A DNA stretch of 64,000 nucleotides, from contig WGLS01000024.1 of NCBI GenBank assembly GCA_016125455.1, positions 1-64,000 on the forward strand, written 5' to 3'. The notes below the pieces were generated by a model. It was not told the origin of the DNA. It was given only the letters and a program-made list of their open reading frames with translations, and did not search any database. Positions 1 to 64,000 of this stretch are shown piece by piece (positions within the stretch are counted from its first letter, which is position 1; every line of letters starts with the position of its first letter). Source of the DNA: Alphaproteobacteria bacterium (lineage in GTDB: Bacteria > Pseudomonadota > Alphaproteobacteria > Caulobacterales > Parvularculaceae). Position numbers and translations under genes: made by a program.

Positions 1-67
1 CGCCCGTCGCAATCACGAAGGGTTCGAAGAATTTCCACTCCTTGTCCGTCATCAACCCGCGAACCAT
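1..67 (-). CDS. IS5-family transposase, N-terminal fragment (cut by window edge)
   Basis: The first 22 codons can be read on the minus strand from an ATG at 67. They begin MVRGLMTDKEWKFFEPFVIA, the typical start of IS5-family (DDE) transposases, where an 'MTDxEWxFFxPF' opening is common. The rest lies outside the window, so I cannot say whether the element is intact. The inserted element's left terminal repeat should lie somewhere in about 68-125, but I could not define it without the other end. It marks the beginning of the window as an accessory region together with the IS6 elements further on. Confidence 0.75.
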   Translation of the reverse strand, partial: MVRGLMTDKEWKFFEPFVIATG

Positions 68-524
68 CGCCGTCTCCCAAAAGACAGCGTTGAATCAGCG
101 TTCGCGACCGTTGGGAATCCACTTTGTCAACAGCTCCTAGCCGCAACGATGGATCCAATAAACACACGCAACAAATTTTTGTGTCTCGCTTGTAAACGCG
201 TCCAAATCACTATGCTGCGGAAACGCAGGGATATCCGTACTGCGAGACTTGTCGGTCCCGTAAACGAAAACAAACCCATATAAGCGCCGCTGCCGTTCAC
301 GAGTACATATTCTGCTTTGTCCGCTGCTGCGCCGACTGACTCACTAGACAAACCGACACCTGTCGCCCCGCGGAGCTCTGAGAAAGTGCCTCGGCTGCGT
401 GCAATCCTCACCTGGCCCAGCTGAACAGTTGACCTATTCTGAGAGCTGAGAGTTCGCTAGGGGCAACTGATCGGAAAAGCGGCTCCTCCCTTCGCCGACG
501 AGGTGCTGCGGATCCTCGAACCGC
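68..524. other. Gene-poor stretch beside the IS5 end
   Basis: No convincing gene. A 94-codon minus-strand frame (127-411) has no recognisable domain. A second minus-strand frame in the same stretch also gives protein-like sequence (ending ...KFVACVYWIHRCG before a stop near 140), so this may be a frameshifted remnant of a gene broken near the IS insertion. Base composition is lower in GC than the bulk of the window. Confidence 0.4.
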
Positions 525-1550
525 TCACAGGATGTCGATGTTCCGTAGCCACTGTATTGCCTGGCCAGGCCATTGGGTCGTGATCGGATCTGATGTTGGC
601 CGTAACCCGAAAGCGTGGCAGCCCTCCGCGAAGATGCGCATGTCGACGGGTACGCCCGCCTCGTTCAGAGCGAGAGCGTAGGCCATGGAGTTGCTCACGT
701 GGTTGCTCCTGTCATTCATAGCGTGAACGAGCAGAGTCGGTGGCGCACTAGCACTGACATCCATCCATGGCGCGAGCTTGAGATCGGATTGCGGCCACCT
801 GTCCTCTAAAAATTTTCCGGGATACATGACGATAGCAAAGTCGGGCCGTGAGGATTTTTCATCAGCCGAATCGACACTGTCGTAGCGGCGCTGGTCCGCG
901 TTGCTGACCGCCGCCGCAAGGTGGGCGCCGGCGGAGAACCCTATCACACCGACTTTGTCCGGATCGATATTGTATGAAGCAGCATTGTGGCGCAGCAGAC
1001 CGATCGCTCGTTGAGCATCTTCTAGAGGTAGCAGCTTGCCTTCGGGCGGCGTCCTGGCGCCCGCATCATTTCGTCCCCAAACTTGGGGTGCTCTGTATTT
1101 CAAGACCACGCACGTCACCCCGTGCTCGGTGATCCAGTCGCAGATCTCCGTGCCCTCGAGGTCCATCGCCACAGCCACATATCCACCGCCCGGCAGGACC
1201 AGCATGGCTGCGCCGCTGTTCTTTCCTTGCGGCGGATAAATCGTCATCGTCGGCCGGGAAATATTGGTTGCCCAGTTCCAGGTGCGTCCAGCGATCAGAG
1301 GAGAGCCGCTCCCGATCATCTCGGGATTGCCGTTGGTCTCCGGCGACTCAATATATGCATCCGATGGCCAGAGCGGCACCTGCTCGGCATTCGGCTCAGG
1401 CTGCCAGACCGTGTTCGGAATTTCGACTTTCTCGACCGTGGGCCGAGCGCAGTCATCGATCTTATTCTCCATTGTGTTGTTCGCAACCGCGTCGCCGCAA
1501 TACCCAGTGGTAGCCAAAATCATAAGCCAGAGCGATCTAGAAGATTTCAA
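525..1550 (-). CDS. Secreted alpha/beta hydrolase (acetylxylan-esterase/BD-FAE-like)
   Basis: The 341-residue product has an N-terminal signal peptide (about residues 1-24, ending near DAVANN) and is therefore probably periplasmic or exported. The hydrolase core shows an oxyanion-type LPGGGY loop (about 115-121), the nucleophile elbow GFSAG (about 204), an acidic residue in the MNDRSNH segment and the catalytic-type histidine in EGCHAFGL near the C-terminus. This order matches the carbohydrate-esterase-like alpha/beta hydrolases (BD-FAE/Aes type) that deacylate sugars or small esters. It lies upstream of a second esterase in the same orientation, 66 bases away, so the two may be cotranscribed. 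Substrate unknown. Confidence 0.8.
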   Translation of the reverse strand: MKSSRSLWLMILATTGYCGDAVANNTMENKIDDCARPTVEKVEIPNTVWQPEPNAEQVPLWPSDAYIESPETNGNPEMIGSGSPLIAGRTWNWATNISRPTMTIYPPQGKNSGAAMLVLPGGGYVAVAMDLEGTEICDWITEHGVTCVVLKYRAPQVWGRNDAGARTPPEGKLLPLEDAQRAIGLLRHNAASYNIDPDKVGVIGFSAGAHLAAAVSNADQRRYDSVDSADEKSSRPDFAIVMYPGKFLEDRWPQSDLKLAPWMDVSASAPPTLLVHAMNDRSNHVSNSMAYALALNEAGVPVDMRIFAEGCHAFGLRPTSDPITTQWPGQAIQWLRNIDIL

Positions 1551-1616
1551 GTTCCACTCTCCTTAAAAAGGCGCTGTAGTAACGGTAGCTGTTCTGTACC
1601 AACTTTTGGCACTCCG

Positions 1617-2543
1617 CTACGATGCCAGAAACGCAGCCAGCGACGACGTGTCTATCGAACAGTGCCCGCCATAGAGCGGATGCCATTCGGTACGTATACC
1701 GCGTTCGTGGGCAATCCGTGCCAGCTCTTCGGTACCTTCGAAATTGCCGTATAAGTCGTAAAGGCCGTTTGATAGATAGAGGGCCGGATAGTCCCGGTCG
1801 GCTTCCTGGATCAGCGCCAGCGGAGAGAAGCGCTGCCATTCGGTTTCGTCGGCGACGTATTTTCGGGCCCACATCCAGACGCCGAAGGCGATCTTTGGAT
1901 TGGCGCCCGTTCGGTTTGCCGCCGCTCTCATCTTCTGAAAGGGGGCGAAGGGTGACAATCTGTAGACGCCCGGACACAGCGCCGCTACCTTATCGAACTG
2001 CGCGGGATGGGTCAGGCCTGCTACGAGGACGTTGAGGCCGCCCATCGATTCTCCAAGAAGCAGCCTGCGCTGCGGCGAGCCCAAACTCCTTTCGATCAAA
2101 GGCAGGCGCTCGACGAAATCTTCCAGCAAGCCGCTGTCGGGCAGCAGGCCCTTGGGGGCGAGAAGCCAGCTTGACCCATAGGACACCGTGACGACCGTCG
2201 GCGGCCGGACGCCGCTGCTTTGCCATGCAGCCTGCACCATCGCGGTGTAGTAGGTGTCGTCGTTCCAGATCCGCTCATCGAGATTGCGGCCGTGCAGGTG
2301 GTAGATGATGTCGCCGTTCGAACCCGCCTTCGCCTCGTAGACGCAGTAGCGAAGGGGGCCCGTCATCGAGCAAGTCTGTGCGGCCGGGATAAAAGCGGCC
2401 TCTTGCGCACCTCGTGTTCGAGTGATCTCGGTCCACGCAAAGAGGAGGAACCCGAGAAGGGCGACCAGAAGCAGCCAATAGCGTCGTGCACGCATGAAAC
2501 CGGTGACCCTCGTAAGGTTCGGCGCGCGCTTGTCCTCCGTCAT
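1617..2543 (-). CDS. Membrane-anchored esterase (esterase D/PF00756-like)
   Basis: A 308-residue protein with one N-terminal membrane segment (about residues 20-40, RRYWLLLVALLGFLLFAW) and a predicted periplasmic hydrolase domain. The nucleophile elbow is GESMGG (about 163-168), followed by an Asp in NGLYDLYG and a His in LYGGHCSID close to the C-terminus, giving a Ser-Asp-His triad in the usual order. The best family guess is the putative-esterase (S-formylglutathione hydrolase/antigen 85-like) group. It precedes the other esterase gene on the same strand and begins 20 bases after the SEDS-like gene ends, so these minus-strand genes could form one transcript starting at the padR promoter. 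Confidence 0.75.
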   Translation of the reverse strand: MTEDKRAPNLTRVTGFMRARRYWLLLVALLGFLLFAWTEITRTRGAQEAAFIPAAQTCSMTGPLRYCVYEAKAGSNGDIIYHLHGRNLDERIWNDDTYYTAMVQAAWQSSGVRPPTVVTVSYGSSWLLAPKGLLPDSGLLEDFVERLPLIERSLGSPQRRLLLGESMGGLNVLVAGLTHPAQFDKVAALCPGVYRLSPFAPFQKMRAAANRTGANPKIAFGVWMWARKYVADETEWQRFSPLALIQEADRDYPALYLSNGLYDLYGNFEGTEELARIAHERGIRTEWHPLYGGHCSIDTSSLAAFLAS

Positions 2544-2562
2544 GGTTTACGACGTGCTCCAA

Positions 2563-3747
2563 TCAAGCAGGTTGGGTTGGCGCGAAGGACGAATGAAGGT
2601 CGCGGCCTCGAGAAGGCGACTTGGACTGCTGCGGAGATCCTGCTGCGTTCTGCGCGTTCGCCGATCGCAAAAGCACCCCGAGGCTGAGCAGGTAGCCGAG
2701 GATGGCGCTGCCGCCATAGCCGACCACCGGAGTGGGGTAGTCTCCAAGGGCGGCGGCGGCGATGATAGACAGCCAAATCGCGCCGAAGACGAGCGACATG
2801 GTGCGGTCGGTCGATCCGGAAAGAAGACCGTGCAGAGCGGGAACCAGCAGGAGGCTGACCCCGCCAAGGACCGCTGCGCCGGCGAGGATATGCGCACCGA
2901 AGGCCGTGTAGAGGATCTGGTCGACATAAGGCACGGCGGGCAGAACGTCGGGGCGGCCCATCGCGACCAGAAACGAGACGGCGCTTGCCGCCAACGCAAC
3001 GAGAACAAGGCGATCTCTATGCGCGATGGCGATCACCGCCAAACCGGCCACGAGGACGCCCGCCATCGCCCTATCGGGTTGCATCGCCAGGGCGAGCGCG
3101 GCGATGAGCACACCGAGGGTCGAGGTGGGCCCATGATCGTGGGCAAACATGAGCACCATGACAGGAATGATGATCAGGCTTGGCTGTATGGCCACCGGTC
3201 CGATAGCGATCCACCGCGAGGCGCCATCGACCGCCAGCCCTGCGATCGCGGTTGCAAGAAGCGTCGACGTCATAAGGACCGTCAGCAATCCGCTGTCGCA
3301 TGGCCTTCCGCTTGGCACCGCCGACTGCAGCGCGACGGCCAGCAAGCCAAGGATCAGCGCGGCGGCGTTGATGGCGAGCATCGGAGCTGGGGCGCCCGCC
3401 AGGGCGAGGTAGCCAAGCCCCAGAAAAACCGCGCCAACGGCAGATGCGACGCCGACAGTTCTGGGCCCGGCGATACCGAAGACGTCATGAGTTATGGGGG
3501 TGATCCTTGAGCGGAGCCAAGACAACAACCGGACTGCGCAAGCAGGTGAGGCGAGCAGCCACTGAATGGCGACAAAGACCGCCATGCCGCGCAGAGCATC
3601 GAGCGCGAAGAGAATTGCCTCATCGTCGTTCGGCATGGTCTCGACCTCGGCACGAACAGCCCGCGCCCATCCCTCGTGCCGCCCTGGAAGCAAGCCTTTG
3701 AGGATGTCGCAAATCCACAGGCTGGCGATGCGTCGCTTCGAAGTCAT
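2563..3747 (-). CDS. SEDS-like (FtsW/RodA-type) polytopic membrane protein with PadR-linked N-terminal domain
   Basis: A 394-residue membrane protein with roughly nine to ten hydrophobic segments. Three stretches match SEDS-family hallmarks: GASRWIAIGPVAIQPS at 175-190 (family NGxRRWIxLGPxxxQPSE), MQPD at 222-225 (family QPDLGTA, containing the catalytic Asp of RodA/FtsW) and DYPTPVVGYGGSAILGYLLS at 336-355 (family xPxxxYGGSxxxxxL). The first 60 residues form an extra soluble region (LLPGRHEGWARAVRAEVE...) of the kind found on PadR-controlled membrane proteins. The GTA after QPD is replaced by RAM and the protein is not next to a class B PBP, so glycosyltransferase activity is uncertain. Its start overlaps the padR stop by 4 bases (ATGA), implying translational coupling. 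Confidence 0.6.
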   Translation of the reverse strand: MTSKRRIASLWICDILKGLLPGRHEGWARAVRAEVETMPNDDEAILFALDALRGMAVFVAIQWLLASPACAVRLLSWLRSRITPITHDVFGIAGPRTVGVASAVGAVFLGLGYLALAGAPAPMLAINAAALILGLLAVALQSAVPSGRPCDSGLLTVLMTSTLLATAIAGLAVDGASRWIAIGPVAIQPSLIIIPVMVLMFAHDHGPTSTLGVLIAALALAMQPDRAMAGVLVAGLAVIAIAHRDRLVLVALAASAVSFLVAMGRPDVLPAVPYVDQILYTAFGAHILAGAAVLGGVSLLLVPALHGLLSGSTDRTMSLVFGAIWLSIIAAAALGDYPTPVVGYGGSAILGYLLSLGVLLRSANAQNAAGSPQQSKSPSRGRDLHSSFAPTQPA

Positions 3748-4055
3748 GCGGTCGCTGGGCCTGTCGAAGCACGCACGTTGCGTCCCAACTCAGGCGGGTT
3801 TTGCCTGGCGAGTTCCACCCCGCGGGCCGTCAAACGATAAACCTGCCGAGGAGGCCTGCCGGGCGGGCTCGGGTCGCGCCACTCGGCCTCCATGAAGCCC
3901 TGGTCTGCCAATCTCATCAAGATCGGGTAGAGTGTCCCTGATTTGATACCCAGCCGCCGAATGAGCTCATATCCATAATCGCCTCGGTCGCCCTCATCCA
4001 GCAATGCTGAAAGAATCTTCTTTGTCTGCGGCGAGGGCACACGCGTTCGGGTCAT
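3744..4055 (-). CDS. PadR-family transcriptional regulator
   Basis: The 103-residue protein is the size of PadR subfamily-2 regulators: a winged helix with the typical GDYGYELIRRL, GIKSGTLYPILMRL and GFMEAEWRD...RPPRQVYRLT segments, and a short C-terminal helix for dimerisation. It is the first gene of a minus-strand run and overlaps the membrane-protein gene by 4 bases, so it probably controls that protein. A 7-bp inverted repeat lies just upstream and is a good autoregulatory operator candidate. The ligand is unknown. Confidence 0.9.
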   Translation of the reverse strand: MTRTRVPSPQTKKILSALLDEGDRGDYGYELIRRLGIKSGTLYPILMRLADQGFMEAEWRDPSPPGRPPRQVYRLTARGVELARQNPPELGRNVRASTGPATA

Positions 4056-4064
4056 GGCTCCATA

Positions 4065-4082
4065 ACTCTACCTATGTAGAGT
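4065..4082. promoter_or_regulatory. Candidate PadR operator (inverted repeat)
   Basis: ACTCTAC-ctat-GTAGAGT is a perfect 7-bp inverted repeat ending 9 bases upstream of the padR start codon. PadR operators are typically such AT-flanked dyads overlapping the promoter. Inferred from position and symmetry only. Confidence 0.55.
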
Positions 4083-4096
4083 AAATTGCAAGCCCG

Positions 4097-4359
4097 GGAA
4101 CTGAAGGCTTAACTCGGCCGGGCCGCAATTCCCCCGACGCTACCTAATCTCATGCGGCCTTTGCCGCTTCTCTCCACTCAGTGTGCGCTTTGGCGCGGAG
4201 GACCTTTAGGGGAGGGCGGTAACGAGATGTGTATCTGTGTTGAAGCAGTTGTAGACGGCGGTATAGGCGGCGAGGAAGCGCTGGGCGGATCCTTGGGACT
4301 TGAACTTCTGCTGCTTTCGTTCTCGTCGTCGGATGGGCAGGTGGAAGTTTTCGGCCCGG
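4097..4359 (-). mobile_element. IS6-family element, truncated left-end remnant
   Basis: About 263 bp that align with the complete IS6-family element at 9373-10179, starting with the same terminal sequence GGAACTGAAGGCTTAACTCG (one difference) and continuing through the 3' part of the transposase gene to TTTTCGGCCCGG. After 4359 the similarity stops abruptly. It is in the same orientation as the complete copy. Confidence 0.85.
4150..4359 (-). pseudogene. IS6-family transposase, C-terminal fragment
   Basis: Only the last ~70 codons of the transposase survive. The DNA aligns with the intact gene at 9426-9636, but small indels have shifted the frame within it (the end reads VLRAKAHTEWREAAKAA against VLRAKAYAEWNEATKAA in the intact copy). 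The catalytic DDE residues lie upstream of the surviving part and are missing, so it cannot be active. Confidence 0.85.
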
Positions 4360-4692
4360 GGCGCAGGCCAGTTCCGGTAACGATTGGGTCGTTGATCTTG
4401 ATTGAATCCGACGCGATCGTGGTTTCGAATTCGCGGCAAACCGAAACAATTTCTCCCGAACGATTAAGCAGTCCAACTGCGCCTCGATCATCCTCAAAAT
4501 GGTCGTCGGAGCCCAAGTGGTCATGGTCTCTACCTACAATCCTTGGCCGGCGACGCGACGCTGACGCGCAAATTCGCAGCCCTGCTAAATTTCGTGACAA
4601 ACAAAAGACTGCTGACAAATTCCCCCAACATTTCAGCGCGATCTCCACGCTGCGGTCGATCTCAGGCCAAGCTTCGAAAACGGAGACACACG
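4360..4692. other. Junction region between IS6 remnant and secreted-protein gene
   Basis: No intact gene. On the minus strand the 4370-4540 part can be read as AVGLLNRSGEIVSVCREFET, faintly like the PAS-type sensor segment of some LuxR regulators, truncated by the IS6 remnant; this is weak. The part next to 4693 holds the leader of the following gene and two TGACAAA copies (about 4601 and 4619). An RBS-like CGGAGA stands 7 bases before the ATG at 4693. Confidence 0.35.
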
Positions 4693-5550
4693 ATGAAACC
4701 ATCAACAACGAAAATGCTCGCAAACGCCGCGCTCTGCGGCGCTTGTTCATTGTTCGCGCTGCCGGCGCATGCGAACGAACAGGGGCAAATCATTGCCGCC
4801 AATTACGGCACAGCAAGCTTGCCGCCGAATCTGGGGCAGCTTGTTTGCCCCGCAGCGCCAGGCCTCGACGGCATCCCGGTTCATTTTGAGACTGAAGTCA
4901 TTGACCCCGTATACCCGAAGGATTTCATTGTTCTCGGTGCGGATGGCGCGCCGAGACCCGTTCTTTGCGCAACGTTTGATCCCTCTGACGATGTCGGCGA
5001 CCGGCGCTCGATCTTGCTTGTCGGGGAATTCGGCGACGGCGAAGATCAACCTTTGTCAGTGGAGGTGGTCGGTGATATCCGCTCGACCGACCTCAGCCTG
5101 TCTTACAAAGGCGCTTATGCCGATATCATCCCACTGGAAGCGCCGCCAGCGCTAATCCTCGCCGAAGTGGTTCCTGAAGAAGAATGGGACCTTGATAGTC
5201 CGGGCACGCCTGTCCCCTGGGGCGGCGGCACCGGCTGTCCGTCTAGCGGCACACGTCAGGTGTTGCGCGTCGGCTGGGGCGGCGGCGTTCGCGCCGCTGA
5301 CGGCGCCGAAGTGACGGCGCGGGAATGGGAACGCTTCAAGGTTGCACTGCGCACGGAGGAAGGTCGCATTAGAGTCGTTTCGCCGTTCGCCCTCGGTGAT
5401 CTAAATGACAACGACAACAACCACGAATTGTGCCTCAATGTCGATGGGACCCCGCTGGCGGTCAGGTTCCCAGGCGGACTGTTGATCGACCCCAATGGCG
5501 ACGTGAACAAAGGCACGCGCATTCCCGTAAGCGGCGCTTCGAAATTTTGA
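4693..5550 (+). CDS. Secreted hypothetical protein
   Basis: I place the start at ATG 4693, where a CGGAGA ribosome-binding site and a clean signal peptide (MKPSTTKMLANAALCGACSL...ALPAHA, cleavage near residue 28) begin; an upstream in-frame extension has no such support. The mature protein (about 257 residues) is acidic and rich in beta-forming stretches, with a glycine-rich VGWGGGVRAADGAEV segment and an acidic DLNDNDNNHELC segment (about 233-244) that could bind calcium. It has four cysteines. I recognise no family. It is convergent with the sensor-kinase gene, sharing a strong stem-loop, and lies inside the IS6-flanked segment. Confidence 0.7.
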   Translation: MKPSTTKMLANAALCGACSLFALPAHANEQGQIIAANYGTASLPPNLGQLVCPAAPGLDGIPVHFETEVIDPVYPKDFIVLGADGAPRPVLCATFDPSDDVGDRRSILLVGEFGDGEDQPLSVEVVGDIRSTDLSLSYKGAYADIIPLEAPPALILAEVVPEEEWDLDSPGTPVPWGGGTGCPSSGTRQVLRVGWGGGVRAADGAEVTAREWERFKVALRTEEGRIRVVSPFALGDLNDNDNNHELCLNVDGTPLAVRFPGGLLIDPNGDVNKGTRIPVSGASKF

Positions 5551-5577
5551 ATGCAGCTTCACCTCTAATTCCCAAAC

Positions 5578-5607
5578 GCCCTGCAAAGTCAGCTAACTTT
5601 GCAGGGC
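5578..5607. terminator. Bidirectional stem-loop terminator
   Basis: GCCCTGCAAAGT-cagcta-ACTTTGCAGGGC is a perfect 12-bp stem with a 6-base loop lying between two convergent genes and overlapping the last codons of the kinase gene. No long T tract follows on either side, so efficiency is uncertain. Confidence 0.65.
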
Positions 5608-6971
5608 TCGGGAAAGGTCATAATCGCGCTCAAGCCGCCTGAAGGGCGATTCCGCAACGTCAACACGCCCCCTTGCGCCTCGGTCAAAACCCTTGCGATC
5701 CCCAATCCTAAACCGCTGCCACCCGTATCGCGATTGCGCGATGTTTCCAGCCGGAAGAAGGGCTCGAAGACACTTTCAAGATGTTCTTCGGGGATGCCGG
5801 GACCGTCATCTTCAACGCGAATTTCAAAGCCGTCATCAACAAGCCCAAAAGTCAATGTCACGCCGCCGCCATACCGCATCGCATTGTCGACCAGATTGTT
5901 CAGTACGCGCGTCAATGCCAATGGGTCCGCTGCAATAACGAAAGGCGCATCAGCGCCCAAAGTCTCCCCACGTATTTGCGTCGGCGCGTCCTTGACGTAA
6001 GTTTTCGCAAATTCAGCAAGGTTCACGAGTTCCAGTCGCGATTTCAGTTGGTTTGATTTCGCGTAAGTCAGCATGTCCTCAATGAGGCGCTGCATTTGAA
6101 CCAGATCTTGCTCGATCTCAGTGTGGTCAACGTTTTCAGGCTGGTCCAGGCGGAGCCGAAGTTTGGTGATCGCTGTTCTGACATCGTGGGCGATCGCGGA
6201 AACCATGCGCGAGCGCTCGTCCATCAATGTCTTCACGCGTCGCTGTGATGCGTTTAGGGCTCGCGCCAAACGTCTGATCTCTTCTGCGCCGTTATCTTCT
6301 ATCGACGCCAGTCCGTTGACGCCATCAAAATGTTGCGTTGCTCGTTCAAGGTCTTGCAAGGGACGCAAAGCGTGTTTTATCAAGACGATGGTCACGATAC
6401 CAATCATTAAGGCGATGAAGGAAATCAATGCGAAGGGACCTAGCGACCCGCCAAGAAAAAAGGCCGCCGGCGGAAAGACGACGGAAATTGTTCTTCCATC
6501 CTGAAGCTTGGTAGAAATTTCAAGCGCCGTGACCGCCCTGAGTTTATCGGGCGATCGCTCTGGCCTGGGGTTCAGGACGCCAAATCGCGACAAGTATCGG
6601 AACCGGACTTCGCGTGCGGCAGCGAACGCAGCAACTTCTTCGTCGATAGATGCGAAACGCTCCAGAAAGTCTGATTGCGCTGTAGAGCCTGGTGGGAAAT
6701 CCTTGTGAATGAGAGCAACGAGCCCGCTGCCGCTCACCGCCGACAGGACTAACTCCTCTGTATCGGCCGGAATATCTTCAATTAGCACGGCGAGATCAGA
6801 GAATTGTCGCACCGCGCCGCCCAGCGATGCGGGAAAGATCCGGAATATAATCGTCGTCTGAAACAAGATGGCGATAATGATAAAAAAGCTGGCGACGCCG
6901 CCAAGCGAGACAGCGAGAATTTGAGCGAGCAAGGATTTACGGAATGCGTTGAGGCTTTTCACAAACCTCAT
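5589..6971 (-). CDS. Sensor histidine kinase (EnvZ/OmpB type)
   Basis: A 460-residue inner-membrane kinase: TM1 at about 15-42, a periplasmic sensor of about 135 residues without a recognisable fold, TM2 at about 178-200, HAMP linker, dimerisation/phosphoacceptor helix with IAHDVRTAITKLRLRL (phospho-His in the AHD motif near residue 264), N box NNLVDNAMRYGG, G1 DDGPGIP, F box and G2 GGSGLGLGIA. All catalytic motifs are present. It is coupled to the response regulator gene by a 4-base ATGA overlap. Cognate signal unknown; neighbouring cargo (secreted protein, EF-hand protein, hydroxylase) suggests envelope or cation-related regulation, which is inference. Confidence 0.93.
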   Translation of the reverse strand: MRFVKSLNAFRKSLLAQILAVSLGGVASFFIIIAILFQTTIIFRIFPASLGGAVRQFSDLAVLIEDIPADTEELVLSAVSGSGLVALIHKDFPPGSTAQSDFLERFASIDEEVAAFAAAREVRFRYLSRFGVLNPRPERSPDKLRAVTALEISTKLQDGRTISVVFPPAAFFLGGSLGPFALISFIALMIGIVTIVLIKHALRPLQDLERATQHFDGVNGLASIEDNGAEEIRRLARALNASQRRVKTLMDERSRMVSAIAHDVRTAITKLRLRLDQPENVDHTEIEQDLVQMQRLIEDMLTYAKSNQLKSRLELVNLAEFAKTYVKDAPTQIRGETLGADAPFVIAADPLALTRVLNNLVDNAMRYGGGVTLTFGLVDDGFEIRVEDDGPGIPEEHLESVFEPFFRLETSRNRDTGGSGLGLGIARVLTEAQGGVLTLRNRPSGGLSAIMTFPEPCKVS

Positions 6972-7726
6972 GTCTCTTCCTTTGCCGATGCGCCAATTCT
7001 CAACGTTTTCACGGGCCCTGCGAAAGCATAGCCGATACTTCGCACGGTCTTTATGAGGCGCGCGCGGCGGGGATCTTCCTCAATCTTCTTCCGAAGCCGA
7101 CTGATCTGCGAATCGATGCTGCGATCAAACGGATTTGAAACCGCTCCACGCGTTAAATCCAGTAGGCGGTCGCGGCTCAGAACACGTGGACTTTGTTCGA
7201 CCAGCGCCAATAGCAGCGCGAATTCTCCGGATGTCAGTGAGACTAATTTCTCCGCCTCATTGCGTAATTCACGTTTGTCGACATCGAGGACAAAGTTCCT
7301 GAATTGATAGCGAGTCCCGCCGCCGTAGGCTTCGCCCGGTTTCAGCGGCGGCGCGCGTCTCAGGATCGCCTTGATTCTCGCGGTGAGCTCGCGCGGATTA
7401 AACGGCTTCGCCAGATAATCATCTGCGCCCAGCTCCAGCCCGACGATCCGGTCAACATCCTCGCCGAGCGCCGTAAGCATAATGACAGGAATATTCGACG
7501 CACCCCGCAGACGCCGGCAGAAGGTCAGGCCGTCCTCGCCTGGCATCATGATATCCAGCACCACCAGATCGATCCGACCAGCGCTTAGTGCTTTCTCGGC
7601 CGTGGAGACGTCCGCGGCGGCGATCGCGGTCATGCCGTTCCGCTTCAGAAGATCGACGACGAGACGGCGAATGTCAGCGTCATCGTCTACGATCAGGACT
7701 CGAGTTTCTTCGCTGACGGCGATCAT
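6968..7726 (-). CDS. OmpR-family response regulator
   Basis: A 252-residue regulator with an N-terminal receiver (acidic cluster IVDDDAD at 12-18, phosphoacceptor Asp58 in LVVLDIMMPGEDG, conserved Lys in LAKPFNPREL) and a C-terminal winged helix (trans_reg_C; SLTSGEFALLLALVEQSPRVLSRDRLL ... DRSIDSQISRLRKKIEEDPRRARLIKTVRSIGY). It is transcribed first in the pair, then the kinase. Direct TTGT(G/A)AC repeats upstream are possible binding sites, hinting at autoregulation and control of the divergent EF-hand gene. Confidence 0.95.
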   Translation of the reverse strand: MIAVSEETRVLIVDDDADIRRLVVDLLKRNGMTAIAAADVSTAEKALSAGRIDLVVLDIMMPGEDGLTFCRRLRGASNIPVIMLTALGEDVDRIVGLELGADDYLAKPFNPRELTARIKAILRRAPPLKPGEAYGGGTRYQFRNFVLDVDKRELRNEAEKLVSLTSGEFALLLALVEQSPRVLSRDRLLDLTRGAVSNPFDRSIDSQISRLRKKIEEDPRRARLIKTVRSIGYAFAGPVKTLRIGASAKEET

Positions 7727-8016
7727 GCTTGCACATTACATCGATCCCCCGCTCGTCGCACTTGTTGAATTGTGACCGTTTGTAACTGGGAAGCGCTCCT
7801 TAAGCACAATTCGTCACAAAATTCATCGAACTCGCGACACCGGGGCAACGTGCGTGGCCCATCTCCTATCTGCGTCGCGGGCGGTCAACCTGTCAGCTGA
7901 GTTCTTTGACCCTCCCCCCCCCGGCTGAGAACGGGCGGCTGCTCCGCGACGCGCTGAAAAATTGAACCAGACGGCAAGCGTCTCCCGCTGCCTCAACAAA
8001 CAAGAAGGAATTCAAG
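7727..8016. promoter_or_regulatory. Divergent promoter region with TTGTRAC repeats
   Basis: The region separates the response-regulator gene (-) and the EF-hand gene (+). TTGTGAC (7770-7776) and TTGTAAC (7780-7786) are direct repeats with a 10-base start-to-start spacing, the one-helical-turn layout typical of OmpR-family sites, and an inverted TTGTGAC lies at 7813-7819. A run of about ten C occurs near 7911-7920. Site assignment is inference. Confidence 0.45.
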
Positions 8017-8454
8017 ATGAAAGCGAAAGCATTCGCCGCCGCCCTCATCAGCATTGTCGCCATCGGGGCATCGCCGGCATCCGCGGAGGGCGACAACGAT
8101 CGCTTGCAAATGCTCTCGAAGGCAGACGCGAACCAGGATGGCGCAATCACCTGGAATGAAGTTGTTGAGATGCGCAAGACCATGTTTTCTCGCCTTGATC
8201 GCAATAAGGACGGCTTTGCCGATCAAGCCGATCGACCCCGCGGCCGCGTTGGACGCAAGTACACGGAAAAGCTTTCAGAGCTCATCCCTCAATTTGACGC
8301 TAATCGCGACGGCCGCATCGCCCGGTCGGAATTCATTGATGCCCCTTCGCCTGCCTTCGAGGCAGGCGACCTCGACAACGACAAAACACTGAGCCCTGAT
8401 GAATTGGCCGCGCTACGCTCGGCCCATAGCGCCAGAGCGGATCGCCCGCAGTAG
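8017..8454 (+). CDS. Secreted EF-hand calcium-binding protein
   Basis: A 145-residue protein with a signal peptide (about 1-24, MKAKAFAAALISIVAIGASPASA) and four EF-hand-like loops: KADANQDGAITWNE, RLDRNKDGFADQAD, QFDANRDGRIARSE and AGDLDNDKTLSPDE. Each has the D-x-[DN]-x-[DN]-G pattern with variable last positions; the fourth lacks the glycine. Such small periplasmic EF-hand proteins are common in alphaproteobacteria beside two-component systems. It is transcribed away from the response regulator and toward the hydroxylase gene, whose RBS overlaps this gene's stop codon. Confidence 0.88.
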   Translation: MKAKAFAAALISIVAIGASPASAEGDNDRLQMLSKADANQDGAITWNEVVEMRKTMFSRLDRNKDGFADQADRPRGRVGRKYTEKLSELIPQFDANRDGRIARSEFIDAPSPAFEAGDLDNDKTLSPDELAALRSAHSARADRPQ

Positions 8455-8464
8455 GAGCTGACGA

Positions 8465-9352
8465 ATGTTTTCTCAAACCGCTGCACCATCCTTTCTCCTG
8501 CTTCTCGCCCTGGTGAGCGTCGCCGAGTTCATTTGGCGGCGCGCTTCCGGGGCGAAATATGACTTGAAGGCCCTCGGCGGCACGCTCGGCGTCGCTATAG
8601 GCCAGAATATCTCAAAGGTCTTGACCGCCAGCTTGATTACCGGCGCTTTTTTACTTGCGCATCAAGCAGCGCCAATCAATTGGCCGATGGATGATTGGCG
8701 CTCATGGGCTCTTGGGTTTGTGGCCGTGGAGTTTGCCTATTACTGGCAACATCGCTTTAGTCATACCATTCGATGGCTTTGGGCGACGCACGCCGTTCAT
8801 CATTCGCCAAACGAATTCATTCTTCCGGCAGCCATTCGCCTCGGCTGGACTGGGGCCATCTCCGGCGGCTGGATGTGCTTCTTGCCGCTGGCGGCGCTTG
8901 GCATGCCGCCCCTCATGATAAGCGCGCTTCTCGCGGCTAATTTACAGTTCCAGTTCTTTCTACATACTGAGGCTGTTGGCAAACTCGGCATCCTGGAATT
9001 GTTTTTCAATACGCCATCGCATCACCGCGTTCATCATGGTTCAAACGCGGAGTATCTGGACAAGAACTTCGGCGGCGTTTTGATCATATTTGATCGACTG
9101 TTCGGGACCTTCGCCGAAGAGCTTTCCGATGCACCGGTGATTTACGGCCTTACAAAACCGCTCGAAACCAGCAACCCGTTCGCAATCGCGTTTCATGAGT
9201 GGCGTCGCATGTTTGAAGACGCCGTGAACTCAAGGTCAGTTGACGAACTTCTTCGCGCGCTGTTTGGCCGGCCGGGCGTCGTCACCTCAACTGCGCTCAT
9301 CGGACGTCGTCAGGAACCTATGAGTGTGTCGCCCAAACAGGCGCTGGAATGA
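8465..9352 (+). CDS. Sterol desaturase/fatty-acid hydroxylase family protein
   Basis: A 295-residue polytopic membrane protein of the fatty-acid hydroxylase superfamily. The di-iron histidine clusters are visible: HRFSH (about 98-102), HAVHH (about 111-115) and HHRVHH (about 190-195). The start is supported by TAGGAG 9 bases upstream, overlapping the EF-hand stop, so the two genes are likely cotranscribed. It should hydroxylate or desaturate a lipid acyl chain or an alkyl glycerol; the exact substrate cannot be told. Confidence 0.9.
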   Translation: MFSQTAAPSFLLLLALVSVAEFIWRRASGAKYDLKALGGTLGVAIGQNISKVLTASLITGAFLLAHQAAPINWPMDDWRSWALGFVAVEFAYYWQHRFSHTIRWLWATHAVHHSPNEFILPAAIRLGWTGAISGGWMCFLPLAALGMPPLMISALLAANLQFQFFLHTEAVGKLGILELFFNTPSHHRVHHGSNAEYLDKNFGGVLIIFDRLFGTFAEELSDAPVIYGLTKPLETSNPFAIAFHEWRRMFEDAVNSRSVDELLRALFGRPGVVTSTALIGRRQEPMSVSPKQALE

Positions 9353-9372
9353 TCAAAACCAAATGGTCGTCT

Positions 9373-10179
9373 GGAACTGAAAGCTTAACTCGGCCGGGCC
9401 GCAATTCCCCCGACGCTACCTAATCTCATGCGGCCTTTGTCGCCTCATTCCATTCCGCATACGCTTTGGCGCGGAGAACCTTGAGGGCGGGGCGGGAGAC
9501 GAGATGTGTATCGGTGTTGAAGCAGTTGTAGACGGCGGCGTGGGCGGCGAGGAAGCGCTGGGCGGATCCTTGGGACTTGAACTTCTGCTGTTTTCGTTCT
9601 CTTCGGTGGATTGCGAGATGTGAGTTTTCGGCCCGGTTGTTTTCTTGAAGACCGCCAGGTTTGTGGCGTTCCGATAAGCCGATCTCCCGCATCGCTTTGG
9701 GATAGGTTCTGAGCTTATCGGTGACGATGCGTTCTGGTCTAACGCCAGTGTTCTTCAATAGGCGATAAAGCAGCGTCTTGGCAGCCTTGGCGTTGCGCCG
9801 CTTCTGGACGAGCATGTCCAGAACCTCGCCCTCGTCGTCCACGGCGCGCCACAACCAAATGCGTTGGCCGTTTATCCTCACGACCATTTCATCAAGGTGC
9901 CATCGGCCGGTCGGCGGCATTCTTCTGCGCTTCAGATTGGCCGCGATCTTTGGCCAGAACTTGATGACCCGGCACCGGATCGCTTCGCGCATGGCTTCAA
10001 TCCCGCGTTCTGCAATAGACTCCTCAACGTCCCGAATGCTCAAGGTGAAACGGAAGTAGAGCCAGACCGCGTATCTGATGACATCCGGCGGAAACCGATG
10101 CCGCTCGAAGGGAATTCCGTCCGTCATCCCGCGCCTCCCGTTATCACCGGAGACGAGTTAGCATTAGCCTGTCAGCACC
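9373..10179 (-). mobile_element. IS6-family insertion sequence, complete
   Basis: An 807-bp element. The left end reads GGAACTGAAAGCTTAA (9373-9388) and the right end, read inward on the minus strand, GGTGCTGACAGGCTAA (10164-10179): 11 of 16 positions match and both show the GGnnCTG opening of IS6-family terminal repeats. It contains one intact transposase gene. The 8 bases flanking each side (ggtcgtct and gccagctt) do not match, so no target-site duplication remains, as expected if the element took part in IS6-type replicative rearrangement. Confidence 0.75.
9426..10127 (-). CDS. IS6-family transposase
   Basis: A 233-residue DDE transposase of typical IS6/IS26 length. It has an N-terminal helix-turn-helix region, then the catalytic residues in WHLDEMVVRI (Asp79), RIVTDKLRTY (second Asp) and RAENSHLAIHRRERKQQKFK (Glu), with the K/R-rich signature after the last acidic residue. 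It appears intact, so the element may be mobile. A 3' remnant of the same gene type lies at 4150-4359. Confidence 0.93.
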   Translation of the reverse strand: MTDGIPFERHRFPPDVIRYAVWLYFRFTLSIRDVEESIAERGIEAMREAIRCRVIKFWPKIAANLKRRRMPPTGRWHLDEMVVRINGQRIWLWRAVDDEGEVLDMLVQKRRNAKAAKTLLYRLLKNTGVRPERIVTDKLRTYPKAMREIGLSERHKPGGLQENNRAENSHLAIHRRERKQQKFKSQGSAQRFLAAHAAVYNCFNTDTHLVSRPALKVLRAKAYAEWNEATKAA

Positions 10180-10379
10180 GCCAGCTTTCCATCTTCCGCC
10201 TCAGCTGTTGCCCGCGCCTGGATAGCCTTGTCGTTGCACGCCTCTGGCCAACAAAATACAGCGACGGCGGACGGGGTTATCAGTCGGTGATGGGTTCAAC
10301 ATGGGCAAATCAGCAGTCGCCAAAGCTGCCTGACCAGGCGATCTATGCTAAATGACGGACGGTCAATTGGGGGAAGTCA

Positions 10380-12467
10380 TTGACGGACGTATTCATCTCC
10401 TACGCCCGGGCGGATCAGGAGAAGGTCGAAAAACTCGCCGACGCGCTCGTGGCGCGAGGGGTTTCCGTTTGGTGGGACAAACAGATAAAGTCCGGTTCGG
10501 AGTATTCCGCGGACATCGAAACGGCGCTGAATGCCGCCGGCGCAGTCATTGTTTGCTGGTCTAAGGCCTCCGCCGGTTCGCGCTGGGTGAAGGACGAAGC
10601 CGGCGCCGGCGCCGAAGCGGGCAAGCTGTTGGCGGTAAGCTTCGACGGCGAGCGGCCGCCGCTGGGGTTTCGACAGTTCCACTCCGTCAACCTTTCAGAT
10701 TGGCGGGGCGATCCCCTTGACCCGGCGTTCATTGAATTCATGACGGCTGTGGAAGGCCATCTCGCCGAAGGTGGAGGGAGGCCGCCGGGACCTGTTGTTT
10801 CTCCGTCGGCAGCGAAGCGGTCGCTGACGTCAATGACCAAGGTGATCTTCGCCGGCGCCGTGATTGTGGCCGTCGCCGTCATAGCGTTTCTGGGCGCGAG
10901 ATCCGGACCCTCGCCGGCGCGCGTGACCGCTGGCGCGACAAGCTCCGGCGACGGCGGTGGTCTACAGATTGATGAAAGCCCCGTTCTCGAAAAGTCGATC
11001 GCGGTTCTGCCTTTCGTCGACATGAGCGTAGCGGGCGACCAGGCGTACTTCTCGGACGGGGTGACGGAGGAAATCTTGAACGCTCTCTCCTCGTTCGATG
11101 ACCTACGGGTAGCGGGGCGCACATCCTCATTTTCATTCAAGGGCCAGAACGCCGACCTGCGTTCGATCGGCGAAAAGCTCAGGGTTCGGCACATCCTCGA
11201 GGGCTCGGTGCGCAAGCAGGGCGACAGCGTTAGGGTAACGGCTCAGCTTGTGCAGGCGTCTGACGGATTTCGTCTCTGGTCGGAGTCATTCGATGGATCG
11301 CTGGACGACATTTTTGAGTTTCAGGAGAGAATCGCTCGCAGCGTTGCGGACAAGTTGGCTGTATTGCTTGACGCCGAAAGCGGTGAACGGCTGGCGCGAC
11401 GCCTGACTGAGAGTCGGGACGCGTATGACCTGTTCCTTCGCGCCCGGGCAATGGTGGCGCCTCGGTTTGGGCCGGATACGCTTTCTAACGCAATTGGCCT
11501 GCTCGAGCTCGCAGTCGAGCTTGACCCAACATTCGCTGAGGCGTGGGCGGAACTAGCGCGTGCGAATTATTTCCTGCCGCAATACATGCCGGTTCCGAAT
11601 GCGGATTCGTATCTTGAGCGTTCCGATGACGCAACCTCGCGAGCCCTTGCCCTTGATCCCGGACTTGCGCGCGCCTACCTCGCGAAGGCGGGCGTGCACA
11701 GTTACCGCGGCGAGTTCGTGGAAACCTATGACGCGCTGACGAAAGCGATCGAACTTGACCCGAACGACGCCGACATTGTAGGCGCCGTTGGATACTACTG
11801 GTCATATCTCGGCTTGTCGGAACGGGCGCTGCCGTTTCTGGAGAAGGCGGCTGAACTCGATCCGATCAACATTTCGAACCAATTCACGCTGGGTGTCGCC
11901 AACATGAACGCCGGGCGCCTGGAAGAGGCGGAGCGGCTATTACGCGCCTGCGTTGAGGCGGGTTACGTGCCCGCCGGCATAATTCGCCCCCAGATTACAG
12001 CGCTGAGAGGCGATGCAGTCGCTGCTGAGCAGCAATTCGCCGCCGGGTTCGACATGATAAATCCGGGGCTCCGGAAGAAATTCGGCGACGAAAACGCCGA
12101 GGTCGCGCGCGTCGTCGCTGCGGCCCTTTACGGCGATGATCCGGCGGCGCAATCGATCGTCCGTAAGCATCTGAACGAACTGGCGCTTGACCCATCGATT
12201 GCCTCGAACCCTGCAATCCTCGGCGTTATGCTTCAGGCCGGCGAGTATGAGCTCTTCATGCGGACTTTCGAATCGGGCCGCTTTGGTGGATCTACTTTCG
12301 TCCTGAACATCATCTGGGATGCAAGAGACAGGACCGTCGGCTTGAGAGGGCATCCAGGTTTCGCTGATTTTGTCGAACGCGCCGGCCTTGCGGAGGCCTG
12401 GCGGACGCACGGCGCGCCGGAAGGCTGCAGAGAGCCGTCGGTCGGCGCCGGGTTCGAGTGCATCTGA
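10380..12467 (+). CDS. TIR domain - TM - TolB-like domain - TPR protein
   Basis: The start is a TTG at 10380 with GGGGGAAG 4 bases upstream; no in-frame ATG fits. The 695-residue product begins with a TIR domain (1-125; VFISYARAD, WWDKQI, and SRWVKDE with Glu73 at the position of the TIR catalytic glutamate), then a transmembrane helix (about 153-172), a TolB/FlgO-like domain (IAVLPFVDMS...FSDGVTEEIL..., about 208-325) and several TPRs (about 340-560). This architecture places the TIR domain in the cytoplasm and the rest in the periplasm. Related proteins occur with adenylate-cyclase or winged-helix effector domains; role unknown, with signalling or defence possible. It begins 200 bases from the right end of the IS6 element. 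Confidence 0.8.
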   Translation: MTDVFISYARADQEKVEKLADALVARGVSVWWDKQIKSGSEYSADIETALNAAGAVIVCWSKASAGSRWVKDEAGAGAEAGKLLAVSFDGERPPLGFRQFHSVNLSDWRGDPLDPAFIEFMTAVEGHLAEGGGRPPGPVVSPSAAKRSLTSMTKVIFAGAVIVAVAVIAFLGARSGPSPARVTAGATSSGDGGGLQIDESPVLEKSIAVLPFVDMSVAGDQAYFSDGVTEEILNALSSFDDLRVAGRTSSFSFKGQNADLRSIGEKLRVRHILEGSVRKQGDSVRVTAQLVQASDGFRLWSESFDGSLDDIFEFQERIARSVADKLAVLLDAESGERLARRLTESRDAYDLFLRARAMVAPRFGPDTLSNAIGLLELAVELDPTFAEAWAELARANYFLPQYMPVPNADSYLERSDDATSRALALDPGLARAYLAKAGVHSYRGEFVETYDALTKAIELDPNDADIVGAVGYYWSYLGLSERALPFLEKAAELDPINISNQFTLGVANMNAGRLEEAERLLRACVEAGYVPAGIIRPQITALRGDAVAAEQQFAAGFDMINPGLRKKFGDENAEVARVVAAALYGDDPAAQSIVRKHLNELALDPSIASNPAILGVMLQAGEYELFMRTFESGRFGGSTFVLNIIWDARDRTVGLRGHPGFADFVERAGLAEAWRTHGAPEGCREPSVGAGFECI

Positions 12468-12547
12468 TCGCTCAACGCCGGCGGAGCATTCTTGGGCGAT
12501 GGCGAACGCCCGTGGGCCGATGACGGCAAGTCTCGATTGGCGTTCGA

Positions 12548-13459
12548 CTACTGGACGAGATCCCAATACGGGCGATCGCCAAAACGTTTGTAGAAGAACT
12601 CAATGAACAAGCGCATTCGCGTCGCAAACTGCCGTTTCGGCGCATATAGAAGGCAAATCGACAGCGCCGTCGGCGGCCACTCGTTCAGAACCGTCACTAG
12701 CCGCCCAGATTGAAGCTCGGCTCCGACGATAAATGTCGGCAAAAGCGCGAGCCCCACCCCCTTTGTTGCTGCAGTTCGAAGAATCTCGCCATTGTTAGAG
12801 AACATCACCGGATTGATGCGCGCTGTCTTTAGGCCATTCTTTGCAACCAGCGTCCATCCAGCTTTCGTTTCGGCGGCGCCGTAGTGCAGGCATGGCAAGG
12901 TCTGGAGATCGTCGATGCAGCGTGGTTCGCCGTGTTGTTCAATGAACGAAGGCGATGCGCAAATTACGCGTTTGGCCTCCATGATGCGATGATCGATCAG
13001 AGAGGTGAATTCCTGTGCATCGCTGATCCGCACCGTGAGGTCAAATCCCTCTGCAACTGGATCGACAAAGCGGTCAGACAGCACAAGTTCGATCCGAACG
13101 CCGGGATAAAGGAGTACGAAATCTGCAACGGCGTCCGCAAGATGCATTGACCCAAAGGACATGGGCGCGTTGATGCGCAATTCGCCGGACGGTGCGCCTT
13201 CGAGGTCTTTCAGCGCGGCTTCGGCATCCGTTAGATCTTCAAGAATTGCCTTTGCGCGTTCATAAAGCATTCGGCCTGCCGAAGTCGGCGAAATCTTTCG
13301 GGTTGTCCGGATCAGGAGTTCAGCGCCAAGGTCTGCTTCAAGCGCGACAACCAGCTTGTTGACCTGTGACCGAGACAGGCCAAGTGCGCGTGCCGCCGCC
13401 GCGAAGCCATTTTCCTCGACGACGCTTGTAAAGGCGCGCAGGCTTGCGAATTTGTCCAT
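12548..13459 (-). CDS. LysR-family transcriptional regulator
   Basis: A 303-residue LTTR with the N-terminal helix-turn-helix (MDKFASLRAFTSVVEENGFA...LGLSRSQVNKLVVALE) and a C-terminal effector-binding domain. It is divergent from the pirin gene with 164 bases between, a common LysR/pirin arrangement in which the regulator controls the neighbour. It is convergent with the TIR gene. The inducer is unknown. Confidence 0.92.
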   Translation of the reverse strand: MDKFASLRAFTSVVEENGFAAAARALGLSRSQVNKLVVALEADLGAELLIRTTRKISPTSAGRMLYERAKAILEDLTDAEAALKDLEGAPSGELRINAPMSFGSMHLADAVADFVLLYPGVRIELVLSDRFVDPVAEGFDLTVRISDAQEFTSLIDHRIMEAKRVICASPSFIEQHGEPRCIDDLQTLPCLHYGAAETKAGWTLVAKNGLKTARINPVMFSNNGEILRTAATKGVGLALLPTFIVGAELQSGRLVTVLNEWPPTALSICLLYAPKRQFATRMRLFIEFFYKRFGDRPYWDLVQ

Positions 13460-13623
13460 GGCGTAATCACGATGCCCTTCGTGCTATCGAACGCGCAGAA
13501 ATTGCCGCGCGCCAGTCGGCGCATTGTCGCCGGTCACGAGACACAGCGTTCGCGATCAACATCCTACCCGCCTGCGAATGAAGCTTTATCTCCATGTGGC
13601 AATCAACGCCAAAGGAGGCTGCA

Positions 13624-14325
13624 ATGCTGTCATTGCGCAAAGCCGACGAGCGAGGGGCGGCCAATTTCGGTTGGCTGGATTCCCGCCACACATTCTCGTT
13701 CGGCCATTATTTCGATCCAAGGCATATGGGGTTTGGTCCGCTGCGCGTGATCAACGAGGACAAGGTCAAGCCGGCAGCTGGGTTTCCGACCCATGGCCAC
13801 CAGGACATGGAAATCATCTCCTATGTTCTCGATGGCGCGCTTGAGCACAAGGATTCCATTGGGACCGGCTCCGTCATCCGTCCCGGCGACGTGCAGCGCA
13901 TGACGGCTGGAAGCGGGATTCGCCATTCCGAATTCAACCAGTCGCGGGCTGATCCGGTGCATTTCCTCCAAATCTGGATCCTTCCGGAAAAGGAGCGACT
14001 TCAGCCCGGATATGAGCAGAAATCATTCGCCGCAGCCGCGAAGCGTGGAAAGCTCTGCCTTGTAGGGTCGCGGGACGGCCGTGATGGTTCGGTGACCATT
14101 CATCAGGACGTCGATCTCTACGCGGGCCTTTTCGACGGCGAGGAAATGGCCGCGTTGCCTATCGCGCCGCGTCGGCTTGTCTGGGTGCAGATCGCTCGAG
14201 GCGCAGTTGAGGTGAATGGAACGCGGATGGTCGCCGGCGATGGCGCTGCAATCCAGGCCGAGCGGGAAATCACGTTCGCGTCGGGCGACGATGCTGAAGT
14301 CCTCGTCTTTGACATGGTCGCGTAA
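13624..14325 (+). CDS. Pirin family protein (YhaK-like quercetinase fold)
   Basis: The start at ATG 13624 is fixed by AAAGGAGG ending 5 bases before it; a frame extension to 13594 is not needed. The 233-residue protein is a bicupin with the pirin metal-site pattern: FPTHGHQDMEI in the first cupin and GIRHSEFN further on, supplying three His and a Glu. Members are Fe-binding cytoplasmic proteins, some with quercetin 2,3-dioxygenase activity or redox-sensing roles. It is divergent from a LysR regulator. Confidence 0.9.
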   Translation: MLSLRKADERGAANFGWLDSRHTFSFGHYFDPRHMGFGPLRVINEDKVKPAAGFPTHGHQDMEIISYVLDGALEHKDSIGTGSVIRPGDVQRMTAGSGIRHSEFNQSRADPVHFLQIWILPEKERLQPGYEQKSFAAAAKRGKLCLVGSRDGRDGSVTIHQDVDLYAGLFDGEEMAALPIAPRRLVWVQIARGAVEVNGTRMVAGDGAAIQAEREITFASGDDAEVLVFDMVA

Positions 14326-14409
14326 CCGGAAGCCACCGCAAAGTCGACTTTCGATCCGGCCGTCGCTGCATCGCCGCGGCGGCCGGGTTCGCACGGCAGC
14401 CAACGGTCC

Positions 14410-15468
14410 TTAACAGACAAACCTGACCATTGGCGCTGCGCGCTCGAAGCGCTTTCGCCAGGCATCGAGTTCGCACGCGAGGACAAGGGATACAACGCAC
14501 CCACCGAAGCCGCCCCCGGTCATTCTTGAACCGAACGCGCCGCTTGACCTCGCGACCGAGACGATTTTGTCGATGGTGGACGTCGTTATCGAAAAATCGT
14601 CGCGCATGGAGGCGTGACTGTCGTCCATCAGGCGTCCGAACAACGGTGCATCTTCGCTCAAAATTGCCGATCGCGCCGCTGGGACGCGAAGGTTCTCCGA
14701 AATCACGTGGCGAGCGCGGCGTCTTTCGAGGTCGCTCAGGGACGCCGCCTCCAGGGAAACAAGATCGTAGCTACAGAGCGGCTTTCCGCCCAGTTTGAGC
14801 GCGGCGCTCTCGCATTCCGCCTGGCGATCGGCATAGCGGCCTTCATTTAGTCGTCTGTAGACCCCTGAATGGTGGACTACAAACCGCCAAGCGGGCGGTA
14901 TCGATACGGCGTCAAAGTCCAGAGTTTGCGTGTCGAGCATCATGCACTCGCCAGCGTTGAGCACGGCCACGGCCATCTGGTCCATAATGCCGCACGGCAC
15001 GCCGATGAAGTCGTTTTCAACCGATTGCGCAGCACGCGCGATCTTGCGGGCGTCGTCATGCAATTTGTCGCCAACAAGCTTCCCGGCGGCCTTGATCACG
15101 CCAACCGTGATTGCGGCGGAAGAGGAAAGTCCGGATCCATGCGGTATCTGGCTGTCGATCGCAACGCGCCAACCAAATGTTTCGGCGTAGGTCCGCAGCG
15201 CGCCGAGGACATAGTCGGACCAGTCGCCATTTGCTCTCTCGTCCAGGCGTCGTTCGCTGGCCGTTTCAAATTGCGCCGAGGCGATCGAGGCGCGACCCGG
15301 TGGGCCGATCGATATCGCGATGTCCACGTGGGGATTGATCGCCATCGGCAGGACCATCCCTCCATTATAGTCAGTGTGTTCGCCAACCAGATTGACGCGG
15401 CCCGGCGTCGTCTGCACCGCTTGGGGCGCTTCGCCAAAACTTAATAAGAATAAATCGTGGGCGGTCAT
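14410..15468 (-). CDS. galK: Galactokinase
   Basis: A 352-residue GHMP kinase phosphorylating galactose to galactose 1-phosphate (Leloir pathway, cytosol). Visible motifs: the galactokinase signature GRVNLVGEHTDYNGGMVLPM (about 23-42), the ATP-binding loop PHGSGLSSSAA (about 109-119), and a C-terminal GSRMTGGGFGGCVVSL. Its ATG overlaps the galT stop by 4 bases, so the two are translationally coupled. No galE or transporter is visible nearby. Confidence 0.95.
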   Translation of the reverse strand: MTAHDLFLLSFGEAPQAVQTTPGRVNLVGEHTDYNGGMVLPMAINPHVDIAISIGPPGRASIASAQFETASERRLDERANGDWSDYVLGALRTYAETFGWRVAIDSQIPHGSGLSSSAAITVGVIKAAGKLVGDKLHDDARKIARAAQSVENDFIGVPCGIMDQMAVAVLNAGECMMLDTQTLDFDAVSIPPAWRFVVHHSGVYRRLNEGRYADRQAECESAALKLGGKPLCSYDLVSLEAASLSDLERRRARHVISENLRVPAARSAILSEDAPLFGRLMDDSHASMRDDFSITTSTIDKIVSVARSSGAFGSRMTGGGFGGCVVSLVLACELDAWRKRFERAAPMVRFVC

Positions 15469-16550
15469 TCGTCTGAAACGGACCTCAGCGCTGCGGCCGC
15501 CGTTTCAGGGACGACGTCAACAGTGAAGATCCCCGTCGCCTGTTCGACCGAGGCAAGAAACTTTAGGCGATCAGGCGATCGCAGGATTGGATAGAATTGC
15601 GCGGTAAACTGGTACGCCGCGCCGGCGGTCCTCGGCGCCGCTTGGAGCGTAAGCATGTAGGGCGTCGGCCGGTTGAAGAATGCGTCATACCTGCGGGTCG
15701 CCGCGCCGAGCAGATGTGAAAACGATTCGATTTCTTCGTCGTCGAACTCCCACGGCCCGCGTCGCCGACGGCGGGACGCGATCCATGTTTCATAGGGGAA
15801 GCGCGCAAACGGCGGCGCGAACTGCACAACGCCGCCAGCTTCGGCGACCCAATAGTCCGTCCGCCATCTTTCCAGGTCAGCGGCAAGGTCGAAGCCGTCC
15901 CGGAATGCAGCCAAGGCTTTCGCCTGTGGTTCGGGGGTTCGGTCGAAGGCGTAGATCTGTCCGTGCGGATGGTGCAGGGTCACGCCGACCTCATCGCCTC
16001 TGTTTTCGAACGGCAGGACATACTCAAGCCCGCTTTCGAAATGCGCCTTGTAGCGGTCGATCCAAGCTTCGACCAAAAGCGCCCGGCGCGCATCGGAAAG
16101 CGTTCCAAGGCTGCCTTCCGCATCGGGACAATAGACGACGACTTCGCAAGCGCCTTCTGCCGGCTCGGTCCTTACGTGGGGGTGAGATACTGTCTTCGTC
16201 GAGGCCGAAAACGCCGGGAAACGGTTCTCGAATACGGCGACATCGAAGTCCTCGAACGGAACCTCCGTCGCTGGTCCCCCTGCGATCATTGGCGCAAGAG
16301 GATCTGCGGCGGCTCCCGGTTTGTAGGTCCGGTTCTGCCGTGCGGCGGCGTACACGTTCCATTCCTGTCGCAACGGGTGCCAGCGCAATTCGGAAGATTG
16401 CGCTTCCCGATTGAGGGCCGCCCCTGACGGCGAACGCAATTTGTTTGAGTGGGAATAGAGATAAACCTCGCGACCGTCGGCATTTTGGTGCGTCTGGCGA
16501 AAAGTGCTGCGACCGTTCTTGCGTCTTGCGATTTCGCGGATATCGCTCAC
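15465..16550 (-). CDS. galT: Galactose-1-phosphate uridylyltransferase
   Basis: Transfers UMP from UDP-glucose to galactose 1-phosphate. The active-site VTLHHPHGQIYAF contains the HPH triad with the nucleophilic His. I choose GTG 16550 (VSDIREIARR...), 361 residues, because AAGGGG stands 6 bases upstream and it falls after the hemA stop; a longer reading to ATG 16688 would overlap hemA and adds non-conserved sequence. It lies 61 bases after hemA and overlaps galK by 4 bases. Confidence 0.92.
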   Translation of the reverse strand: MSDIREIARRKNGRSTFRQTHQNADGREVYLYSHSNKLRSPSGAALNREAQSSELRWHPLRQEWNVYAAARQNRTYKPGAAADPLAPMIAGGPATEVPFEDFDVAVFENRFPAFSASTKTVSHPHVRTEPAEGACEVVVYCPDAEGSLGTLSDARRALLVEAWIDRYKAHFESGLEYVLPFENRGDEVGVTLHHPHGQIYAFDRTPEPQAKALAAFRDGFDLAADLERWRTDYWVAEAGGVVQFAPPFARFPYETWIASRRRRRGPWEFDDEEIESFSHLLGAATRRYDAFFNRPTPYMLTLQAAPRTAGAAYQFTAQFYPILRSPDRLKFLASVEQATGIFTVDVVPETAAAALRSVSDE

Positions 16551-16611
16551 GCGCGGCCCCTTGGGTTTGGCTCTGAGCAATACCTCTTGACGTTGGCGCG
16601 AGGAAGGTGCG

Positions 16612-17826
16612 TCAGGCGACGGCCCGCGCAAGCGCGCACTGACGCCAGATTTCGGAAAGCGCCTGAACGAGGCGGTCAATGTCCGCATCCGAATGCACCG
16701 GCGACGGCGTCAGTCGAAGCCGCTCGCTTCCTTTTGGCACTGTCGGGTAGTTTATTGGCTGAACATAGATGCCGTGGTTCTCCATCAGCCAGTCGGAGAT
16801 CCATTTGCATTTGACCGGGTCTTTCACCATGACCGGCACAATGTGGCTCGGATTGTCGAGCGTCGGGATGCCGACTGCGTCGAGGCGCGCGCGCACCTTT
16901 GCTACCGTAGCCTGATGGGCGGCGCGCTCTATGCCGCTGTCTTTCAGGTGTCGGACGCTTGCAAGGGCGCCCGCGGCGAGGGCGGGCGGCAATGCGGTTG
17001 TGAAGATGAAGCCCGACGCAAACGACCGGACAAAATCGACCAGCGCCCGCGATCCGGCGATGTAGCCGCCCATCACGCCGAATGCCTTCCCAAGCGTGCC
17101 CTCAATCACGTCGAGGCGCTGCATCAGGCCGCGCGCTTCCGCGACGCCGCCGCCGCGCGGACCATAGAGTCCGACTGCATGCACTTCGTCGATATACGTC
17201 AGCGCGCCATAGCGTTCCGCGATGTCGCAGATCGCTTCTATCGGGGCGATGTCGCCATCCATTGAATAGACGCTTTCGAATGCGACGATCTTTGGCGCGC
17301 CAGCCGGGGCGTCGGCGAGGAGCTCCTCAAGGTGCTCGATGTCATTGTGGCGGAAAACATGCCGCGCCGCCTTCGAGTGCCTTATGCCCTCGATCATCGA
17401 TGCATGGTTCATTGCGTCGGAATAGACAATGCAGCCGGGCATCCGGGCGGCGAGCGTTGAGAGGCTCGCCCAATTTGACACATACCCTGACGTGAACAGA
17501 AGCGCAGCTTCCTTGTCGTGAAGATCCGCCAGTTCCTGCTCGAGCAGGACGTGATAATGGTTGGTGCCGGATATATTGCGTGTGCCGCCGGCGCCCGCGC
17601 CGCTTTCCCTAAGCGCGGTTTGCATGGCGGCAATCACCTTTGGGTGCTGTCCCATGCCAAGGTAGTCGTTGGAACACCAAACGGTGACCGACTCCGGACC
17701 GACATCGCCATGGTTGCGCGCCCGTGGATATGCGCCCGCTTGGCGTACGATATCAGCGAAAACCCGGTAGTTGCCCGCTTGCCGAAGTTCATTCAGCCGG
17801 GTTTCGAAAAAGCGGTCGTAGTCCAT
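16612..17826 (-). CDS. hemA: 5-aminolevulinate synthase
   Basis: A 404-residue PLP enzyme condensing glycine and succinyl-CoA to 5-aminolevulinate, the first step of heme synthesis in alphaproteobacteria (C4 pathway). Family features: [20 protein letters not shown] start, [53 protein letters not shown] (PLP-interacting Asp/His) and EGTLGKAFG (the PLP-lysine). Length is normal. An FNR/FixK-like box lies about 130 bases upstream, which would fit oxygen-dependent control of heme synthesis known in other alphaproteobacteria. Confidence 0.97.
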
Positions 17827-17954
17827 TCTCGTCTCTGCCTTGGCGCCGGGCCGGCGCGTCGCGTCCGTTCCATCATTTCCGGTCTGATGACCGCCTCGTA
17901 GCCTAGTCTTTGACCGGCTTTACCCCAAGGTCGCCCATTGGTCTTCCCCTTGCC

Positions 17955-17968
17955 TTGATGGAGGTCAA
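17955..17968 (-). promoter_or_regulatory. Candidate FNR/FixK-type box upstream of hemA
   Basis: TTGATggagGTCAA matches the TTGAT-N4-ATCAA consensus at 9 of 10 specified positions. It lies 129 bases upstream of the hemA start in the only sizeable gap of this strand. hemA is a known FnrL/FixK target in other alphaproteobacteria; here the site is inferred. Confidence 0.5.
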
Positions 17969-18083
17969 ATTACCGCGGCAAAAATCCCGTCCAGGCAGGT
18001 TGAGGTCGGGTTCTCGATCAGGCGGACGAATTGCGATCGAATTCATTCATGATCGCCATCGCAGGAATTGATCGAATGTCAGC

Positions 18084-19151
18084 TCAAGCGCCAGCCTTTT
18101 GCGCGAAACTCCAGGCAATATTAGCCAATGGCGCGACCTGCGCGCCTGTCTTGGCGGCTTCAGGCGATGAGGCGTTGCCTTTCAGGCTGCGCGCGTAAAC
18201 CCCCTGGATGATCGCGGCGATCCGGAACATGTTGTAAGCGAGACAGAATTCGAGATCCGGCAATCCTTTGCGACCGGTTCGCAGACAGTACCGGTCAACA
18301 GCTTCGTCGAGGCTTGGCAGGCCTTCCGACGCGAGGTCGCGTCCTGCAAGACCGCCGCGGACGTCCTTCGGAAAGAACCAAACCATCAGGAAATACGTGA
18401 AATCGGCGAGTGGATGGCCGAGCGTGGAGAGCTCCCAGTCCAAGACCGCGAGAGCGGTTGGTTCTGTCGGATGCATAATGACGTTATCGAACCGGAAATC
18501 GCCGTGCACGACGCTAGGCGCTTCGTCCGCCGGTACGGCGGTCGGAAGCCATTCAATAAGCCTGTCCATTTCCGGAATTGGTCCGGTTTCAGCGGCCTTG
18601 TATTGCTTTGACCAGCGGCCGATCTGGCGTTCGAAATAGTTGCCGGACTTGCCATAGTCCGACAGTCCGGCCTCCTCGACATCCACAAGATGCAGGTCGG
18701 CAAGCGTATCGATGAGGCCGCGATAAAGCGGGCGTCGATCTTCCTTGTTGACGCTGGGAAGCCCGGAATCCCAGAAAATCCGGCCCTCGACAAAGTCCAT
18801 TACAAAGAATGTCGTGCCTACGACGCTTTGATCTTCACAAAGAAGATGCGTCTTCGGCACAGGAAATCCCTGGCGTCCAAGCGCCGTCATGACCTTGTAT
18901 TCCCGGTCAACAGCGTGCGCCGACGGCAGGAGATCCCCGGGTGGCTTCCGCCGCAGCACATATTTTCGAGATGGCGTCGTCAGCAGGTATGTCGGATTTG
19001 ACTGTCCGCCTTTGAACTTCTGGACCTGCAGGGGGCCTTCGAACTCCGGCAACCGATCCGAGAGAAATTCAGCGAGCCTTGCGTCGTCAAACTTCAAATG
19101 GGCCGGCGTGTCGCCGACGCCTGAGAACGCGCTGGTGTCGGATTTTGTCAT
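18084..19151 (-). CDS. Phosphotransferase family protein (APH/ACAD10-11-like kinase)
   Basis: A 355-residue protein of the aminoglycoside-phosphotransferase fold. It shows a nucleotide-binding N-lobe (KFKGGQSNPTYLL, YVLRRKPPG), the catalytic loop VVHGDFRFDNVIMHP (Asp of HGDxxxxN) and the metal-binding Asp in AVLDWELSTLGHPLADF. This subgroup resembles the kinase domain of mammalian ACAD10/11 and bacterial proteins near acyl-CoA metabolism genes, acting on hydroxyacyl-CoAs rather than antibiotics. It follows the alpha/beta hydrolase gene by 54 bases in the same direction and may be cotranscribed with purD and that gene. Confidence 0.85.
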   Translation of the reverse strand: MTKSDTSAFSGVGDTPAHLKFDDARLAEFLSDRLPEFEGPLQVQKFKGGQSNPTYLLTTPSRKYVLRRKPPGDLLPSAHAVDREYKVMTALGRQGFPVPKTHLLCEDQSVVGTTFFVMDFVEGRIFWDSGLPSVNKEDRRPLYRGLIDTLADLHLVDVEEAGLSDYGKSGNYFERQIGRWSKQYKAAETGPIPEMDRLIEWLPTAVPADEAPSVVHGDFRFDNVIMHPTEPTALAVLDWELSTLGHPLADFTYFLMVWFFPKDVRGGLAGRDLASEGLPSLDEAVDRYCLRTGRKGLPDLEFCLAYNMFRIAAIIQGVYARSLKGNASSPEAAKTGAQVAPLANIAWSFAQKAGA

Positions 19152-19205
19152 CGTCGCAATTTCTCCGTCTCAGGTCTTTTGTTGTCCAGGCGATGGCGCA
19201 CGCTG

Positions 19206-20087
19206 TCACGTTGAATATCGTCGATGGAAATCAAGAAACGCGTCGATGACTTCGTCCGGCGCTTCGGTGTGCGGGTAGTGGCCGACGGATGGGAGCAAGA
19301 CGGCGTCTGCGTCGGGAACCTGCTCCAGATAATAGTCGTACAAGTGCGCGCCTGACACTGGATCCGCCCCGCCGTCAATCAATCGAAGCGGGACGGAAGT
19401 CTCCTTCAGGGCGCCGACCCAGCGTTCGCGGTAGGCCCGACGTTCCGGAATGTAATGCAATAACTTGTGAAGGATCTTCTTGCCGTCGCGTTCATTGATC
19501 AGCTTCCAGTGGCCGTTGATCTCGCCATCGGATGCTTTTGTTTCCGGACCGAAGACTTCGTCCAGCGCCCGGCGGAACCTGTCCTTGTTCATCATTGAGC
19601 CAAGCAACGGCCCAAGCGGCGATAGCCCGAGTTTTTGAGACGCTCGTGCGCGGTGTTGTTCGGGAAACAGGCCGCCGTTCAGGAACACCAGCGACAGTAT
19701 CCTGAAACTGAGCGCTCGATCTATTTGTCGAGCAAGCAGCTCTTGAGCGACGGTGTTTCCATAGTCATGCACGAGCAGATGCGCTTCACCGATGCCGAGA
19801 TGTTCCAGGATCGCCTCCTGAAGATCCGCCTGCTGCATGATCGAAAACCGGTGATGCTTCGGTTTGTCGGAAAGGCCGAAGCCAATCATGTCGACGGCGA
19901 CAAGATGGAAGCGTTCCGCAAGGCGCGGCCAGACAGCTGTCCAGTCCCAGGACGAAGTTGGATAGCCATGAATAAGCAGCAATGAAGGCTTGTCCGGATC
20001 CTGTTCGCCCGACGTCCACCAGGCGGCCTGCAATTCGCCGAACCGCATGAACTGCGTCGCATCGCGCCATTCATCCAGCGGCCTCAT
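19206..20087 (-). CDS. Alpha/beta hydrolase (haloalkane dehalogenase/epoxide hydrolase-like)
   Basis: A 293-residue cytosolic hydrolase. The LLIHGYPTSSWDW oxyanion segment and a nucleophile elbow LLVHDYGNTVAQE, with Asp rather than Ser (HDYG), resemble haloalkane dehalogenases and MEST-like hydrolases. The DGGADPVSG acid loop and GHYPHTEAPDEV histidine complete the triad. Its ATG overlaps the purD stop by 4 bases, so it is translated from the purD transcript. Substrate unknown. Confidence 0.83.
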   Translation of the reverse strand: MRPLDEWRDATQFMRFGELQAAWWTSGEQDPDKPSLLLIHGYPTSSWDWTAVWPRLAERFHLVAVDMIGFGLSDKPKHHRFSIMQQADLQEAILEHLGIGEAHLLVHDYGNTVAQELLARQIDRALSFRILSLVFLNGGLFPEQHRARASQKLGLSPLGPLLGSMMNKDRFRRALDEVFGPETKASDGEINGHWKLINERDGKKILHKLLHYIPERRAYRERWVGALKETSVPLRLIDGGADPVSGAHLYDYYLEQVPDADAVLLPSVGHYPHTEAPDEVIDAFLDFHRRYST

Positions 20088-21379
20088 CGTGATGCGGTTC
20101 CTTGCATGTGCGTCGCGCCAAGCGCGCGGTATGCGATGTCGCGTCTGCAGAACCCGTCCGGCCAGTTGATTGCGTCTACCGCGGCGTAGGCCCGCTCGAC
20201 GGCCTCACGGAGGCTGCCCGCCGTGGCCGTCACGTTCAACACCCGGCCGCCATTCGAAAGAAGGCGGCCGTCAACGCGCCTTGTCCCGGCGTGAAATACT
20301 ACAACGCCGTCCATTGCGTCGGCGTTCTCTACGCCATCAATCAAACTCCCCTTCTTGTATTCACCAGGATAGCCGTTGGCCGCCAGAACCACGAGCGCGC
20401 AGGCCTCCGGCGACCATTGCGCTGGCGTTTCTGGCAAGTTCCCTAGAGCCGCCCCATGCAGCAATGGGAGGATATCGCTCCGCATGCGCCGCATCAGGAC
20501 CTGACATTCCGGATCGCCAAACCGGACATTGTACTCGATCAGTCGAGGGTCGCCATTTTCAATCATCAGGCCGGCATAGAGCACGCCTCTGAAAGGCGCA
20601 CCGCGCCGCCGCATTTCCGAAAGTGTCGGCGCGACAATTCGGTCGATAGCCTTTTGCTGGACATCCGGCGAGAAGACAGGGGTCGGCGAGTATGCGCCCA
20701 TGCCGCCGGTGTTCGGCCCCTGGTCGCCATCGAAAGCCCGCTTGTGATCCTGAGCGCCAATAAGCGGCGCAATGCGCTCGCCGTCGGTTATGACAAAGAA
20801 GCTCGCCTCTTCGCCAGGGAGAAATTCTTCGATCACGATAGATGCGCCAGCTGGTCCGAATTGTCCGCCAAGAATTTCGTCAACCGCTCGGTCCGCGCGC
20901 GCCAGGCTCTCGCAAATGACAACGCCTTTGCCGGCTGCGAGTCCGTCAGCCTTGATGACATACGGCATTGAGCCCTTGCGGAGGAAATCCTTCGCTGGAG
21001 TGGGCTCCGTAAAACGCCCATAGGCGGCGGTTGGTGCACCTGCGGCGGCGCATACCTCTTTTGTGAAGCCCTTTGACGTTTCAAGCTGCGCTGCAGTTTG
21101 CGATGGACCAAACGCCGGGATCCCTGCGTCGGCGAGTGCGTCGCTCAGGCCGTCGGCCAACGGCGTTTCAGGGCCGATGACAACGAGATCGACGTCTTTT
21201 CGCTCGCAAAAATCCCGAACATCTCCATGGCTTTTCTCATTCACTTCGACCGGCTCGCCGATTTGATTGAGGCCGGGGTTGCCGCTCTGTACATAAAGGT
21301 TTGAAAGGAGGGGGCTTTGCCTGATTTTCCAGCCAAGCGCATGTTCGCGGCCCCCGCCGCCGATTAGCAGGACCTTCAC
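20084..21379 (-). CDS. purD: Phosphoribosylamine-glycine ligase (GAR synthetase)
   Basis: The purine-pathway ATP-grasp enzyme making glycinamide ribonucleotide. I take GTG 21379 (VKVLLIGGGGREHALGW) because PurD proteins begin right at the KVLxIGxGGREHA loop and GGAG stands 10 bases upstream; an ATG at 21409 would add ten non-conserved residues. Other motifs: KGVVICES, EEFLPGEEASFFVITDG, QDHKRAFDGDQGPNTGGMGAY and YNVRFGDPECQVLM. About 431 residues, normal size. Confidence 0.95.
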   Translation of the reverse strand: MKVLLIGGGGREHALGWKIRQSPLLSNLYVQSGNPGLNQIGEPVEVNEKSHGDVRDFCERKDVDLVVIGPETPLADGLSDALADAGIPAFGPSQTAAQLETSKGFTKEVCAAAGAPTAAYGRFTEPTPAKDFLRKGSMPYVIKADGLAAGKGVVICESLARADRAVDEILGGQFGPAGASIVIEEFLPGEEASFFVITDGERIAPLIGAQDHKRAFDGDQGPNTGGMGAYSPTPVFSPDVQQKAIDRIVAPTLSEMRRRGAPFRGVLYAGLMIENGDPRLIEYNVRFGDPECQVLMRRMRSDILPLLHGAALGNLPETPAQWSPEACALVVLAANGYPGEYKKGSLIDGVENADAMDGVVVFHAGTRRVDGRLLSNGGRVLNVTATAGSLREAVERAYAAVDAINWPDGFCRRDIAYRALGATHMQGTASR

Positions 21380-21507
21380 TTGGGCCGATCTCCGCATTGC
21401 CGTTCGCACATCGAGCCTACGCGTCTAGCGCCTAGTTTGCGCGACGTCGATCCGCGCGTTGTGGCGGGGTCGGTTGCCGACGGCCGGACAGGACTGCGTG
21501 CGCTTCG

Positions 21508-23265
21508 ATGACGGGGCACGCACGAAAGCCGCCAGCGTCAAACGATTCGTCGGTCGAAACGCCGCCGAACGAGGCCGCCAATGCCCAGGGCGATGCGGTT
21601 GCCAAGGCGCGCGCGCGGGCGCGCCGGCGTCGACAAACGGCGGCAATGGCCGCTACTGACGAAGGCGCATCCGCTGAAGCTGTCGCGGTTGATGCGATTG
21701 CCCGATCGCCTGCGGCATCTGGACCTCTGACTGAGTTCGTGCGTCGGACGGCCCGCCGTATGCCGGCGCCGGTCAAGCGCATTGGCCGTCGGGTCAACCG
21801 CGTTCTCGATGAAATCGCCGCCGATCCGCCGCGACGGCATCGAATGGCCATATCCACCGCCCTGATCGTCAATGCGATCGCGCTAACATTGTTGGCAGTC
21901 TACGGCCGCGTGACGATCTTCGTGCCTAATCGACCTGCCGATTCGATCAATATCGTGCTCGTGAATCTCCCGCAGGAGCCCTTGCCGCTGAATCTGCGTG
22001 AAACGGCGGCCCCACCCGAGCCAGAACCAGAGCAAGCGCCTGAACCGGACCTCGAGGATGAACCTGAGCCGGAACCTGATCCTGATCCGGCCGAAGAGCT
22101 CGCGCCCGAACCTTTGCCTGAGCCAGAGACGCCGGTTGAAACCGAGCCGGAACCGGAGCTCGAGACTGCGCCAGAGCCGGAGCCAGAACCGGAATCGCAG
22201 CCAGAACCGGAACCAGAACCGCAACAGGATCTCGACCTGGGCTTGACGCCTCAATTTTCGGCGCCCGACACCGATACAGTGGTCGAACCTTTCGTTGTTG
22301 AACCGACGCCTTCTTCAGCGGGCCTAGATGACAGCGATATCCCCGCGGCGCCGGAGATGCAGCCGCTCGACGAGCTGGACTTGTCCGTAACGCCGCAGCA
22401 GGAGCGGATCGCAAGGGACGTCGATCCTGCGACGGAGCAGTCGCCGGCGCCCGACGAAGCGCCGCTCGTCGCCGAAGAGCCGGATCGCGATCTGACGCCG
22501 CCCGTCGAGCTTGCCGAGGAGATCGGCGCGCAGGATCCGGGCGGGGCGGAGATCGAAGAAGATGTCGTTGACGGGGACACGGTCTCTGCGGCCGAACTGG
22601 CGGGACCTGGCGGCGCGCCGGATTTCAGCCGCATGTTCCCCGGCGCCCAACCTGGCGCCGGCCAACAGGCTGGCGGCGATAACGCGTTCGACCAGGATCC
22701 TCTAGCAGGCAGCCGCTTCAGCCTTCCGGCGGTCAATTTGCCAAGGGTTGGCATCGAAGGACTGCCCGAAGGCGCAACCGGCGCATTGCCGGGCCAATCG
22801 GGCGTCGTCGCGATCTATTGCCCTGAAGAGTTCACGGACCCGGAAAAAGCGCAGGAGTGCGCTGGTCGACCCGAGATCAGATCGGGTTGGCGTCCCGGCG
22901 CTGGCGGCGAGGATTTTTCTGAAGCGGCGAGACTCCTCGGCGAGCGTCGTCGCGCCGGATTCGCCGGCGACGCCGTTGGCGGCCGCTTCGGCGCCCCCGC
23001 CGCCCGTCGAGCGATCGAGGCGCAGAGGGATCAGGATCTGAACGATTTCAGGCGCTCGCAGGACGGCTTGAACGAGCTTGGACAAAACGTCGGAAATGCC
23101 GGCGACAACGCGGCGTCCGATCGGCCTGATATCGGGCCTGAAGCGTTCGAACCAGGATGGGCGCGGCGCGATGATCCGACACTGAGCGAGGAAGACCTTG
23201 AACGACTGCGCAAGGAACTCGATCGCCGGGATCGTGAGCGCCTCGGCGAGCGAGACAATCAATAG
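21508..23265 (+). CDS. TonB-like single-pass protein with long Pro/Glu-rich region
   Basis: A 585-residue protein of unknown function. Layout: a basic cytoplasmic N-terminus (about 1-112, with an Arg-rich [11 protein letters not shown] stretch), one transmembrane helix (about 114-136), an extended acidic Pro/Glu repeat region (about 168-250, EPEPEP-type, as in TonB), an acidic linker, and a C-terminal region with the pair of cysteines in [20 protein letters not shown] (about 431-450) and a charged helical tail. There is no recognisable TonB C-terminal domain. Similar periplasm-spanning proteins with a CPxxFxDPxxAxECAGRxEI segment occur in caulobacterial relatives. It is convergent with a TPR gene. 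Start chosen at the first ATG; RBS is weak. Confidence 0.65.
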
Positions 23266-23287
23266 ACAATCGGCGGCCCGCCGCCAG

Positions 23288-25084
23288 CTATAGCTTCGAC
23301 AAGGTCAACCGGTCCTTCTTGCCGCCCAGCCACGCGGACTGATGCAATTGCTCGGCATACTTGCGGCCGGGCTTGTCGCCCTGCGCACGTAATGCCTCGG
23401 CGAGACCAAAATACGCCCAGCCGGAGTTCGGCGCCTCAACCAGGGTTGCCATGAACATCTGTTCGGCGCGGGCAGCGTCGCCTTTTCTAAGAATGAGAGC
23501 AGCCAGCGTCTGCCGCGCTGGATAGTACCAGTACGGAGGTTCGGTGTAGTTGACCCTGGCCTGCACGTCGACCGCGAGCTCCATGGCGGCGATCGCCGTG
23601 TCGAGATCATCATCAGCCGCGGCCGCCCGCGCCCGGACGGTCAACTCCGCGATCCGCAGGATGTCCATTGCCGGAATGCCGACCTCTATGAGCGCCTTGA
23701 ATGCGTTGTCATCGGCTATCGCTGCGATTCGATCGGCTTCCGTTGCGGCCTCCCTGGCGCGTCCCGCTTTCGCCAGAGCTTCGCCGCGGGCGTACCGCCA
23801 AATTCCCACGAGGAACGGCGCTGAGGCGTCGGGTTCGGGCATCGACAGCACGTCTTCAGGCGCGGCGAATGTCGCCATTGCATAGTAGGGCGCCGCCTTG
23901 ATCGGCTGCGCAAAGGGCACGGCAAGCGCCATTTCAACGGGAAGTTTCGCATCGAGTTTTTTGGCCATCGCGATCGCGGTTTCGCCGTCCCCGGCCATCA
24001 GCGCCGCCGCCATCAGAAAATGAACGTTGTGCACATAGTAGCCGAATTCATAGAACGGGCTCGCCGAGCCCTCGGCGATGAATGCCTCATCCGCCAGCGC
24101 CGCGCGGACATTGACGTCCATGGAATCCTTGAAGCGCCCGATCCGGTAGTAGGTATGCGAGGGCATATGGATCAGGTGTCCGAGGCCCGGCGCGAGATCG
24201 TCAAGATTGTCCGCGAACTGTACCGCGCGGAATGGGTCCGCAGTCGCTTCGGTCAGATGAATGTAGAGATGGATCGCCGCGATGTGATCTGGATTGCGAT
24301 CCAGGACCTGTTCGATCAGCTCGATAGCGCGCCCTGTGCGGCCTTTGGGCGTCCGGCCGTCAAGTTCCCAATAGTCCCACGGCTGAGTATCCATCATCGC
24401 TTCGGCCGCAAGAGCGGCAATAAAATCGTCATTCGGATGGGATTTGGCGATCGCGTCCATGCGGTCGGCGAACGCTTCGTCAAGCTTGTGGCGTTCCATC
24501 ATTGCTAACGGTCGTTCGTATCTCGCCTCCAGCGCGGCAATAAGGCTCTTTTCGGTATCAGACGCTGAAGCCGCTCGCGCCCTCGCCGCACGTGTCGCGG
24601 CTGCGGCAGGGGCGGTCGATGCGTCATCCATCGGCGCGTTGATATTCGGTCCATAGGCAAGCGCCTCTCCCCAATGGCACATCGCACAATTCGGGTCGGC
24701 ATCTTGCGCCTTCTTGAATGCGGCGATTGCCGCCCCGTGATTGAAGTTCCACATATGCGCCAGTCCTTCGTCGAAATAGCCTTGGGCGGCAGGACTCGAC
24801 GTCGTGATCTTGTAAGCGATGCCAGCTCGCGTGACGGGCTCACTCGAGACGCCTTTTTTTTCGGCTCCGACAGCGCCGGTTTCAGCCCAGGCTGTCGCAG
24901 CCTGAAGGAAAAATGCGCGACGTTCGCGCATGACGTTGGCGCTGCGGCCGCAAACCGACTGCGCAAGCGTCACGGGACTGACAAACGCCGCAGCACTACC
25001 AGGGGCCGTCTGCGTGACGCCGACCCCAGCGCCGGCGAATACGGCCGCACCTGCCGATGCGGCCAGAAGCAATTGCCGATTCAT
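23288..25084 (-). CDS. Periplasmic TPR protein
   Basis: A 598-residue exported protein: signal-like N-terminus (MNRQLLLAASAGAAVFAGAG), then tetratricopeptide-type helical repeats through to the C-terminus. The conserved family segment NFNHGAAIAAFKKAQDADPN-CAMCHWGEALAYGPNINAPM (about 113-152) identifies a widespread TPR family of unknown function. The CAMCH in it has a cytochrome c-type CxxCH spacing; relatives often have Tyr in place of His, so heme binding is unproven. A strong AGGAGG lies 5 bases upstream of the ATG. Confidence 0.8.
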   Translation of the reverse strand: MNRQLLLAASAGAAVFAGAGVGVTQTAPGSAAAFVSPVTLAQSVCGRSANVMRERRAFFLQAATAWAETGAVGAEKKGVSSEPVTRAGIAYKITTSSPAAQGYFDEGLAHMWNFNHGAAIAAFKKAQDADPNCAMCHWGEALAYGPNINAPMDDASTAPAAAATRAARARAASASDTEKSLIAALEARYERPLAMMERHKLDEAFADRMDAIAKSHPNDDFIAALAAEAMMDTQPWDYWELDGRTPKGRTGRAIELIEQVLDRNPDHIAAIHLYIHLTEATADPFRAVQFADNLDDLAPGLGHLIHMPSHTYYRIGRFKDSMDVNVRAALADEAFIAEGSASPFYEFGYYVHNVHFLMAAALMAGDGETAIAMAKKLDAKLPVEMALAVPFAQPIKAAPYYAMATFAAPEDVLSMPEPDASAPFLVGIWRYARGEALAKAGRAREAATEADRIAAIADDNAFKALIEVGIPAMDILRIAELTVRARAAAADDDLDTAIAAMELAVDVQARVNYTEPPYWYYPARQTLAALILRKGDAARAEQMFMATLVEAPNSGWAYFGLAEALRAQGDKPGRKYAEQLHQSAWLGGKKDRLTLSKL

Positions 25085-25239
25085 GTTTCCCTCCTGTTCA
25101 GGTCGATTCGGTAGCGAAAAGTTTGATGCTGCATCGCCTGCATCCGAGAACCAGTGAATCCTACACCAGGCGTCGCAAGAAGGCGGGCACTTAGAACAGT
25201 TTCGACCTGAGGAATTGTCCGGCGACGCCGACCTGCCGT

Positions 25240-26709
25240 ATGAAGTCGCAGATGTCCGTTCAGCCGAACCTCAAGGAATATACGGTCTCCGAACTGTCCG
25301 GGGCCGTAAAGCGCTCTCTTGAAGACGGTTTCGGCTTCGTGCGGGTGCGCGGCGAGTTGGGGCGCGTGGTACGCGCTGGCTCCGGGCATGTTTATCTCGA
25401 TCTTAAAGACGATCGCGCCGTACTTTTAGGCGTCATGTGGAAAGCGACAGCGGCTCGGCAGTCCATTGCGCCGGAACAGGGCATGGAAGTGATAGCTTCC
25501 GGCAAGCTGTCTACCTTCCCCGGACAGTCAAAGTACCAACTGATAATCGACAGCGTCGAACCGGCTGGCGCTGGCGCGTTGATGGCGCTTCTCGAAGAGC
25601 GGAAGAAAAAGCTTGCGGCCGAGGGACTGTTCGATCCGGACCGAAAGCGCGAAATTCCCTTCCTTCCCGCGGTAATTGGCGTCGTAACCTCACCCTCCGG
25701 AGCTGTCATACGCGATATCCTTCATCGGCTCCGCGATCGATTTCCAACCCGCGTGATCGTGTGGCCAACGCTGGTGCAGGGCCGTGGCGCTGAAGCGCAG
25801 ATTGCGGCGGCGATCGACGGCTTCAATGCGCTGACGGCGGACAGCGGCGTTCCACGTCCGGATGTTCTGATTGTGGCGCGCGGCGGGGGGTCGATCGAGG
25901 ATCTGTGGTGTTTCAACGAGGAAGTCGTCGTGCGGGCAGCCGCCCGCAGCTCAATTCCTTTGATCTCCGCGGTTGGGCATGAAACCGACACGACGCTTAT
26001 CGACTTTGCGGCGGACCGCCGTGCGCCGACGCCTACCGCGGCCGCGGAAATTGCGGTGCCGGTGCGATCCGAATTGCTGGCTGAAACGCTCAACAAGACC
26101 CGACGACTTGAAGGCAGCATCTCGCGATTGCTTGAATCGGCGCGTGGCGGATTAAGGGCCGCGGAGCGGGGGCTAGGTCGACCCGAGGATATCTTCGGCG
26201 CCGCATCCCAGCGGCTGGACAGGTTTTCCGACAGACTTGCGGCCAGCCTCTCCAAACGCTTGTCAATTGCCGATGCCGCTTTCGCGAGAAGCAGCTCGCG
26301 ATTGTTGCCGGGCGCCCTTCGGCCCGTCAGCCGCGCTTCCAGAGATCGATTTAAGGCGGCCGCCGATCGTCTCGTCCGCGCGAAGGACTCCTTGACGCGG
26401 CCGCTGAAGGAGCGGGTGACGTCATCGGCGAAATTGCTGGAATCCCTGAGCCACAGAAACGTTCTTGCCAGGGGATTTGCGCTGGTGCGCGCTGAGGATG
26501 GCGCAGTTATCCGAACGTCGTCGGCCGCGATCGCCGCGCGCGACGTGCGGTTGATTTTTGCCGACGGCGAATGCCGCGCAGCGACAGAGGGCTTTGCGCC
26601 CGGTGGGCCCGCGGGTGGATCAAGCGCTCGCGCGAGCAGCGGCGCAGTGTCGAAAAAAGGCAAGGCTCGGCGGCCTCAAAAAACCGTTCAGGAAACATTG
26701 TTTGACTAG
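25240..26709 (+). CDS. xseA: Exodeoxyribonuclease VII large subunit
   Basis: The 489-residue catalytic subunit of ExoVII, which degrades single-stranded DNA bidirectionally. It has the N-terminal OB fold (YTVSELSGAVKRSLEDGFGF), and the catalytic domain with GVVTSPSGAVIRDI, VARGGGSIEDLWCFNEE and SAVGHETDTTLIDFAADRRA, followed by a long helical, Arg/Ser-rich C-terminal part. A second ATG at 25252 is also possible as start. The small subunit xseB is not in the window. Confidence 0.96.
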   Translation: MKSQMSVQPNLKEYTVSELSGAVKRSLEDGFGFVRVRGELGRVVRAGSGHVYLDLKDDRAVLLGVMWKATAARQSIAPEQGMEVIASGKLSTFPGQSKYQLIIDSVEPAGAGALMALLEERKKKLAAEGLFDPDRKREIPFLPAVIGVVTSPSGAVIRDILHRLRDRFPTRVIVWPTLVQGRGAEAQIAAAIDGFNALTADSGVPRPDVLIVARGGGSIEDLWCFNEEVVVRAAARSSIPLISAVGHETDTTLIDFAADRRAPTPTAAAEIAVPVRSELLAETLNKTRRLEGSISRLLESARGGLRAAERGLGRPEDIFGAASQRLDRFSDRLAASLSKRLSIADAAFARSSSRLLPGALRPVSRASRDRFKAAADRLVRAKDSLTRPLKERVTSSAKLLESLSHRNVLARGFALVRAEDGAVIRTSSAAIAARDVRLIFADGECRAATEGFAPGGPAGGSSARASSGAVSKKGKARRPQKTVQETLFD

Positions 26710-26765
26710 CCTGATTGTGGAATGCCCTCTTTCGGATAGCAGACTCCACAACGAAAGGATTTTGA

Positions 26766-26996
26766 TTGGTCATGGAGCGGGAAGCAGTCCTGCAATTTCT
26801 TGATGCGGACTTTTCGATAGTTCGTCCGGGCGATTTCGTGCGTTGCGCGGTGACGGATGCGAAAATCCCGCTTGAGGCCTTGCGATACTGGAATGTTGAT
26901 CGCCAGGAAGCCTATGCCGACGCCGCCGCGGCGATGGTGGCGTTCGGTTACGCGCCGCGGGCCGGGAAATCCGGCGCGGGCCAAGAGACGGATTAG
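26766..26996 (+). CDS. DUF2093 domain protein
   Basis: A 76-residue protein matching DUF2093, a small alphaproteobacterial family often found beside xseA: FLDADFSIVRPGDFVRCAVTDAKIPLEALRYWNVDRQEAYADA. The segment FVRCAVT...IPLEALRYW is its core. A TTG at 26766 lies 6 bases after AAAGGA and is favoured over the ATG at 26772, which would be 12 bases away. It follows xseA by 56 bases. Function unknown. Confidence 0.85.
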   Translation: MVMEREAVLQFLDADFSIVRPGDFVRCAVTDAKIPLEALRYWNVDRQEAYADAAAAMVAFGYAPRAGKSGAGQETD

Positions 26997-27034
26997 ATGT
27001 TAGAGACGTGGGTTCGAGGTTCGGGGAATATTCT

Positions 27035-28066
27035 GTGTTGAAGGTCTTCGCCGTTGCATCAGGCGTGATGCTTGTGACCGCCGCTTGCGTCGCCCAGCCG
27101 CCGTCGCCGCACGCCGCTGATGTAGGCGTTGAGCTGCGGGCTCAGGATCCTGCACCACCGTCTGCGCCTAATCTTGACGGAGCCGAGATCAATCTTGCGC
27201 TTGCGCCCGCCGAAGACGAGCGCGAGGCGCGCGCCGCAGCGTACGACGCAGCACTGTTGAACGTCGCGGCGCGGCAAGCTGTTTTTGCCGACGCGTCTGA
27301 TCGAGTTGCATTGACGGGACGTTTCGCCCAAGGCGGCGTTGTTTTTGGACGGACCGATCCCGGCGCTACAGTGACCCTCGACGGCGATCCGGTCATGGTC
27401 AGCGAGAAGGGCGAGTTTGTCGTTGGCTTTGGCCGCGATAGCCCGCTGACCGCGCTTCTGGTCGTCTCGTTCCCCGATGGCGAAACCGACCGGCGCAGCC
27501 TGACCATCGAAGACCGGGAGTTCAAGGTTGAGCGCATTGACGGCCTCGATCAGTCAAAGGTTTCCGGCTTTACCCAGGCCCAGCTTGATAAGATTGCCGT
27601 CGACCGGAACAAGAAGGACATGGCGCGGGCTGCGACCCAGGCGCAGGCCGACTATCTCACGGGGTTCGACTGGCCTCTGCGCGGCCGGATCAGCGGCGTT
27701 TTCGGCTCGCAACGCATTCTGAATGGCGAGGCGATGCGGCCGCATTCAGGGCTCGACATCGCCGCGCCACAGGGAACGACGATCCGGGCGCCTGCTGCCG
27801 GCATCGTTCGTCTTGCCGAAACTGACATGTATTTCGAGGGCGGACTTGTCTTCATAGACCATGGACAGTGGCTCGAAAGCGCCTTCCTGCACATGTCGCG
27901 CGTTGACGTCGCGCCAGGTCAACGCATTGAAAAAGGCGATGTTATCGGTGCAGTCGGCATGACCGGGCGGGCTACCGGGCCGCATCTCCACTGGTCGCTG
28001 AAATGGAAGAATCGCCTCGTTGACCCACAATTGCTGCTACCGGCGGAATCCGAGGCTGCCGACTAA
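27035..28066 (+). CDS. M23-family metallopeptidase lipoprotein
   Basis: A LytM/M23 peptidase-like envelope protein. The start at GTG 27035 gives a compact lipoprotein signal ending in the lipobox VTAAC (Cys about residue 18) and has CGGGGA about 8 bases upstream. The C-terminal domain has the zinc-site motifs HSGLD and HLHW in GPHLHWSLK, so peptidoglycan hydrolase activity (or amidase activation) is possible. The middle part is Ala/Glu-rich and possibly helical, with a beta-rich segment before the peptidase domain. About 343 residues. Confidence 0.9.
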   Translation: MLKVFAVASGVMLVTAACVAQPPSPHAADVGVELRAQDPAPPSAPNLDGAEINLALAPAEDEREARAAAYDAALLNVAARQAVFADASDRVALTGRFAQGGVVFGRTDPGATVTLDGDPVMVSEKGEFVVGFGRDSPLTALLVVSFPDGETDRRSLTIEDREFKVERIDGLDQSKVSGFTQAQLDKIAVDRNKKDMARAATQAQADYLTGFDWPLRGRISGVFGSQRILNGEAMRPHSGLDIAAPQGTTIRAPAAGIVRLAETDMYFEGGLVFIDHGQWLESAFLHMSRVDVAPGQRIEKGDVIGAVGMTGRATGPHLHWSLKWKNRLVDPQLLLPAESEAAD

Positions 28067-28085
28067 ATTTGTAATTGAAAATTAG
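28063..28085. promoter_or_regulatory. AT-rich palindrome upstream of bfd (candidate Fur/Irr site)
   Basis: CTAAATTTG-taatt-GAAAATTAG is an imperfect inverted repeat (7 of 9 arm positions) just after the M23 stop and 54 bases before the bfd start. Its AT-rich nature contrasts with the surroundings and it resembles iron-responsive operators of alphaproteobacteria in general layout. Inferred. Confidence 0.35.
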
Positions 28086-28104
28086 TATCAGGTAGGCTAC
28101 TTTG

Positions 28105-28121
28105 CGACTGGTTATCAGTCG
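28105..28121 (+). promoter_or_regulatory. Small hairpin in bfd leader
   Basis: CGACTG-gttat-CAGTCG forms a 6-bp stem with 5-base loop, 18 bases upstream of the bfd start codon. It could affect translation or mark a processing site; too short to interpret further. Confidence 0.3.
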
Positions 28122-28138
28122 TAAAACGAGATGCAGCT

Positions 28139-28333
28139 GTGTACGTTTGCCTCTGCAACGCTATCCGGGACCGGGAATTTGCTGCTGCAGCCAACGGCGC
28201 AGCGAACGTCGCTGACGTGTTTCGTCGCTGCGGCCGGAAGCCCCAGTGCGGCAAGTGCCTGCCGGACGTCGCCAACTTCATCGAAGAGACCCTGGTCGAA
28301 GCCGGCTCCATGAAGGCGATTGCCGCTGAGTGA
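28139..28333 (+). CDS. bfd: Bacterioferritin-associated ferredoxin
   Basis: A 64-residue [2Fe-2S] protein starting at GTG 28139. The Bfd fold ligands are Cys4 and Cys6 (YVCLC) and Cys37 and Cys40 (PQCGKC). Bfd binds bacterioferritin and reduces its mineral core to release iron. The bacterioferritin gene follows 135 bases downstream, matching this role. Confidence 0.92.
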   Translation: MYVCLCNAIRDREFAAAANGAANVADVFRRCGRKPQCGKCLPDVANFIEETLVEAGSMKAIAAE

Positions 28334-28386
28334 CCGGCCTCGCTTGAAAGCGAAGCAAGCGACAGACGGCCGCAGCGCTTTCGTTC

Positions 28387-28397
28387 ATAACGATTAT
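28387..28397. promoter_or_regulatory. ATAA-cga-TTAT dyad upstream of bfr
   Basis: ATAACGATTAT lies 72 bases before bfr in an otherwise GC-rich gap; read on the minus strand it gives GATAATCGTTAT, reminiscent of Fur hexamers. Candidate iron-responsive operator, weakly supported. Confidence 0.3.
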
Positions 28398-28468
28398 CGC
28401 TCGCAAAGACTTTCCTTGTACTGAAACGCGATCGCCCTATCTTCGCTTCGAGTCGACGGAGCGAGGAC

Positions 28469-28948
28469 ATGAAGGGCGACCCAAAGGTCATCGAATATCT
28501 GAACAAGGCGCTGAAGCTCGAGTTGACGACAGTCAACCAGTACTTCCTGCATTCGCGGATCCTCAAGGATTGGGGACTCGATCGGCTCGCAAAGACCGAG
28601 TACGAAGAATCAATCGATGAAATGAAGCATGCCGATCAATTGATCGAGCGCATCCTGTTTCTTGAAGGCCTGCCCAACGTGCAGGATCTCGACAAGGTCT
28701 ACATCGGGGAAACTGTTAAAGAGATCCTCGAATGCGACTTGCGCGCTGAACAACGCGCGCACCCGCTCTATATCGAGGCCATCGAGTACTTCGAGAAAAC
28801 GAAGGACTATGTCAGTCGGCAGGTCATGGACCGCATTCTCGCTTCGGAGGAAGAGCATATCGACTTCCTCGAGACACAGCTTGGGCTGATCCAGAAGATC
28901 GGCGAAGAGAGATACATGCAGAGTCAGATGCGGTCATCTGGCGCCTGA
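28469..28948 (+). CDS. bfr: Bacterioferritin
   Basis: A 159-residue cytosolic iron-storage heme protein forming a 24-mer. All ferroxidase ligands are present at canonical positions: Glu18, Glu51, His54, Glu94, Glu127, His130. The heme ligand Met52 is in SIDEMKHAD. It follows bfd, which supplies electrons for iron release. Its last 25 bases overlap the 3' end of the convergent acyltransferase gene. Confidence 0.97.
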
Positions 28949-29973
28949 CGGGCCTGCGTGGCTTGCCGTCGGTCCGCCAGCGCGGCCGCGACGTCCTCCT
29001 TTGGCCAGCGTCGGTGAAACCAAAGCCATTGCTCGGGATGTGCTTCGATTTCGCGACCTATCGCATCATTGATGAGCTGGGTAAGTCGCCCGACGTCTTC
29101 GCCCGTGCGGCCAGTGGGTTTGAACGCGATCGGGTCGCGCATAGTGACCTCGAACCTTGCGCCGCCCCGGCGCACGATCGCGCTCGGTATCACCGGTACG
29201 CCAAAACGCACGGCCAACCTGGCAGCTGCTGTCGGCGTCATCGCTCGTCGGCCGAGCAAGGTGACGGCTATCCCGCTGTTGAGTTTCTGGTCCGCCAGCA
29301 TCGCAACGCAACGCCCCGCCTTGAGCTGCGCCATTGCATCGCGAGCGCCGTCATAGCCTTTGGCGATCATTCGTCGCGACATTACCTCGCCGCGAAGCCG
29401 TACGATAAGCTTGTCGACCAGCGGATTGTTCACCGGACGATAAATGACGGCGTAGTCGATCCGCTCTGAGTGCAGAACAAGCGGCATGACCTCCCAGTTT
29501 GCGAAGTGACCGGAAATCAGAACCGACGGCGCGCCGAGCTTGCGGCGCGCTTCAGCAGCAGGCGAAATATTGACCGAAACGCGGTCAACGGATTTTTCAG
29601 GGTCAAACGCGGCGAGATGAGGATACTCCGCAGCCGTTCGCCCGAGATTTTCCCAGATGCCGGCGACCGTGCCCCGGATTTTCTCGTCGCTCCAGTCCGG
29701 AAAAACATAGCGCAGGTTGTCTTCCGCGCGCCGTGAAACAGGGCGGACAAGCGGCCCCAGCCGGCGCATGACGCCGCCCGCCAGATCAGACGCGCGATCA
29801 ACGCCCAGCGCCGCAAACAACATGAACGCCAGCCTTACCAGGACGTATTCAAGACGGTGCACCAGCGTAACCGGTCGGTTCGATCGCGGCGGCGGCAATT
29901 CAAGATCCCGCTGTCGGGCCGCGAGCTCATCGGCTGTTTGCGCCGTCGCCGCCGTGCTTGGGACGTCGCTCAT
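28924..29973 (-). CDS. Lauroyl/lipid A acyltransferase (LpxL/HtrB-like)
   Basis: A 349-residue inner-membrane acyltransferase of the lipid A biosynthesis family, adding a secondary acyl chain to Kdo-lipid A. It has an N-terminal hydrophobic segment (about 45-65), the catalytic HX4E motif GHFANWE, then [12 protein letters not shown] and a C-terminal [10 protein letters not shown] typical of LpxL/LpxM. It is the last gene of the lipid A run and overlaps lpxK by 4 bases. Whether it acts as LpxL or a later-acting paralogue cannot be told. Confidence 0.9.
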
Positions 29974-30995
29974 GCCCGTCTCCAGTCAGGGCGATTGCGC
30001 TCAACAAGCGACATCACGTGCGCCACGAATGGCTCCTGTTCCTCAATCTTCGTCCGGATTCGCAGGACGTCTATCCGGGATCGCCATTCTTTCGTCAAAC
30101 GGACATGATCCTTCTCCGTCGTGATAAGCGCAGCGCCAGACGACGCCGCATTCTCGGCGAGCGCATTCAATTCGAATGGGGAGTACATGTGATGATCGGG
30201 GAATGCGATTGTCGCCGTGGTCTCCGCGCCAAGGCGCGCCAGTGTTGAAAAGAACCGTTCGGGCCGCGCAATCCCGCAAAAGGCAAGCACGCGTCGTCCG
30301 GCAATGCTTGGCGCCAGTGGGGTCGTCAGTGGGGTCGTCCGGGCCCTGACATAGTACGCCTCGCCAACCGCGATCGGGTCCGGCATCGCCTCGTCAATCG
30401 CGACCACAATGTCTGCACGGGCTGCGGCGTCGACGAGGGCCTCACGGTATCGCCCGGCGGGAAAGCGTCGAGGGCCGCGTTGCGGCGCGTCGTCGCTTAC
30501 GAGAAGGATCGATGCGTCCTTTGCGACTGTCGGGTTCTGGTGCCCATCGTCCATGATGATCAGGTCGGCGCCATTGGCTGCGGCGAACGCCGCGCCTCTT
30601 GCGCGGTTCTTGGCGACTACAGTCGGACGGCTCGACGCCAGCAACATGGCTTCGTCGCCAATGGCGGACGCCTCATCGTCGTCGGCGCACAGGTGCGGGC
30701 CTTTTTCGCCGCCGCCATATCCGCGCGTCAGGAAGAATATTTCGCCGGCGCGCTCGCCAACCACGCGGGCGAGTTCGATGGCGAAGGGCGTCTTGCCCGC
30801 GCCGCCGATTGTCGCCGCGCCGACGCAGATAACCGGGACGCCAACATCAACGGGCGAAGCGAAGGCCATACGGGTTCGCTGGCCAAGGCCATAGGCGATC
30901 GCGGCCGGCGCTAGGGCGTACCTGATCGCCTCGCCGGCGATCCCGGGATCGTTCCAGAACCATGGCTCGCCGCTGGGAATCCCTTTTCTCGTCAT
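29970..30995 (-). CDS. lpxK: Tetraacyldisaccharide 4'-kinase
   Basis: Phosphorylates the 4' position of the lipid A disaccharide. I take ATG 30995 (MTRKGIPSGEPWFW), giving 341 residues; the frame is open further upstream only through the waaA tail repeat. The P-loop is VGAATIGGAGKTP (about 58-70), and the C-terminal part has the kinase HxMYSPFEL and LITTEKDHVRL motifs. It starts 13 bases after waaA and overlaps the acyltransferase gene by 4 bases. Confidence 0.94.
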   Translation of the reverse strand: MTRKGIPSGEPWFWNDPGIAGEAIRYALAPAAIAYGLGQRTRMAFASPVDVGVPVICVGAATIGGAGKTPFAIELARVVGERAGEIFFLTRGYGGGEKGPHLCADDDEASAIGDEAMLLASSRPTVVAKNRARGAAFAAANGADLIIMDDGHQNPTVAKDASILLVSDDAPQRGPRRFPAGRYREALVDAAARADIVVAIDEAMPDPIAVGEAYYVRARTTPLTTPLAPSIAGRRVLAFCGIARPERFFSTLARLGAETTATIAFPDHHMYSPFELNALAENAASSGAALITTEKDHVRLTKEWRSRIDVLRIRTKIEEQEPFVAHVMSLVERNRPDWRRA

Positions 30996-31008
30996 TGAGC
31001 TTTTGATG

Positions 31009-32388
31009 TCAGCGCGCCTGTTCCACTTGATCCTGCGCATCGCCTGATGGCGCATCGCCTGATGGCGCATCGGCGTCCGGCAAGCGCGCCAGAATTTCGG
31101 CAGCGACGCTCGTCAGAACCCGTTCAGCGCTCGATTCCGCCGATACGCGCGCCGCGCCCGCCATTGCGAGCCTCGTCTTCTCGTCCGCGAGCAAGCGACG
31201 CACGGCCGTCGCAAGATCACGCTCGTTCCTGACCAGGGCCGCGCCGCCGCCGCCGCGCATTTCAGCGTAGGTCTCATCGAAGTTGAACGTGTGCGGACCG
31301 TGCAGGATTGCGCAGCCAAGGCGGGCCGGCTCCAGCGGATTGTGGCCGCCTTTTTCAAGCAGGCTGCCGCCGACGAACGCGACGCTCGACAATCGGTAGA
31401 ACAGCCCAAGTTCGCCAAGGGTATCCGCGACATACACCTGACAGTCGGCCGCAATCCGAGGCTCCCGTGAGCGCCGCTGCGGCGTCAGGTCGACGGCCCG
31501 GACGAGGTCGGCCACCTCCGCGCCTCGCTCAGGATGGCGGGGCGCAATGACTGTCAGGAGATCCGGGAACTCGCGCAGAAGCAGCTTGTGCGCGTCGAAG
31601 ACGATCTCCTCTTCGCTTGGGTGGGTGCTGGCGGCCAGCCAGATCGGACGGGCGCCCACCTGGCGCTTCAGGTCACGGATCTCATTGTCGTCGCAGGGCA
31701 GGGGCGGCGCTGCGTTCTTCAGATTGCCGAACGACTCGACCTGGCGGCCTGACAGGCGCGCGAGCCGCTCCGCGTTTTTCTTGTCCTGGGCGATCATCAC
31801 GTCGAATACGGACAACAGATACTTGATCGTCCGTAGCCGCCGTGTCCATGACTCGAATGATCGCGGCGAGACCCGCCCATTGACAAGCGCGAGCAGGGGC
31901 GCGCGTTCGCGCGCCATTGTCAGAAGGTTCGGCCAGAACTCGGACTCAACGAAGATAGCGGCGTCAGGCCGCCAGTGGTCGAGAAAACGCCGGACGAAAA
32001 CGGGATGATCAAGCGGCGCAAATTGATGAATTGCGCCGGCAGGCAAACGTTCCGCCATCAGTCGCGCTGAGGTGATCGTGCCCGTCGTCACGAGAAAGGA
32101 TGCGCCAGGTCGTTCGCGTCGGAACCTTTCGACGAGTGGCAGGACGGAAAGGGACTCACCGACGCTTGCGCCATGGATCCAGATCAGCGCGCCCGCGGGG
32201 CGCGGCGTTGCGCATTCGCCGTGGCGTTCGGCGATCCGGTCCGGGTCTTCCTTGCCCGCCGCAAGTCGGCGGGCGAGCGCAAGGCGGGCGATCGGACCGG
32301 AGATTTTGCTGATGGACTGGTAGGCCTTCAGGCCAAATGTCGGCTCAAGCGGCGTCGTCGCCTCTGTCACATGAAGGGGCTCGCTCAC
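31009..32388 (-). CDS. waaA: 3-deoxy-D-manno-octulosonic acid (Kdo) transferase
   Basis: A 459-residue glycosyltransferase attaching Kdo to lipid IVA. Signatures: IWIHGASVGESLSVLPLV, RRERPGASFLVTTGTITSA, FVESEFWPNLL, ARERAPLLALVNGRVSPRSF, IWLAASTHPSEEE and GGSLLEKGGHNPLEPARLG. The start overlaps the DUF374 gene stop by 4 bases. The last ~12 residues carry a DAPSGDAPSGDA repeat from a 15-bp tandem duplication. Confidence 0.95.
   Translation of the reverse strand: MSEPLHVTEATTPLEPTFGLKAYQSISKISGPIARLALARRLAAGKEDPDRIAERHGECATPRPAGALIWIHGASVGESLSVLPLVERFRRERPGASFLVTTGTITSARLMAERLPAGAIHQFAPLDHPVFVRRFLDHWRPDAAIFVESEFWPNLLTMARERAPLLALVNGRVSPRSFESWTRRLRTIKYLLSVFDVMIAQDKKNAERLARLSGRQVESFGNLKNAAPPLPCDDNEIRDLKRQVGARPIWLAASTHPSEEEIVFDAHKLLLREFPDLLTVIAPRHPERGAEVADLVRAVDLTPQRRSREPRIAADCQVYVADTLGELGLFYRLSSVAFVGGSLLEKGGHNPLEPARLGCAILHGPHTFNFDETYAEMRGGGGAALVRNERDLATAVRRLLADEKTRLAMAGAARVSAESSAERVLTSVAAEILARLPDADAPSGDAPSGDAQDQVEQAR
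31035..31072. repeat. 15-bp tandem repeat in waaA 3' end
   Basis: GCGCATCGCCTGATG occurs at 31035-31049 and 31050-31064, followed by a partial third copy to 31072. It encodes the repeated Asp-Ala-Pro-Ser-Gly near the WaaA C-terminus and lies just upstream of lpxK. Slippage-prone, so copy number may vary between strains. Confidence 0.85.
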
Positions 32389-33053
32389 TTGGCCTGCGCT
32401 CCGGCCGGCGTTGCGCCCGCCGGCGCGCGTCCGTCGGCGGCCAGCAATTCAGCTTCCGCGAGCGCGGCGTTGAGCGCCTCCTCGATCAGCCGCTTGCCAC
32501 GCGCGACGTCGTCGTGACTGACGACGCCGCCAAGCCTGATAGCGGGCTTGGCGACAACGTAGACGGATGAAAACGGCAACGCGAGCTGAAAGCCGTCCCA
32601 CGTCTTCAGCGTCCTGCTGCGCGAAGCGACCCATGCGAAAGGCAGGACCGGCGCGCCCGTCATGCCGGCCAGCCTGACAACGCCCGCCTGTGGCTTTCGC
32701 GCCGGCCCGCGGGGGCCGTCCGGCGTGACGCCTACCGCGTCGCCCGCTTCGATCGCGCCAATCATTTGCGCGATTGCCGACGCGCCGCCCTTTTCCTTGT
32801 CGGACTTACGCTGGTTGGCGGCGGAGCCGCGAATGAATTCGATGCCGAAGCCGGCCACGGCGTTGACGATTATCTCGCCATCCCGGTGGGTCGACACGAG
32901 CATCCGCATCTGTCTTGAAAGCTGGTTTCGCAACGCCGGCGCAAGCAGGATGTTCGAATGCCAGAACGCGATGATGAAACCCTTCGGATCGGCGCCCTCA
33001 AGCTCGCGCAGATGTTCAAGGCCGACGATCGTGATCCGCGACGTCCGCTCCAC
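32385..33053 (-). CDS. DUF374 lysophospholipid acyltransferase-family protein
   Basis: A predicted acyltransferase found beside waaA in alphaproteobacteria. Segments: IIAFWHSNILLAPAL, STHRDGEIIVNAVAGFG, FIRGSA, and VGVTPDGPRGPARKPQAGVVRLAGMTGAPVLPF, the DUF374 core. The GTG at 33053 (VERTSRITIVGLEHLREL) is the first standard start, but the family usually has about 25 more residues, and the frame continues upstream as ILKKIIKSDAAARLASGLVG followed by AYIRL. A noncanonical ATT at 33128 (or CTG 33125) preceded by AAAGGGA would include these. It overlaps waaA by 4 bases. Confidence 0.88.
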   Translation of the reverse strand: MERTSRITIVGLEHLRELEGADPKGFIIAFWHSNILLAPALRNQLSRQMRMLVSTHRDGEIIVNAVAGFGIEFIRGSAANQRKSDKEKGGASAIAQMIGAIEAGDAVGVTPDGPRGPARKPQAGVVRLAGMTGAPVLPFAWVASRSRTLKTWDGFQLALPFSSVYVVAKPAIRLGGVVSHDDVARGKRLIEEALNAALAEAELLAADGRAPAGATPAGAQAK

Positions 33054-33268
33054 AAGGCGGATGTACGCGCCAACGAGGCCGCTCGCCAGACGCGCCGCCG
33101 CGTCGCTTTTGATTATTTTCTTCAGAATGGAGCCGCGTCCCTTTGACCGTTCCGGACGTCGCCTCGCATCCGCGCTCGCCCGTCTGCAGCCGGTTGCGTC
33201 GAAGCGCCGTCCGCCTGATAACCCCCACGGTCGGCGACCGCCCGTCGAAGCGCTAGAAACCTGATCAC

Positions 33269-35065
33269 GTGACGATCCGCAACCCCTCGGGCCCAGCCAG
33301 CCAGACCTCAGCCCAGCTCGCGCTCCGTCTGTGGCGCGACTACCTCAGCGCATATTGGCCTAAGCTCGCAATATCCCTCGTTGCAATGGCGCTCTACGCC
33401 GCGTCGGCGAGCGCGATTCCCGCCGGCGTTGAGGCGATCAACGCAGCCTTCACCGGCGAGGAGGGCGCGCGGGCGGGCGCGCTCCTGAGGCTCGATCCGT
33501 CGAAGGCCTGGATCTGGGGGCCTCTGCTGGTAATCGCGCTCGGCGCGGCGAACGCCGGCTCGCAATACATCCAGTCTCGATTGTCCGCCTCGGCGGCGCT
33601 CGCGGCGTTGCGCGACCTGCAGCTCGACGTCTATGCGGCGTTGACCAGGATCGACGACGACCAGTTGCGAGCCATCGGCCAGGGCCAGGCGGCGGCGAGG
33701 CTGACAAATGATGCAATGGTCCTGCGTGAGACGCTAACCCGCGCCTCGAACGCCGCCCGCGACGGCCTCACCCTTGTCGGGCTGCTCGGCGTGATGCTGT
33801 TCTACGACTGGGCGCTCTTCCTCGTGGTTTTTCTTGTCTACCCCGCGCTTGGCTGGCCGGTGGCGCGGATCGGAAAATACCTGCGCACGCGTTCGCGGGA
33901 GGCTCAGGACCAGGCTGGCGAGATCGCGGGCCTTGGCGTTGAGGCCGTTGCCGGCGGCCGGCTTATCCGCGCCTACGAACTGGAAAGCCGCATGCTGGCA
34001 AAAGCGCGCGTCGCCTTTGACGAACGCCTCGGCGTCCTCCGGCGGATGGCGCATCTGCGGGCGCTGAACGAACCCTTCATCTTCTTTGTAGGCGCTATCG
34101 CGCTGGCGATCATCATCGCGGTCGTCGCGGTACGGATCGAAGCGGGCGCGCTCAACACGTCCGAGCTCGTCTCTTTCATTATCGCGCTCCTGTTGCTGTC
34201 GCAGCCGGCGCGCGGCCTTTCGACCCTCAACGCCGTCGCCCAGGAGGGCTTTGGCGCGCTGGAGCGCATGACGTCCCTGATCGATCTGGAGCCCGTCATT
34301 CGCGAACGGCCAGGCGCCCAGGACCTTTCGATCGCCGGCGGCGCGATATCGTTCACCGGCGTGTCCTTTTCCTATGGCGACGGCGCGCCTGCGGTTCGTG
34401 ACGTGTCGCTTGAGATCGCCGCAGGGGAGCGCGTCGCCCTTGTCGGCGAATCCGGCGCAGGCAAGTCGACGATTTTCAATCTCCTGTTGCGGTTCTACGA
34501 TCCCGGCTCCGGCGCGATTCTTGTCGACGGCCAGCACATCGCCGCCGTGTCGATCTCCAGCCTCAGGCGCCAAATCGCGATCGTCAGCCAGGAAACCATT
34601 CTCTTCGACGATAGCGTTGCCGCGAACATCGGCTTTGGCCGGCCGAACGCATCGCGCGAATCCATTGTCGATGCGGCAAAGGCCGCGGCGGCGCACGAGT
34701 TCGTCGCGGCGCTGCCCGATGGCTATGACGCGCGCATCGGCGAGGGCGGCATGACGCTGTCCGGCGGGCAGCGGCAAAGGCTGGCGATCGCGCGCGCCTT
34801 TCTCAAGGACGCGCCGATCCTCTTGATGGATGAGGCGACGTCGGCGCTCGACGCGGAAACCGAACGCCAGGTGCAGGCGGCGCTTTCGCGTCTCGCGGAG
34901 GGGCGCACCACGCTCGTGATCGCTCACCGGCTGTCGACGGTCGTTGATTGCGACCGGATTATCCTGATGGAAGCCGGCCGGGTCGCGGCGGAAGGAACGC
35001 ATGCGGAGCTTATGGCGGCGAATGAACGCTACGCCGAGCTCGCCAGGCTTCAATTCAGGGCCTGA
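33269..35065 (+). CDS. msbA: MsbA-type lipid flippase ABC transporter (fused permease and ATPase)
   Basis: A 598-residue half-transporter: six membrane segments in residues about 25-310, then an ATPase domain with Walker A LVGESGAGKST, Q loop SQETILFDD, signature LSGGQRQRLAIARAF, Walker B ILLMDEATSALD and the switch His in VIAHRLSTV. It starts with GTG 33269 and is divergent from the lipid A/Kdo operon. Placement beside lpxK, waaA and acyltransferases supports export of lipid A-core across the inner membrane. Specificity is inferred from context. Confidence 0.85.
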   Translation: MTIRNPSGPASQTSAQLALRLWRDYLSAYWPKLAISLVAMALYAASASAIPAGVEAINAAFTGEEGARAGALLRLDPSKAWIWGPLLVIALGAANAGSQYIQSRLSASAALAALRDLQLDVYAALTRIDDDQLRAIGQGQAAARLTNDAMVLRETLTRASNAARDGLTLVGLLGVMLFYDWALFLVVFLVYPALGWPVARIGKYLRTRSREAQDQAGEIAGLGVEAVAGGRLIRAYELESRMLAKARVAFDERLGVLRRMAHLRALNEPFIFFVGAIALAIIIAVVAVRIEAGALNTSELVSFIIALLLLSQPARGLSTLNAVAQEGFGALERMTSLIDLEPVIRERPGAQDLSIAGGAISFTGVSFSYGDGAPAVRDVSLEIAAGERVALVGESGAGKSTIFNLLLRFYDPGSGAILVDGQHIAAVSISSLRRQIAIVSQETILFDDSVAANIGFGRPNASRESIVDAAKAAAAHEFVAALPDGYDARIGEGGMTLSGGQRQRLAIARAFLKDAPILLMDEATSALDAETERQVQAALSRLAEGRTTLVIAHRLSTVVDCDRIILMEAGRVAAEGTHAELMAANERYAELARLQFRA

Positions 35066-35067
35066 CC

Positions 35068-35760
35068 CTATTCCCGATTCAGGATTCGTTCCGTCAACAG
35101 GTCTCCAAGCCAGTTCGATCGGAAGCGAGCTTTCGTCGCCGCTGGGTCGTATGGGCCGCCCGCCCAGTCGAGAAAGGCTTCGGCGTCGTCGAGGGGAATG
35201 CCGCGCTCGCGCGCGAAGTCGATATACTCCGTTAGCGCAGCATCAATGACGCCGGTCTTGCCGAACCGGACATGGCCATAACGCCATGAGAGATGCGCCA
35301 TTGCGTCCGGGAGCGGCCGCTTCAGCGCAAAGAATGAATAGAGCGTCGCCATCAGGCCGACGCGGTCCGCGCCGGATTTGCAGTGCATCAGGAACGGCGG
35401 TTCAATTTCGTCAAACAAAGCCTTCGCGCCGCGGAGGATTTCCGGCGTCGGCGCTTCGCGCGAATAGACGCGGAACGGCAAGTGCGCCATGCCAAGCGAC
35501 CGGCACGCATCCTCCTCCAGAAGGAGAACGCCGTTCTCGCGCGGACCGCGCAGGTTCAAAACCGTCCGTACGCCGCGATCTCGCCATGTCTTGAGCCGCT
35601 TCGGGCCAGGCTGAGCCGAGCGATAGACGCCCGGCGCTATTTCGTGCGCGTTGTCATAGACGCCGCGAAGGAATCCGTGATCGACGAAGACGAGCTCCCG
35701 CCAGGCGCGGCGACGGCCGGCCGGCGTTGCAAACTCCTCGCGCGTTACCGGTCCCGGCAT
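35068..35760 (-). CDS. Dual-specificity/tyrosine phosphatase-like protein
   Basis: A 230-residue cysteine phosphatase. The P-loop is MHCKSGADRVG (CX5R), with conserved early GVYRSAQPGPKRL and TVLNLRGPRENG segments. It is convergent with msbA with 2 bases between, and follows the DUF4170 gene on the same strand. Related phosphatases of this fold (PTPMT1-like) act on lipid phosphates; given the lipid A context, a lipid substrate is possible but unproven. Confidence 0.82.
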   Translation of the reverse strand: MPGPVTREEFATPAGRRRAWRELVFVDHGFLRGVYDNAHEIAPGVYRSAQPGPKRLKTWRDRGVRTVLNLRGPRENGVLLLEEDACRSLGMAHLPFRVYSREAPTPEILRGAKALFDEIEPPFLMHCKSGADRVGLMATLYSFFALKRPLPDAMAHLSWRYGHVRFGKTGVIDAALTEYIDFARERGIPLDDAEAFLDWAGGPYDPAATKARFRSNWLGDLLTERILNRE

Positions 35761-35771
35761 GATCGCCGTCT

Positions 35772-36002
35772 TCAGAACTTTCCGTCTCCGTCAGGATCAA
35801 GCAGCTTGTGCATGTGAACGATGAAATATCGCATCTGCGCGTTGTCGACGGTCGACTGAGCGCGCGCGCGCCAGGCCGCTTCGGCAAGCGCATAGTTCGG
35901 GTAGATCCCGACAATATCGAGCTTTGAAAGGTCCTTGAACTTCACGTCCTCAAGGTTTTCAAGTTCGCCCCCGAAAACAAGGTGCAGCAATTGCTGGGCC
36001 AT
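35772..36002 (-). CDS. DUF4170 domain protein
   Basis: A 76-residue conserved alphaproteobacterial protein: QLLHLVFGGELENLEDVKFK at the start, then the core IVGIYPNYALAEAAWRARAQ with VDNAQMRYFIVHMHKLLD. Members are typically encoded between pmbA-type and lipid A genes, as here. Function unknown. Lies 28 bases from the pmbA stop and 11 bases before the phosphatase gene, so likely in one transcript. Confidence 0.88.
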   Translation of the reverse strand: MAQQLLHLVFGGELENLEDVKFKDLSKLDIVGIYPNYALAEAAWRARAQSTVDNAQMRYFIVHMHKLLDPDGDGKF

Positions 36003-36030
36003 ATATATATCGTCTCATTACTGATGATTG

Positions 36031-37374
36031 TCAGTTGCCGGCGATCGTCATCTCGCCGACCGAAACCGTCGGCGCGTTGGTGGATGACCTGAATTCCAGG
36101 TCGTCGGCGGCGACGAGGCGCGCGTACATGTCAAGCAGGTTGCCGGCGATGGTGATTTCGGAAACCGGCACGGTAGGGGCGCCGTTTTCGATCCACATGC
36201 CCGAGCAGCCGACGGAATAGTCGCCGGTGTTCGAGTTCACCTGCGGGCCGAACATGTCGGTGACCAGGAGGCCCTTTGTTACGCCCGCGATCAGGTCGGC
36301 GCGGGCGATGACGCCCGCCTTCAGATAAAGGTTTGTCGTTGCCGCGCCTGGCGACCCGCCGGTGCCGCGGGTCGCGCGACCATTGGTTTCGAGGTCAAGC
36401 TGGCGAGCCTGGGCGGAATTGAGGATCCAGGTCGTCAGGACCCCATCGGCAATCACGCTGAGGGGCGCTGGCCGGACGCCCTCGCCGTCGAACGGCCGCG
36501 ATCCGTGGCCGCGGGGAATGAACGGGTCGTCGACAATGGTCACGTCCGGCGAGAAAAGCCGTTCGCCCATGCGGTTCTTGAGAAAGCTGACGCCGCGGGC
36601 GATCGCCGCGCCGTTGATGGCGCCGGCGAGGTGGCCAAGCAGGGATGCGGAGACCCGGTTGTCGAACAGGACGGCCGCCTTCTGGCTTTTCACTTTTTCC
36701 GGCGACAGCCGGCTGACGGCCCATTCGCCCGCCCGTCGACCGATCGCCGTGACGTCCCGCAGATCGTCCGCATGGGTCTTGGAGTCGTAGTCATAGTCGC
36801 GTTCCATCCCGTTTGCGTCCTCGGCGAGCACGCTGACGGAAATGGAATGGCTCGACCCGCCGGACTCGCCGAAGAAGCCGTCCGAGGTGATCAGCCATTT
36901 GCGACCCTCGCCATAGCTTGCGCCGGCCCCGGACGAATTGACGACGCCCTTGACCGCAAGGGCGGCCTCTTCGCAGGCGGCGGCGCGTTCCTTCAGGACG
37001 TCCGAACCGGGGTCGGCGAAGTCGCCGAGATCAAGCTCCGGGTGCGGCGCCTTTGCCAGCCGTTCCTTTGGCGCGAGGCCCACATAGGGGTCTTCCGGCG
37101 CCGCTTTCGCCATGGCGGCGCAGCGTTCCGAGAGCGCCTCAAGCGAGGCCTTGGACAGATCGTTGGTCGACACGCTTGCCGATCGCTTGCCGAAGATCAT
37201 GCGGACGCCAAGATCGACGCCCTCAGAGCGTTCCACGTCTTCCAGCTTGCCAAGACGCCACGATACGCCGTGCGACACGCTGTTGAACAGGACGGCGTCG
37301 GCGGCGTCGGCGCCGTTGGCCTTTGCCTTGTCGATCAGGGATGACAGGAGGTCTTGCGCGGTGCGGGTTTCCAT
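36031..37374 (-). CDS. pmbA: TldD/PmbA-family protein (PmbA/TldE-like)
   Basis: A 447-residue member of the U62 metallopeptidase family. The N-terminal half is the mixed alpha/beta domain and the C-terminal half has the beta-rich barrel segment SGMWIENGAPTVPVSEITIA and NLLDMYARLVAADDLEFRSS typical of PmbA. I see no HExxxH zinc motif, consistent with the TldE/PmbA subunit, which pairs with TldD. TldD/E degrade unfolded peptides and mature some modified peptides and CcdA. tldD is not in the window. Confidence 0.92.
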   Translation of the reverse strand: METRTAQDLLSSLIDKAKANGADAADAVLFNSVSHGVSWRLGKLEDVERSEGVDLGVRMIFGKRSASVSTNDLSKASLEALSERCAAMAKAAPEDPYVGLAPKERLAKAPHPELDLGDFADPGSDVLKERAAACEEAALAVKGVVNSSGAGASYGEGRKWLITSDGFFGESGGSSHSISVSVLAEDANGMERDYDYDSKTHADDLRDVTAIGRRAGEWAVSRLSPEKVKSQKAAVLFDNRVSASLLGHLAGAINGAAIARGVSFLKNRMGERLFSPDVTIVDDPFIPRGHGSRPFDGEGVRPAPLSVIADGVLTTWILNSAQARQLDLETNGRATRGTGGSPGAATTNLYLKAGVIARADLIAGVTKGLLVTDMFGPQVNSNTGDYSVGCSGMWIENGAPTVPVSEITIAGNLLDMYARLVAADDLEFRSSTNAPTVSVGEMTIAGN

Positions 37375-37411
37375 CGGGGCGAGATACGGTGGGGCGTGGC
37401 GAGAAGCAAGC

Positions 37412-38065
37412 TTAGCGCCGATCGGCGGCGACTTCCGCCTCGGCGCCGGCGACCCACGATTTCATGGCCGGCGTTTCGAGGATCGTCTCCATCCAGTCGG
37501 CCGCTGGGCGCGGCAGCTCGACGGGGCCATAGGTGCGGAACCGTGTCGCGACGGGCGCGTACATGGCGTCGGCGATTGAAAAGTCGCCATAGAGAAATGG
37601 ACCGCCTTCGCGCGCGCCGAACCGGTCTCTCGCTTCGGTCCACAGCTCGGCGATGCGCGCGATGTCCCTGGCGACGCCGCCGGAGGTCAGGTGGCGCAGG
37701 TCGCGACGCAACACCTGCATCGGCCACACTGTCCGCAGATTTGAAAACCCGGCATGCATCTCCGCGGCGATTGACCGCGCATGGGCGCGGGCCTCAGGCG
37801 CCCTCGGCCACAAGTTCTTGTCGGGAAACCGGTCGTTCAGGTGCTCAAGGATTGCGAGAGAGTCCCAGACGACGGCGGCGCCGTCCTTGAGGCAGGGCAC
37901 GAGGCCCGACGGCGAGGCGGCCTTGAGCCGCTCTCGGCTGTCAGGCCGGTCGAGGCGGATGTTCTCCTCACGGAAGGGGATGCCGAGGTGGGTCATCGCC
38001 AGCCAGGGCCGCAAGGACCAGGTCGACAGATTCTTGTCGCCGATGATGAGGACGAGGTCGGTCAT
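37412..38065 (-). CDS. Glutathione S-transferase family protein
   Basis: A 217-residue cytosolic GST-fold protein: thioredoxin-like N-domain (LVLIIGDKNLSTWSLRPWLA, SGLVPCLKDG, VVWDSLAILEHLNDRFP) and an all-helical C-domain. The Ser in KNLSTWS is the likely GSH-activating residue. It overlaps the upstream amidotransferase gene by 4 bases. Substrate unknown. Confidence 0.9.
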   Translation of the reverse strand: MTDLVLIIGDKNLSTWSLRPWLAMTHLGIPFREENIRLDRPDSRERLKAASPSGLVPCLKDGAAVVWDSLAILEHLNDRFPDKNLWPRAPEARAHARSIAAEMHAGFSNLRTVWPMQVLRRDLRHLTSGGVARDIARIAELWTEARDRFGAREGGPFLYGDFSIADAMYAPVATRFRTYGPVELPRPAADWMETILETPAMKSWVAGAEAEVAADRR

Positions 38066-38787
38066 GAAGGGCTCCTTCCGGCGGCGGCGGCATAGAATGA
38101 GGCGATCCAGCGGGCGATCACGGCGCGGTCGCTATCGCCTTGGAGCGACGCAAGACCGCGCTCGACGCGGTCCGCCGGGATGCGGTCGGCCCGAAGGGTC
38201 AACAGGTCCCGCGCGTAGTCGTGGCTGAATTCCGGGTGCATCTGGAACGAGATGGCCGGACCATCGGCGTAGGCGAGGGCGCCGTTCGGGCAGAACGCCG
38301 AACCGGCAATGACGACCGCGCCCGCGGGCGCCTCTACAACCTGGTCCTGGTGCGACACGGCGCATGAAAAGGCGGCCGCTTGCGGCGTCATCCAGCCTTG
38401 GATCGACGTTACCTCGTACCGGTGGACGCCGACGCCCCAGCCCCGGTCGGATTTTGCCACCCGGCCGCCGAAGGCCGCCGCCATCGCCTGATGGCCGAAA
38501 CAGATGCCCACCTGGGGCTTGCCGGCGTCGGCCGTCGCCCGGATCGCATCGAAAAGAGGCGCAATCCAGTCGTGGTCCTCATAGACGCCCGCAGGCGAGC
38601 CAGTGACGAGAAATGCGTCGGCATCGGTCGGGGCGAACGGCGGTTCGCCGGCGAATATCCGGCGGGCCTCGTAGGTCGCCGCCGGCATCAGCGGCGACAG
38701 CATGTCGACCATCATCGTCGCATAGCCCGGACTGTTCGTTCGCAGCGGCAAGGGCGGTTCGCCGGTTTCCACTATGGCGATTTTCAC
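38062..38787 (-). CDS. Class I glutamine amidotransferase-like protein (GMP synthase-GATase type)
   Basis: A 241-residue stand-alone GATase-fold protein, starting at GTG 38787 (VKIAIVETGEPPLPL). Nucleophile loop VGICFGHQAMA (Cys), and MHPEFSHDY with the catalytic His and Glu are present, so glutaminase or gamma-glutamyl hydrolase chemistry is plausible. No synthetase partner is adjacent. The reading frame stays open far upstream (to 41211) only because it runs antisense to ubiD. Overlaps the GST gene by 4 bases. Confidence 0.88.
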   Translation of the reverse strand: MKIAIVETGEPPLPLRTNSPGYATMMVDMLSPLMPAATYEARRIFAGEPPFAPTDADAFLVTGSPAGVYEDHDWIAPLFDAIRATADAGKPQVGICFGHQAMAAAFGGRVAKSDRGWGVGVHRYEVTSIQGWMTPQAAAFSCAVSHQDQVVEAPAGAVVIAGSAFCPNGALAYADGPAISFQMHPEFSHDYARDLLTLRADRIPADRVERGLASLQGDSDRAVIARWIASFYAAAAGRSPS

Positions 38788-38945
38788 TGGCGTTGTCCGG
38801 GCATGGCGGCTTCCAGGCAGGGCGATGCACGGACCCGATCTCGCCGCGCGCGGCGCCGGCGTCAATGACTGAAAACGGCGCTTCTTCGCCAGGATCCAGT
38901 CTGATCGCCGCCTGTCAATTCGACGCCAGCCTGTTTGTCGCTGCT

Positions 38946-39215
38946 CTATTCGGCGATCGGCGCCGGGTGCGTCTTGTCGATGGTCTTTCGGACGATTGGC
39001 GGACAGCGGTCGCGATACTGCAGCAGTTTCGCGTTCAGCGCCGGATGCTTCTGTCGCAGGCGCTGCACGAGGCGCTGGAACAGCGGCACGTACGGCGCCA
39101 GCAGCGTCAGGCCGATCGTGATCATGATAAGGCCGAACGGAATCGGCAAAGGCAGTACGACAAGGCCAGTCAGAACCAGAAAGGCGCCAAGCGCCTGATG
39201 GAAAATCGGCAGCAT
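38946..39215 (-). CDS. Small two-helix membrane protein (PGPGW-like)
   Basis: An 89-residue protein with two hydrophobic segments forming a hairpin (about 5-42; GLVVLPLPIPFGLIMITIGL), then a basic tail (RLVQRLRQKHPALN). It resembles the small PGPGW-type transmembrane proteins widespread in proteobacteria. Function unknown. Divergent from ubiD with 253 bases between. Confidence 0.65.
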   Translation of the reverse strand: MLPIFHQALGAFLVLTGLVVLPLPIPFGLIMITIGLTLLAPYVPLFQRLVQRLRQKHPALNAKLLQYRDRCPPIVRKTIDKTHPAPIAE

Positions 39216-39468
39216 CCGCGTCCCAATCCGCCAAGGTACTCAGGCGAACCGTACGCCTGACCCAACTGTCCATACGATAGTTTCGCGCAATTTGATCGTA
39301 AAGTGGGAACGGAAAACGAAAGTTAATTGCGCCGGAGGGCCGACGGGCGTCTTTCGCCACTCTGGCGGCCGGCGGCCAAAACGTCTCAGCGACGCCGTGG
39401 AACGGCCGCAAGGGCTCGCCGGCGGGTGCGCTTGAAGCTAATTCCCTGATGCCGCCGAAGGAGTTCCG

Positions 39469-41043
39469 ATGCCCTACCGTTCCCTGCGCGATTTCATCGA
39501 TATGCTTGAAGGGGCGGGCGAGCTTGTCCGCGTGACGACGCCTGTGTCGACTGTCCTTGAGATGACCGAGATCCAGACCCGCCTGCTTGCCGAGGGCGGG
39601 CCGGCGGTGATCTTCGAGAAGCCTGTCATGCCCGACGGGTCGACGTCGCCGATCCCGGTGCTCGTGAACCTCTTCGGCACAGTGCGCCGTGTGGCGATGG
39701 GCGTCACCATGGGCGTCGGCCCGGCCGCGACGCCGCCGCCCGGCCTCTCGACGGAGGCCGCGGCCTTGCGCGAGGTCGGCAAGACCCTCGCCTTCCTGCG
39801 CCAGCCGGAACCGCCGGCGGGCCTCAAGGATGCGCTGGAGCTCTTGCCGCTCGCGAAGACGGTCCTTTCGATGAAGCCCTCGACGAAAGGCTTCGGGTCC
39901 GCCCCCTGTCAGGAGTCGGTCCTCACCGGCGATGAGGTGAACCTCGACGCCCTGCCGATCCAGACCTGCTGGCCGGGCGAGCCGGCGCCGCTCATCACCT
40001 GGCCACTCGTCGTGACGAAGGGGCCGTCGGACGCGCGGGAGGACGGGTTCAATCTCGGCATCTACCGCATGCAGAAGATCGACCGTAACCGGACGATCAT
40101 GCGCTGGCTCGCCCACCGCGGCGGCGCGCAGCAGCATCGCAGATGGGGCGCCGCCGAGAAGAAAAAGGAAAAGCCGGAGCCGATGCCCGTCGCCGCCGTC
40201 CTCGGCGCCGATCCCGGGGTCATTATCGCCGCCGTCACGCCCGTGCCGGACACCCTGTCCGAATACCAGTTCGCCGGCCTCATCCGCGGCCGCAAGGCCG
40301 AGCTCGTCAATTGCAGGACCGTCCCGCTGAAAGTTCCGGCCGAGGCCGAAATCGTGCTTGAAGGCTATGTCTCGCTCGACGACTACGCCGACGAAGGGCC
40401 CTATGGCGACCATACCGGCTACTACAATTCCGTGGAGAAATTCCCGGTATTCACCGTCACCGCCATCACCATGCGGCGCGACCCGATTTACCTCTCCACG
40501 TTCACGGGCCGGCCGCCCGATGAACCCTCCGTCCTCGGCGAAGCCCTGAACGAAGTGTTCATTCCCCTGCTGCAGCAGCAATTTCCGGAGATCGTCGATT
40601 TCTGGCTGCCGCCGGAAGGGTGCAGCTACCGCATCGCGGTCATCTCGATGCGGAAGGCCTATCCCGGCCACGCCAAGCGGGTGATGATGGGCGCGTGGTC
40701 GTACCTGCGCCAGTTCATGTACACCAAATGGATCATCGTCGTGGACGATGACGTGAACGCCCGCGACTGGAAGGACGTCATGTGGGCGATCAGCACCAAG
40801 ATGGATCCGGCGCGCGACATCACCGTGATCGAGGGAACGCCGATCGACTATCTCGACTTCGCGAGCCCCGACAGCGGCCTCGGCTCGAAGATCGGCCTCG
40901 ACGCGACCGACAAGCTGCCGCCGGAGACCCATCGCGAGTGGGGCGAGGAAATCCGCATGGATGACGCGGTGATCGACCGGGTCGATGCGCTTTGGACCGA
41001 GCTCGGCCTGCCAGGGTCGGGCCGCAGCATCTGGCGCCGCTAG
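39469..41043 (+). CDS. ubiD: UbiD-family decarboxylase
   Basis: A 524-residue prenyl-FMN-dependent decarboxylase, classically 3-polyprenyl-4-hydroxybenzoate decarboxylase of ubiquinone synthesis. Family segments: [76 protein letters not shown] and [21 protein letters not shown] near the end. AAGGAG lies 6 bases before the ATG. The flavin prenyltransferase ubiX is not in the window. Confidence 0.94.
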
Positions 41044-41582
41044 CCGCGCAGGCCCGGCGGCCGCCAGCGCGCGCGCCGCGCCATCCCGCAATGTTCCTGT
41101 CGCCTTGTTCATGCCCACGACCATGGGGCGGCCCGAACCCGTGTTCGATAAGTTTGCGGAATTTTCGGCCTTTTTTGTCTTAAATCGTTGTTTTGTATAG
41201 TAAAAAATCAATGCATCTTGTTCGATAGATTTATTTTCAAGATGGTTAACGGACAGGACTCCGTCCGACCTGCGTAGTCATCCTGACGCAAGCCAAGATG
41301 CAGACGAACGGCGCGACTTGCCTTGTCGCGAGCCGCCCTTGCGGTCCATTGCCGCCGCCCCTGGATCCCGGATCAGGTCCGGGATGACGGCTGCCGACGT
41401 CGGCGGTCAGCGCGCCCCATTTGCAGCGTCGCGCCGGGCGAACCGGGCAGCGGCGGGCCGCACGCCTTGCGCAGACATCCCGTCGCGCGCCTCACGCTCA
41501 CGGGCCGATCACGCGGCTTTGCTTTGCCAGTGATAGAGGCTTCTGGTCATAGGCGCCGGCCAATTGATTGGGAGACATCGTC
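41044..41582. other. Long intergenic region downstream of ubiD
   Basis: About 540 bases with no credible gene. It contains an AT-rich block at about 41155-41250 (tttttgtcttaaatcg, agtaaaaaatcaatgc), in strong contrast with the GC-rich surroundings, which may hold the promoter of the DoxX-like gene or an unrecognised small RNA. A palindromic repeat lies at 41365-41385. Confidence 0.5.
41365..41385. repeat. Interspersed palindromic repeat
   Basis: ATCCCGGA-tcagg-TCCGGGAT is a perfect 8-bp stem inside CTGGATCCCGGATCAGGTCC..., a motif that recurs in intergenic DNA of many alphaproteobacteria. Only this copy was noticed in the window. Confidence 0.65.
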
Positions 41583-42068
41583 ATGCTGGCCCGCGTCCGA
41601 GCCTATTTTCCGTTCGCCTACGCCCTTGTGGCGTCGCTCGTGTTCCTCGATTCACTTCGCTACAAGTTTACGAACGCGCCGGAGACGCAGACGATCTTTG
41701 GCAAGCTTGACGCGTGGGCCGCTTCCTTCGGCGCGGCGGGCCTGTTCGCGCAGACGGGCCTGTTCAGCCAGTATGTGATCGGAACGGCGGAGCTTGCCGC
41801 GTCAAGCCTCCTGTTGATCGGCTTCCTGCCGCGCCTGCGCCGGCTTCAGGCGGCGGGCGCGCTCATCGCCGTTGCGGTAATGTCCGGGGCGGTGTCCTTC
41901 CACCTGTTCACGCCGCTCGGGATTGATCCGAACAATGACGGCGGCGGGCTCTTTGCGATGGCGGTCGTCGTCTGGTTCGGCTCGCTCCTCACGCTCGCGC
42001 TGCGGTTCGATGACGTCCGGGCGCTTGTCGGCGGCGTTGCCCGCGCGATTGCGCCATCAGTTGTCTGA
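41583..42068 (+). CDS. DoxX-like integral membrane protein
   Basis: ATG 41583 with GGGAGA 7 bases upstream gives 161 residues and four hydrophobic segments (about 10-30, 60-82, 88-108, 125-147). The layout FVFLDSLRYKFTNAPETQTI and LFSQYVIGTAELAASSLLLI resembles DoxX/DUF417-type membrane proteins. Function unknown. Convergent with leuB, 4 bases between them. Confidence 0.65.
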   Translation: MLARVRAYFPFAYALVASLVFLDSLRYKFTNAPETQTIFGKLDAWAASFGAAGLFAQTGLFSQYVIGTAELAASSLLLIGFLPRLRRLQAAGALIAVAVMSGAVSFHLFTPLGIDPNNDGGGLFAMAVVVWFGSLLTLALRFDDVRALVGGVARAIAPSVV

Positions 42069-42072
42069 CGGT

Positions 42073-43113
42073 TCAGGCAAGACGTTCGGCGACCGCATTC
42101 GAAAAAACGGTCGTTGTCGCGTCGCCGCCAAGATCACGGGTGGCGAGACCATCGTCGAGAGCGCCGGCGACGGCCCGTTCAATCGCTGCGGCGGCGTCAT
42201 CTCGGCCCAGGCTGTGCCGCGCCAGCATCGCCGCTGACATGATCGCGCCGATCGGGTTGGCGACGCCCTTGCCGGCGATATCCGGGGCCGATCCGTGGAT
42301 CGGTTCGTAAAGGCCCTTGCCGTCGCCGAGCGAGGCGGACGGCGCCATGCCGATCGAACCGGACAGCACGGAGGCTTCGTCGCTCAATATGTCGCCGAAC
42401 ATGTTTTCGGTCAGGATCACGTCAAAGCTCGCCGGGCGCGTCACGAGGTGCATCGCCATGGCGTCGACGAGCGCGTGCTCCAGCTCGACATCGGCGTAGG
42501 CTTCGGCGCGAAGCTCCTCGACCGCGGCGCGCCACAGCCGGCTCGTCGCCAGGACATTCGCCTTGTCGACGCTCGTCACCTTGCCGCGGCGACCGCGCGC
42601 CGCCTCGAACGCGACGCGCGCGACCCGTCGCACTTCGTCGCGAGTATAGACGCAAAGATCGCTGGCGCGGGTCTTGCCTTCCTCGCGGTCGCCATAATAG
42701 ACCCCGCCATTCAGTTCCCGGACGATCAGGAAATCGACGCCGCGCGCGACGTCGGCCTTCAGCGGCGAGCGATCCTCGAAACCGGGCGCGACGATGGTGG
42801 GGCGCAGATTGGCGTAAACGCCGAGGTCGCGACGAAGGTCGAGAAGGCCCTGTTCCGGCCGCGGGCCGCCCTTCTCCCATTTCGGTCCGCCGACCGCGCC
42901 CAGAAAGATGGCGTCCGCCGCGGCGACCGCCGTTCGGGTTTCGTCCGGATACGGTGCGCCAAACGCGTCGATGCCGGCGCCTCCGAACGCCCTTTCATCG
43001 AACGAAAGGCCAAGGTTGAAGGCCGTAGACGCAGCGTCGAGAGCGGCGCGCGCCGCCGCGGTCACCTCGGGGCCAACGCCGTCGCCCGGCAGGAGGGTTA
43101 TTCTGTAGCTCAT
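42073..43113 (-). CDS. leuB: 3-isopropylmalate dehydrogenase
   Basis: A 346-residue NAD-dependent oxidative decarboxylase of leucine synthesis. Segments: ITLLPGDGVGPEVTAAARA, GAVGGPKWEKG, FLIVRELNGGVYYGDREEG, NVLATSRLWR and NMFGDILSDEASVLSGSIGM, EPIHGSAPDIAGKGVANPIG. It is the last gene of leuA-leuC-leuD-leuB, starting 7 bases after leuD. Confidence 0.96.
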   Translation of the reverse strand: MSYRITLLPGDGVGPEVTAAARAALDAASTAFNLGLSFDERAFGGAGIDAFGAPYPDETRTAVAAADAIFLGAVGGPKWEKGGPRPEQGLLDLRRDLGVYANLRPTIVAPGFEDRSPLKADVARGVDFLIVRELNGGVYYGDREEGKTRASDLCVYTRDEVRRVARVAFEAARGRRGKVTSVDKANVLATSRLWRAAVEELRAEAYADVELEHALVDAMAMHLVTRPASFDVILTENMFGDILSDEASVLSGSIGMAPSASLGDGKGLYEPIHGSAPDIAGKGVANPIGAIMSAAMLARHSLGRDDAAAAIERAVAGALDDGLATRDLGGDATTTVFSNAVAERLA

Positions 43114-43120
43114 GCCTCAA

Positions 43121-43699
43121 TTATCCGTGTGCGGCTTCAAAGGCGGCGATTGCATCTTCCTCGGCGAGGATTGCGCCGAGCGGGTCGACGCCGTCCATCA
43201 GGCAGCGGCGGGCGAAGGGTTCCAGCCTGAATGGCGCGTCAACCCCGCCGTTCGGCGTCGTGATCCGCATCGTCTCGAGGTCGATCGTCAACTCAAGACC
43301 CGGTTCGGCAAGAAGGTCCCGGTGCGTCGCGGCGTCGATCTCGATCGGGACGAGGCCGTTCTTCAGCGCGTTGCCGGTGAAGATATCGGCGATCTTTGTG
43401 CTGATTACGGCTCGGAAGCCGAAGCCGAGCAGCGCCCAGGGCGCATGCTCGCGGGAAGAGCCGCAACCGAAATTGCCGCCCGCAATCAGAATGCCGTGGT
43501 CGGCTCGCGAATCCTCATTGAACGGACTGTCGGGCTTCGGTTCGCCGTTTTCGTCATAGCGCCAGTCGGCGAAAGCCGCCGCGCCGAGGCCGTCGCGCGT
43601 CGTCGTCGTCAGGAAACGCGCAGGGATGATCTGGTCGGTGTCGACATTCTCCGCCGGCAGGACGGCGGTGCGCGACGTGAAGCGGACGATGGGCTCCAT
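43121..43699 (-). CDS. leuD: 3-isopropylmalate dehydratase small subunit
   Basis: A 192-residue subunit: MEPIVRFTSRTAVLPAENVD, TDQIIPARFL, GNFGCGSSREHAPWALLGFG and DIFTGNALKNGLVPIEID are the LeuD signatures. ATG 43699 follows the leuC stop by 4 bases; an in-frame upstream extension overlaps leuC and is not conserved. Forms isopropylmalate isomerase with LeuC. Confidence 0.95.
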   Translation of the reverse strand: MEPIVRFTSRTAVLPAENVDTDQIIPARFLTTTTRDGLGAAAFADWRYDENGEPKPDSPFNEDSRADHGILIAGGNFGCGSSREHAPWALLGFGFRAVISTKIADIFTGNALKNGLVPIEIDAATHRDLLAEPGLELTIDLETMRITTPNGGVDAPFRLEPFARRCLMDGVDPLGAILAEEDAIAAFEAAHG

Positions 43700-43703
43700 T
43701 GGG

Positions 43704-45112
43704 TCATGCCTCCGGAAGATACTGGCGCGGATCGACGAGGCGTCCGGCGATTGCGGCCGCCGCGGCGGTGGCCGGGCTTGCGAGGACGGTGCGCACGCGC
43801 TCGCCCTGGCGGCCGACGAAATTGCGGTTCGAGGTGGAGACGACAAGCTCGCCGGGCGCGCCCTTGTCGCCGTTCATGGCGATGCACATGGAACAGCCCG
43901 GCTGGCGCCATTCCGCGCCGGCGGCGAGGAATACCTCATGAAGGCCTTCCGCTTCGGCGTCGCGTCGGACCGATTCAGATCCCGGCACGACCATCGCCTT
44001 GACGCGATCGCTTACCCTCCGGCCGCGGAAGATATCGGCTGCAGCGCGCAGATCTTCCAGTCGCGAATTCGTGCACGACCCGATGAAGACCCGGTCGACG
44101 TCGATTTCAGCGAACGATTGCCCGCGGGCGATGCGCATATAGGCGTGGGCCGCGTCGTCGGCCCGTCCCCCGGTCGCCGGCGCCGCGCCATCGACGGGCG
44201 CGGCGGCGTCGGGCGAGGTGCCAAAAGTGACCATCGGCCGGATGGTCGAGGCGTCGATTGCTGCTTCGTCATCGAAGCTCGCGCCGTCATCGGTCGGCAG
44301 GCTCATCCAGTCCGCGACGGCGCGCGTCCATGCATCGCCCTTCGGCGCGAAGTCGCGCCCCTTGACGTACGCGAGCGTCTTTTCATCGGGCGCGACAAGG
44401 CCCATGCGCGCGCCAGCCTCGATAGACATGTTGCAAAGGGTCATGCGGCCCTCCATCGAGAGGGCGCGGACGGCCTCGCCGGCGAACTCGATCGCTTTGC
44501 CCTGGCCGCCGTCGGCGCCGATGGCGGCGATGGCGGCGAGCGCCATGTCCTTGGCGGAGACCCCAGGCGCCAGCCGGCCGTTGAACGTGATGCGCAGGGT
44601 CTTCGGCTTGCGGATCAACAAGCACTGGGTTGCAAGCACATGGCCGACTTCGGTCGTGCCGATGCCAAAGGCGAGGGCGCCGAACGCGCCATGGGTCGAG
44701 GTGTGGCTGTCGCCGCAGACGATCGTCTTGCCGGGCTGGGTGAGCCCGAGTTCCGGCCCGATCACGTGAACGATGCCGCGGCGCGGATCGCCCAGGCCGT
44801 ATAGCGGCACGCCGTACGCCTCGCAGTTCGCGATCAGCGCCTTGACCTGGCGTTCGCCCTGTTCGCTGGCGTAGGGCAGGCGGCCATCGGCGTTCGGCGG
44901 CAGGGTCGGCGTCGAGTGGTCAAGCGTCGCGAACGTGCGGTCCGGCCGGCGAACCTTCAGCCCACGGTCTTTCAGCGCCTGGAAAGCCTGCGGCGAGGTG
45001 ACCTCGTGGATCAGGTGCAGGTCAATGTAGACGATGGCCGGACTGTCGTCCGTTTCCGGTCGAACGACGTGCCGGCGCCATAGCTTCTCGAACAGCGTTG
45101 CCGGGGCCTCGC

Positions 45113-45116
<4 letters not shown>
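43704..45116 (-). CDS. leuC: 3-isopropylmalate dehydratase large subunit
   Basis: A 470-residue aconitase-type [4Fe-4S] subunit. GTG 45116 ([18 protein letters not shown]) overlaps the leuA stop as GTGA, implying coupling. Cluster ligands lie in [11 protein letters not shown] and [30 protein letters not shown] is conserved. A short acidic/Ala-rich insertion ([20 protein letters not shown]) around residue 325 is unlike most LeuC and lies on the surface if the usual fold holds. Confidence 0.95.
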
Positions 45117-46729
<1,613 letters not shown>

Positions 46730-46929
46730 CGGATAGGTCCCTTCCGTCGCTTCGCCAGCGCGCGCCCCGGCGCGCCGATTGTGTCCGGCGCGCCCGGCGC
46801 GCCTATTGTCTCCAGCGCTCTGCCGCGCGCCTATGTTCGTCGGACGCCAGATCGTGGAGCGATCCGTGGCCCGTCCGCTGGCCGCGATCGCCGCATGGCC
46901 GGGCCCTCAGGTGCGGGGCCGGGCCAAAC

Positions 46930-46956
46930 AAAAAAGCCGCTTCGGTGAAGCGGCTT
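46930..46956 (-). terminator. Intrinsic terminator in the leu leader (attenuator)
   Basis: On the minus strand the 10-bp stem AAGCCGCTTC-acc-GAAGCGGCTT (46934-46956) runs into TTTTTT (46935-46930), a classical intrinsic terminator. It lies between the Leu-rich leader ORF and leuA. The 5' arm with flanking bases (GGAAGCCGC, 46958-46950) can pair instead with GCGGTTTCC (47008-47000) at the end of the leader ORF, a 9-bp antiterminator with one G-U. Confidence 0.75.
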
Positions 46957-46984
46957 CCGGGTCGATAGGCATGAGCGTTTCAGA

Positions 46985-47185
46985 TCATCCCGTCGACAAG
47001 GAAACCGCCGCAACGAGCGCGGCGCCAAGAAGCCCGAGAAGAAGGAGCAGCGATGTCCGACGGGCCTCGCCGTCGGCCTGGCGCAAAACCGCGCGCGCTG
47101 TCGGGCGCCGGCCGCTTGACCGTTGCGCAACCGCACGGCGCGACGCGACATCCCGCGCACTCTCTGATCCGTATGGCGTAATCAT
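46985..47185 (-). CDS. leuL: Putative leucine-operon leader peptide
   Basis: A 66-codon ORF ends in ...RRTSLLLLLGLLGAALVAAV plus SLSTG, with seven Leu codons within eight (CTG CTC CTT CTT CTC - CTT CTT), including four CTT codons unusual for this GC-rich genome. It stops 28 bases before the terminator stem on the leuA transcript. This is the arrangement of ribosome-stalling leader peptides. The start is uncertain: ATG 47185 lacks a strong RBS and 66 residues is long for a leader. The alternative is a small unrelated membrane peptide. Confidence 0.6.
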   Translation of the reverse strand: MITPYGSESARDVASRRAVAQRSSGRRPTARAVLRQADGEARRTSLLLLLGLLGAALVAAVSLSTG

Positions 47186-47269
47186 GAGCAGTCTCTGCTA
47201 ACTCCGACCGCTTAAAGATGAGCAAATTGCGCGAAGATTGCAACCGCAAAACCGGCGAAACTTCTATCC

Positions 47270-47299
47270 GGTCGCATTTCTGGTCGCAATTCTGGTCGC
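47270..47299. repeat. Three 12-bp iterons upstream of the leu leader
   Basis: GGTCGC begins at 47270, 47282 and 47294, with near-identical 12-bp units (GGTCGCATTTCT, GGTCGCAATTCT, GGTCGC...). Located about 85-115 bases upstream of the leader ATG, so possibly an operator array for the leu promoter; equally it might serve the opposite side. Function inferred. Confidence 0.5.
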
Positions 47300-47661
47300 G
47301 GGCGGCGGCATTTTGGCGACGGTCTGGCGGCGTCGCATGCCCCAATGGCCGCGGTCCTCTGGCGAACGGTGACCTCTAACGCCTGCCTCCTGGTTGCAAT
47401 CGCCGCCCGACTGATACCGCGACGTGCAGCGGATACGCCCCGTACATTATATTATGGTTAGGATTCCGGTCCGCCGGACATCGGTCAACGGCGTCCGGAT
47501 TGCTGCATTTGCGAAAAGCAAGGCCATGATTTTCCAGTTATTTTCAGGGTGTCGGCGCGCTTGACACTTCGCGCCCGCCGCGCCGTTTGGACGATTCATG
47601 CGCGGCGGCGAATCTTACAGGAAAACAATGATCTACGGCATCGGGGCCGGGTCGTCTCAAG
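47300..47661. other. Intergenic region upstream of the sigma-54 promoter
   Basis: No gene. Two GTCCG-type palindromic pieces, GTCCGCCGGAC (47470-47480) and GGCGTCCGGA (47491-47500), lie about 170-190 bases upstream of the sigma-54 promoter, the distance range of enhancer sites for bEBPs. An AT-rich piece (tacattatattatggtta) lies near 47443-47462. Confidence 0.4.
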
Positions 47662-47679
47662 TTGGCACGCTTGATGCAT
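47662..47679 (+). promoter_or_regulatory. Sigma-54 (RpoN) promoter
   Basis: TTGGCACGCTTGATGCAT: GG (47664-47665) and GC (47676-47677) are separated by exactly 10 bases, and TTGGCACG matches the -24 consensus fully, with ATGC for TTGC at -12. Transcription would begin near 47689, leaving a ~100-base leader before the repeat-protein gene. A sigma-54 activator gene lies at the other end of the locus. Confidence 0.8.
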
Positions 47680-47788
47680 ACATGATGGGTGCCGCGGGGA
47701 GCGGCAAGTCGGCGTTCAGTCTTACCGCTCGTATTGGGGGTGAGCGAGAAGCCGGATCTTTTTGTGACCTAACTTTGGAGACCAACAC

Positions 47789-49738
47789 GTGAAGAAACAA
47801 CTTCTCGCCTCAATCGCGGTCGGAGCCCTCATCGGCTTCGCCGGCGCCGCGCAAGCGCAGGACTTCCCGTCATCGAACGCCGACGACGGTTCCGCCGCCG
47901 AATCCGGCCCGGGTAATCTCAATCAGACGTCGAACCCCGGCAATGACGGGAATTCGAATAACGACAACAACAACAACGGCAACGGTTCCGGCAACGGCAA
48001 CGGCAACAACGCCAACGACGGAAACGACAACAACAACAACGGCAACAACGCCAACGACGGCAACGACAACAACACGTCGAACAATGGCGATGACGGTTCC
48101 AACAACGGAAACGGCAACGGCAATCTCGACCTCGACGCGGATGTCGATATCGGCGCAGGCGACGACAACAACACGTCGAACAATGGCGACGAGAACTTCA
48201 ACAATGGCGGCAATGGTTCCGGCAACGGCAACAACGCCAACGACGGCAACGACAACAACACGTCGAACAATGGCGATGACGGTTCCAACAACGGAAACGG
48301 CAACGGCAATTTCGACCTCGACGCGGATGTCGATATCGGCTCCGGCGACGACAACAACACGTCGAACAATGGCGACGAGAACTTCAACAATGGCGGCAAT
48401 GGTTCCGGCAACGGCAACAACGCCAATGACGGCAACGACAACAACACGTCTAACGACGGCGATGACGGCTCGAACAACGGCAACGGCGCAGGCAATGACG
48501 GCAACACCGTCGGCGGCGGCGACGATGGCTCGTACAACGGCGCGTCCTCGAACGACGGCAACGACGACAACATCAATGTCGACGCCGACGTCGATCTCTC
48601 GAACGATGGTGACGAGAACTTCAACAACGGCAACACGTCGAACAATGGCGATGACGGTTCCAACAACGGAAACGGCAACGGCACCAACGACGGCAACGAC
48701 AACAACACGTCGAACGATGGCGATGACGGTTCCAACAACGGGAACGGCAACGGCACCAATGACGGCAACGATGACAACATCACCGTCGACGCCGACGTGG
48801 ATGTCGGTGCTGGCGACGACAACAACACGTCGAATGACGGCGACGACGGGTCGTACAACGAAGGCGGCGATGACGGATCGTACAACGGCGCTTCGTCCCA
48901 GGACGGCGACGACGGGTCGTACAACGGCAACACGTCGAACGACGGCAACGATGACAACACGTCGAACGACGGCGACGACGACAACATCAATGTCGACGCC
49001 GACCTAGACATTTCCAACGATGGCGATGACGGTTCCAACAACGGAAACGGCAACGGCACCAACGACGGCGACGACAACAACACCAACGACTCGTTCAATG
49101 GTGGCAACACGTCGAACGACGGCGACGACGACAACACGTCGAACGACGGCGACGACGACAACATCAACGTCGACATCGACAATTCGGACAACAACGACGC
49201 CGACAATGGCTCGGCTGTCGCCAACGACAATGGCTCGGTTGCGGTCACCAACACGTCGGATGATGGCGATGACGGTTCCAACAACGGAAACGGCAACGGC
49301 ACCAACGACGGCAACGACAACAACACCTCGAACGATGGTGATGACGGGTCGTACAACGGCAACACGTCGAACGACGGCAACGACAACAACGTCAACACCA
49401 CGACCAACACGACCATCAACACGAACACGACGGTTGAGACGAACAACACGCTCACCATCGGCGACGTGAAGCTGAACGTGTCTAACCTTGCTTCGTCGGT
49501 GTCCGGCGTGTCGTTCAATGGCTCGGCCTCGGCCAACGCCACGGGCGGCTTCGGCGGCCCAGAGCTCGGCGCTGGTGATGCGACCGCTCGTAACAGCCAG
49601 ACCGTTACGACCGGCAACATCAACAACACGACGATCGACGGCAACCGTGGCGTGTTCAACAACACGTTCAACACGGGCGTTGCTAACGTCACGAACTCTC
49701 AGCAGTTCTCTGTCGACAGCAACCAGGTGCCTCAGTAA
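47789..49738 (+). CDS. Secreted Asn/Asp/Gly-rich repeat protein, putative amyloid/adhesin subunit
   Basis: GTG 47789 with GGAG 8 bases upstream starts a 649-residue protein with a clear signal peptide (MKKQLLASIAVGALIGFAGAAQA). Residues about 45-540 are built almost entirely of Asn, Asp, Gly, Ser and Thr in repeats of the DGNDNNTSNNGDDGSNNGNG type, interrupted at intervals by short alternating strands (LDLDADVDIG, INVDADVDLS, ITVDADVDVG, INVDADLDIS). The last ~110 residues (TLTIGDVKLNVSNLASSVSG...) are less repetitive, with NNT/NxF patterns. No Cys. The pattern of low-complexity repeats with periodic beta segments is like CsgA/FapC-type amyloids or Ca-binding adhesins. It heads the operon under the sigma-54 promoter. 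Confidence 0.75.
   Translation: MKKQLLASIAVGALIGFAGAAQAQDFPSSNADDGSAAESGPGNLNQTSNPGNDGNSNNDNNNNGNGSGNGNGNNANDGNDNNNNGNNANDGNDNNTSNNGDDGSNNGNGNGNLDLDADVDIGAGDDNNTSNNGDENFNNGGNGSGNGNNANDGNDNNTSNNGDDGSNNGNGNGNFDLDADVDIGSGDDNNTSNNGDENFNNGGNGSGNGNNANDGNDNNTSNDGDDGSNNGNGAGNDGNTVGGGDDGSYNGASSNDGNDDNINVDADVDLSNDGDENFNNGNTSNNGDDGSNNGNGNGTNDGNDNNTSNDGDDGSNNGNGNGTNDGNDDNITVDADVDVGAGDDNNTSNDGDDGSYNEGGDDGSYNGASSQDGDDGSYNGNTSNDGNDDNTSNDGDDDNINVDADLDISNDGDDGSNNGNGNGTNDGDDNNTNDSFNGGNTSNDGDDDNTSNDGDDDNINVDIDNSDNNDADNGSAVANDNGSVAVTNTSDDGDDGSNNGNGNGTNDGNDNNTSNDGDDGSYNGNTSNDGNDNNVNTTTNTTINTNTTVETNNTLTIGDVKLNVSNLASSVSGVSFNGSASANATGGFGGPELGAGDATARNSQTVTTGNINNTTIDGNRGVFNNTFNTGVANVTNSQQFSVDSNQVPQ
48071..48442. repeat. 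Two near-identical 186-bp tandem repeats within the repeat-protein gene
   Basis: Unit 1 (48071-48256) and unit 2 (48257-48442) differ at only a few bases; each encodes 62 residues including a DLDADVDIG strand segment. Recent duplication or ongoing homogenisation is implied. Shorter versions of the unit recur downstream in diverged form. Confidence 0.85.
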
Positions 49739-49756
49739 GGCCTGAATGGCGGGCGC

Positions 49757-49782
49757 GCGGCCGATCCTCCTGGGTCGGCCGC
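49757..49782 (+). terminator. Stem-loop after the repeat-protein gene
   Basis: GCGGCCGA-tcctcctggg-TCGGCCGC, an 8-bp GC-rich stem 19 bases after the stop and 117 bases before the next gene. There is no T tract, so it may be a partial terminator or a 3' stabiliser that raises the subunit mRNA relative to downstream genes. Confidence 0.5.
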
Positions 49783-49898
49783 GGCTTCCGCCGAAACGAA
49801 TGGCGGTCGACGGGCCTTGTCTTCGTCGATCGCTTTTTCGCGGTACGGATCATCCACCGCCGCATCAACGCCGTTAATCGTTTGGTTGGTGTTTCAAA

Positions 49899-50363
49899 AT
49901 GCTAAAAGTCTTTCTTACTGCGTCGCCGTTCCTGGCGGCCTCCATCGCGACCGGGACGGGTGACGTCAATGTCGGCGCGGCGGATCCGTTTTCGCCCAAT
50001 GCGCCGGCCGCCATCGTGGCGAACGACGTGTTCTCCGGCGAAAGCCTGATGTCCGAAGATCAGATGCGCGACGCCGCTGGCGGCACCGACGCCGGCTTCG
50101 ACATGATCACCTTCACGACCAATGTTGACATCGACAACACGACGACCATTGACGATATCGGCGCGAACATCGCCGACAATGACGCGATCGTGCGGAATAT
50201 CGACGCTGGCGGATCGACGACCGGTCAGATCTCGACCATCAATGTCGAAAACAATCGCGGAATTACGACGATCCTGAACAACACGGGCAATGGCGTCGTC
50301 TTCCAGAGCAACGTACAATTGAACCTCTTCGTCAATCAGGGACCCGCGCCGGGTCAGCAGTGA
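49899..50363 (+). CDS. Small exported protein with double-glycine motif (putative minor subunit)
   Basis: A 154-residue protein with a hydrophobic N-terminus (MLKVFLTASPFLAASIATG). At residues 50-62 it carries LMSEDQMRDAAGG, close to the LSxxELxxIxGG cleavage motif of C39 peptidase substrates. The part after the GG is rich in Asn, Asp, Thr, Ile and Val (TTNVDIDNTTTIDDIG, NVENNRGITTILNNTGNGVV), reminiscent of the repeat protein's C-terminal region, and ends NLFVNQGPAPGQQ. It overlaps the peptidase gene by 4 bases (GTGA). No named family recognised. Confidence 0.7.
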   Translation: MLKVFLTASPFLAASIATGTGDVNVGAADPFSPNAPAAIVANDVFSGESLMSEDQMRDAAGGTDAGFDMITFTTNVDIDNTTTIDDIGANIADNDAIVRNIDAGGSTTGQISTINVENNRGITTILNNTGNGVVFQSNVQLNLFVNQGPAPGQQ

Positions 50364-51175
50364 ACCCTGCTTTCTGGCGCTGGACGCCCGCGATGAAAGG
50401 GGCGCGTTACGTGGCACTGCGAGGATCGCATCCTGCGAAAATCAGCCGGCGGCTGAAGGCCGTTGCGGCTGCGTGCCTTGTGGCGGCCGGGGTCGGCGCG
50501 CCGTCCGCGTCGGCGGAGCAGCTGCTCATCGCCACGGGGAACGTCAACGCCCAGATCGACATTGCCAGCCTCGCGAGCCTTCGCTACGCGACCGTTGTCC
50601 GCCAGCAGTATGATTTCAGTTGCGGATCGGCCGCCCTCGCCACCTTGCTCACCTATCACTATGGACGCGAGACGAGCGAGCAGGACGCCTTTACCGCGAT
50701 GTGGGAAATCGGCGACCAGGATCGGATCCGGCAGCTCGGATTCTCCCTGTTCGAAATGAAAGCCTATATCGAAAGCCTCGGGCTTCTGGCTGACGGCTTC
50801 AACCTGTCGCTCGACCGGGTGGCGGAGATCGGCGTGCCGGGCATCGCCCTCATAGATGACTCCGGGTACAAACATTTCGTCGTCATCAAGGGCGTGACCA
50901 AGCGGAACGTCCTTGTCGGCGATTCCGCCAAGGGCTTGCGGGTCGTGCCGCGCCAGCGCTTTGCGGACAAGTGGGACGGCACGATTTTCTTCATTCGCAG
51001 CGATCTCGAAACGGGCAAGGCGAACTTCAACAAGGCCGACGACTGGCGCTATGCGCCAGGCGCGCCATTCGATCGCGCCCGCGACAGCCTGGTCGGCCTT
51101 CAGGCCTCAACCTTGCAACAGACCCGGCCGTCCTGGTCCGGCTTTTCAGCGACGTCCCTGTTTGGTGAATTTTGA
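50360..51175 (+). CDS. C39-family cysteine peptidase (FapD-like)
   Basis: GTG 50360 overlaps the preceding stop; ATG 50393 is an alternative start. After a signal/anchor segment (about 33-52) comes a C39 papain-like domain: oxyanion Gln and nucleophile in RQQYDFSCGSAALATLLTYH (Gln82/83, Cys88), His172 in GYKHFVVIKGV, and Asp188 in VLVGDSAKG. No ABC transporter domains are fused, unlike bacteriocin exporters but as in FapD of the Pseudomonas Fap system. It sits between two small proteins bearing double-glycine motifs, its likely substrates. Periplasmic or membrane-associated activity is inferred. Confidence 0.85.
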   Translation: MNPAFWRWTPAMKGARYVALRGSHPAKISRRLKAVAAACLVAAGVGAPSASAEQLLIATGNVNAQIDIASLASLRYATVVRQQYDFSCGSAALATLLTYHYGRETSEQDAFTAMWEIGDQDRIRQLGFSLFEMKAYIESLGLLADGFNLSLDRVAEIGVPGIALIDDSGYKHFVVIKGVTKRNVLVGDSAKGLRVVPRQRFADKWDGTIFFIRSDLETGKANFNKADDWRYAPGAPFDRARDSLVGLQASTLQQTRPSWSGFSATSLFGEF

Positions 51176-51639
51176 TGTCGATGTTCAGTATCAGTTTTGT
51201 CGCGGCGATGATCAGCGTGCAGCCGACCGAGCACCGCTCCATCGCGCATGACCTGATCGAGGCGGACCCGTTCGCAATCTATATCGTCATGAGCGACGAT
51301 GAGCTGCGCGCCGCCCGGGGCGGTATGCTCGTTGGCAATGAGTATGTCGATATCGCCATTGGCGGATGGCTGCTCACAGTCGCCCGCGGCGCAACGGACA
51401 TTGTCGGCCACAGCCTGCCCAATGGCGTGGCGGGCGCGCCCGGCGACCAGCTGTTCGCCATGTCGACGAACGCAAGAGAGATCGTCATCAACAACATGTT
51501 GAACGGCGTGCACATTTCAGAAACGCGCAACTTCAACATCGTGATTAACAATCTCGATCAGGTGATGAATGACGGCGCTGCTGCGGGTGCGCTTGCCCGC
51601 GCCGCGAACGATGCGTTCATCCTGAACGGCCCGCGGTAA
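51175..51639 (+). CDS. Small exported protein with double-glycine motif (second, putative minor subunit)
   Basis: ATG 51175 overlaps the peptidase stop (TGATG). The 154-residue product has a short hydrophobic N-terminus (MSMFSISFVAAMISVQ) and, at residues 39-50, MSDDELRAARGG, which fits LSxxELxxIxGG very well. The downstream part has NAREIVINNMLNGVHI and RNFNIVINNLDQVMNDGA, Asn/Ile-rich stretches suggestive of beta strands. It parallels the 49899-50363 gene, and both flank the C39 peptidase gene. Family not recognised; FapE-like role is a guess. Confidence 0.68.
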   Translation: MSMFSISFVAAMISVQPTEHRSIAHDLIEADPFAIYIVMSDDELRAARGGMLVGNEYVDIAIGGWLLTVARGATDIVGHSLPNGVAGAPGDQLFAMSTNAREIVINNMLNGVHISETRNFNIVINNLDQVMNDGAAAGALARAANDAFILNGPR

Positions 51640-52085
51640 CTTTCCCTGGTTTGCAGCGTCAGGCAGTCTGACGGGCCGCGATTCGGCGGACCTGATTCTG
51701 TGCGAGACAAGACCGGACGCAGCCAGCCTCTGGCGACGCGCGGCGAGCGACAGCCGATCGGCGCGCCGCCCTTCGATCCCGCTTGGCGCCCGCGTAAGGA
51801 ATGCGCAGGCCCTTCTTGGGCCTTGTAGCGTCTTGCCGCCGGTGATTTTCCGTACACGCACCATCGTCGCGCCGCCGAAGAATTGAGGGAAGGCGCCTCA
51901 AGGGCTTCCCGAATGACGGCTGAATGACGGCGGTGTGGACGCACGGAATCGACCTGCCGGCGACGCCGCCGCCGGCGGCGGTTGCGTGACGCCGCGCTTC
52001 GCGCCTGAAGGCGGGGGGATTGCGGGTTGACTGCTGGCGGCGTCGGCCGCCGGTCGTCTAGGGCGATGCGAACGTCTTCGCGAAC
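51640..52085. other. Convergent intergenic region in the amyloid-like locus
   Basis: 446 bases with no convincing gene between the operon's end and the convergent barrel gene. AGGCCC-ttctt-GGGCCT (51807-51823) is a 6-bp hairpin without T tract. Minus-strand frames here are Arg/Ser-rich with no domain. Confidence 0.5.
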
Positions 52086-53819
52086 TTAATCGAACAACCG
52101 GCGTTGCAGGCGGACGGAAATGGTCATGTCCGGCGCTTCATCCGTCGCCCCGACGGACGTATTGACGTTCACGCGCGTTCTGTCGTCGATCAGGTACGAC
52201 CCGCCGAAAGCGAAGCCGCCGACATTCGCCGACGGCGTGCGTTCGATCGACGTGATGCTGTCCGTGGGATTGAAGAATTGCGATGTGGAGCGGCGGAAAA
52301 AGCTCTGGTTGTAGCCAAAGCTGAGGGAAAACCGGTCGTTTACGGACAAACCGACGCCGATGTTTGCAGTGAGCGCGTCGCCGGGATTGAAGTCCTGGAG
52401 AATGCGCGACCCGAGCTGGAGGTCCGGCGCGGTGGCTAGGTTCATCTGATAGCCGATATTTGCGAAGATGCTTGCCGGCGGCGTCGGCAGGATGAACGTC
52501 AGGCTTGGCTCGACGGTCCAGAATCCTGAACCGGTCGCAAGGTCCGCTTCGACGCCGCCTGGCGACCGGTCGAGGTCAAAGGGGCCGGTGCCGGTCGGCG
52601 CCTTGGCGCGGAGATTCAGGATCGTGTACGGAAATCTTCGGCCATCCGTCAGCTGGAACGAGGTGCCGAATTCCACGTCGCCGAAGCCCGAGCCATTCAA
52701 GTCGCGGGTCGTTTCCTCGCTTGCGCCGTCGCCAATCGCGATGCCCGCGACGCGTTCGTCCCTAAACACGTGCGAGACGCGGGCGTTCAGCTCGATGCGG
52801 CTCGTGAGGCCGTAACGCAGTCCGAGACGGTTGGTCACGGCCCGGCGATCCGTATCCGTTGCTTCGATCGCGCCGATCAGCAGGGCGTCGAGAATCTCCG
52901 TGCCCTGGAAGAAAAACCGGTTGTCGGACGTCGAGGTGAAGGAGGTCTCCGGCTCAAGATACATCGTCCCGGCCGGCGTAAGGATCCCGCCGACGTCCGA
53001 GAGAAGGGCGATTGACGGCCCGCGCTCGTTTTCCGGGCGCTGGCCGACTTCTTCCGGGAGGCCGCTGCCGCCCTGCTGGCCGGCCTGTTGGCCGCCGCTT
53101 TGAGCGCTGGCGTCGGCCGTGCGTTGCGGGCCGCCCTGCGCGGTTGCGGCGGCAACCTGCGTTGTCGCCCCGCCGGCGCCGGCGGCCGAGGCCGCGCGAG
53201 CGGGCGCGGTCTGGCCTGGTTGGCTGTCCGCGGCCCGCGCAAGCAGCGGCTGCGACGGCCGGTTCACCACGGGCATCTTGAGGATCTGGCCGACCTGAAG
53301 CAGGTCCGGTCGCCGGAGGTCATTCGCTTCAGCGATCTGCTGCGGGCTGACGCCAAACTTGTCGGCAATGCGGTAGAGATTATCGCCGCGCTGGACCCGG
53401 TATTCGTCCGTCGACAAAACGTCGGCCCGGGCGGAGGCGACGACCCGGTCGCCAAGGCGCGATTCCAGCTGTTCAATCAGCGAGGTCTGCCGGTCGATCA
53501 GGTCAGACTGGCGCGCGAGCACCTGTTCGGCTTCATCGAGGCGCAGCATTTGCTGTGCAAGCGACTGTCGAAGCGCTTCCAGTTCCGCCCGCAGCGCTTC
53601 GGCGCCCGCGGCTTCGTCACGTTCTTCCGCAGCGGCGGCGGCGGCATCGTCCGCCAGCGCCGGGGCCGCCGACAGGGCAAGCCAGAGGGGCGCCACGGCC
53701 GCCACAAGAAGGCTCGACCGACTGGCCCCGCCATACAATCCATTGCGGGGCGATCCGCCGTGCTGGAGCGACCCGCCACCCTGGCGCGACCTTGACGTCA
53801 CTGACGTTGTTTTCTGCAT
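52086..53819 (-). CDS. Outer-membrane beta-barrel protein with coiled coil and LysM (FapF-like)
   Basis: A 577-residue protein with four parts: signal peptide (about 35-57), a coiled coil (about 66-122; LRAELEALRQSLAQQMLRLD), a LysM domain (about 140-183; YRVQRGDNLYRIADKFGVSP...LQVGQILKMP), a Gln/Ala/Gly-rich linker (about 190-285) and a C-terminal barrel (about 290-577). The barrel starts LLSDVGGILTPAGTMYLEPE, followed by NRFFFQGTEILDALLIGAIE, which I recognise as the start of FapF-type barrels. FapF is a trimeric coiled-coil-gated channel exporting amyloid subunits in Pseudomonas. LysM suggests docking to peptidoglycan. It follows the sigma-54 activator gene by 61 bases. Confidence 0.75.
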   Translation of the reverse strand: MQKTTSVTSRSRQGGGSLQHGGSPRNGLYGGASRSSLLVAAVAPLWLALSAAPALADDAAAAAAEERDEAAGAEALRAELEALRQSLAQQMLRLDEAEQVLARQSDLIDRQTSLIEQLESRLGDRVVASARADVLSTDEYRVQRGDNLYRIADKFGVSPQQIAEANDLRRPDLLQVGQILKMPVVNRPSQPLLARAADSQPGQTAPARAASAAGAGGATTQVAAATAQGGPQRTADASAQSGGQQAGQQGGSGLPEEVGQRPENERGPSIALLSDVGGILTPAGTMYLEPETSFTSTSDNRFFFQGTEILDALLIGAIEATDTDRRAVTNRLGLRYGLTSRIELNARVSHVFRDERVAGIAIGDGASEETTRDLNGSGFGDVEFGTSFQLTDGRRFPYTILNLRAKAPTGTGPFDLDRSPGGVEADLATGSGFWTVEPSLTFILPTPPASIFANIGYQMNLATAPDLQLGSRILQDFNPGDALTANIGVGLSVNDRFSLSFGYNQSFFRRSTSQFFNPTDSITSIERTPSANVGGFAFGGSYLIDDRTRVNVNTSVGATDEAPDMTISVRLQRRLFD

Positions 53820-53880
53820 GTCTTCTTGTCCGTCTGCTGGCGCTTACGCCACCCTTCGCCAAGGCCGAACGTGTTTGTCG

Positions 53881-55047
53881 TCAGCCGCCGAGATAAATGT
53901 CGAGCGCCGCGCGCAATTTCGCGAGGTCGCTCTGGGAGTCGCCGAGATCGTTGCGGAACCCGTGCAGGGTCGTTCGGCTGACGCCGGTCAGCTGCGCCGC
54001 CTTGGAGACATTGCCGTTCGTCCGCCCGAGCGCCGCCGCCGTCAGATAGCGCACCATCGCCTGCTTGGCTGCCTCGATGTCGTACGAACCGCAAGTCGCC
54101 GGTTCGTCGAACACGATCGCGTCAGGCGTGACGTCCTTGCCGAGCGCGAGGATCATCGCCCGGGTCATGCAATTCTTCAGCTCACGGACGTTGCCTGGCC
54201 ACGCGTGCTGCTTCAGGAGGTCCGCAGCCGCGGGCGTCAGCTTGACCGACGCGCCCGTGCGCTCGCATCGCTTGGCGATGAAGTGTTCGGCAAGCTCAAC
54301 GATGTCGTCCCCCCGCTCGCGCAAGGGCGGCACGTTGATGTTGAGCACATTGATCCGGTAGTGGAGATCGCGACGAAACCTGCCGGCGTCGGCCTCGCTC
54401 GCAAGGTCCTTGTTCGTCGCGGAGATGATCCGCACGTCGACGCGCCGGGCGTCATTGCCGCCCACCGGAGTCACAAGCCCGTCTTCCAGCACCCGCAGGA
54501 AGTTCGCCTGAAGGTCGACTGGCATGTCGCCGATCTCGTCGAGGTGCAGCGTGCCGCCGTCCGCTTGCTCGAACAGGCCGATGCGGTCGCGCTCCGCGCC
54601 GGTGAACGCGCCGCGCACATGGCCAAAGAACTGCGAGCCCGTGAGTTCGCTGTCGACGCGGGCCGCGTTATGAACGACCAGTGGACCGTCGGCGCGTTCG
54701 CTGGCGGCATGCAGCCCTGCCGCGACGGCTTCCTTGCCGACGCCGGTTTCGCCGGTGATGAGCACAGAGTCGGGGTGCGGTCCGTAGGCGGAAATTAACT
54801 CGCGAACCTGGCGGATGGCGCGGCTGGAGCCGATGATCTCGGGCGGCTCTTGCCGCGCCGGCGATGTCGGACGCACGCGGGCTCGCCGCCGTGCGGTGGC
54901 GCCGTTGACCGTCTCGAGCCGGGTGACGACGCCATCATAGTTCGCGGACGTGCTGACGGAGAGCGAGGTCCCGTCGCTTTGCGATATACGGTCGTCGCCG
55001 CCCCTAAGCGAGGCGTTACTGGTATCGTCGCGCATTCTCTCCCCCAA
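53881..55047 (-). CDS. Sigma-54-dependent activator without receiver domain
   Basis: A 388-residue bEBP. The AAA+ domain (about 69-290) has Walker A GETGVGKE (99-106), the sigma-54 contact loop GAFTGA (146-151) and Walker [11 protein letters not shown], with R-finger-type segments after. A Fis-type HTH lies at about 335-375 ([20 protein letters not shown]). The N-terminal ~65 residues are Ser/Thr/Arg-rich, with no receiver, GAF or PAS domain, as in PspF-like activators. It likely drives the sigma-54 promoter at 47662 and maybe its own operon with the barrel gene. Confidence 0.9.
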
Positions 55048-55643
55048 TAAAGAGCGTGCACATTTGTTGATGTTGACCCGAAGAAGCAGATCTTCAGGCC
55101 GTTGTGTCGTCTAGCCCACGATGCGCATCGGCGTTGCCTTGGCTCCTGACGAACATTCGCCCGGTCCTCAGACGCGGCCACTACGCTTTCCACAGCGCGA
55201 GATTCGGCTGCACTGCGGCGCGAGTCTTCTCTACTCTCGATCGGACGATTCTCGCCCGAGGACAGCAGACGCAAGACGCGTTCCGTATGGACACGGGTCA
55301 CCCCTCCCAGACGACGCGCCGCCTGCGACGCTCGCGTTGCGTTTTTTTAACACTTGCGCATCGCGGTCGGTCAAGTTTCAGCAGTCCAAAATGGAAAAAC
55401 TTTTTGTGACGCAGCGGTAAGGCCATAACTTAACCTCCGTGGCGAGCGGAATTCCCCTCAGGGTTGCGCGAGACGCCCTGCGATTCTCCTGTCCGTCAAA
55501 CTGCATCATGATGACAGGTTCGCTTTTCCGGGCCCCTCGGTTTCAGTTGTCGCCCGGTGGACGGAATTGCCAATGCGGGACTAGGACGATGCGCACGGAG
55601 TCCGGGAAGGGGGCCCGACCCGGCGCAATGATGAGGCGAGCTG
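55048..55643. other. Intergenic region between bEBP and mechanosensitive-channel genes
   Basis: About 595 bases without a clear gene. AT-rich stretches (gttttttttaacacttgcgc near 55340; tggaaaaactttttgtgac near 55391) mark likely promoters, including one for the MscS-type gene. No sigma-54 GG-N10-GC element was seen upstream of the bEBP. Confidence 0.5.
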
Positions 55644-58600
55644 ATGAAATTCCGGAACCGGCATTTGGCGACGGACACCGCAACGACCTGGTCGGGCGGC
55701 TGCGTCATGGGTTCTGTTATTGTCCCGCTCTTCATTGGCCTGCTTTTGGCCTCGCCCGTTGGGGCTCAGAAGCCGGCGGCGGGCGCCGTGATCGAGGACG
55801 CCGCCCCCGAAAGCGCCCCCGAAAGCGCACCTGAAGGCGCTCCGGATGGCGACCGGAACAGCGACCAGGACAAGGGTCCCGATGGCGCTGAACCGGTCGA
55901 CATCGACGCTGTTGCGGCGGCGTTCGATGCCGTTGCGACCGACCTCGCTGAGATTGACGCTGACTTCCGTGCGGAGGAGTCGGCGAACCTCGTCTCTATC
56001 GCCGCTGAGCTTTTGACATTGCGTGATGGCGTGCTGGCCGAGAACGCGAGACTTGACGCGAGGATTGCCTTTCTCCGCCAGGCCTTTGGTGACGCCGCCG
56101 CGGAAGCCCAGGCGAACAACGGGCGGAGCGGAGGGGTTCAGGCGTTTCCATCCGGGCCGGCGCCGGCGAGCGCGGATGGCGCCGCGGCGCCGGCGACGGA
56201 AACGCGGCCGGCCCAGCTCAGCGAGGAGCAGCGCGCGCGACTCGCGGCCCTGCGCGACTCCCGTTCCCGTGGCGCGGCTCTGCTCGGAGCGATCGATTCC
56301 CTTTCGGCCGACGTCGCCGAGCGCCGTCGCCTCAATGAGTTCCGTCGCGGCGTCGACGCCCGCCGCGCCGAAATCTCGGAAATCCAGCAGTTGCTGGCGA
56401 GTGGCGACGGCGTGAACTTCGTCGCAATCCGCGAGCGGCTGCGGGGGCTCAAGACCGAAGCCGCGGAGTCGATACGGCCGCTGCAGGAGACGCGCAGCGC
56501 CCTTGACGCGGATTTGCAGCGGCTTGGTCCTGCGCCTGTTGAAGGGGGCGCGCCCGAGGCGCCCGAGATTGCGACCCAGCGCGAAAAACTTACCGCTTCG
56601 CTGGTCCGTGAGGATGCGGTCGTCCGACAGTCAGACCTGAATGTTGGCGAAATAGATCGCATGCTTGCCGAAATCGACGAGTTGCGTCGTGACCAGTTCT
56701 ACGAGGAGGTGCTGCGCCGAAGCCCCAGCCCCGTCATGCCGAACATGCTTGCCGGCGCGGCCGAAGCTTTCGGCGCCGGCGTCAACGCGTTCCTTGCCGC
56801 GGCGCGCCAGTGGCGCAACGAGCGCGCCGCCGAAGGGGTCCTGTGGAACGCCTACGGCATGACGGCCCTCGGCCTGTTGATCGGCGTCGTCCTCTTCGGC
56901 CCGACGCGGCGCTGGGCGAATCGCCAGGTCATCACGCGGCTCGAAGAGCGCGAGCCGACCGCCGGCCGTCGCGCAGGTGCGGCGCTTGTCCGCGTTTTCG
57001 CGCGCGCCGTGCCGGGTTTCATCGGCGGGGCGATCGTCTTTCAGGCGTTGCGCTCCCAGGGCGTCATTACGCCCGAGGTTGCGCCGTTCGCCCGCTGCCT
57101 GTGGTTCGGGTTTCTGGCGCTCCTCGTGGTCGATGCCGGGACGGTCGCGGCGTTCGCGCCCGGCACGCCGGGCTGGCGACTCGTGCCGCTCGCCACGCGG
57201 GGCGTCGGCATTGCGCGCGGCGCCTTTACGCTTGTGACCTTCCTGTTCTTTGCTGACCGCGCGCTGACGGCCGGCGCCAGCGCATTTGGCGCTGACGATC
57301 GGCTCGCCCTCGTGCAGAGCGCCCTCGTCGCGATCCTCATGGGCTTCATATTCCTTGGGCTGTCCCACAAATCCGTTTGGCGGCTTGCCGAGGGCAGGGA
57401 GGAAGCGACGCCGCAGGATTCGTTCCGCATCGGGCGCAATGTCAGGCTGCTAGTCCGTTTCGTCGCCCTTGCCGCCATCCTCGCAACCGTCTCCGGTTAT
57501 GTGTCGCTCGGGCATTACCTCTCTACACGGACGTTCATGCTGGGCGGCCTCGCCGCCGGCGCGCTGTTCGTGCGGCTAATCGCGCAACAGGGGCTTCAGG
57601 CCCTTGGCCGGACCGTGTCGACGGCGTCGGCCGAGGGCGAAAACCAGGAGCGGCTGATCTTTTTCTGGATTGGCGCGGTCCTCGATCTCCTCATTGTCCT
57701 TTCCCTTGCGCCGGTGATCGCGCTGATCCTCGGTGCGGAATGGGAGGACGTCAGGGGCTGGGTCAGCGACGCGTTCTTCGGATTCAAGGTCGGCGGCGTG
57801 ACGATTTCGATCGCCCAGATATTCATCGCGCTTGGCATCTTCATTGGTATTCTGACGATTACGCGATTCATTCAGGGGCTGGGCGAAAAGCGCTTCCTGC
57901 CCCGGACCCGGCTTGACACGGGGTTGCAAAACTCCCTGAAGACGCTGATCGGCTATGTCGGCCTTGTCATCGCGTTTGCGGCCGCCGTCAGCGCCCTTGG
58001 CTTCAATCTTTCCAATCTCGCCATCATTGCGGGCGCCCTGTCGGTCGGCATCGGTTTTGGCCTCCAGAGCATCGTCAACAATTTCGTTTCGGGCCTGATT
58101 CTTCTTTTTGAACGTCCGATCAAGGTCGGCGACTGGGTCGTCACGTCATCGGGCGAAGGCATCGTCAAGAAAATCAGTGTGCGCTCGACAGAGATCGAAA
58201 CATTCGACCGTTCTTCGGTGATCCTCCCTAATTCGGAACTGATCTCGAACGCGGTGGTCAACTGGACGCACAAGGACAAGCTTGGCCGCGTGATTATCGC
58301 GGTGGGAGTCTCGTATGATTCCGACCCTGAGGAAGTGATCAGGCTGCTCGAGGAGGTGGGGCGCGAATCGTCGGCGATGGTGAGCTATCCAGCGCCGTAC
58401 GTCTATTTCGTCGGGTTCGGCGATTCCTCGCTCGACTTTGAGCTGCGCGGAATCATTCGCGACGTCAATTCCGGGCTCTCGGCCAAGACGGCGCTGCGCG
58501 TTGCGGTCTTCAAGAAGCTGAAGGGCGCGGGGATCGAAATTCCCTTCCCTCAGCGCGATCTCAATATCCGCTCCGGTCTTTATCCGGTTCCGGAGGGCAT

Positions 58601-58685
58601 GCCGCCAGGCGATGGGCAGGGCAATGCCGCAGACGCAAGTCCGGCGGCGGCGAGGTCCGGACCGGCGTCAAGGAGCGCCGGTTGA
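55644..58685 (+). CDS. Large MscS-family mechanosensitive channel with DUF3772
   Basis: A 1013-residue inner-membrane channel. Layout: signal peptide (about 22-42; MGSVIVPLFIGLLLASPVGA), a periplasmic coiled-coil region with the DUF3772 segment (about 185-350), then about ten membrane helices (about 390-800) ending in the MscS pore and beta domain: AAVSALGFNLSNLAIIAGAL, SVGIGFGLQSIVNNFVSGLI, LFERPIKVGDWV, RSTEIETFDRSSVILPNSEL. A second start at ATG 55707 would remove 21 N-terminal residues. Acts as a tension valve against osmotic shock. Confidence 0.92.
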   Translation: MKFRNRHLATDTATTWSGGCVMGSVIVPLFIGLLLASPVGAQKPAAGAVIEDAAPESAPESAPEGAPDGDRNSDQDKGPDGAEPVDIDAVAAAFDAVATDLAEIDADFRAEESANLVSIAAELLTLRDGVLAENARLDARIAFLRQAFGDAAAEAQANNGRSGGVQAFPSGPAPASADGAAAPATETRPAQLSEEQRARLAALRDSRSRGAALLGAIDSLSADVAERRRLNEFRRGVDARRAEISEIQQLLASGDGVNFVAIRERLRGLKTEAAESIRPLQETRSALDADLQRLGPAPVEGGAPEAPEIATQREKLTASLVREDAVVRQSDLNVGEIDRMLAEIDELRRDQFYEEVLRRSPSPVMPNMLAGAAEAFGAGVNAFLAAARQWRNERAAEGVLWNAYGMTALGLLIGVVLFGPTRRWANRQVITRLEEREPTAGRRAGAALVRVFARAVPGFIGGAIVFQALRSQGVITPEVAPFARCLWFGFLALLVVDAGTVAAFAPGTPGWRLVPLATRGVGIARGAFTLVTFLFFADRALTAGASAFGADDRLALVQSALVAILMGFIFLGLSHKSVWRLAEGREEATPQDSFRIGRNVRLLVRFVALAAILATVSGYVSLGHYLSTRTFMLGGLAAGALFVRLIAQQGLQALGRTVSTASAEGENQERLIFFWIGAVLDLLIVLSLAPVIALILGAEWEDVRGWVSDAFFGFKVGGVTISIAQIFIALGIFIGILTITRFIQGLGEKRFLPRTRLDTGLQNSLKTLIGYVGLVIAFAAAVSALGFNLSNLAIIAGALSVGIGFGLQSIVNNFVSGLILLFERPIKVGDWVVTSSGEGIVKKISVRSTEIETFDRSSVILPNSELISNAVVNWTHKDKLGRVIIAVGVSYDSDPEEVIRLLEEVGRESSAMVSYPAPYVYFVGFGDSSLDFELRGIIRDVNSGLSAKTALRVAVFKKLKGAGIEIPFPQRDLNIRSGLYPVPEGMPPGDGQGNAADASPAAARSGPASRSAG

Positions 58686-58699
58686 TCGCCGGCGGGCGA

Positions 58700-59311
58700 C
58701 TACTTGCAGCAGGTGCTGAAGACGCCGCCGACATTGCCGCTGCAGTCGCAGTTTTCCCGCGTATTGACCCCATAGCCGCGGCCCCGTCCGCGCCGTGTGG
58801 CAATTGCCGCGGCTCTTGCCTTTTCCACTTCGGCGTCGATCCGGCGCAGCTCAACCGTCAGGTCGGAGAATTCCTCCCGCGACCTGCGCCATTCCGCTCT
58901 CGACGAGGCGCAGGCGGCCTCCTGATAGGCGTTCATCTCCATGCACCGGGCATGGGCGCGGCAGCTTGACGATATTGCGCGGTACTGAACGTCAGTTTGC
59001 GCATCGAAGCGGTTCAACTTGTCGCGCAGGGCGTAAACGCGCTCGGTGAGGCCGTCGTCCGCGCCGTCGAGTCCTGCGAAGTCCTGCCCGCCCAGTATCC
59101 CCCGGCTGCGCGCGCTCCGGTCCTTCAGGGCCACCAGCTGGGAGTCAAGACCCGCCCCGTCGCAGATTGCGCCCGTCTCGCGATAGGGGCTAGGCGCGCC
59201 GCCGTAGCCGACGACGACAGGATCTCCGCCAGTGGTTTGACATGCGCCGAGGGCCGAGATGATCGCCGCGGTCATTGCCAGTTTCTTCAACATCGCCTTC
59301 ACCTTGTTCAA
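58700..59311 (-). CDS. Cys-rich hypothetical lipoprotein
   Basis: A 203-residue protein with a lipoprotein signal (MNKVKAMLKKLAMTAAIISA, lipobox LGAC, Cys24). The middle is helical and charged (ALRDKLNRFD, EEFSDLTVELRRIDAEVEKA), with several cysteines (AISSSCRAHARCMEMNAYQE, AACASSR) and a C-terminal CDCSGNVGGVFSTCCK. Not recognised. It follows the Sel1/PGB gene by 45 bases on the same strand, so a joint envelope role is likely. Convergent with the MscS gene (14 bases apart). Confidence 0.65.
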   Translation of the reverse strand: MNKVKAMLKKLAMTAAIISALGACQTTGGDPVVVGYGGAPSPYRETGAICDGAGLDSQLVALKDRSARSRGILGGQDFAGLDGADDGLTERVYALRDKLNRFDAQTDVQYRAISSSCRAHARCMEMNAYQEAACASSRAEWRRSREEFSDLTVELRRIDAEVEKARAAAIATRRGRGRGYGVNTRENCDCSGNVGGVFSTCCK

Positions 59312-59356
59312 TCCGCCATCGTTGAGCGTGCGCCGCGGCCCTAGAGGACAGGCGCT

Positions 59357-61549
59357 TCAGTTCGGCCGGCAACCTTCGCCGACAGGCTCAAGTCGCGCCG
59401 CGTAGAATTCGTTGAGCTCAAGCTCTTCCTTGATTTTCTCCCAGCGCTCGCTCGGCGGCAGGGGGCCAAACAGTTCGATCAAACGCTGCGCCGGGCGGTT
59501 GCCTGCGTTCGCGGCCTCCGTCAGGTAAGCGTCCGCTTGCTGAATGTTCTCAACGAGGTCGCACAGCCGATAGCTCGAAATCACGGTGCCCGTGCCATAG
59601 ATCAGCGCCAGGTTGAATTTTGCGTCTGCGTCGCCGCGCTGGGCCGCGAATTTCAGAAACCGGATGCCCGCGTCTGTATTCTGCACGACCCCGAGGCCGG
59701 CGATGTACATGACGCCAAGCAGGTTCATCGATTTCGGGTCGGCGTTCACCTGCGCGGCCGAGCAGATGAGGTACACAGTCTCGATCGGCGTCAGGTCGCC
59801 GGTTTCGCTGAACCCGATCTCTCGCTGGAAGAGCCGCGTCGCGTCGCGCGTGCCCGGCCCGTAGCGCCCGTCAATGTCGCCTTCGTAATAACCCTTCGAC
59901 GCCAGCGCGCGCTGGCGCGAGGCGAGGTCGATGAGCGCGCCGCCATCGGCGCTCGCGTCATAGTCGCGCGAGATGCGGGCAAGGCTTTCGGGCGAGTATT
60001 CGCAGGTCAGGTTGAGCGCCGCCAGGCGCTTGCCGGCAAGTTCGGCGTACTCGGACTGGCAGGCGCGACCAACCGCCAGTGCGCGATTGAACTTGGATCG
60101 CGCCCGCGCGACGCGGCCCACGGCCATGTCGGCTTCGCCGCGCTTGAAGTGGTACTTTGACAGGTCAGCGCAGGTCAGCGCCGGCTCGCGCTCGCTGCAC
60201 TCCTCGCCGGCGTCGAGGTCGATGCAGTCGTCGGGCAGGCCGTCCGGCGCCCGCGGCGCGATGTTCTCGACCGACGCAGCGCCCGGCGCGTTGCGATAGG
60301 CCTGCGAGCCGGAGCCGCCTCGCCCGCGCCCCGGTTCAATCCGGCGGCCTGGAAAGACCCGCTTTCGGTCGACATAGACGCCAACGATGCGATCAATCAG
60401 TTCACCGAACGTCGGCAGGTTCGCAGCCGAGCCGAAGTATCCGGACCGGATCACCGCATCGAATTCGTCGCATTCCTCGTCGGTGAATTCCGCGACGCCA
60501 AGCTCGCACGGGTTTTCCCGTCCGTCCCATCCGCTGAGCTCGGCTTCATAGCGCACGACGGCGCGCGACCGGTACTCATCGCGAATCTGCTCGATCGCCT
60601 CGGACAGCAGCGTGCGGCCGCAATAGGCGTCCTGATCGCCGCCGAAGCGGTCGGCAAGCTGTTTCAGCTGAGCGTTCGCCCGCTGTCGAAGCGCGTTTTC
60701 CCGTTGCTGCGTGAATTTGTAGTAGTTCGCTGTCTCGGCGCGCCATTCGTACCCGGATGTCAGGCCGCACAGCGATGACATGTGAAAATATGTATAGGCG
60801 AGGTTCTGGGCGTCATTCTGTTGCGGCCAGAGATAGTCGTTCGGTTCGTCATAGCGCAGGCGGCTGCGCATGCGTCGCGCCAGCCGGAAGGCGTCCGCCC
60901 CGAGATAGTACTGTCCCAGCCGCAACAGGCCGAGATCGCCGTTCATTTCGTGCAGCGCGATGAACTGCTGATAGAGTTCCTCATAGTCCTCGGTCGGAAT
61001 ATTGAGGTCCTTGTAAAGGCGCGTGGCGTCTGGATGTCCATTGCTGGCGGCGAGATAGAAATGCAGGCCGGCCTCGCGCTTTCGATTGGTTCGGTCCCGC
61101 TCGTAAAGGCCAAGCAGGATGTGGTCGGCGGGGTCGCCAATGACCGAATCCGCCATCGCGACGGAGCCCGTCTTGCGGTCGACGACGTGGATGAGCTTGG
61201 TGTTGACGGTCCAGTCGCGAGCGACGGCGTCCGGCAGGATTACCGACGAGGTGGCGCTGATGCGCGCGCCCTCAAGCGCCTGATAGTCATTCTCGTTGTA
61301 GCGTTGGCCCATCCGGAATGTCTGGGAGAGGATGCCATAGGACAGCGCAAACGCAGCGACCGCGACAACGATAAAGAAAGTCGCGGCCTGGAGGAATTCG
61401 ACCGTCTTGCGAAGGAACGACTTGTTCGAACCGCTGCCGCCGCCTGAACCATCGCTTGCCGCCGCGGCGGCGGCAGCCGCTGCGCCGCCGAAGCGAGCGC
61501 GCGTTCTTTCCCCGGAACTCCTGATCCCCACGAAACTCCCCACGCTCAT
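59357..61549 (-). CDS. Membrane-anchored protein with peptidoglycan-binding and Sel1-like repeats
   Basis: A 730-residue protein: Ala/Gly-rich cytoplasmic N-terminus, one transmembrane helix (about 51-75; FLQAATFFIVVAVAAFALSY), a long periplasmic region with a helical repeat section, a peptidoglycan-binding-type motif around 545-580 (LASKGYYEGDIDGRYGPGTR-DATRLFQREIG) and Sel1-like repeats (GVMYIAGLGVVQNTDAGIRF, AAQRGDADAKFNLALIYGTG) near the end. Binding the cell wall and scaffolding other proteins are plausible roles. The repeat count and partners are unknown. Confidence 0.75.
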   Translation of the reverse strand: MSVGSFVGIRSSGERTRARFGGAAAAAAAAASDGSGGGSGSNKSFLRKTVEFLQAATFFIVVAVAAFALSYGILSQTFRMGQRYNENDYQALEGARISATSSVILPDAVARDWTVNTKLIHVVDRKTGSVAMADSVIGDPADHILLGLYERDRTNRKREAGLHFYLAASNGHPDATRLYKDLNIPTEDYEELYQQFIALHEMNGDLGLLRLGQYYLGADAFRLARRMRSRLRYDEPNDYLWPQQNDAQNLAYTYFHMSSLCGLTSGYEWRAETANYYKFTQQRENALRQRANAQLKQLADRFGGDQDAYCGRTLLSEAIEQIRDEYRSRAVVRYEAELSGWDGRENPCELGVAEFTDEECDEFDAVIRSGYFGSAANLPTFGELIDRIVGVYVDRKRVFPGRRIEPGRGRGGSGSQAYRNAPGAASVENIAPRAPDGLPDDCIDLDAGEECSEREPALTCADLSKYHFKRGEADMAVGRVARARSKFNRALAVGRACQSEYAELAGKRLAALNLTCEYSPESLARISRDYDASADGGALIDLASRQRALASKGYYEGDIDGRYGPGTRDATRLFQREIGFSETGDLTPIETVYLICSAAQVNADPKSMNLLGVMYIAGLGVVQNTDAGIRFLKFAAQRGDADAKFNLALIYGTGTVISSYRLCDLVENIQQADAYLTEAANAGNRPAQRLIELFGPLPPSERWEKIKEELELNEFYAARLEPVGEGCRPN

Positions 61550-61631
61550 CCCCGTCGTTAACTATAACGACGAAGCGCGTCGCCTCAAGCGGGAAGTCGT
61601 TGGGAGGTTGTGCTTGGCGGCAGGTATCTGG

Positions 61632-61934
61632 TCAGGGGTCAACCGGCCCGATGCGGTCGTCGTGACCGCTGCGATCGGAATGAAACACGAGCGCCATCAG
61701 GCCGACGGCGACGCCAATGGTTCCCGCAACGCCGAGAAACATCGCGAACCGGACGTGGAAACCTGCGCCGAACGCTTCGAACCGCGCCAGCAGGGCGATC
61801 AGGAGCAAGGCGATTGTCACGCCGAGGGTCGTCAGAACGGCAAAAACAGCGGTTGGCGTCCGCGAACCCGGCCCGGGCGTTGCCCCTGGCGGTCCGTCTT
61901 CTTCCTTGGCGTCCGGCGTTTCTAGCGTGGGCAT
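61632..61934 (-). CDS. Small two-helix membrane protein
   Basis: ATG 61934 with AGGACGAG directly upstream gives 100 residues: a Pro/Glu-rich cytoplasmic start (MPTLETPDAKEEDGPPGATP), helix 1 (about 29-50; AVFAVLTTLGVTIALLLIAL), helix 2 (about 62-84; FAMFLGVAGTIGVAVGLMAL) and a short tail. No family recognised. An in-frame upstream extension looks like antisense noise. Gap of 86 bases to the pxpC gene behind it. Confidence 0.6.
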   Translation of the reverse strand: MPTLETPDAKEEDGPPGATPGPGSRTPTAVFAVLTTLGVTIALLLIALLARFEAFGAGFHVRFAMFLGVAGTIGVAVGLMALVFHSDRSGHDDRIGPVDP

Positions 61935-62020
61935 CTCGTCCTGCGGTCGTGGCGTCCGGTCGGGAATTGGCGTTGCGGCGCCGGTTTGGCAACCGGCGTT
62001 CACGGGATTGCGCACGCGCG

Positions 62021-62977
62021 TCAGAATGTGAAATCGGGGATCCAGCCCCTTACAAGCGTCGATTTCTCGACAAGTTCCGCCGTTGCGTCTTCGAACGTCC
62101 GGCTGAGCAGGCGCACCGTGGCGCCCGGCCGGAGTTGGCCGATCAGGTGGCGGTCGCAGCGCGCAATGCTGGCGATCCTGGGATAGCCGCCCGTAGTCTG
62201 CGCGTCGGCGCCAAGGATGATCGGCGCGCCATCCTCCGGGCACTGGACGAGGCCCGGAAACGCTGCGGCGCTCTTCATGCGGCCGTCCGACCGGAGCTCG
62301 AGCGTCACGCCGTCGAGGCGGACGCCGGTCCGGTCAACCTGGCGACTGACGCGAAAATCGCTGGCGAAAAGCGCCTCACGGCTGCTCGGCGCGAGGCGCG
62401 AGGTTTCCGCTGATGGCGTCGCGCGCAACGCCGCGGCCTTCTGCGGCGCAAGCCGCAGCGCCGCCGGTGTCTCAAGGGCCGCCTGGGATTCAAGGGCCGG
62501 CAGCAGCGCGGCCCTGGCGCGAAACTTCAGGACGTCGCCCGGCTGCAGTGACCGGCCGTGAAGGCCGCCTATCCGCGCCGGCAGGTAGGTCGACGCCGAC
62601 CCGAATGCGGCGGCGGCAATCATGCCGCCTTCGACGGCAAGGTACGTGCGCATGCCTGTCTCCGGCGGCGGCAGGACAAGCGTTGCGCCAGCTGCGGCCC
62701 GGTGGCTGCGATGAAGCCGGACCGGCGAGCCGTCGAGTGTCGCGGCGCACGGCGCCCCGGCGAGCGCAAAAATAGCGTCGACGTCAAAGCGCGCCTCAAA
62801 ACCGCCGAGCGTGATTTCGACGCCGAGCGCCGCCGCCGGCAAGCCGACAAGCCGGTTCGCGAGGGCGAGGGAGAGCGGGTCCGCCGGCCCGGCCCAGGGA
62901 AGTCCCTGGTGCCGCGCGCCGCGGCGCGGCGCGCCCTGGAGCGTCGACTGAAGGCCGGCCGAAACGATGGTCAACAT
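62021..62977 (-). CDS. pxpC: 5-oxoprolinase subunit PxpC (KipA-like carboxyltransferase-fold)
   Basis: A 318-residue protein of the biotin-dependent carboxyltransferase (urea amidolyase-like) family; ending in ILGADAQTTGGYPRIASIAR is diagnostic, with SRQVDRTGVRLDGV and GPADPLSLALANRLVG. PxpABC hydrolyses 5-oxoproline using ATP. It overlaps pxpB by 7 bases. Confidence 0.92.
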   Translation of the reverse strand: MLTIVSAGLQSTLQGAPRRGARHQGLPWAGPADPLSLALANRLVGLPAAALGVEITLGGFEARFDVDAIFALAGAPCAATLDGSPVRLHRSHRAAAGATLVLPPPETGMRTYLAVEGGMIAAAAFGSASTYLPARIGGLHGRSLQPGDVLKFRARAALLPALESQAALETPAALRLAPQKAAALRATPSAETSRLAPSSREALFASDFRVSRQVDRTGVRLDGVTLELRSDGRMKSAAAFPGLVQCPEDGAPIILGADAQTTGGYPRIASIARCDRHLIGQLRPGATVRLLSRTFEDATAELVEKSTLVRGWIPDFTF

Positions 62978-63603
62978 GGCGCGCGAAGGAAACGGACGCG
63001 ATCGCCGGGCGCCAGCCGGAACGGATTGTCTGCATCTGGATCAAATAGCGTCTCGTCAATGCGGCCGATGATCGGCCAGCCGCCTGGCGAGGCGATGGCG
63101 TAGAGCCCCGTGAATGCGCCGCTGACGCCGATTGATCCGGCGGGAAGTCGCGGGCGAGGCGTTTTCAGGCGAGGCGCCTCAAGCGCCGGGTCGAGCCCGG
63201 ACAGGTAAGCGAATCCCGGCATGAAGCCGATCATCTCAACGCGATGAATCCGCTTCGTATGCAGTTCGATGAACGCATCCGGCGAGAGGTTCGCCGCTGC
63301 GGCCAGGCGATCAAGGTCCGGGCCGTCGTCCCCGCCATAGCGCGCCCGCAGCTCAATGACCTCGTTGTCCGGCCAGTCGGCGGTTTCGATCGCTTGCGCC
63401 GCATCGGCCAGGAGCCGGCGCGCCGCCCCGGCGTCGAGCCGCAACGGATCGAACAGGACGCCAACGCTGTCGAGGCCGGGCGTTACTTCGTCAAAGACCC
63501 CCGTTGCGCGCAGTCGCGCGGCAAGGGCATGCGCCGCCACCGCAGATGGCGTCCGTATGCTGATTGCATCTTCTGCAATAGCTGATGCCTCGGCGAGTGT
63601 CAT
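62971..63603 (-). CDS. pxpB: 5-oxoprolinase subunit PxpB (KipI-like)
   Basis: A 210-residue KipI-type subunit. IGFMPGFAYLSGLDPALEAP, RPRLPAGSIGVSGAFTGLYA and SPGGWPIIGRIDETLFDPD are family hallmarks. Its start overlaps the pxpA stop by 4 bases. Confidence 0.93.
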   Translation of the reverse strand: MTLAEASAIAEDAISIRTPSAVAAHALAARLRATGVFDEVTPGLDSVGVLFDPLRLDAGAARRLLADAAQAIETADWPDNEVIELRARYGGDDGPDLDRLAAAANLSPDAFIELHTKRIHRVEMIGFMPGFAYLSGLDPALEAPRLKTPRPRLPAGSIGVSGAFTGLYAIASPGGWPIIGRIDETLFDPDADNPFRLAPGDRVRFLRAPC

Positions 63604-64000
63604 GACGCGGCCCGGACCGCGACGCCTGCCTGTACGAGCGCGTCGCGTATGAGCCGGGCGCTAGCGACGGCGCCCGGCGTGTCGCCATGGAGACAGATCG
63701 TGCGGGCCGGCAGGACGATCGTCTCGCCATTGGTCGTCCGAACCTGTCTGTCGCGAGCGATGTTCAGCGCCTGCGAGACGCGCGCGGCATCGGATTCGAG
63801 AATGGCGCCGCCAAGACGCCTGTCGCGCAGTTGACCGTCCGCCTCGTAGGCGCGGTCGGCGAACCCTTCGCCCACAAACGAGACGCCGAATCGTTCCGCC
63901 TGCGCTTGAAGGCGCGAGCTAGGCGGCCCGAACGCGCGCGCGCCCGGCGCCGCCGCTGTCGACGCCTCCAGCACGATGCGGGCCAGCTCGTCGTCAATGG
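63600..64000 (-). CDS. pxpA: 5-oxoprolinase subunit PxpA (LamB/YcsF), C-terminal part, cut by window edge
   Basis: The frame is open to the window edge (IDDELARIVLEAS... at the border), so only about 133 C-terminal residues are seen. The LamB/YcsF signatures are FGVSFVGEGFADRAYEADG and ICLHGDTPGAVASARLIRDA. First gene of the pxpA-pxpB-pxpC run as far as seen. Confidence 0.92.
   Translation of the reverse strand, partial: IDDELARIVLEASTAAAPGARAFGPPSSRLQAQAERFGVSFVGEGFADRAYEADGQLRDRRLGGAILESDAARVSQALNIARDRQVRTTNGETIVLPARTICLHGDTPGAVASARLIRDALVQAGVAVRAAS

Follow-up and report, generated by a model that had tools for sequence, protein, structure and literature searches.

Pseudomonas-type Fap systems combine a stand-alone C39 peptidase, FapD, with an export pore, FapF, and in the published text on them the FapD substitution C38A abolishes secretion of FapC (PMC5557850). 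The same text termed the target of FapD unclear in 2017 and gave FapE as the only protein of the operon with complete N-terminal processing by mass spectrometry, FapE peptides being absent up to about residue 70. Earlier papers already name FapE as a suspected substrate of FapD (PMC5557850, PMC12822426), a FapD cut of FapF at the junction of coiled coil and barrel was proposed earlier (PMC5557850), and a 2025 review gives FapE and FapF as presumed targets of processing by FapD (PMC12822426). For FapE and FapF, motifs of the GG and GA kind have also been noted in print, in supplementary figures. The published leader of the C39 peptidases of PCATs (peptidase-containing ABC transporters) follows the consensus L(-12)xxxE(-8)L(-7)xxxxG(-2)G(-1) (PMC6959990). 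In the open literature searched (PMC5557850, PMC6173800, PMC5135000, PMC12822426, PMC12392863, PMC3792158 and PMC3684753) we found no description of the leader that we report here for FapD-type loci.

Organization of the locus

The window, the whole stretch of 64,000 nucleotides that we analysed, holds what is most likely a FapD/FapF-type (functional-amyloid-like) export system, with the following features.

47789..49738, + strand: P0004, large N/D/G/S-rich repeat protein with a signal-like segment; no family match
49899..50363, + strand: P0001 (154 aa), predicted secreted protein of the companion family, candidate FapD substrate
50049..50084, + strand: leader motif MSEDQMRDAAGG of P0001 (residues 51-62), kept in relatives
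50360..51175, + strand: P0002, stand-alone FapD-like C39 cysteine peptidase with a signal-like hydrophobic segment; Cys88, His172, Asp188
51175..51639, + strand: P0003 (154 aa), FapE-like protein, candidate FapD substrate
51289..51324, + strand: leader motif MSDDELRAARGG of P0003 (residues 39-50)
52086..53819, - strand: P0005, FapF-like outer-membrane barrel with a LysM domain (NF058560 match)
53881..55047, - strand: P0006, sigma-54 activator

The locus resembles Pseudomonas-type Fap in its stand-alone C39 peptidase, its FapF-like pore and a FapE-like protein that adjoins the peptidase and carries the same leader motif. However, the scores of P0002 and P0005 fall well short of the FapD and FapF cut-offs, P0004 has no match in Pfam or NCBIfam, the FapB and FapC models included, the leader ends in RGG in the window and in RGR or RGK in Pseudomonas-type Fap, and the 19 loci L096-L114 (about 1.5 kb flanks) have no strict-motif companion upstream of FapD. 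PCAT1, LahT and ComA share with the window the C39 fold, the catalytic residues and the leader register at -12, -8, -7, -2 and -1, but the window-type peptidase is a free protein, predicted to be periplasmic, and FapD-type leaders follow a signal-like segment, have R at -3 in nearly all FapE-like rows and may have R or K at -1. Fil is a putative pilus system of Acinetobacter that includes FilB and FilC; likeness to it lies in two proteins, P0002 and P0005, which match FilB (NF050078) and FilC (NF050079), both below cut-off.

The peptidase gene lies between the genes of the two small proteins and overlaps both, as an earlier note on this DNA had described: the stop of P0001 and the start of P0002 share GTGA, and the stop of P0002 and the start of P0003 share TGATG. 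A hydrophobic signal-like segment, from which alone signal peptides were called here in place of a predictor, precedes the leader in both P0001 and P0003, and that of P0003 has no basic residue ahead of it. Neither protein matches any family in Pfam or NCBIfam at E up to 1, and P0001 has a C-terminal NTGN-type stretch.

P0004 consists to 81% of N, S, G, D, T or Q, shows no leader motif match outside its own signal-like segment, and is presumed to be the main fibre subunit. Homology between its C-terminus and the P0001 family was considered and dropped, with an hhalign probability of 3.9%. Across loci L002-L081, an N/S/G/D/T/Q-rich ORF of at least 180 aa with a signal-like segment lies within 3.5 kb upstream of the peptidase in 47 of the 70 loci that have at least 2.5 kb of upstream sequence, and these ORFs likely encode the fibre protein.

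P0006 is a possible regulator, judging by its position. Its gene adjoins that of the pore P0005, and in locus L139 an ORF that resembles a sigma-54 activator by eye also adjoins fap genes. A near match to a sigma-54-type promoter lies at 47663-47677 (+), 112 bases upstream of P0004; the window has 3 such -24/-12-like sites against 4.6 expected, a count not above chance, and we therefore make no promoter claim.

The stand-alone peptidase

P0002 matches Peptidase C39 in Pfam (PF03412, 9e-21, 74.5 bits, above the gathering cut-off of 22). Its best NCBIfam model is FapD (NF058616, 5.3e-37, 127.3 bits), at a score short of the cut-off of 330 for FapD sensu stricto, and FilB (7.5e-30, 104.2 bits) also stays below its cut-off of 475. 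In alignment A3, which joins P0002 to 61 of the 115 peptidases of our locus set, the catalytic residues C88, H172 and D188 occur in 62/62 rows; Cys88, the residue that the earlier note would mutate, is thus Cys throughout, P0002 included. E107 is likewise kept in 62/62 rows and position 132 is acidic in every row, which makes both of them candidate partners of R(-3) in a leader.

The AlphaFold model of P0002 averages a pLDDT of 84, with the core mostly above 90. Searched by VIA-align, it was most similar to substrate-bound PCAT1 (Z 17.4, 132 residues, 2.0 Å), ComA (Z 17.3) and leader-bound LahT (Z 16.6), followed by PeiR (Z 15.5), papain-like toxin domains (14.5 to 15.0), and staphopains and cathepsins (about 10 to 12). 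With PeiR and the papain-like toxin domains so near to the C39 domains in score, specificity is not settled by the fold alone, and the C39 fold predicted for P0002 is a sign of capacity, not of activity. The hydrophobic-knot residues A55 and I59 of PCAT1 map, by our own count through the alignment, to L130 and K134 of P0002; one of the two is hydrophobic, and no claim is made from it.

Leader motifs of the flanking proteins

The motifs of P0001 and P0003 lie at the residues where the earlier note had placed them. It had also proposed a fit to the double-glycine leader of C39 peptidases, and this is borne out: the register is that of the published consensus, and both proteins have a hydrophobic residue at -12, L or M at -7, and G at -2 and -1, which we write as the generic motif [LIVMF]x4[LM]x4GG. 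A strict form was defined by R at -3. P0001 has A there, so that it departs from the strict form and conforms to the generic one. In the structure model of P0001 (pLDDT 60) the sole helix, predicted at low confidence, spans residues 53-59, directly before the GG. P0003 contains a second match, IGGWLLTVARGA at residues 62-73, judged to be incidental. P0001 and P0003 depart from the double-glycine leaders of C39 substrates in two ways: their leader is not N-terminal but follows a signal-like segment, and the peptidase is a stand-alone ORF rather than a domain of an ABC transporter.

Judged by profile comparison, the two proteins are probably distant cousins of one architecture. The P0001 family aligns to FapE-like proteins with an hhalign probability of 97.0, over 27 C-terminal columns, and to classic FapE with a probability of 91.7 (E 7.7e-7). 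The leader that they have in common is therefore not fully independent evidence.

Conservation across FapD-type loci

A single scan of GTDB genomes for relatives of P0002 yielded 525, the best 80 of which were kept, and the NCBIfam FapD model contributed 5 further stand-alone peptidase loci from 61 relatives and at least 30 from 398 Pseudomonadota genomes. The resulting set comprises 115 loci with FapD-like C39 peptidases, 113 of them distinct (L003/L082 and L010/L086 are duplicate pairs); it excludes L001 and L087, which are the window's own, and the eight loci L088-L095, where the match falls in long frames of transporter type (694-783 aa).

A flanking ORF with the strict or generic motif was found in 110/115 loci, and on both sides in 54, against a mean of 12.7 and a maximum of 24 loci in 200 shuffles of the neighbours; these counts are not blind, because the patterns were fixed after the nearest loci had been read and the motif seen in both of their neighbours, and the loci are related. 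The strict form occurs downstream in 85 of the 101 loci that have an ORF there (shuffles: mean 1.7, maximum 7) and upstream in 63/114 (mean 2.5, maximum 9), and the generic GG form in 54/101 downstream and 49/114 upstream (shuffle maximum 12 on either side). Per ORF, 148/461 neighbours carry the strict form against 11/916 distant ORFs (1.2%), and 105/461 the generic form against 23/916 (2.5%), the distant set being mechanical ORFs of related loci that lie over 3 kb away from the peptidase. The five loci without either form are L023, L072, L073, L115 and L122, where looser versions are visible by reading and were counted as misses.

We asked how far these figures leave room for a chance or low-complexity likeness in two small proteins. 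The generic form does turn up in those 23 distant ORFs, but at 2.5% of ORFs a match on both sides of a peptidase is unlikely to arise by chance, the motif is kept in relatives, and 110 loci stand against the shuffle maximum of 24. Coincidence is vanishingly improbable, and the motif pair beside the C39 peptidase is real.

The earlier note had named conservation of the GG in orthologues as the observation that would tell for or against its proposal. Among the nine closest loci (hand-chosen: L002-L006, L010 and L083-L085), eight have a motif-bearing ORF upstream, all ending in GG, and seven have one downstream, five ending in GG and two in GA. The exceptions are L085, whose upstream side lacks the motif, L003, which stops soon after the peptidase, and L084, where the downstream ORF is motif-free and only 83 aa long. 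Close relatives thus mostly keep the GG, and FapD-type systems in general share the motif. The sequences support the note's reading of the flanking proteins as candidate substrates of the peptidase, and the leader motif is probably a recognition code for FapD-type peptidases that reaches beyond the window locus.

The motif tables omit 11 of the 95 picks upstream and 6 of the 90 downstream, which were spurious ORFs, chance hits or repeated loci. Alignment A1 joins P0001 to 45 of 84 companions and A2 joins P0003 to 42 of 84 FapE-like proteins. The A1 profile matches 6 of the 61 relatives, exactly the six genomes that encode a FapD-like peptidase as a stand-alone protein. The match is a companion adjoining the peptidase in five of them; in the sixth (G006) it is the FapE-like neighbour, and the upstream ORFs there carry neither the strict nor the generic motif. 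Neither P0002 nor the profiles A1 and A2 find a further copy in the genome of the window; all three match this locus only.

Residues at the end of the leader

The consensus across FapD-type loci is hydrophobic(-12)-xxx-E(-8)-L(-7)-xxx-R(-3)-G/A(-2)-G/R/K(-1), in the same register as the PCAT leader. In the MAFFT alignment A2 of 43 FapE-like proteins, whose rows, like those of A1, were selected for carrying a motif, R48 is kept in 43/43, G49 in 42/43 (98%), L44 in 88%, G50 in 72% and E43 in 63%. E at -8, which played no part in picking the rows, is present in 53/84 FapE-like rows, and F or Y follows at +1 in 77/84. All 84 FapE-like rows have R at -3 and G or A at -2, within the limits that the picking pattern set on these two positions, and G, R, K or A at -1. 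A at -2 accounts for 10/84 FapE-like rows and 15/84 companions, and 35/84 companions have R or K at -1.

The last residue divides the loci. Of the 20 loci L096-L115 (FapD 205 to 441 bits), 18 have a motif-bearing downstream ORF, with R or K last in 18/18; L113 has no downstream ORF called, and L115 has only the looser VDDDVLATQTGK, with T at -3. The remaining 66 FapE-like picks end in G or A. The earlier note had taken GG as the mark of the pattern, and this holds for close relatives, but classic FapE and 35/84 companions have R or K at -1, so that the best-kept core is R(-3) with a small residue at -2, and the GG is variable.

That R(-3) and the small -2 residue are the best-kept pair makes a cut one residue earlier than the note proposed a serious alternative. 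FapD would then cut after G(-2), in R-G|G/R/K, with R(-3) as P2 and the small residue as P1, consistent with R at -3 and G or A at -2 throughout the FapE-like rows, beside a variable -1. However, the described PCAT enzymes cut past the second glycine, with L at -7 (PMC6959990), the picking pattern restricted the positions concerned, and L115 has T at -3; we hold this variant tentatively, on the doubtful side of even.

The variable last residue also bears on whether FapD might bind the leader as a chaperone without cutting it, as C39-like domains do in some type 1 systems. Inactive C39-like domains are described (PMC5557850), and R or K at -1 would be unsuited to the narrow C39 cleft as published (PMC6959990). 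Against this, Cys, His and Asp are kept in 62/62 rows of A3, and FapD C38A loses secretion in the published work (PMC5557850); we consider a purely binding role highly unlikely.

FapE in classic fap operons

We retrieved six fap operons and named their genes by NCBIfam, except for one FapA-position ORF, in L139 (ORF 1410-1754), which matches no NCBIfam family. FapD is above its own cut-off in four of the six, and 23 of the 24 FapA, FapB, FapC and FapF candidates match their own model (14 above cut-off). FapE carries the strict form in 6/6 operons, a few residues past the signal-like segment, as LKDAEMAELRGR, LKDSEMAELRGR, VPEHELAEMRGR, IPDPELNLMRGR, LKDQELATLRGR and LPDSVLSNIRGK, with R or K at -1. 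The strict form is absent from FapA, FapB, FapC, FapD and FapF of the same six operons. Generic GG or GA matches occur in L137, three in the FapA-position ORF and one in FapB (IDGNALSGANGA), and in FapB of L139 (LINNDLNNVHGA).

Profile comparison links these proteins to the window. The FapE model (NF058559) is matched by 13 of the 43 FapE-like rows (best 8.3e-104) and not by P0003 itself, and the non-classic FapE-like proteins (A4) align to classic FapE (A5) with an hhalign probability of 95.3 and E of 2.4e-8, over only 39 columns that cover the leader and the early mature part. By this profile similarity, P0003 is a member of the FapE-like superfamily. The published FapE peptides do not single out the motif site, since the gap in them reaches beyond the motif.

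The FapA-position ORF of L139 also has a looser leader-like stretch, ISDKNLQKVTGR, and may be a further substrate; this locus has an extra ORF between FapE and FapF.

The FapF-like pore

P0005 matches FapF (NF058560; E 2.4e-34, 118.9 bits) below the cut-off of 700 and FilC (3.2e-14, 53.1 bits) below that of 630, and is presumed to be the exit pore. It bears no leader motif. Its LysM domain, at residues 140-183 ahead of the barrel, could tie the pore to peptidoglycan, and a coiled coil precedes the LysM domain by reading of the sequence.

We compared 73 FapF-like ORFs from 73 loci; in 52 of them the stretch from residue 20 to the barrel is 30 residues or longer. The motif lies ahead of the barrel in 27 of these 52 long proteins, that of L031 among them (500 shuffles: mean 0.61, maximum 4), and a few of the 27 (L073, L010) may be chance matches. 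The cut of FapF proposed in print is not backed by this motif, because classic FapF in the six operons lacks the strict form.

These proteins also help to judge whether the motif might instead be a helix that docks on, or targets subunits to, the FapF pore or its coiled coil, with no peptidase site. The motif does sit near the subunit N-terminus, FapF is the export pore in the published account (PMC5557850), and positions that contact a partner would be conserved as well. However, the register is that of the C39 leader consensus, FapC and FapB are exported by FapF and lack the strict form in the six operons, and the motif's presence in FapF-like proteins themselves suits a common peptidase better than self-docking. 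We regard a docking role as unlikely.

Proposed maturation pathway

We consider it very likely that the FapE-like P0003 and its companion P0001 carry a Sec signal followed by a C39-type leader that P0002 cuts in the periplasm, and that classic FapE is marked by the same code. This scheme builds on what the sequences show: a motif that is conserved and linked to the peptidase, and the fold predicted for that enzyme. Sec would export P0001 and P0003 through the first, N-terminal signal. The second signal, hydrophobic(-12)xxxE(-8)L(-7)xxxR(-3)G(-2)G/R/K(-1), would follow the Sec signal peptide, and its helix would be bound by the groove of periplasmic P0002. Cutting at or beside the GG would free the mature subunit, which could then leave through the FapF-like pore P0005 and join a fibre probably made of P0004.

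The linkage of motif and peptidase (110/115), the leader of FapE in 6/6 operons and the N-terminal processing published for FapE only agree with this pathway. Against it, the GG is not invariant, one peptidase must accept G, R and K at -1, the signal-like segment of P0003 lacks a preceding basic residue, and the FapA- and FapB-position ORFs of L137 have generic GG/GA matches. A broader proposal, evenly poised in our judgement, is that throughout FapD-type systems all FapD substrates bear a second, periplasmic leader code behind the Sec signal. These substrates would be FapE, its companion and, in certain lineages, the pore FapF, with the code placed between its coiled coil and its barrel; a single peptidase would then mature the minor subunits as well as reset the pore.

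The motif names candidate FapD substrates and residues, with the new N-termini to be expected. With it, FapD-type systems and subunits that have escaped recognition can be found from their sequences. If the pathway is correct, the motif would explain the processing of FapE but not of FapB or FapC, and the logic of the double-glycine leader would have been carried from inner-membrane ABC transporters into the periplasm.

Among the surveyed genomes, one contig has two FapD-like matches of equal score 2.9 kb apart (G195:C11:1029331 and 1032195), perhaps a duplicated system. Loci L011 and L015, which are nearly alike in their motifs and in the lengths of their ORFs, come from bins assigned to Anaerolineae and Alphaproteobacteria, probably through a binning error.
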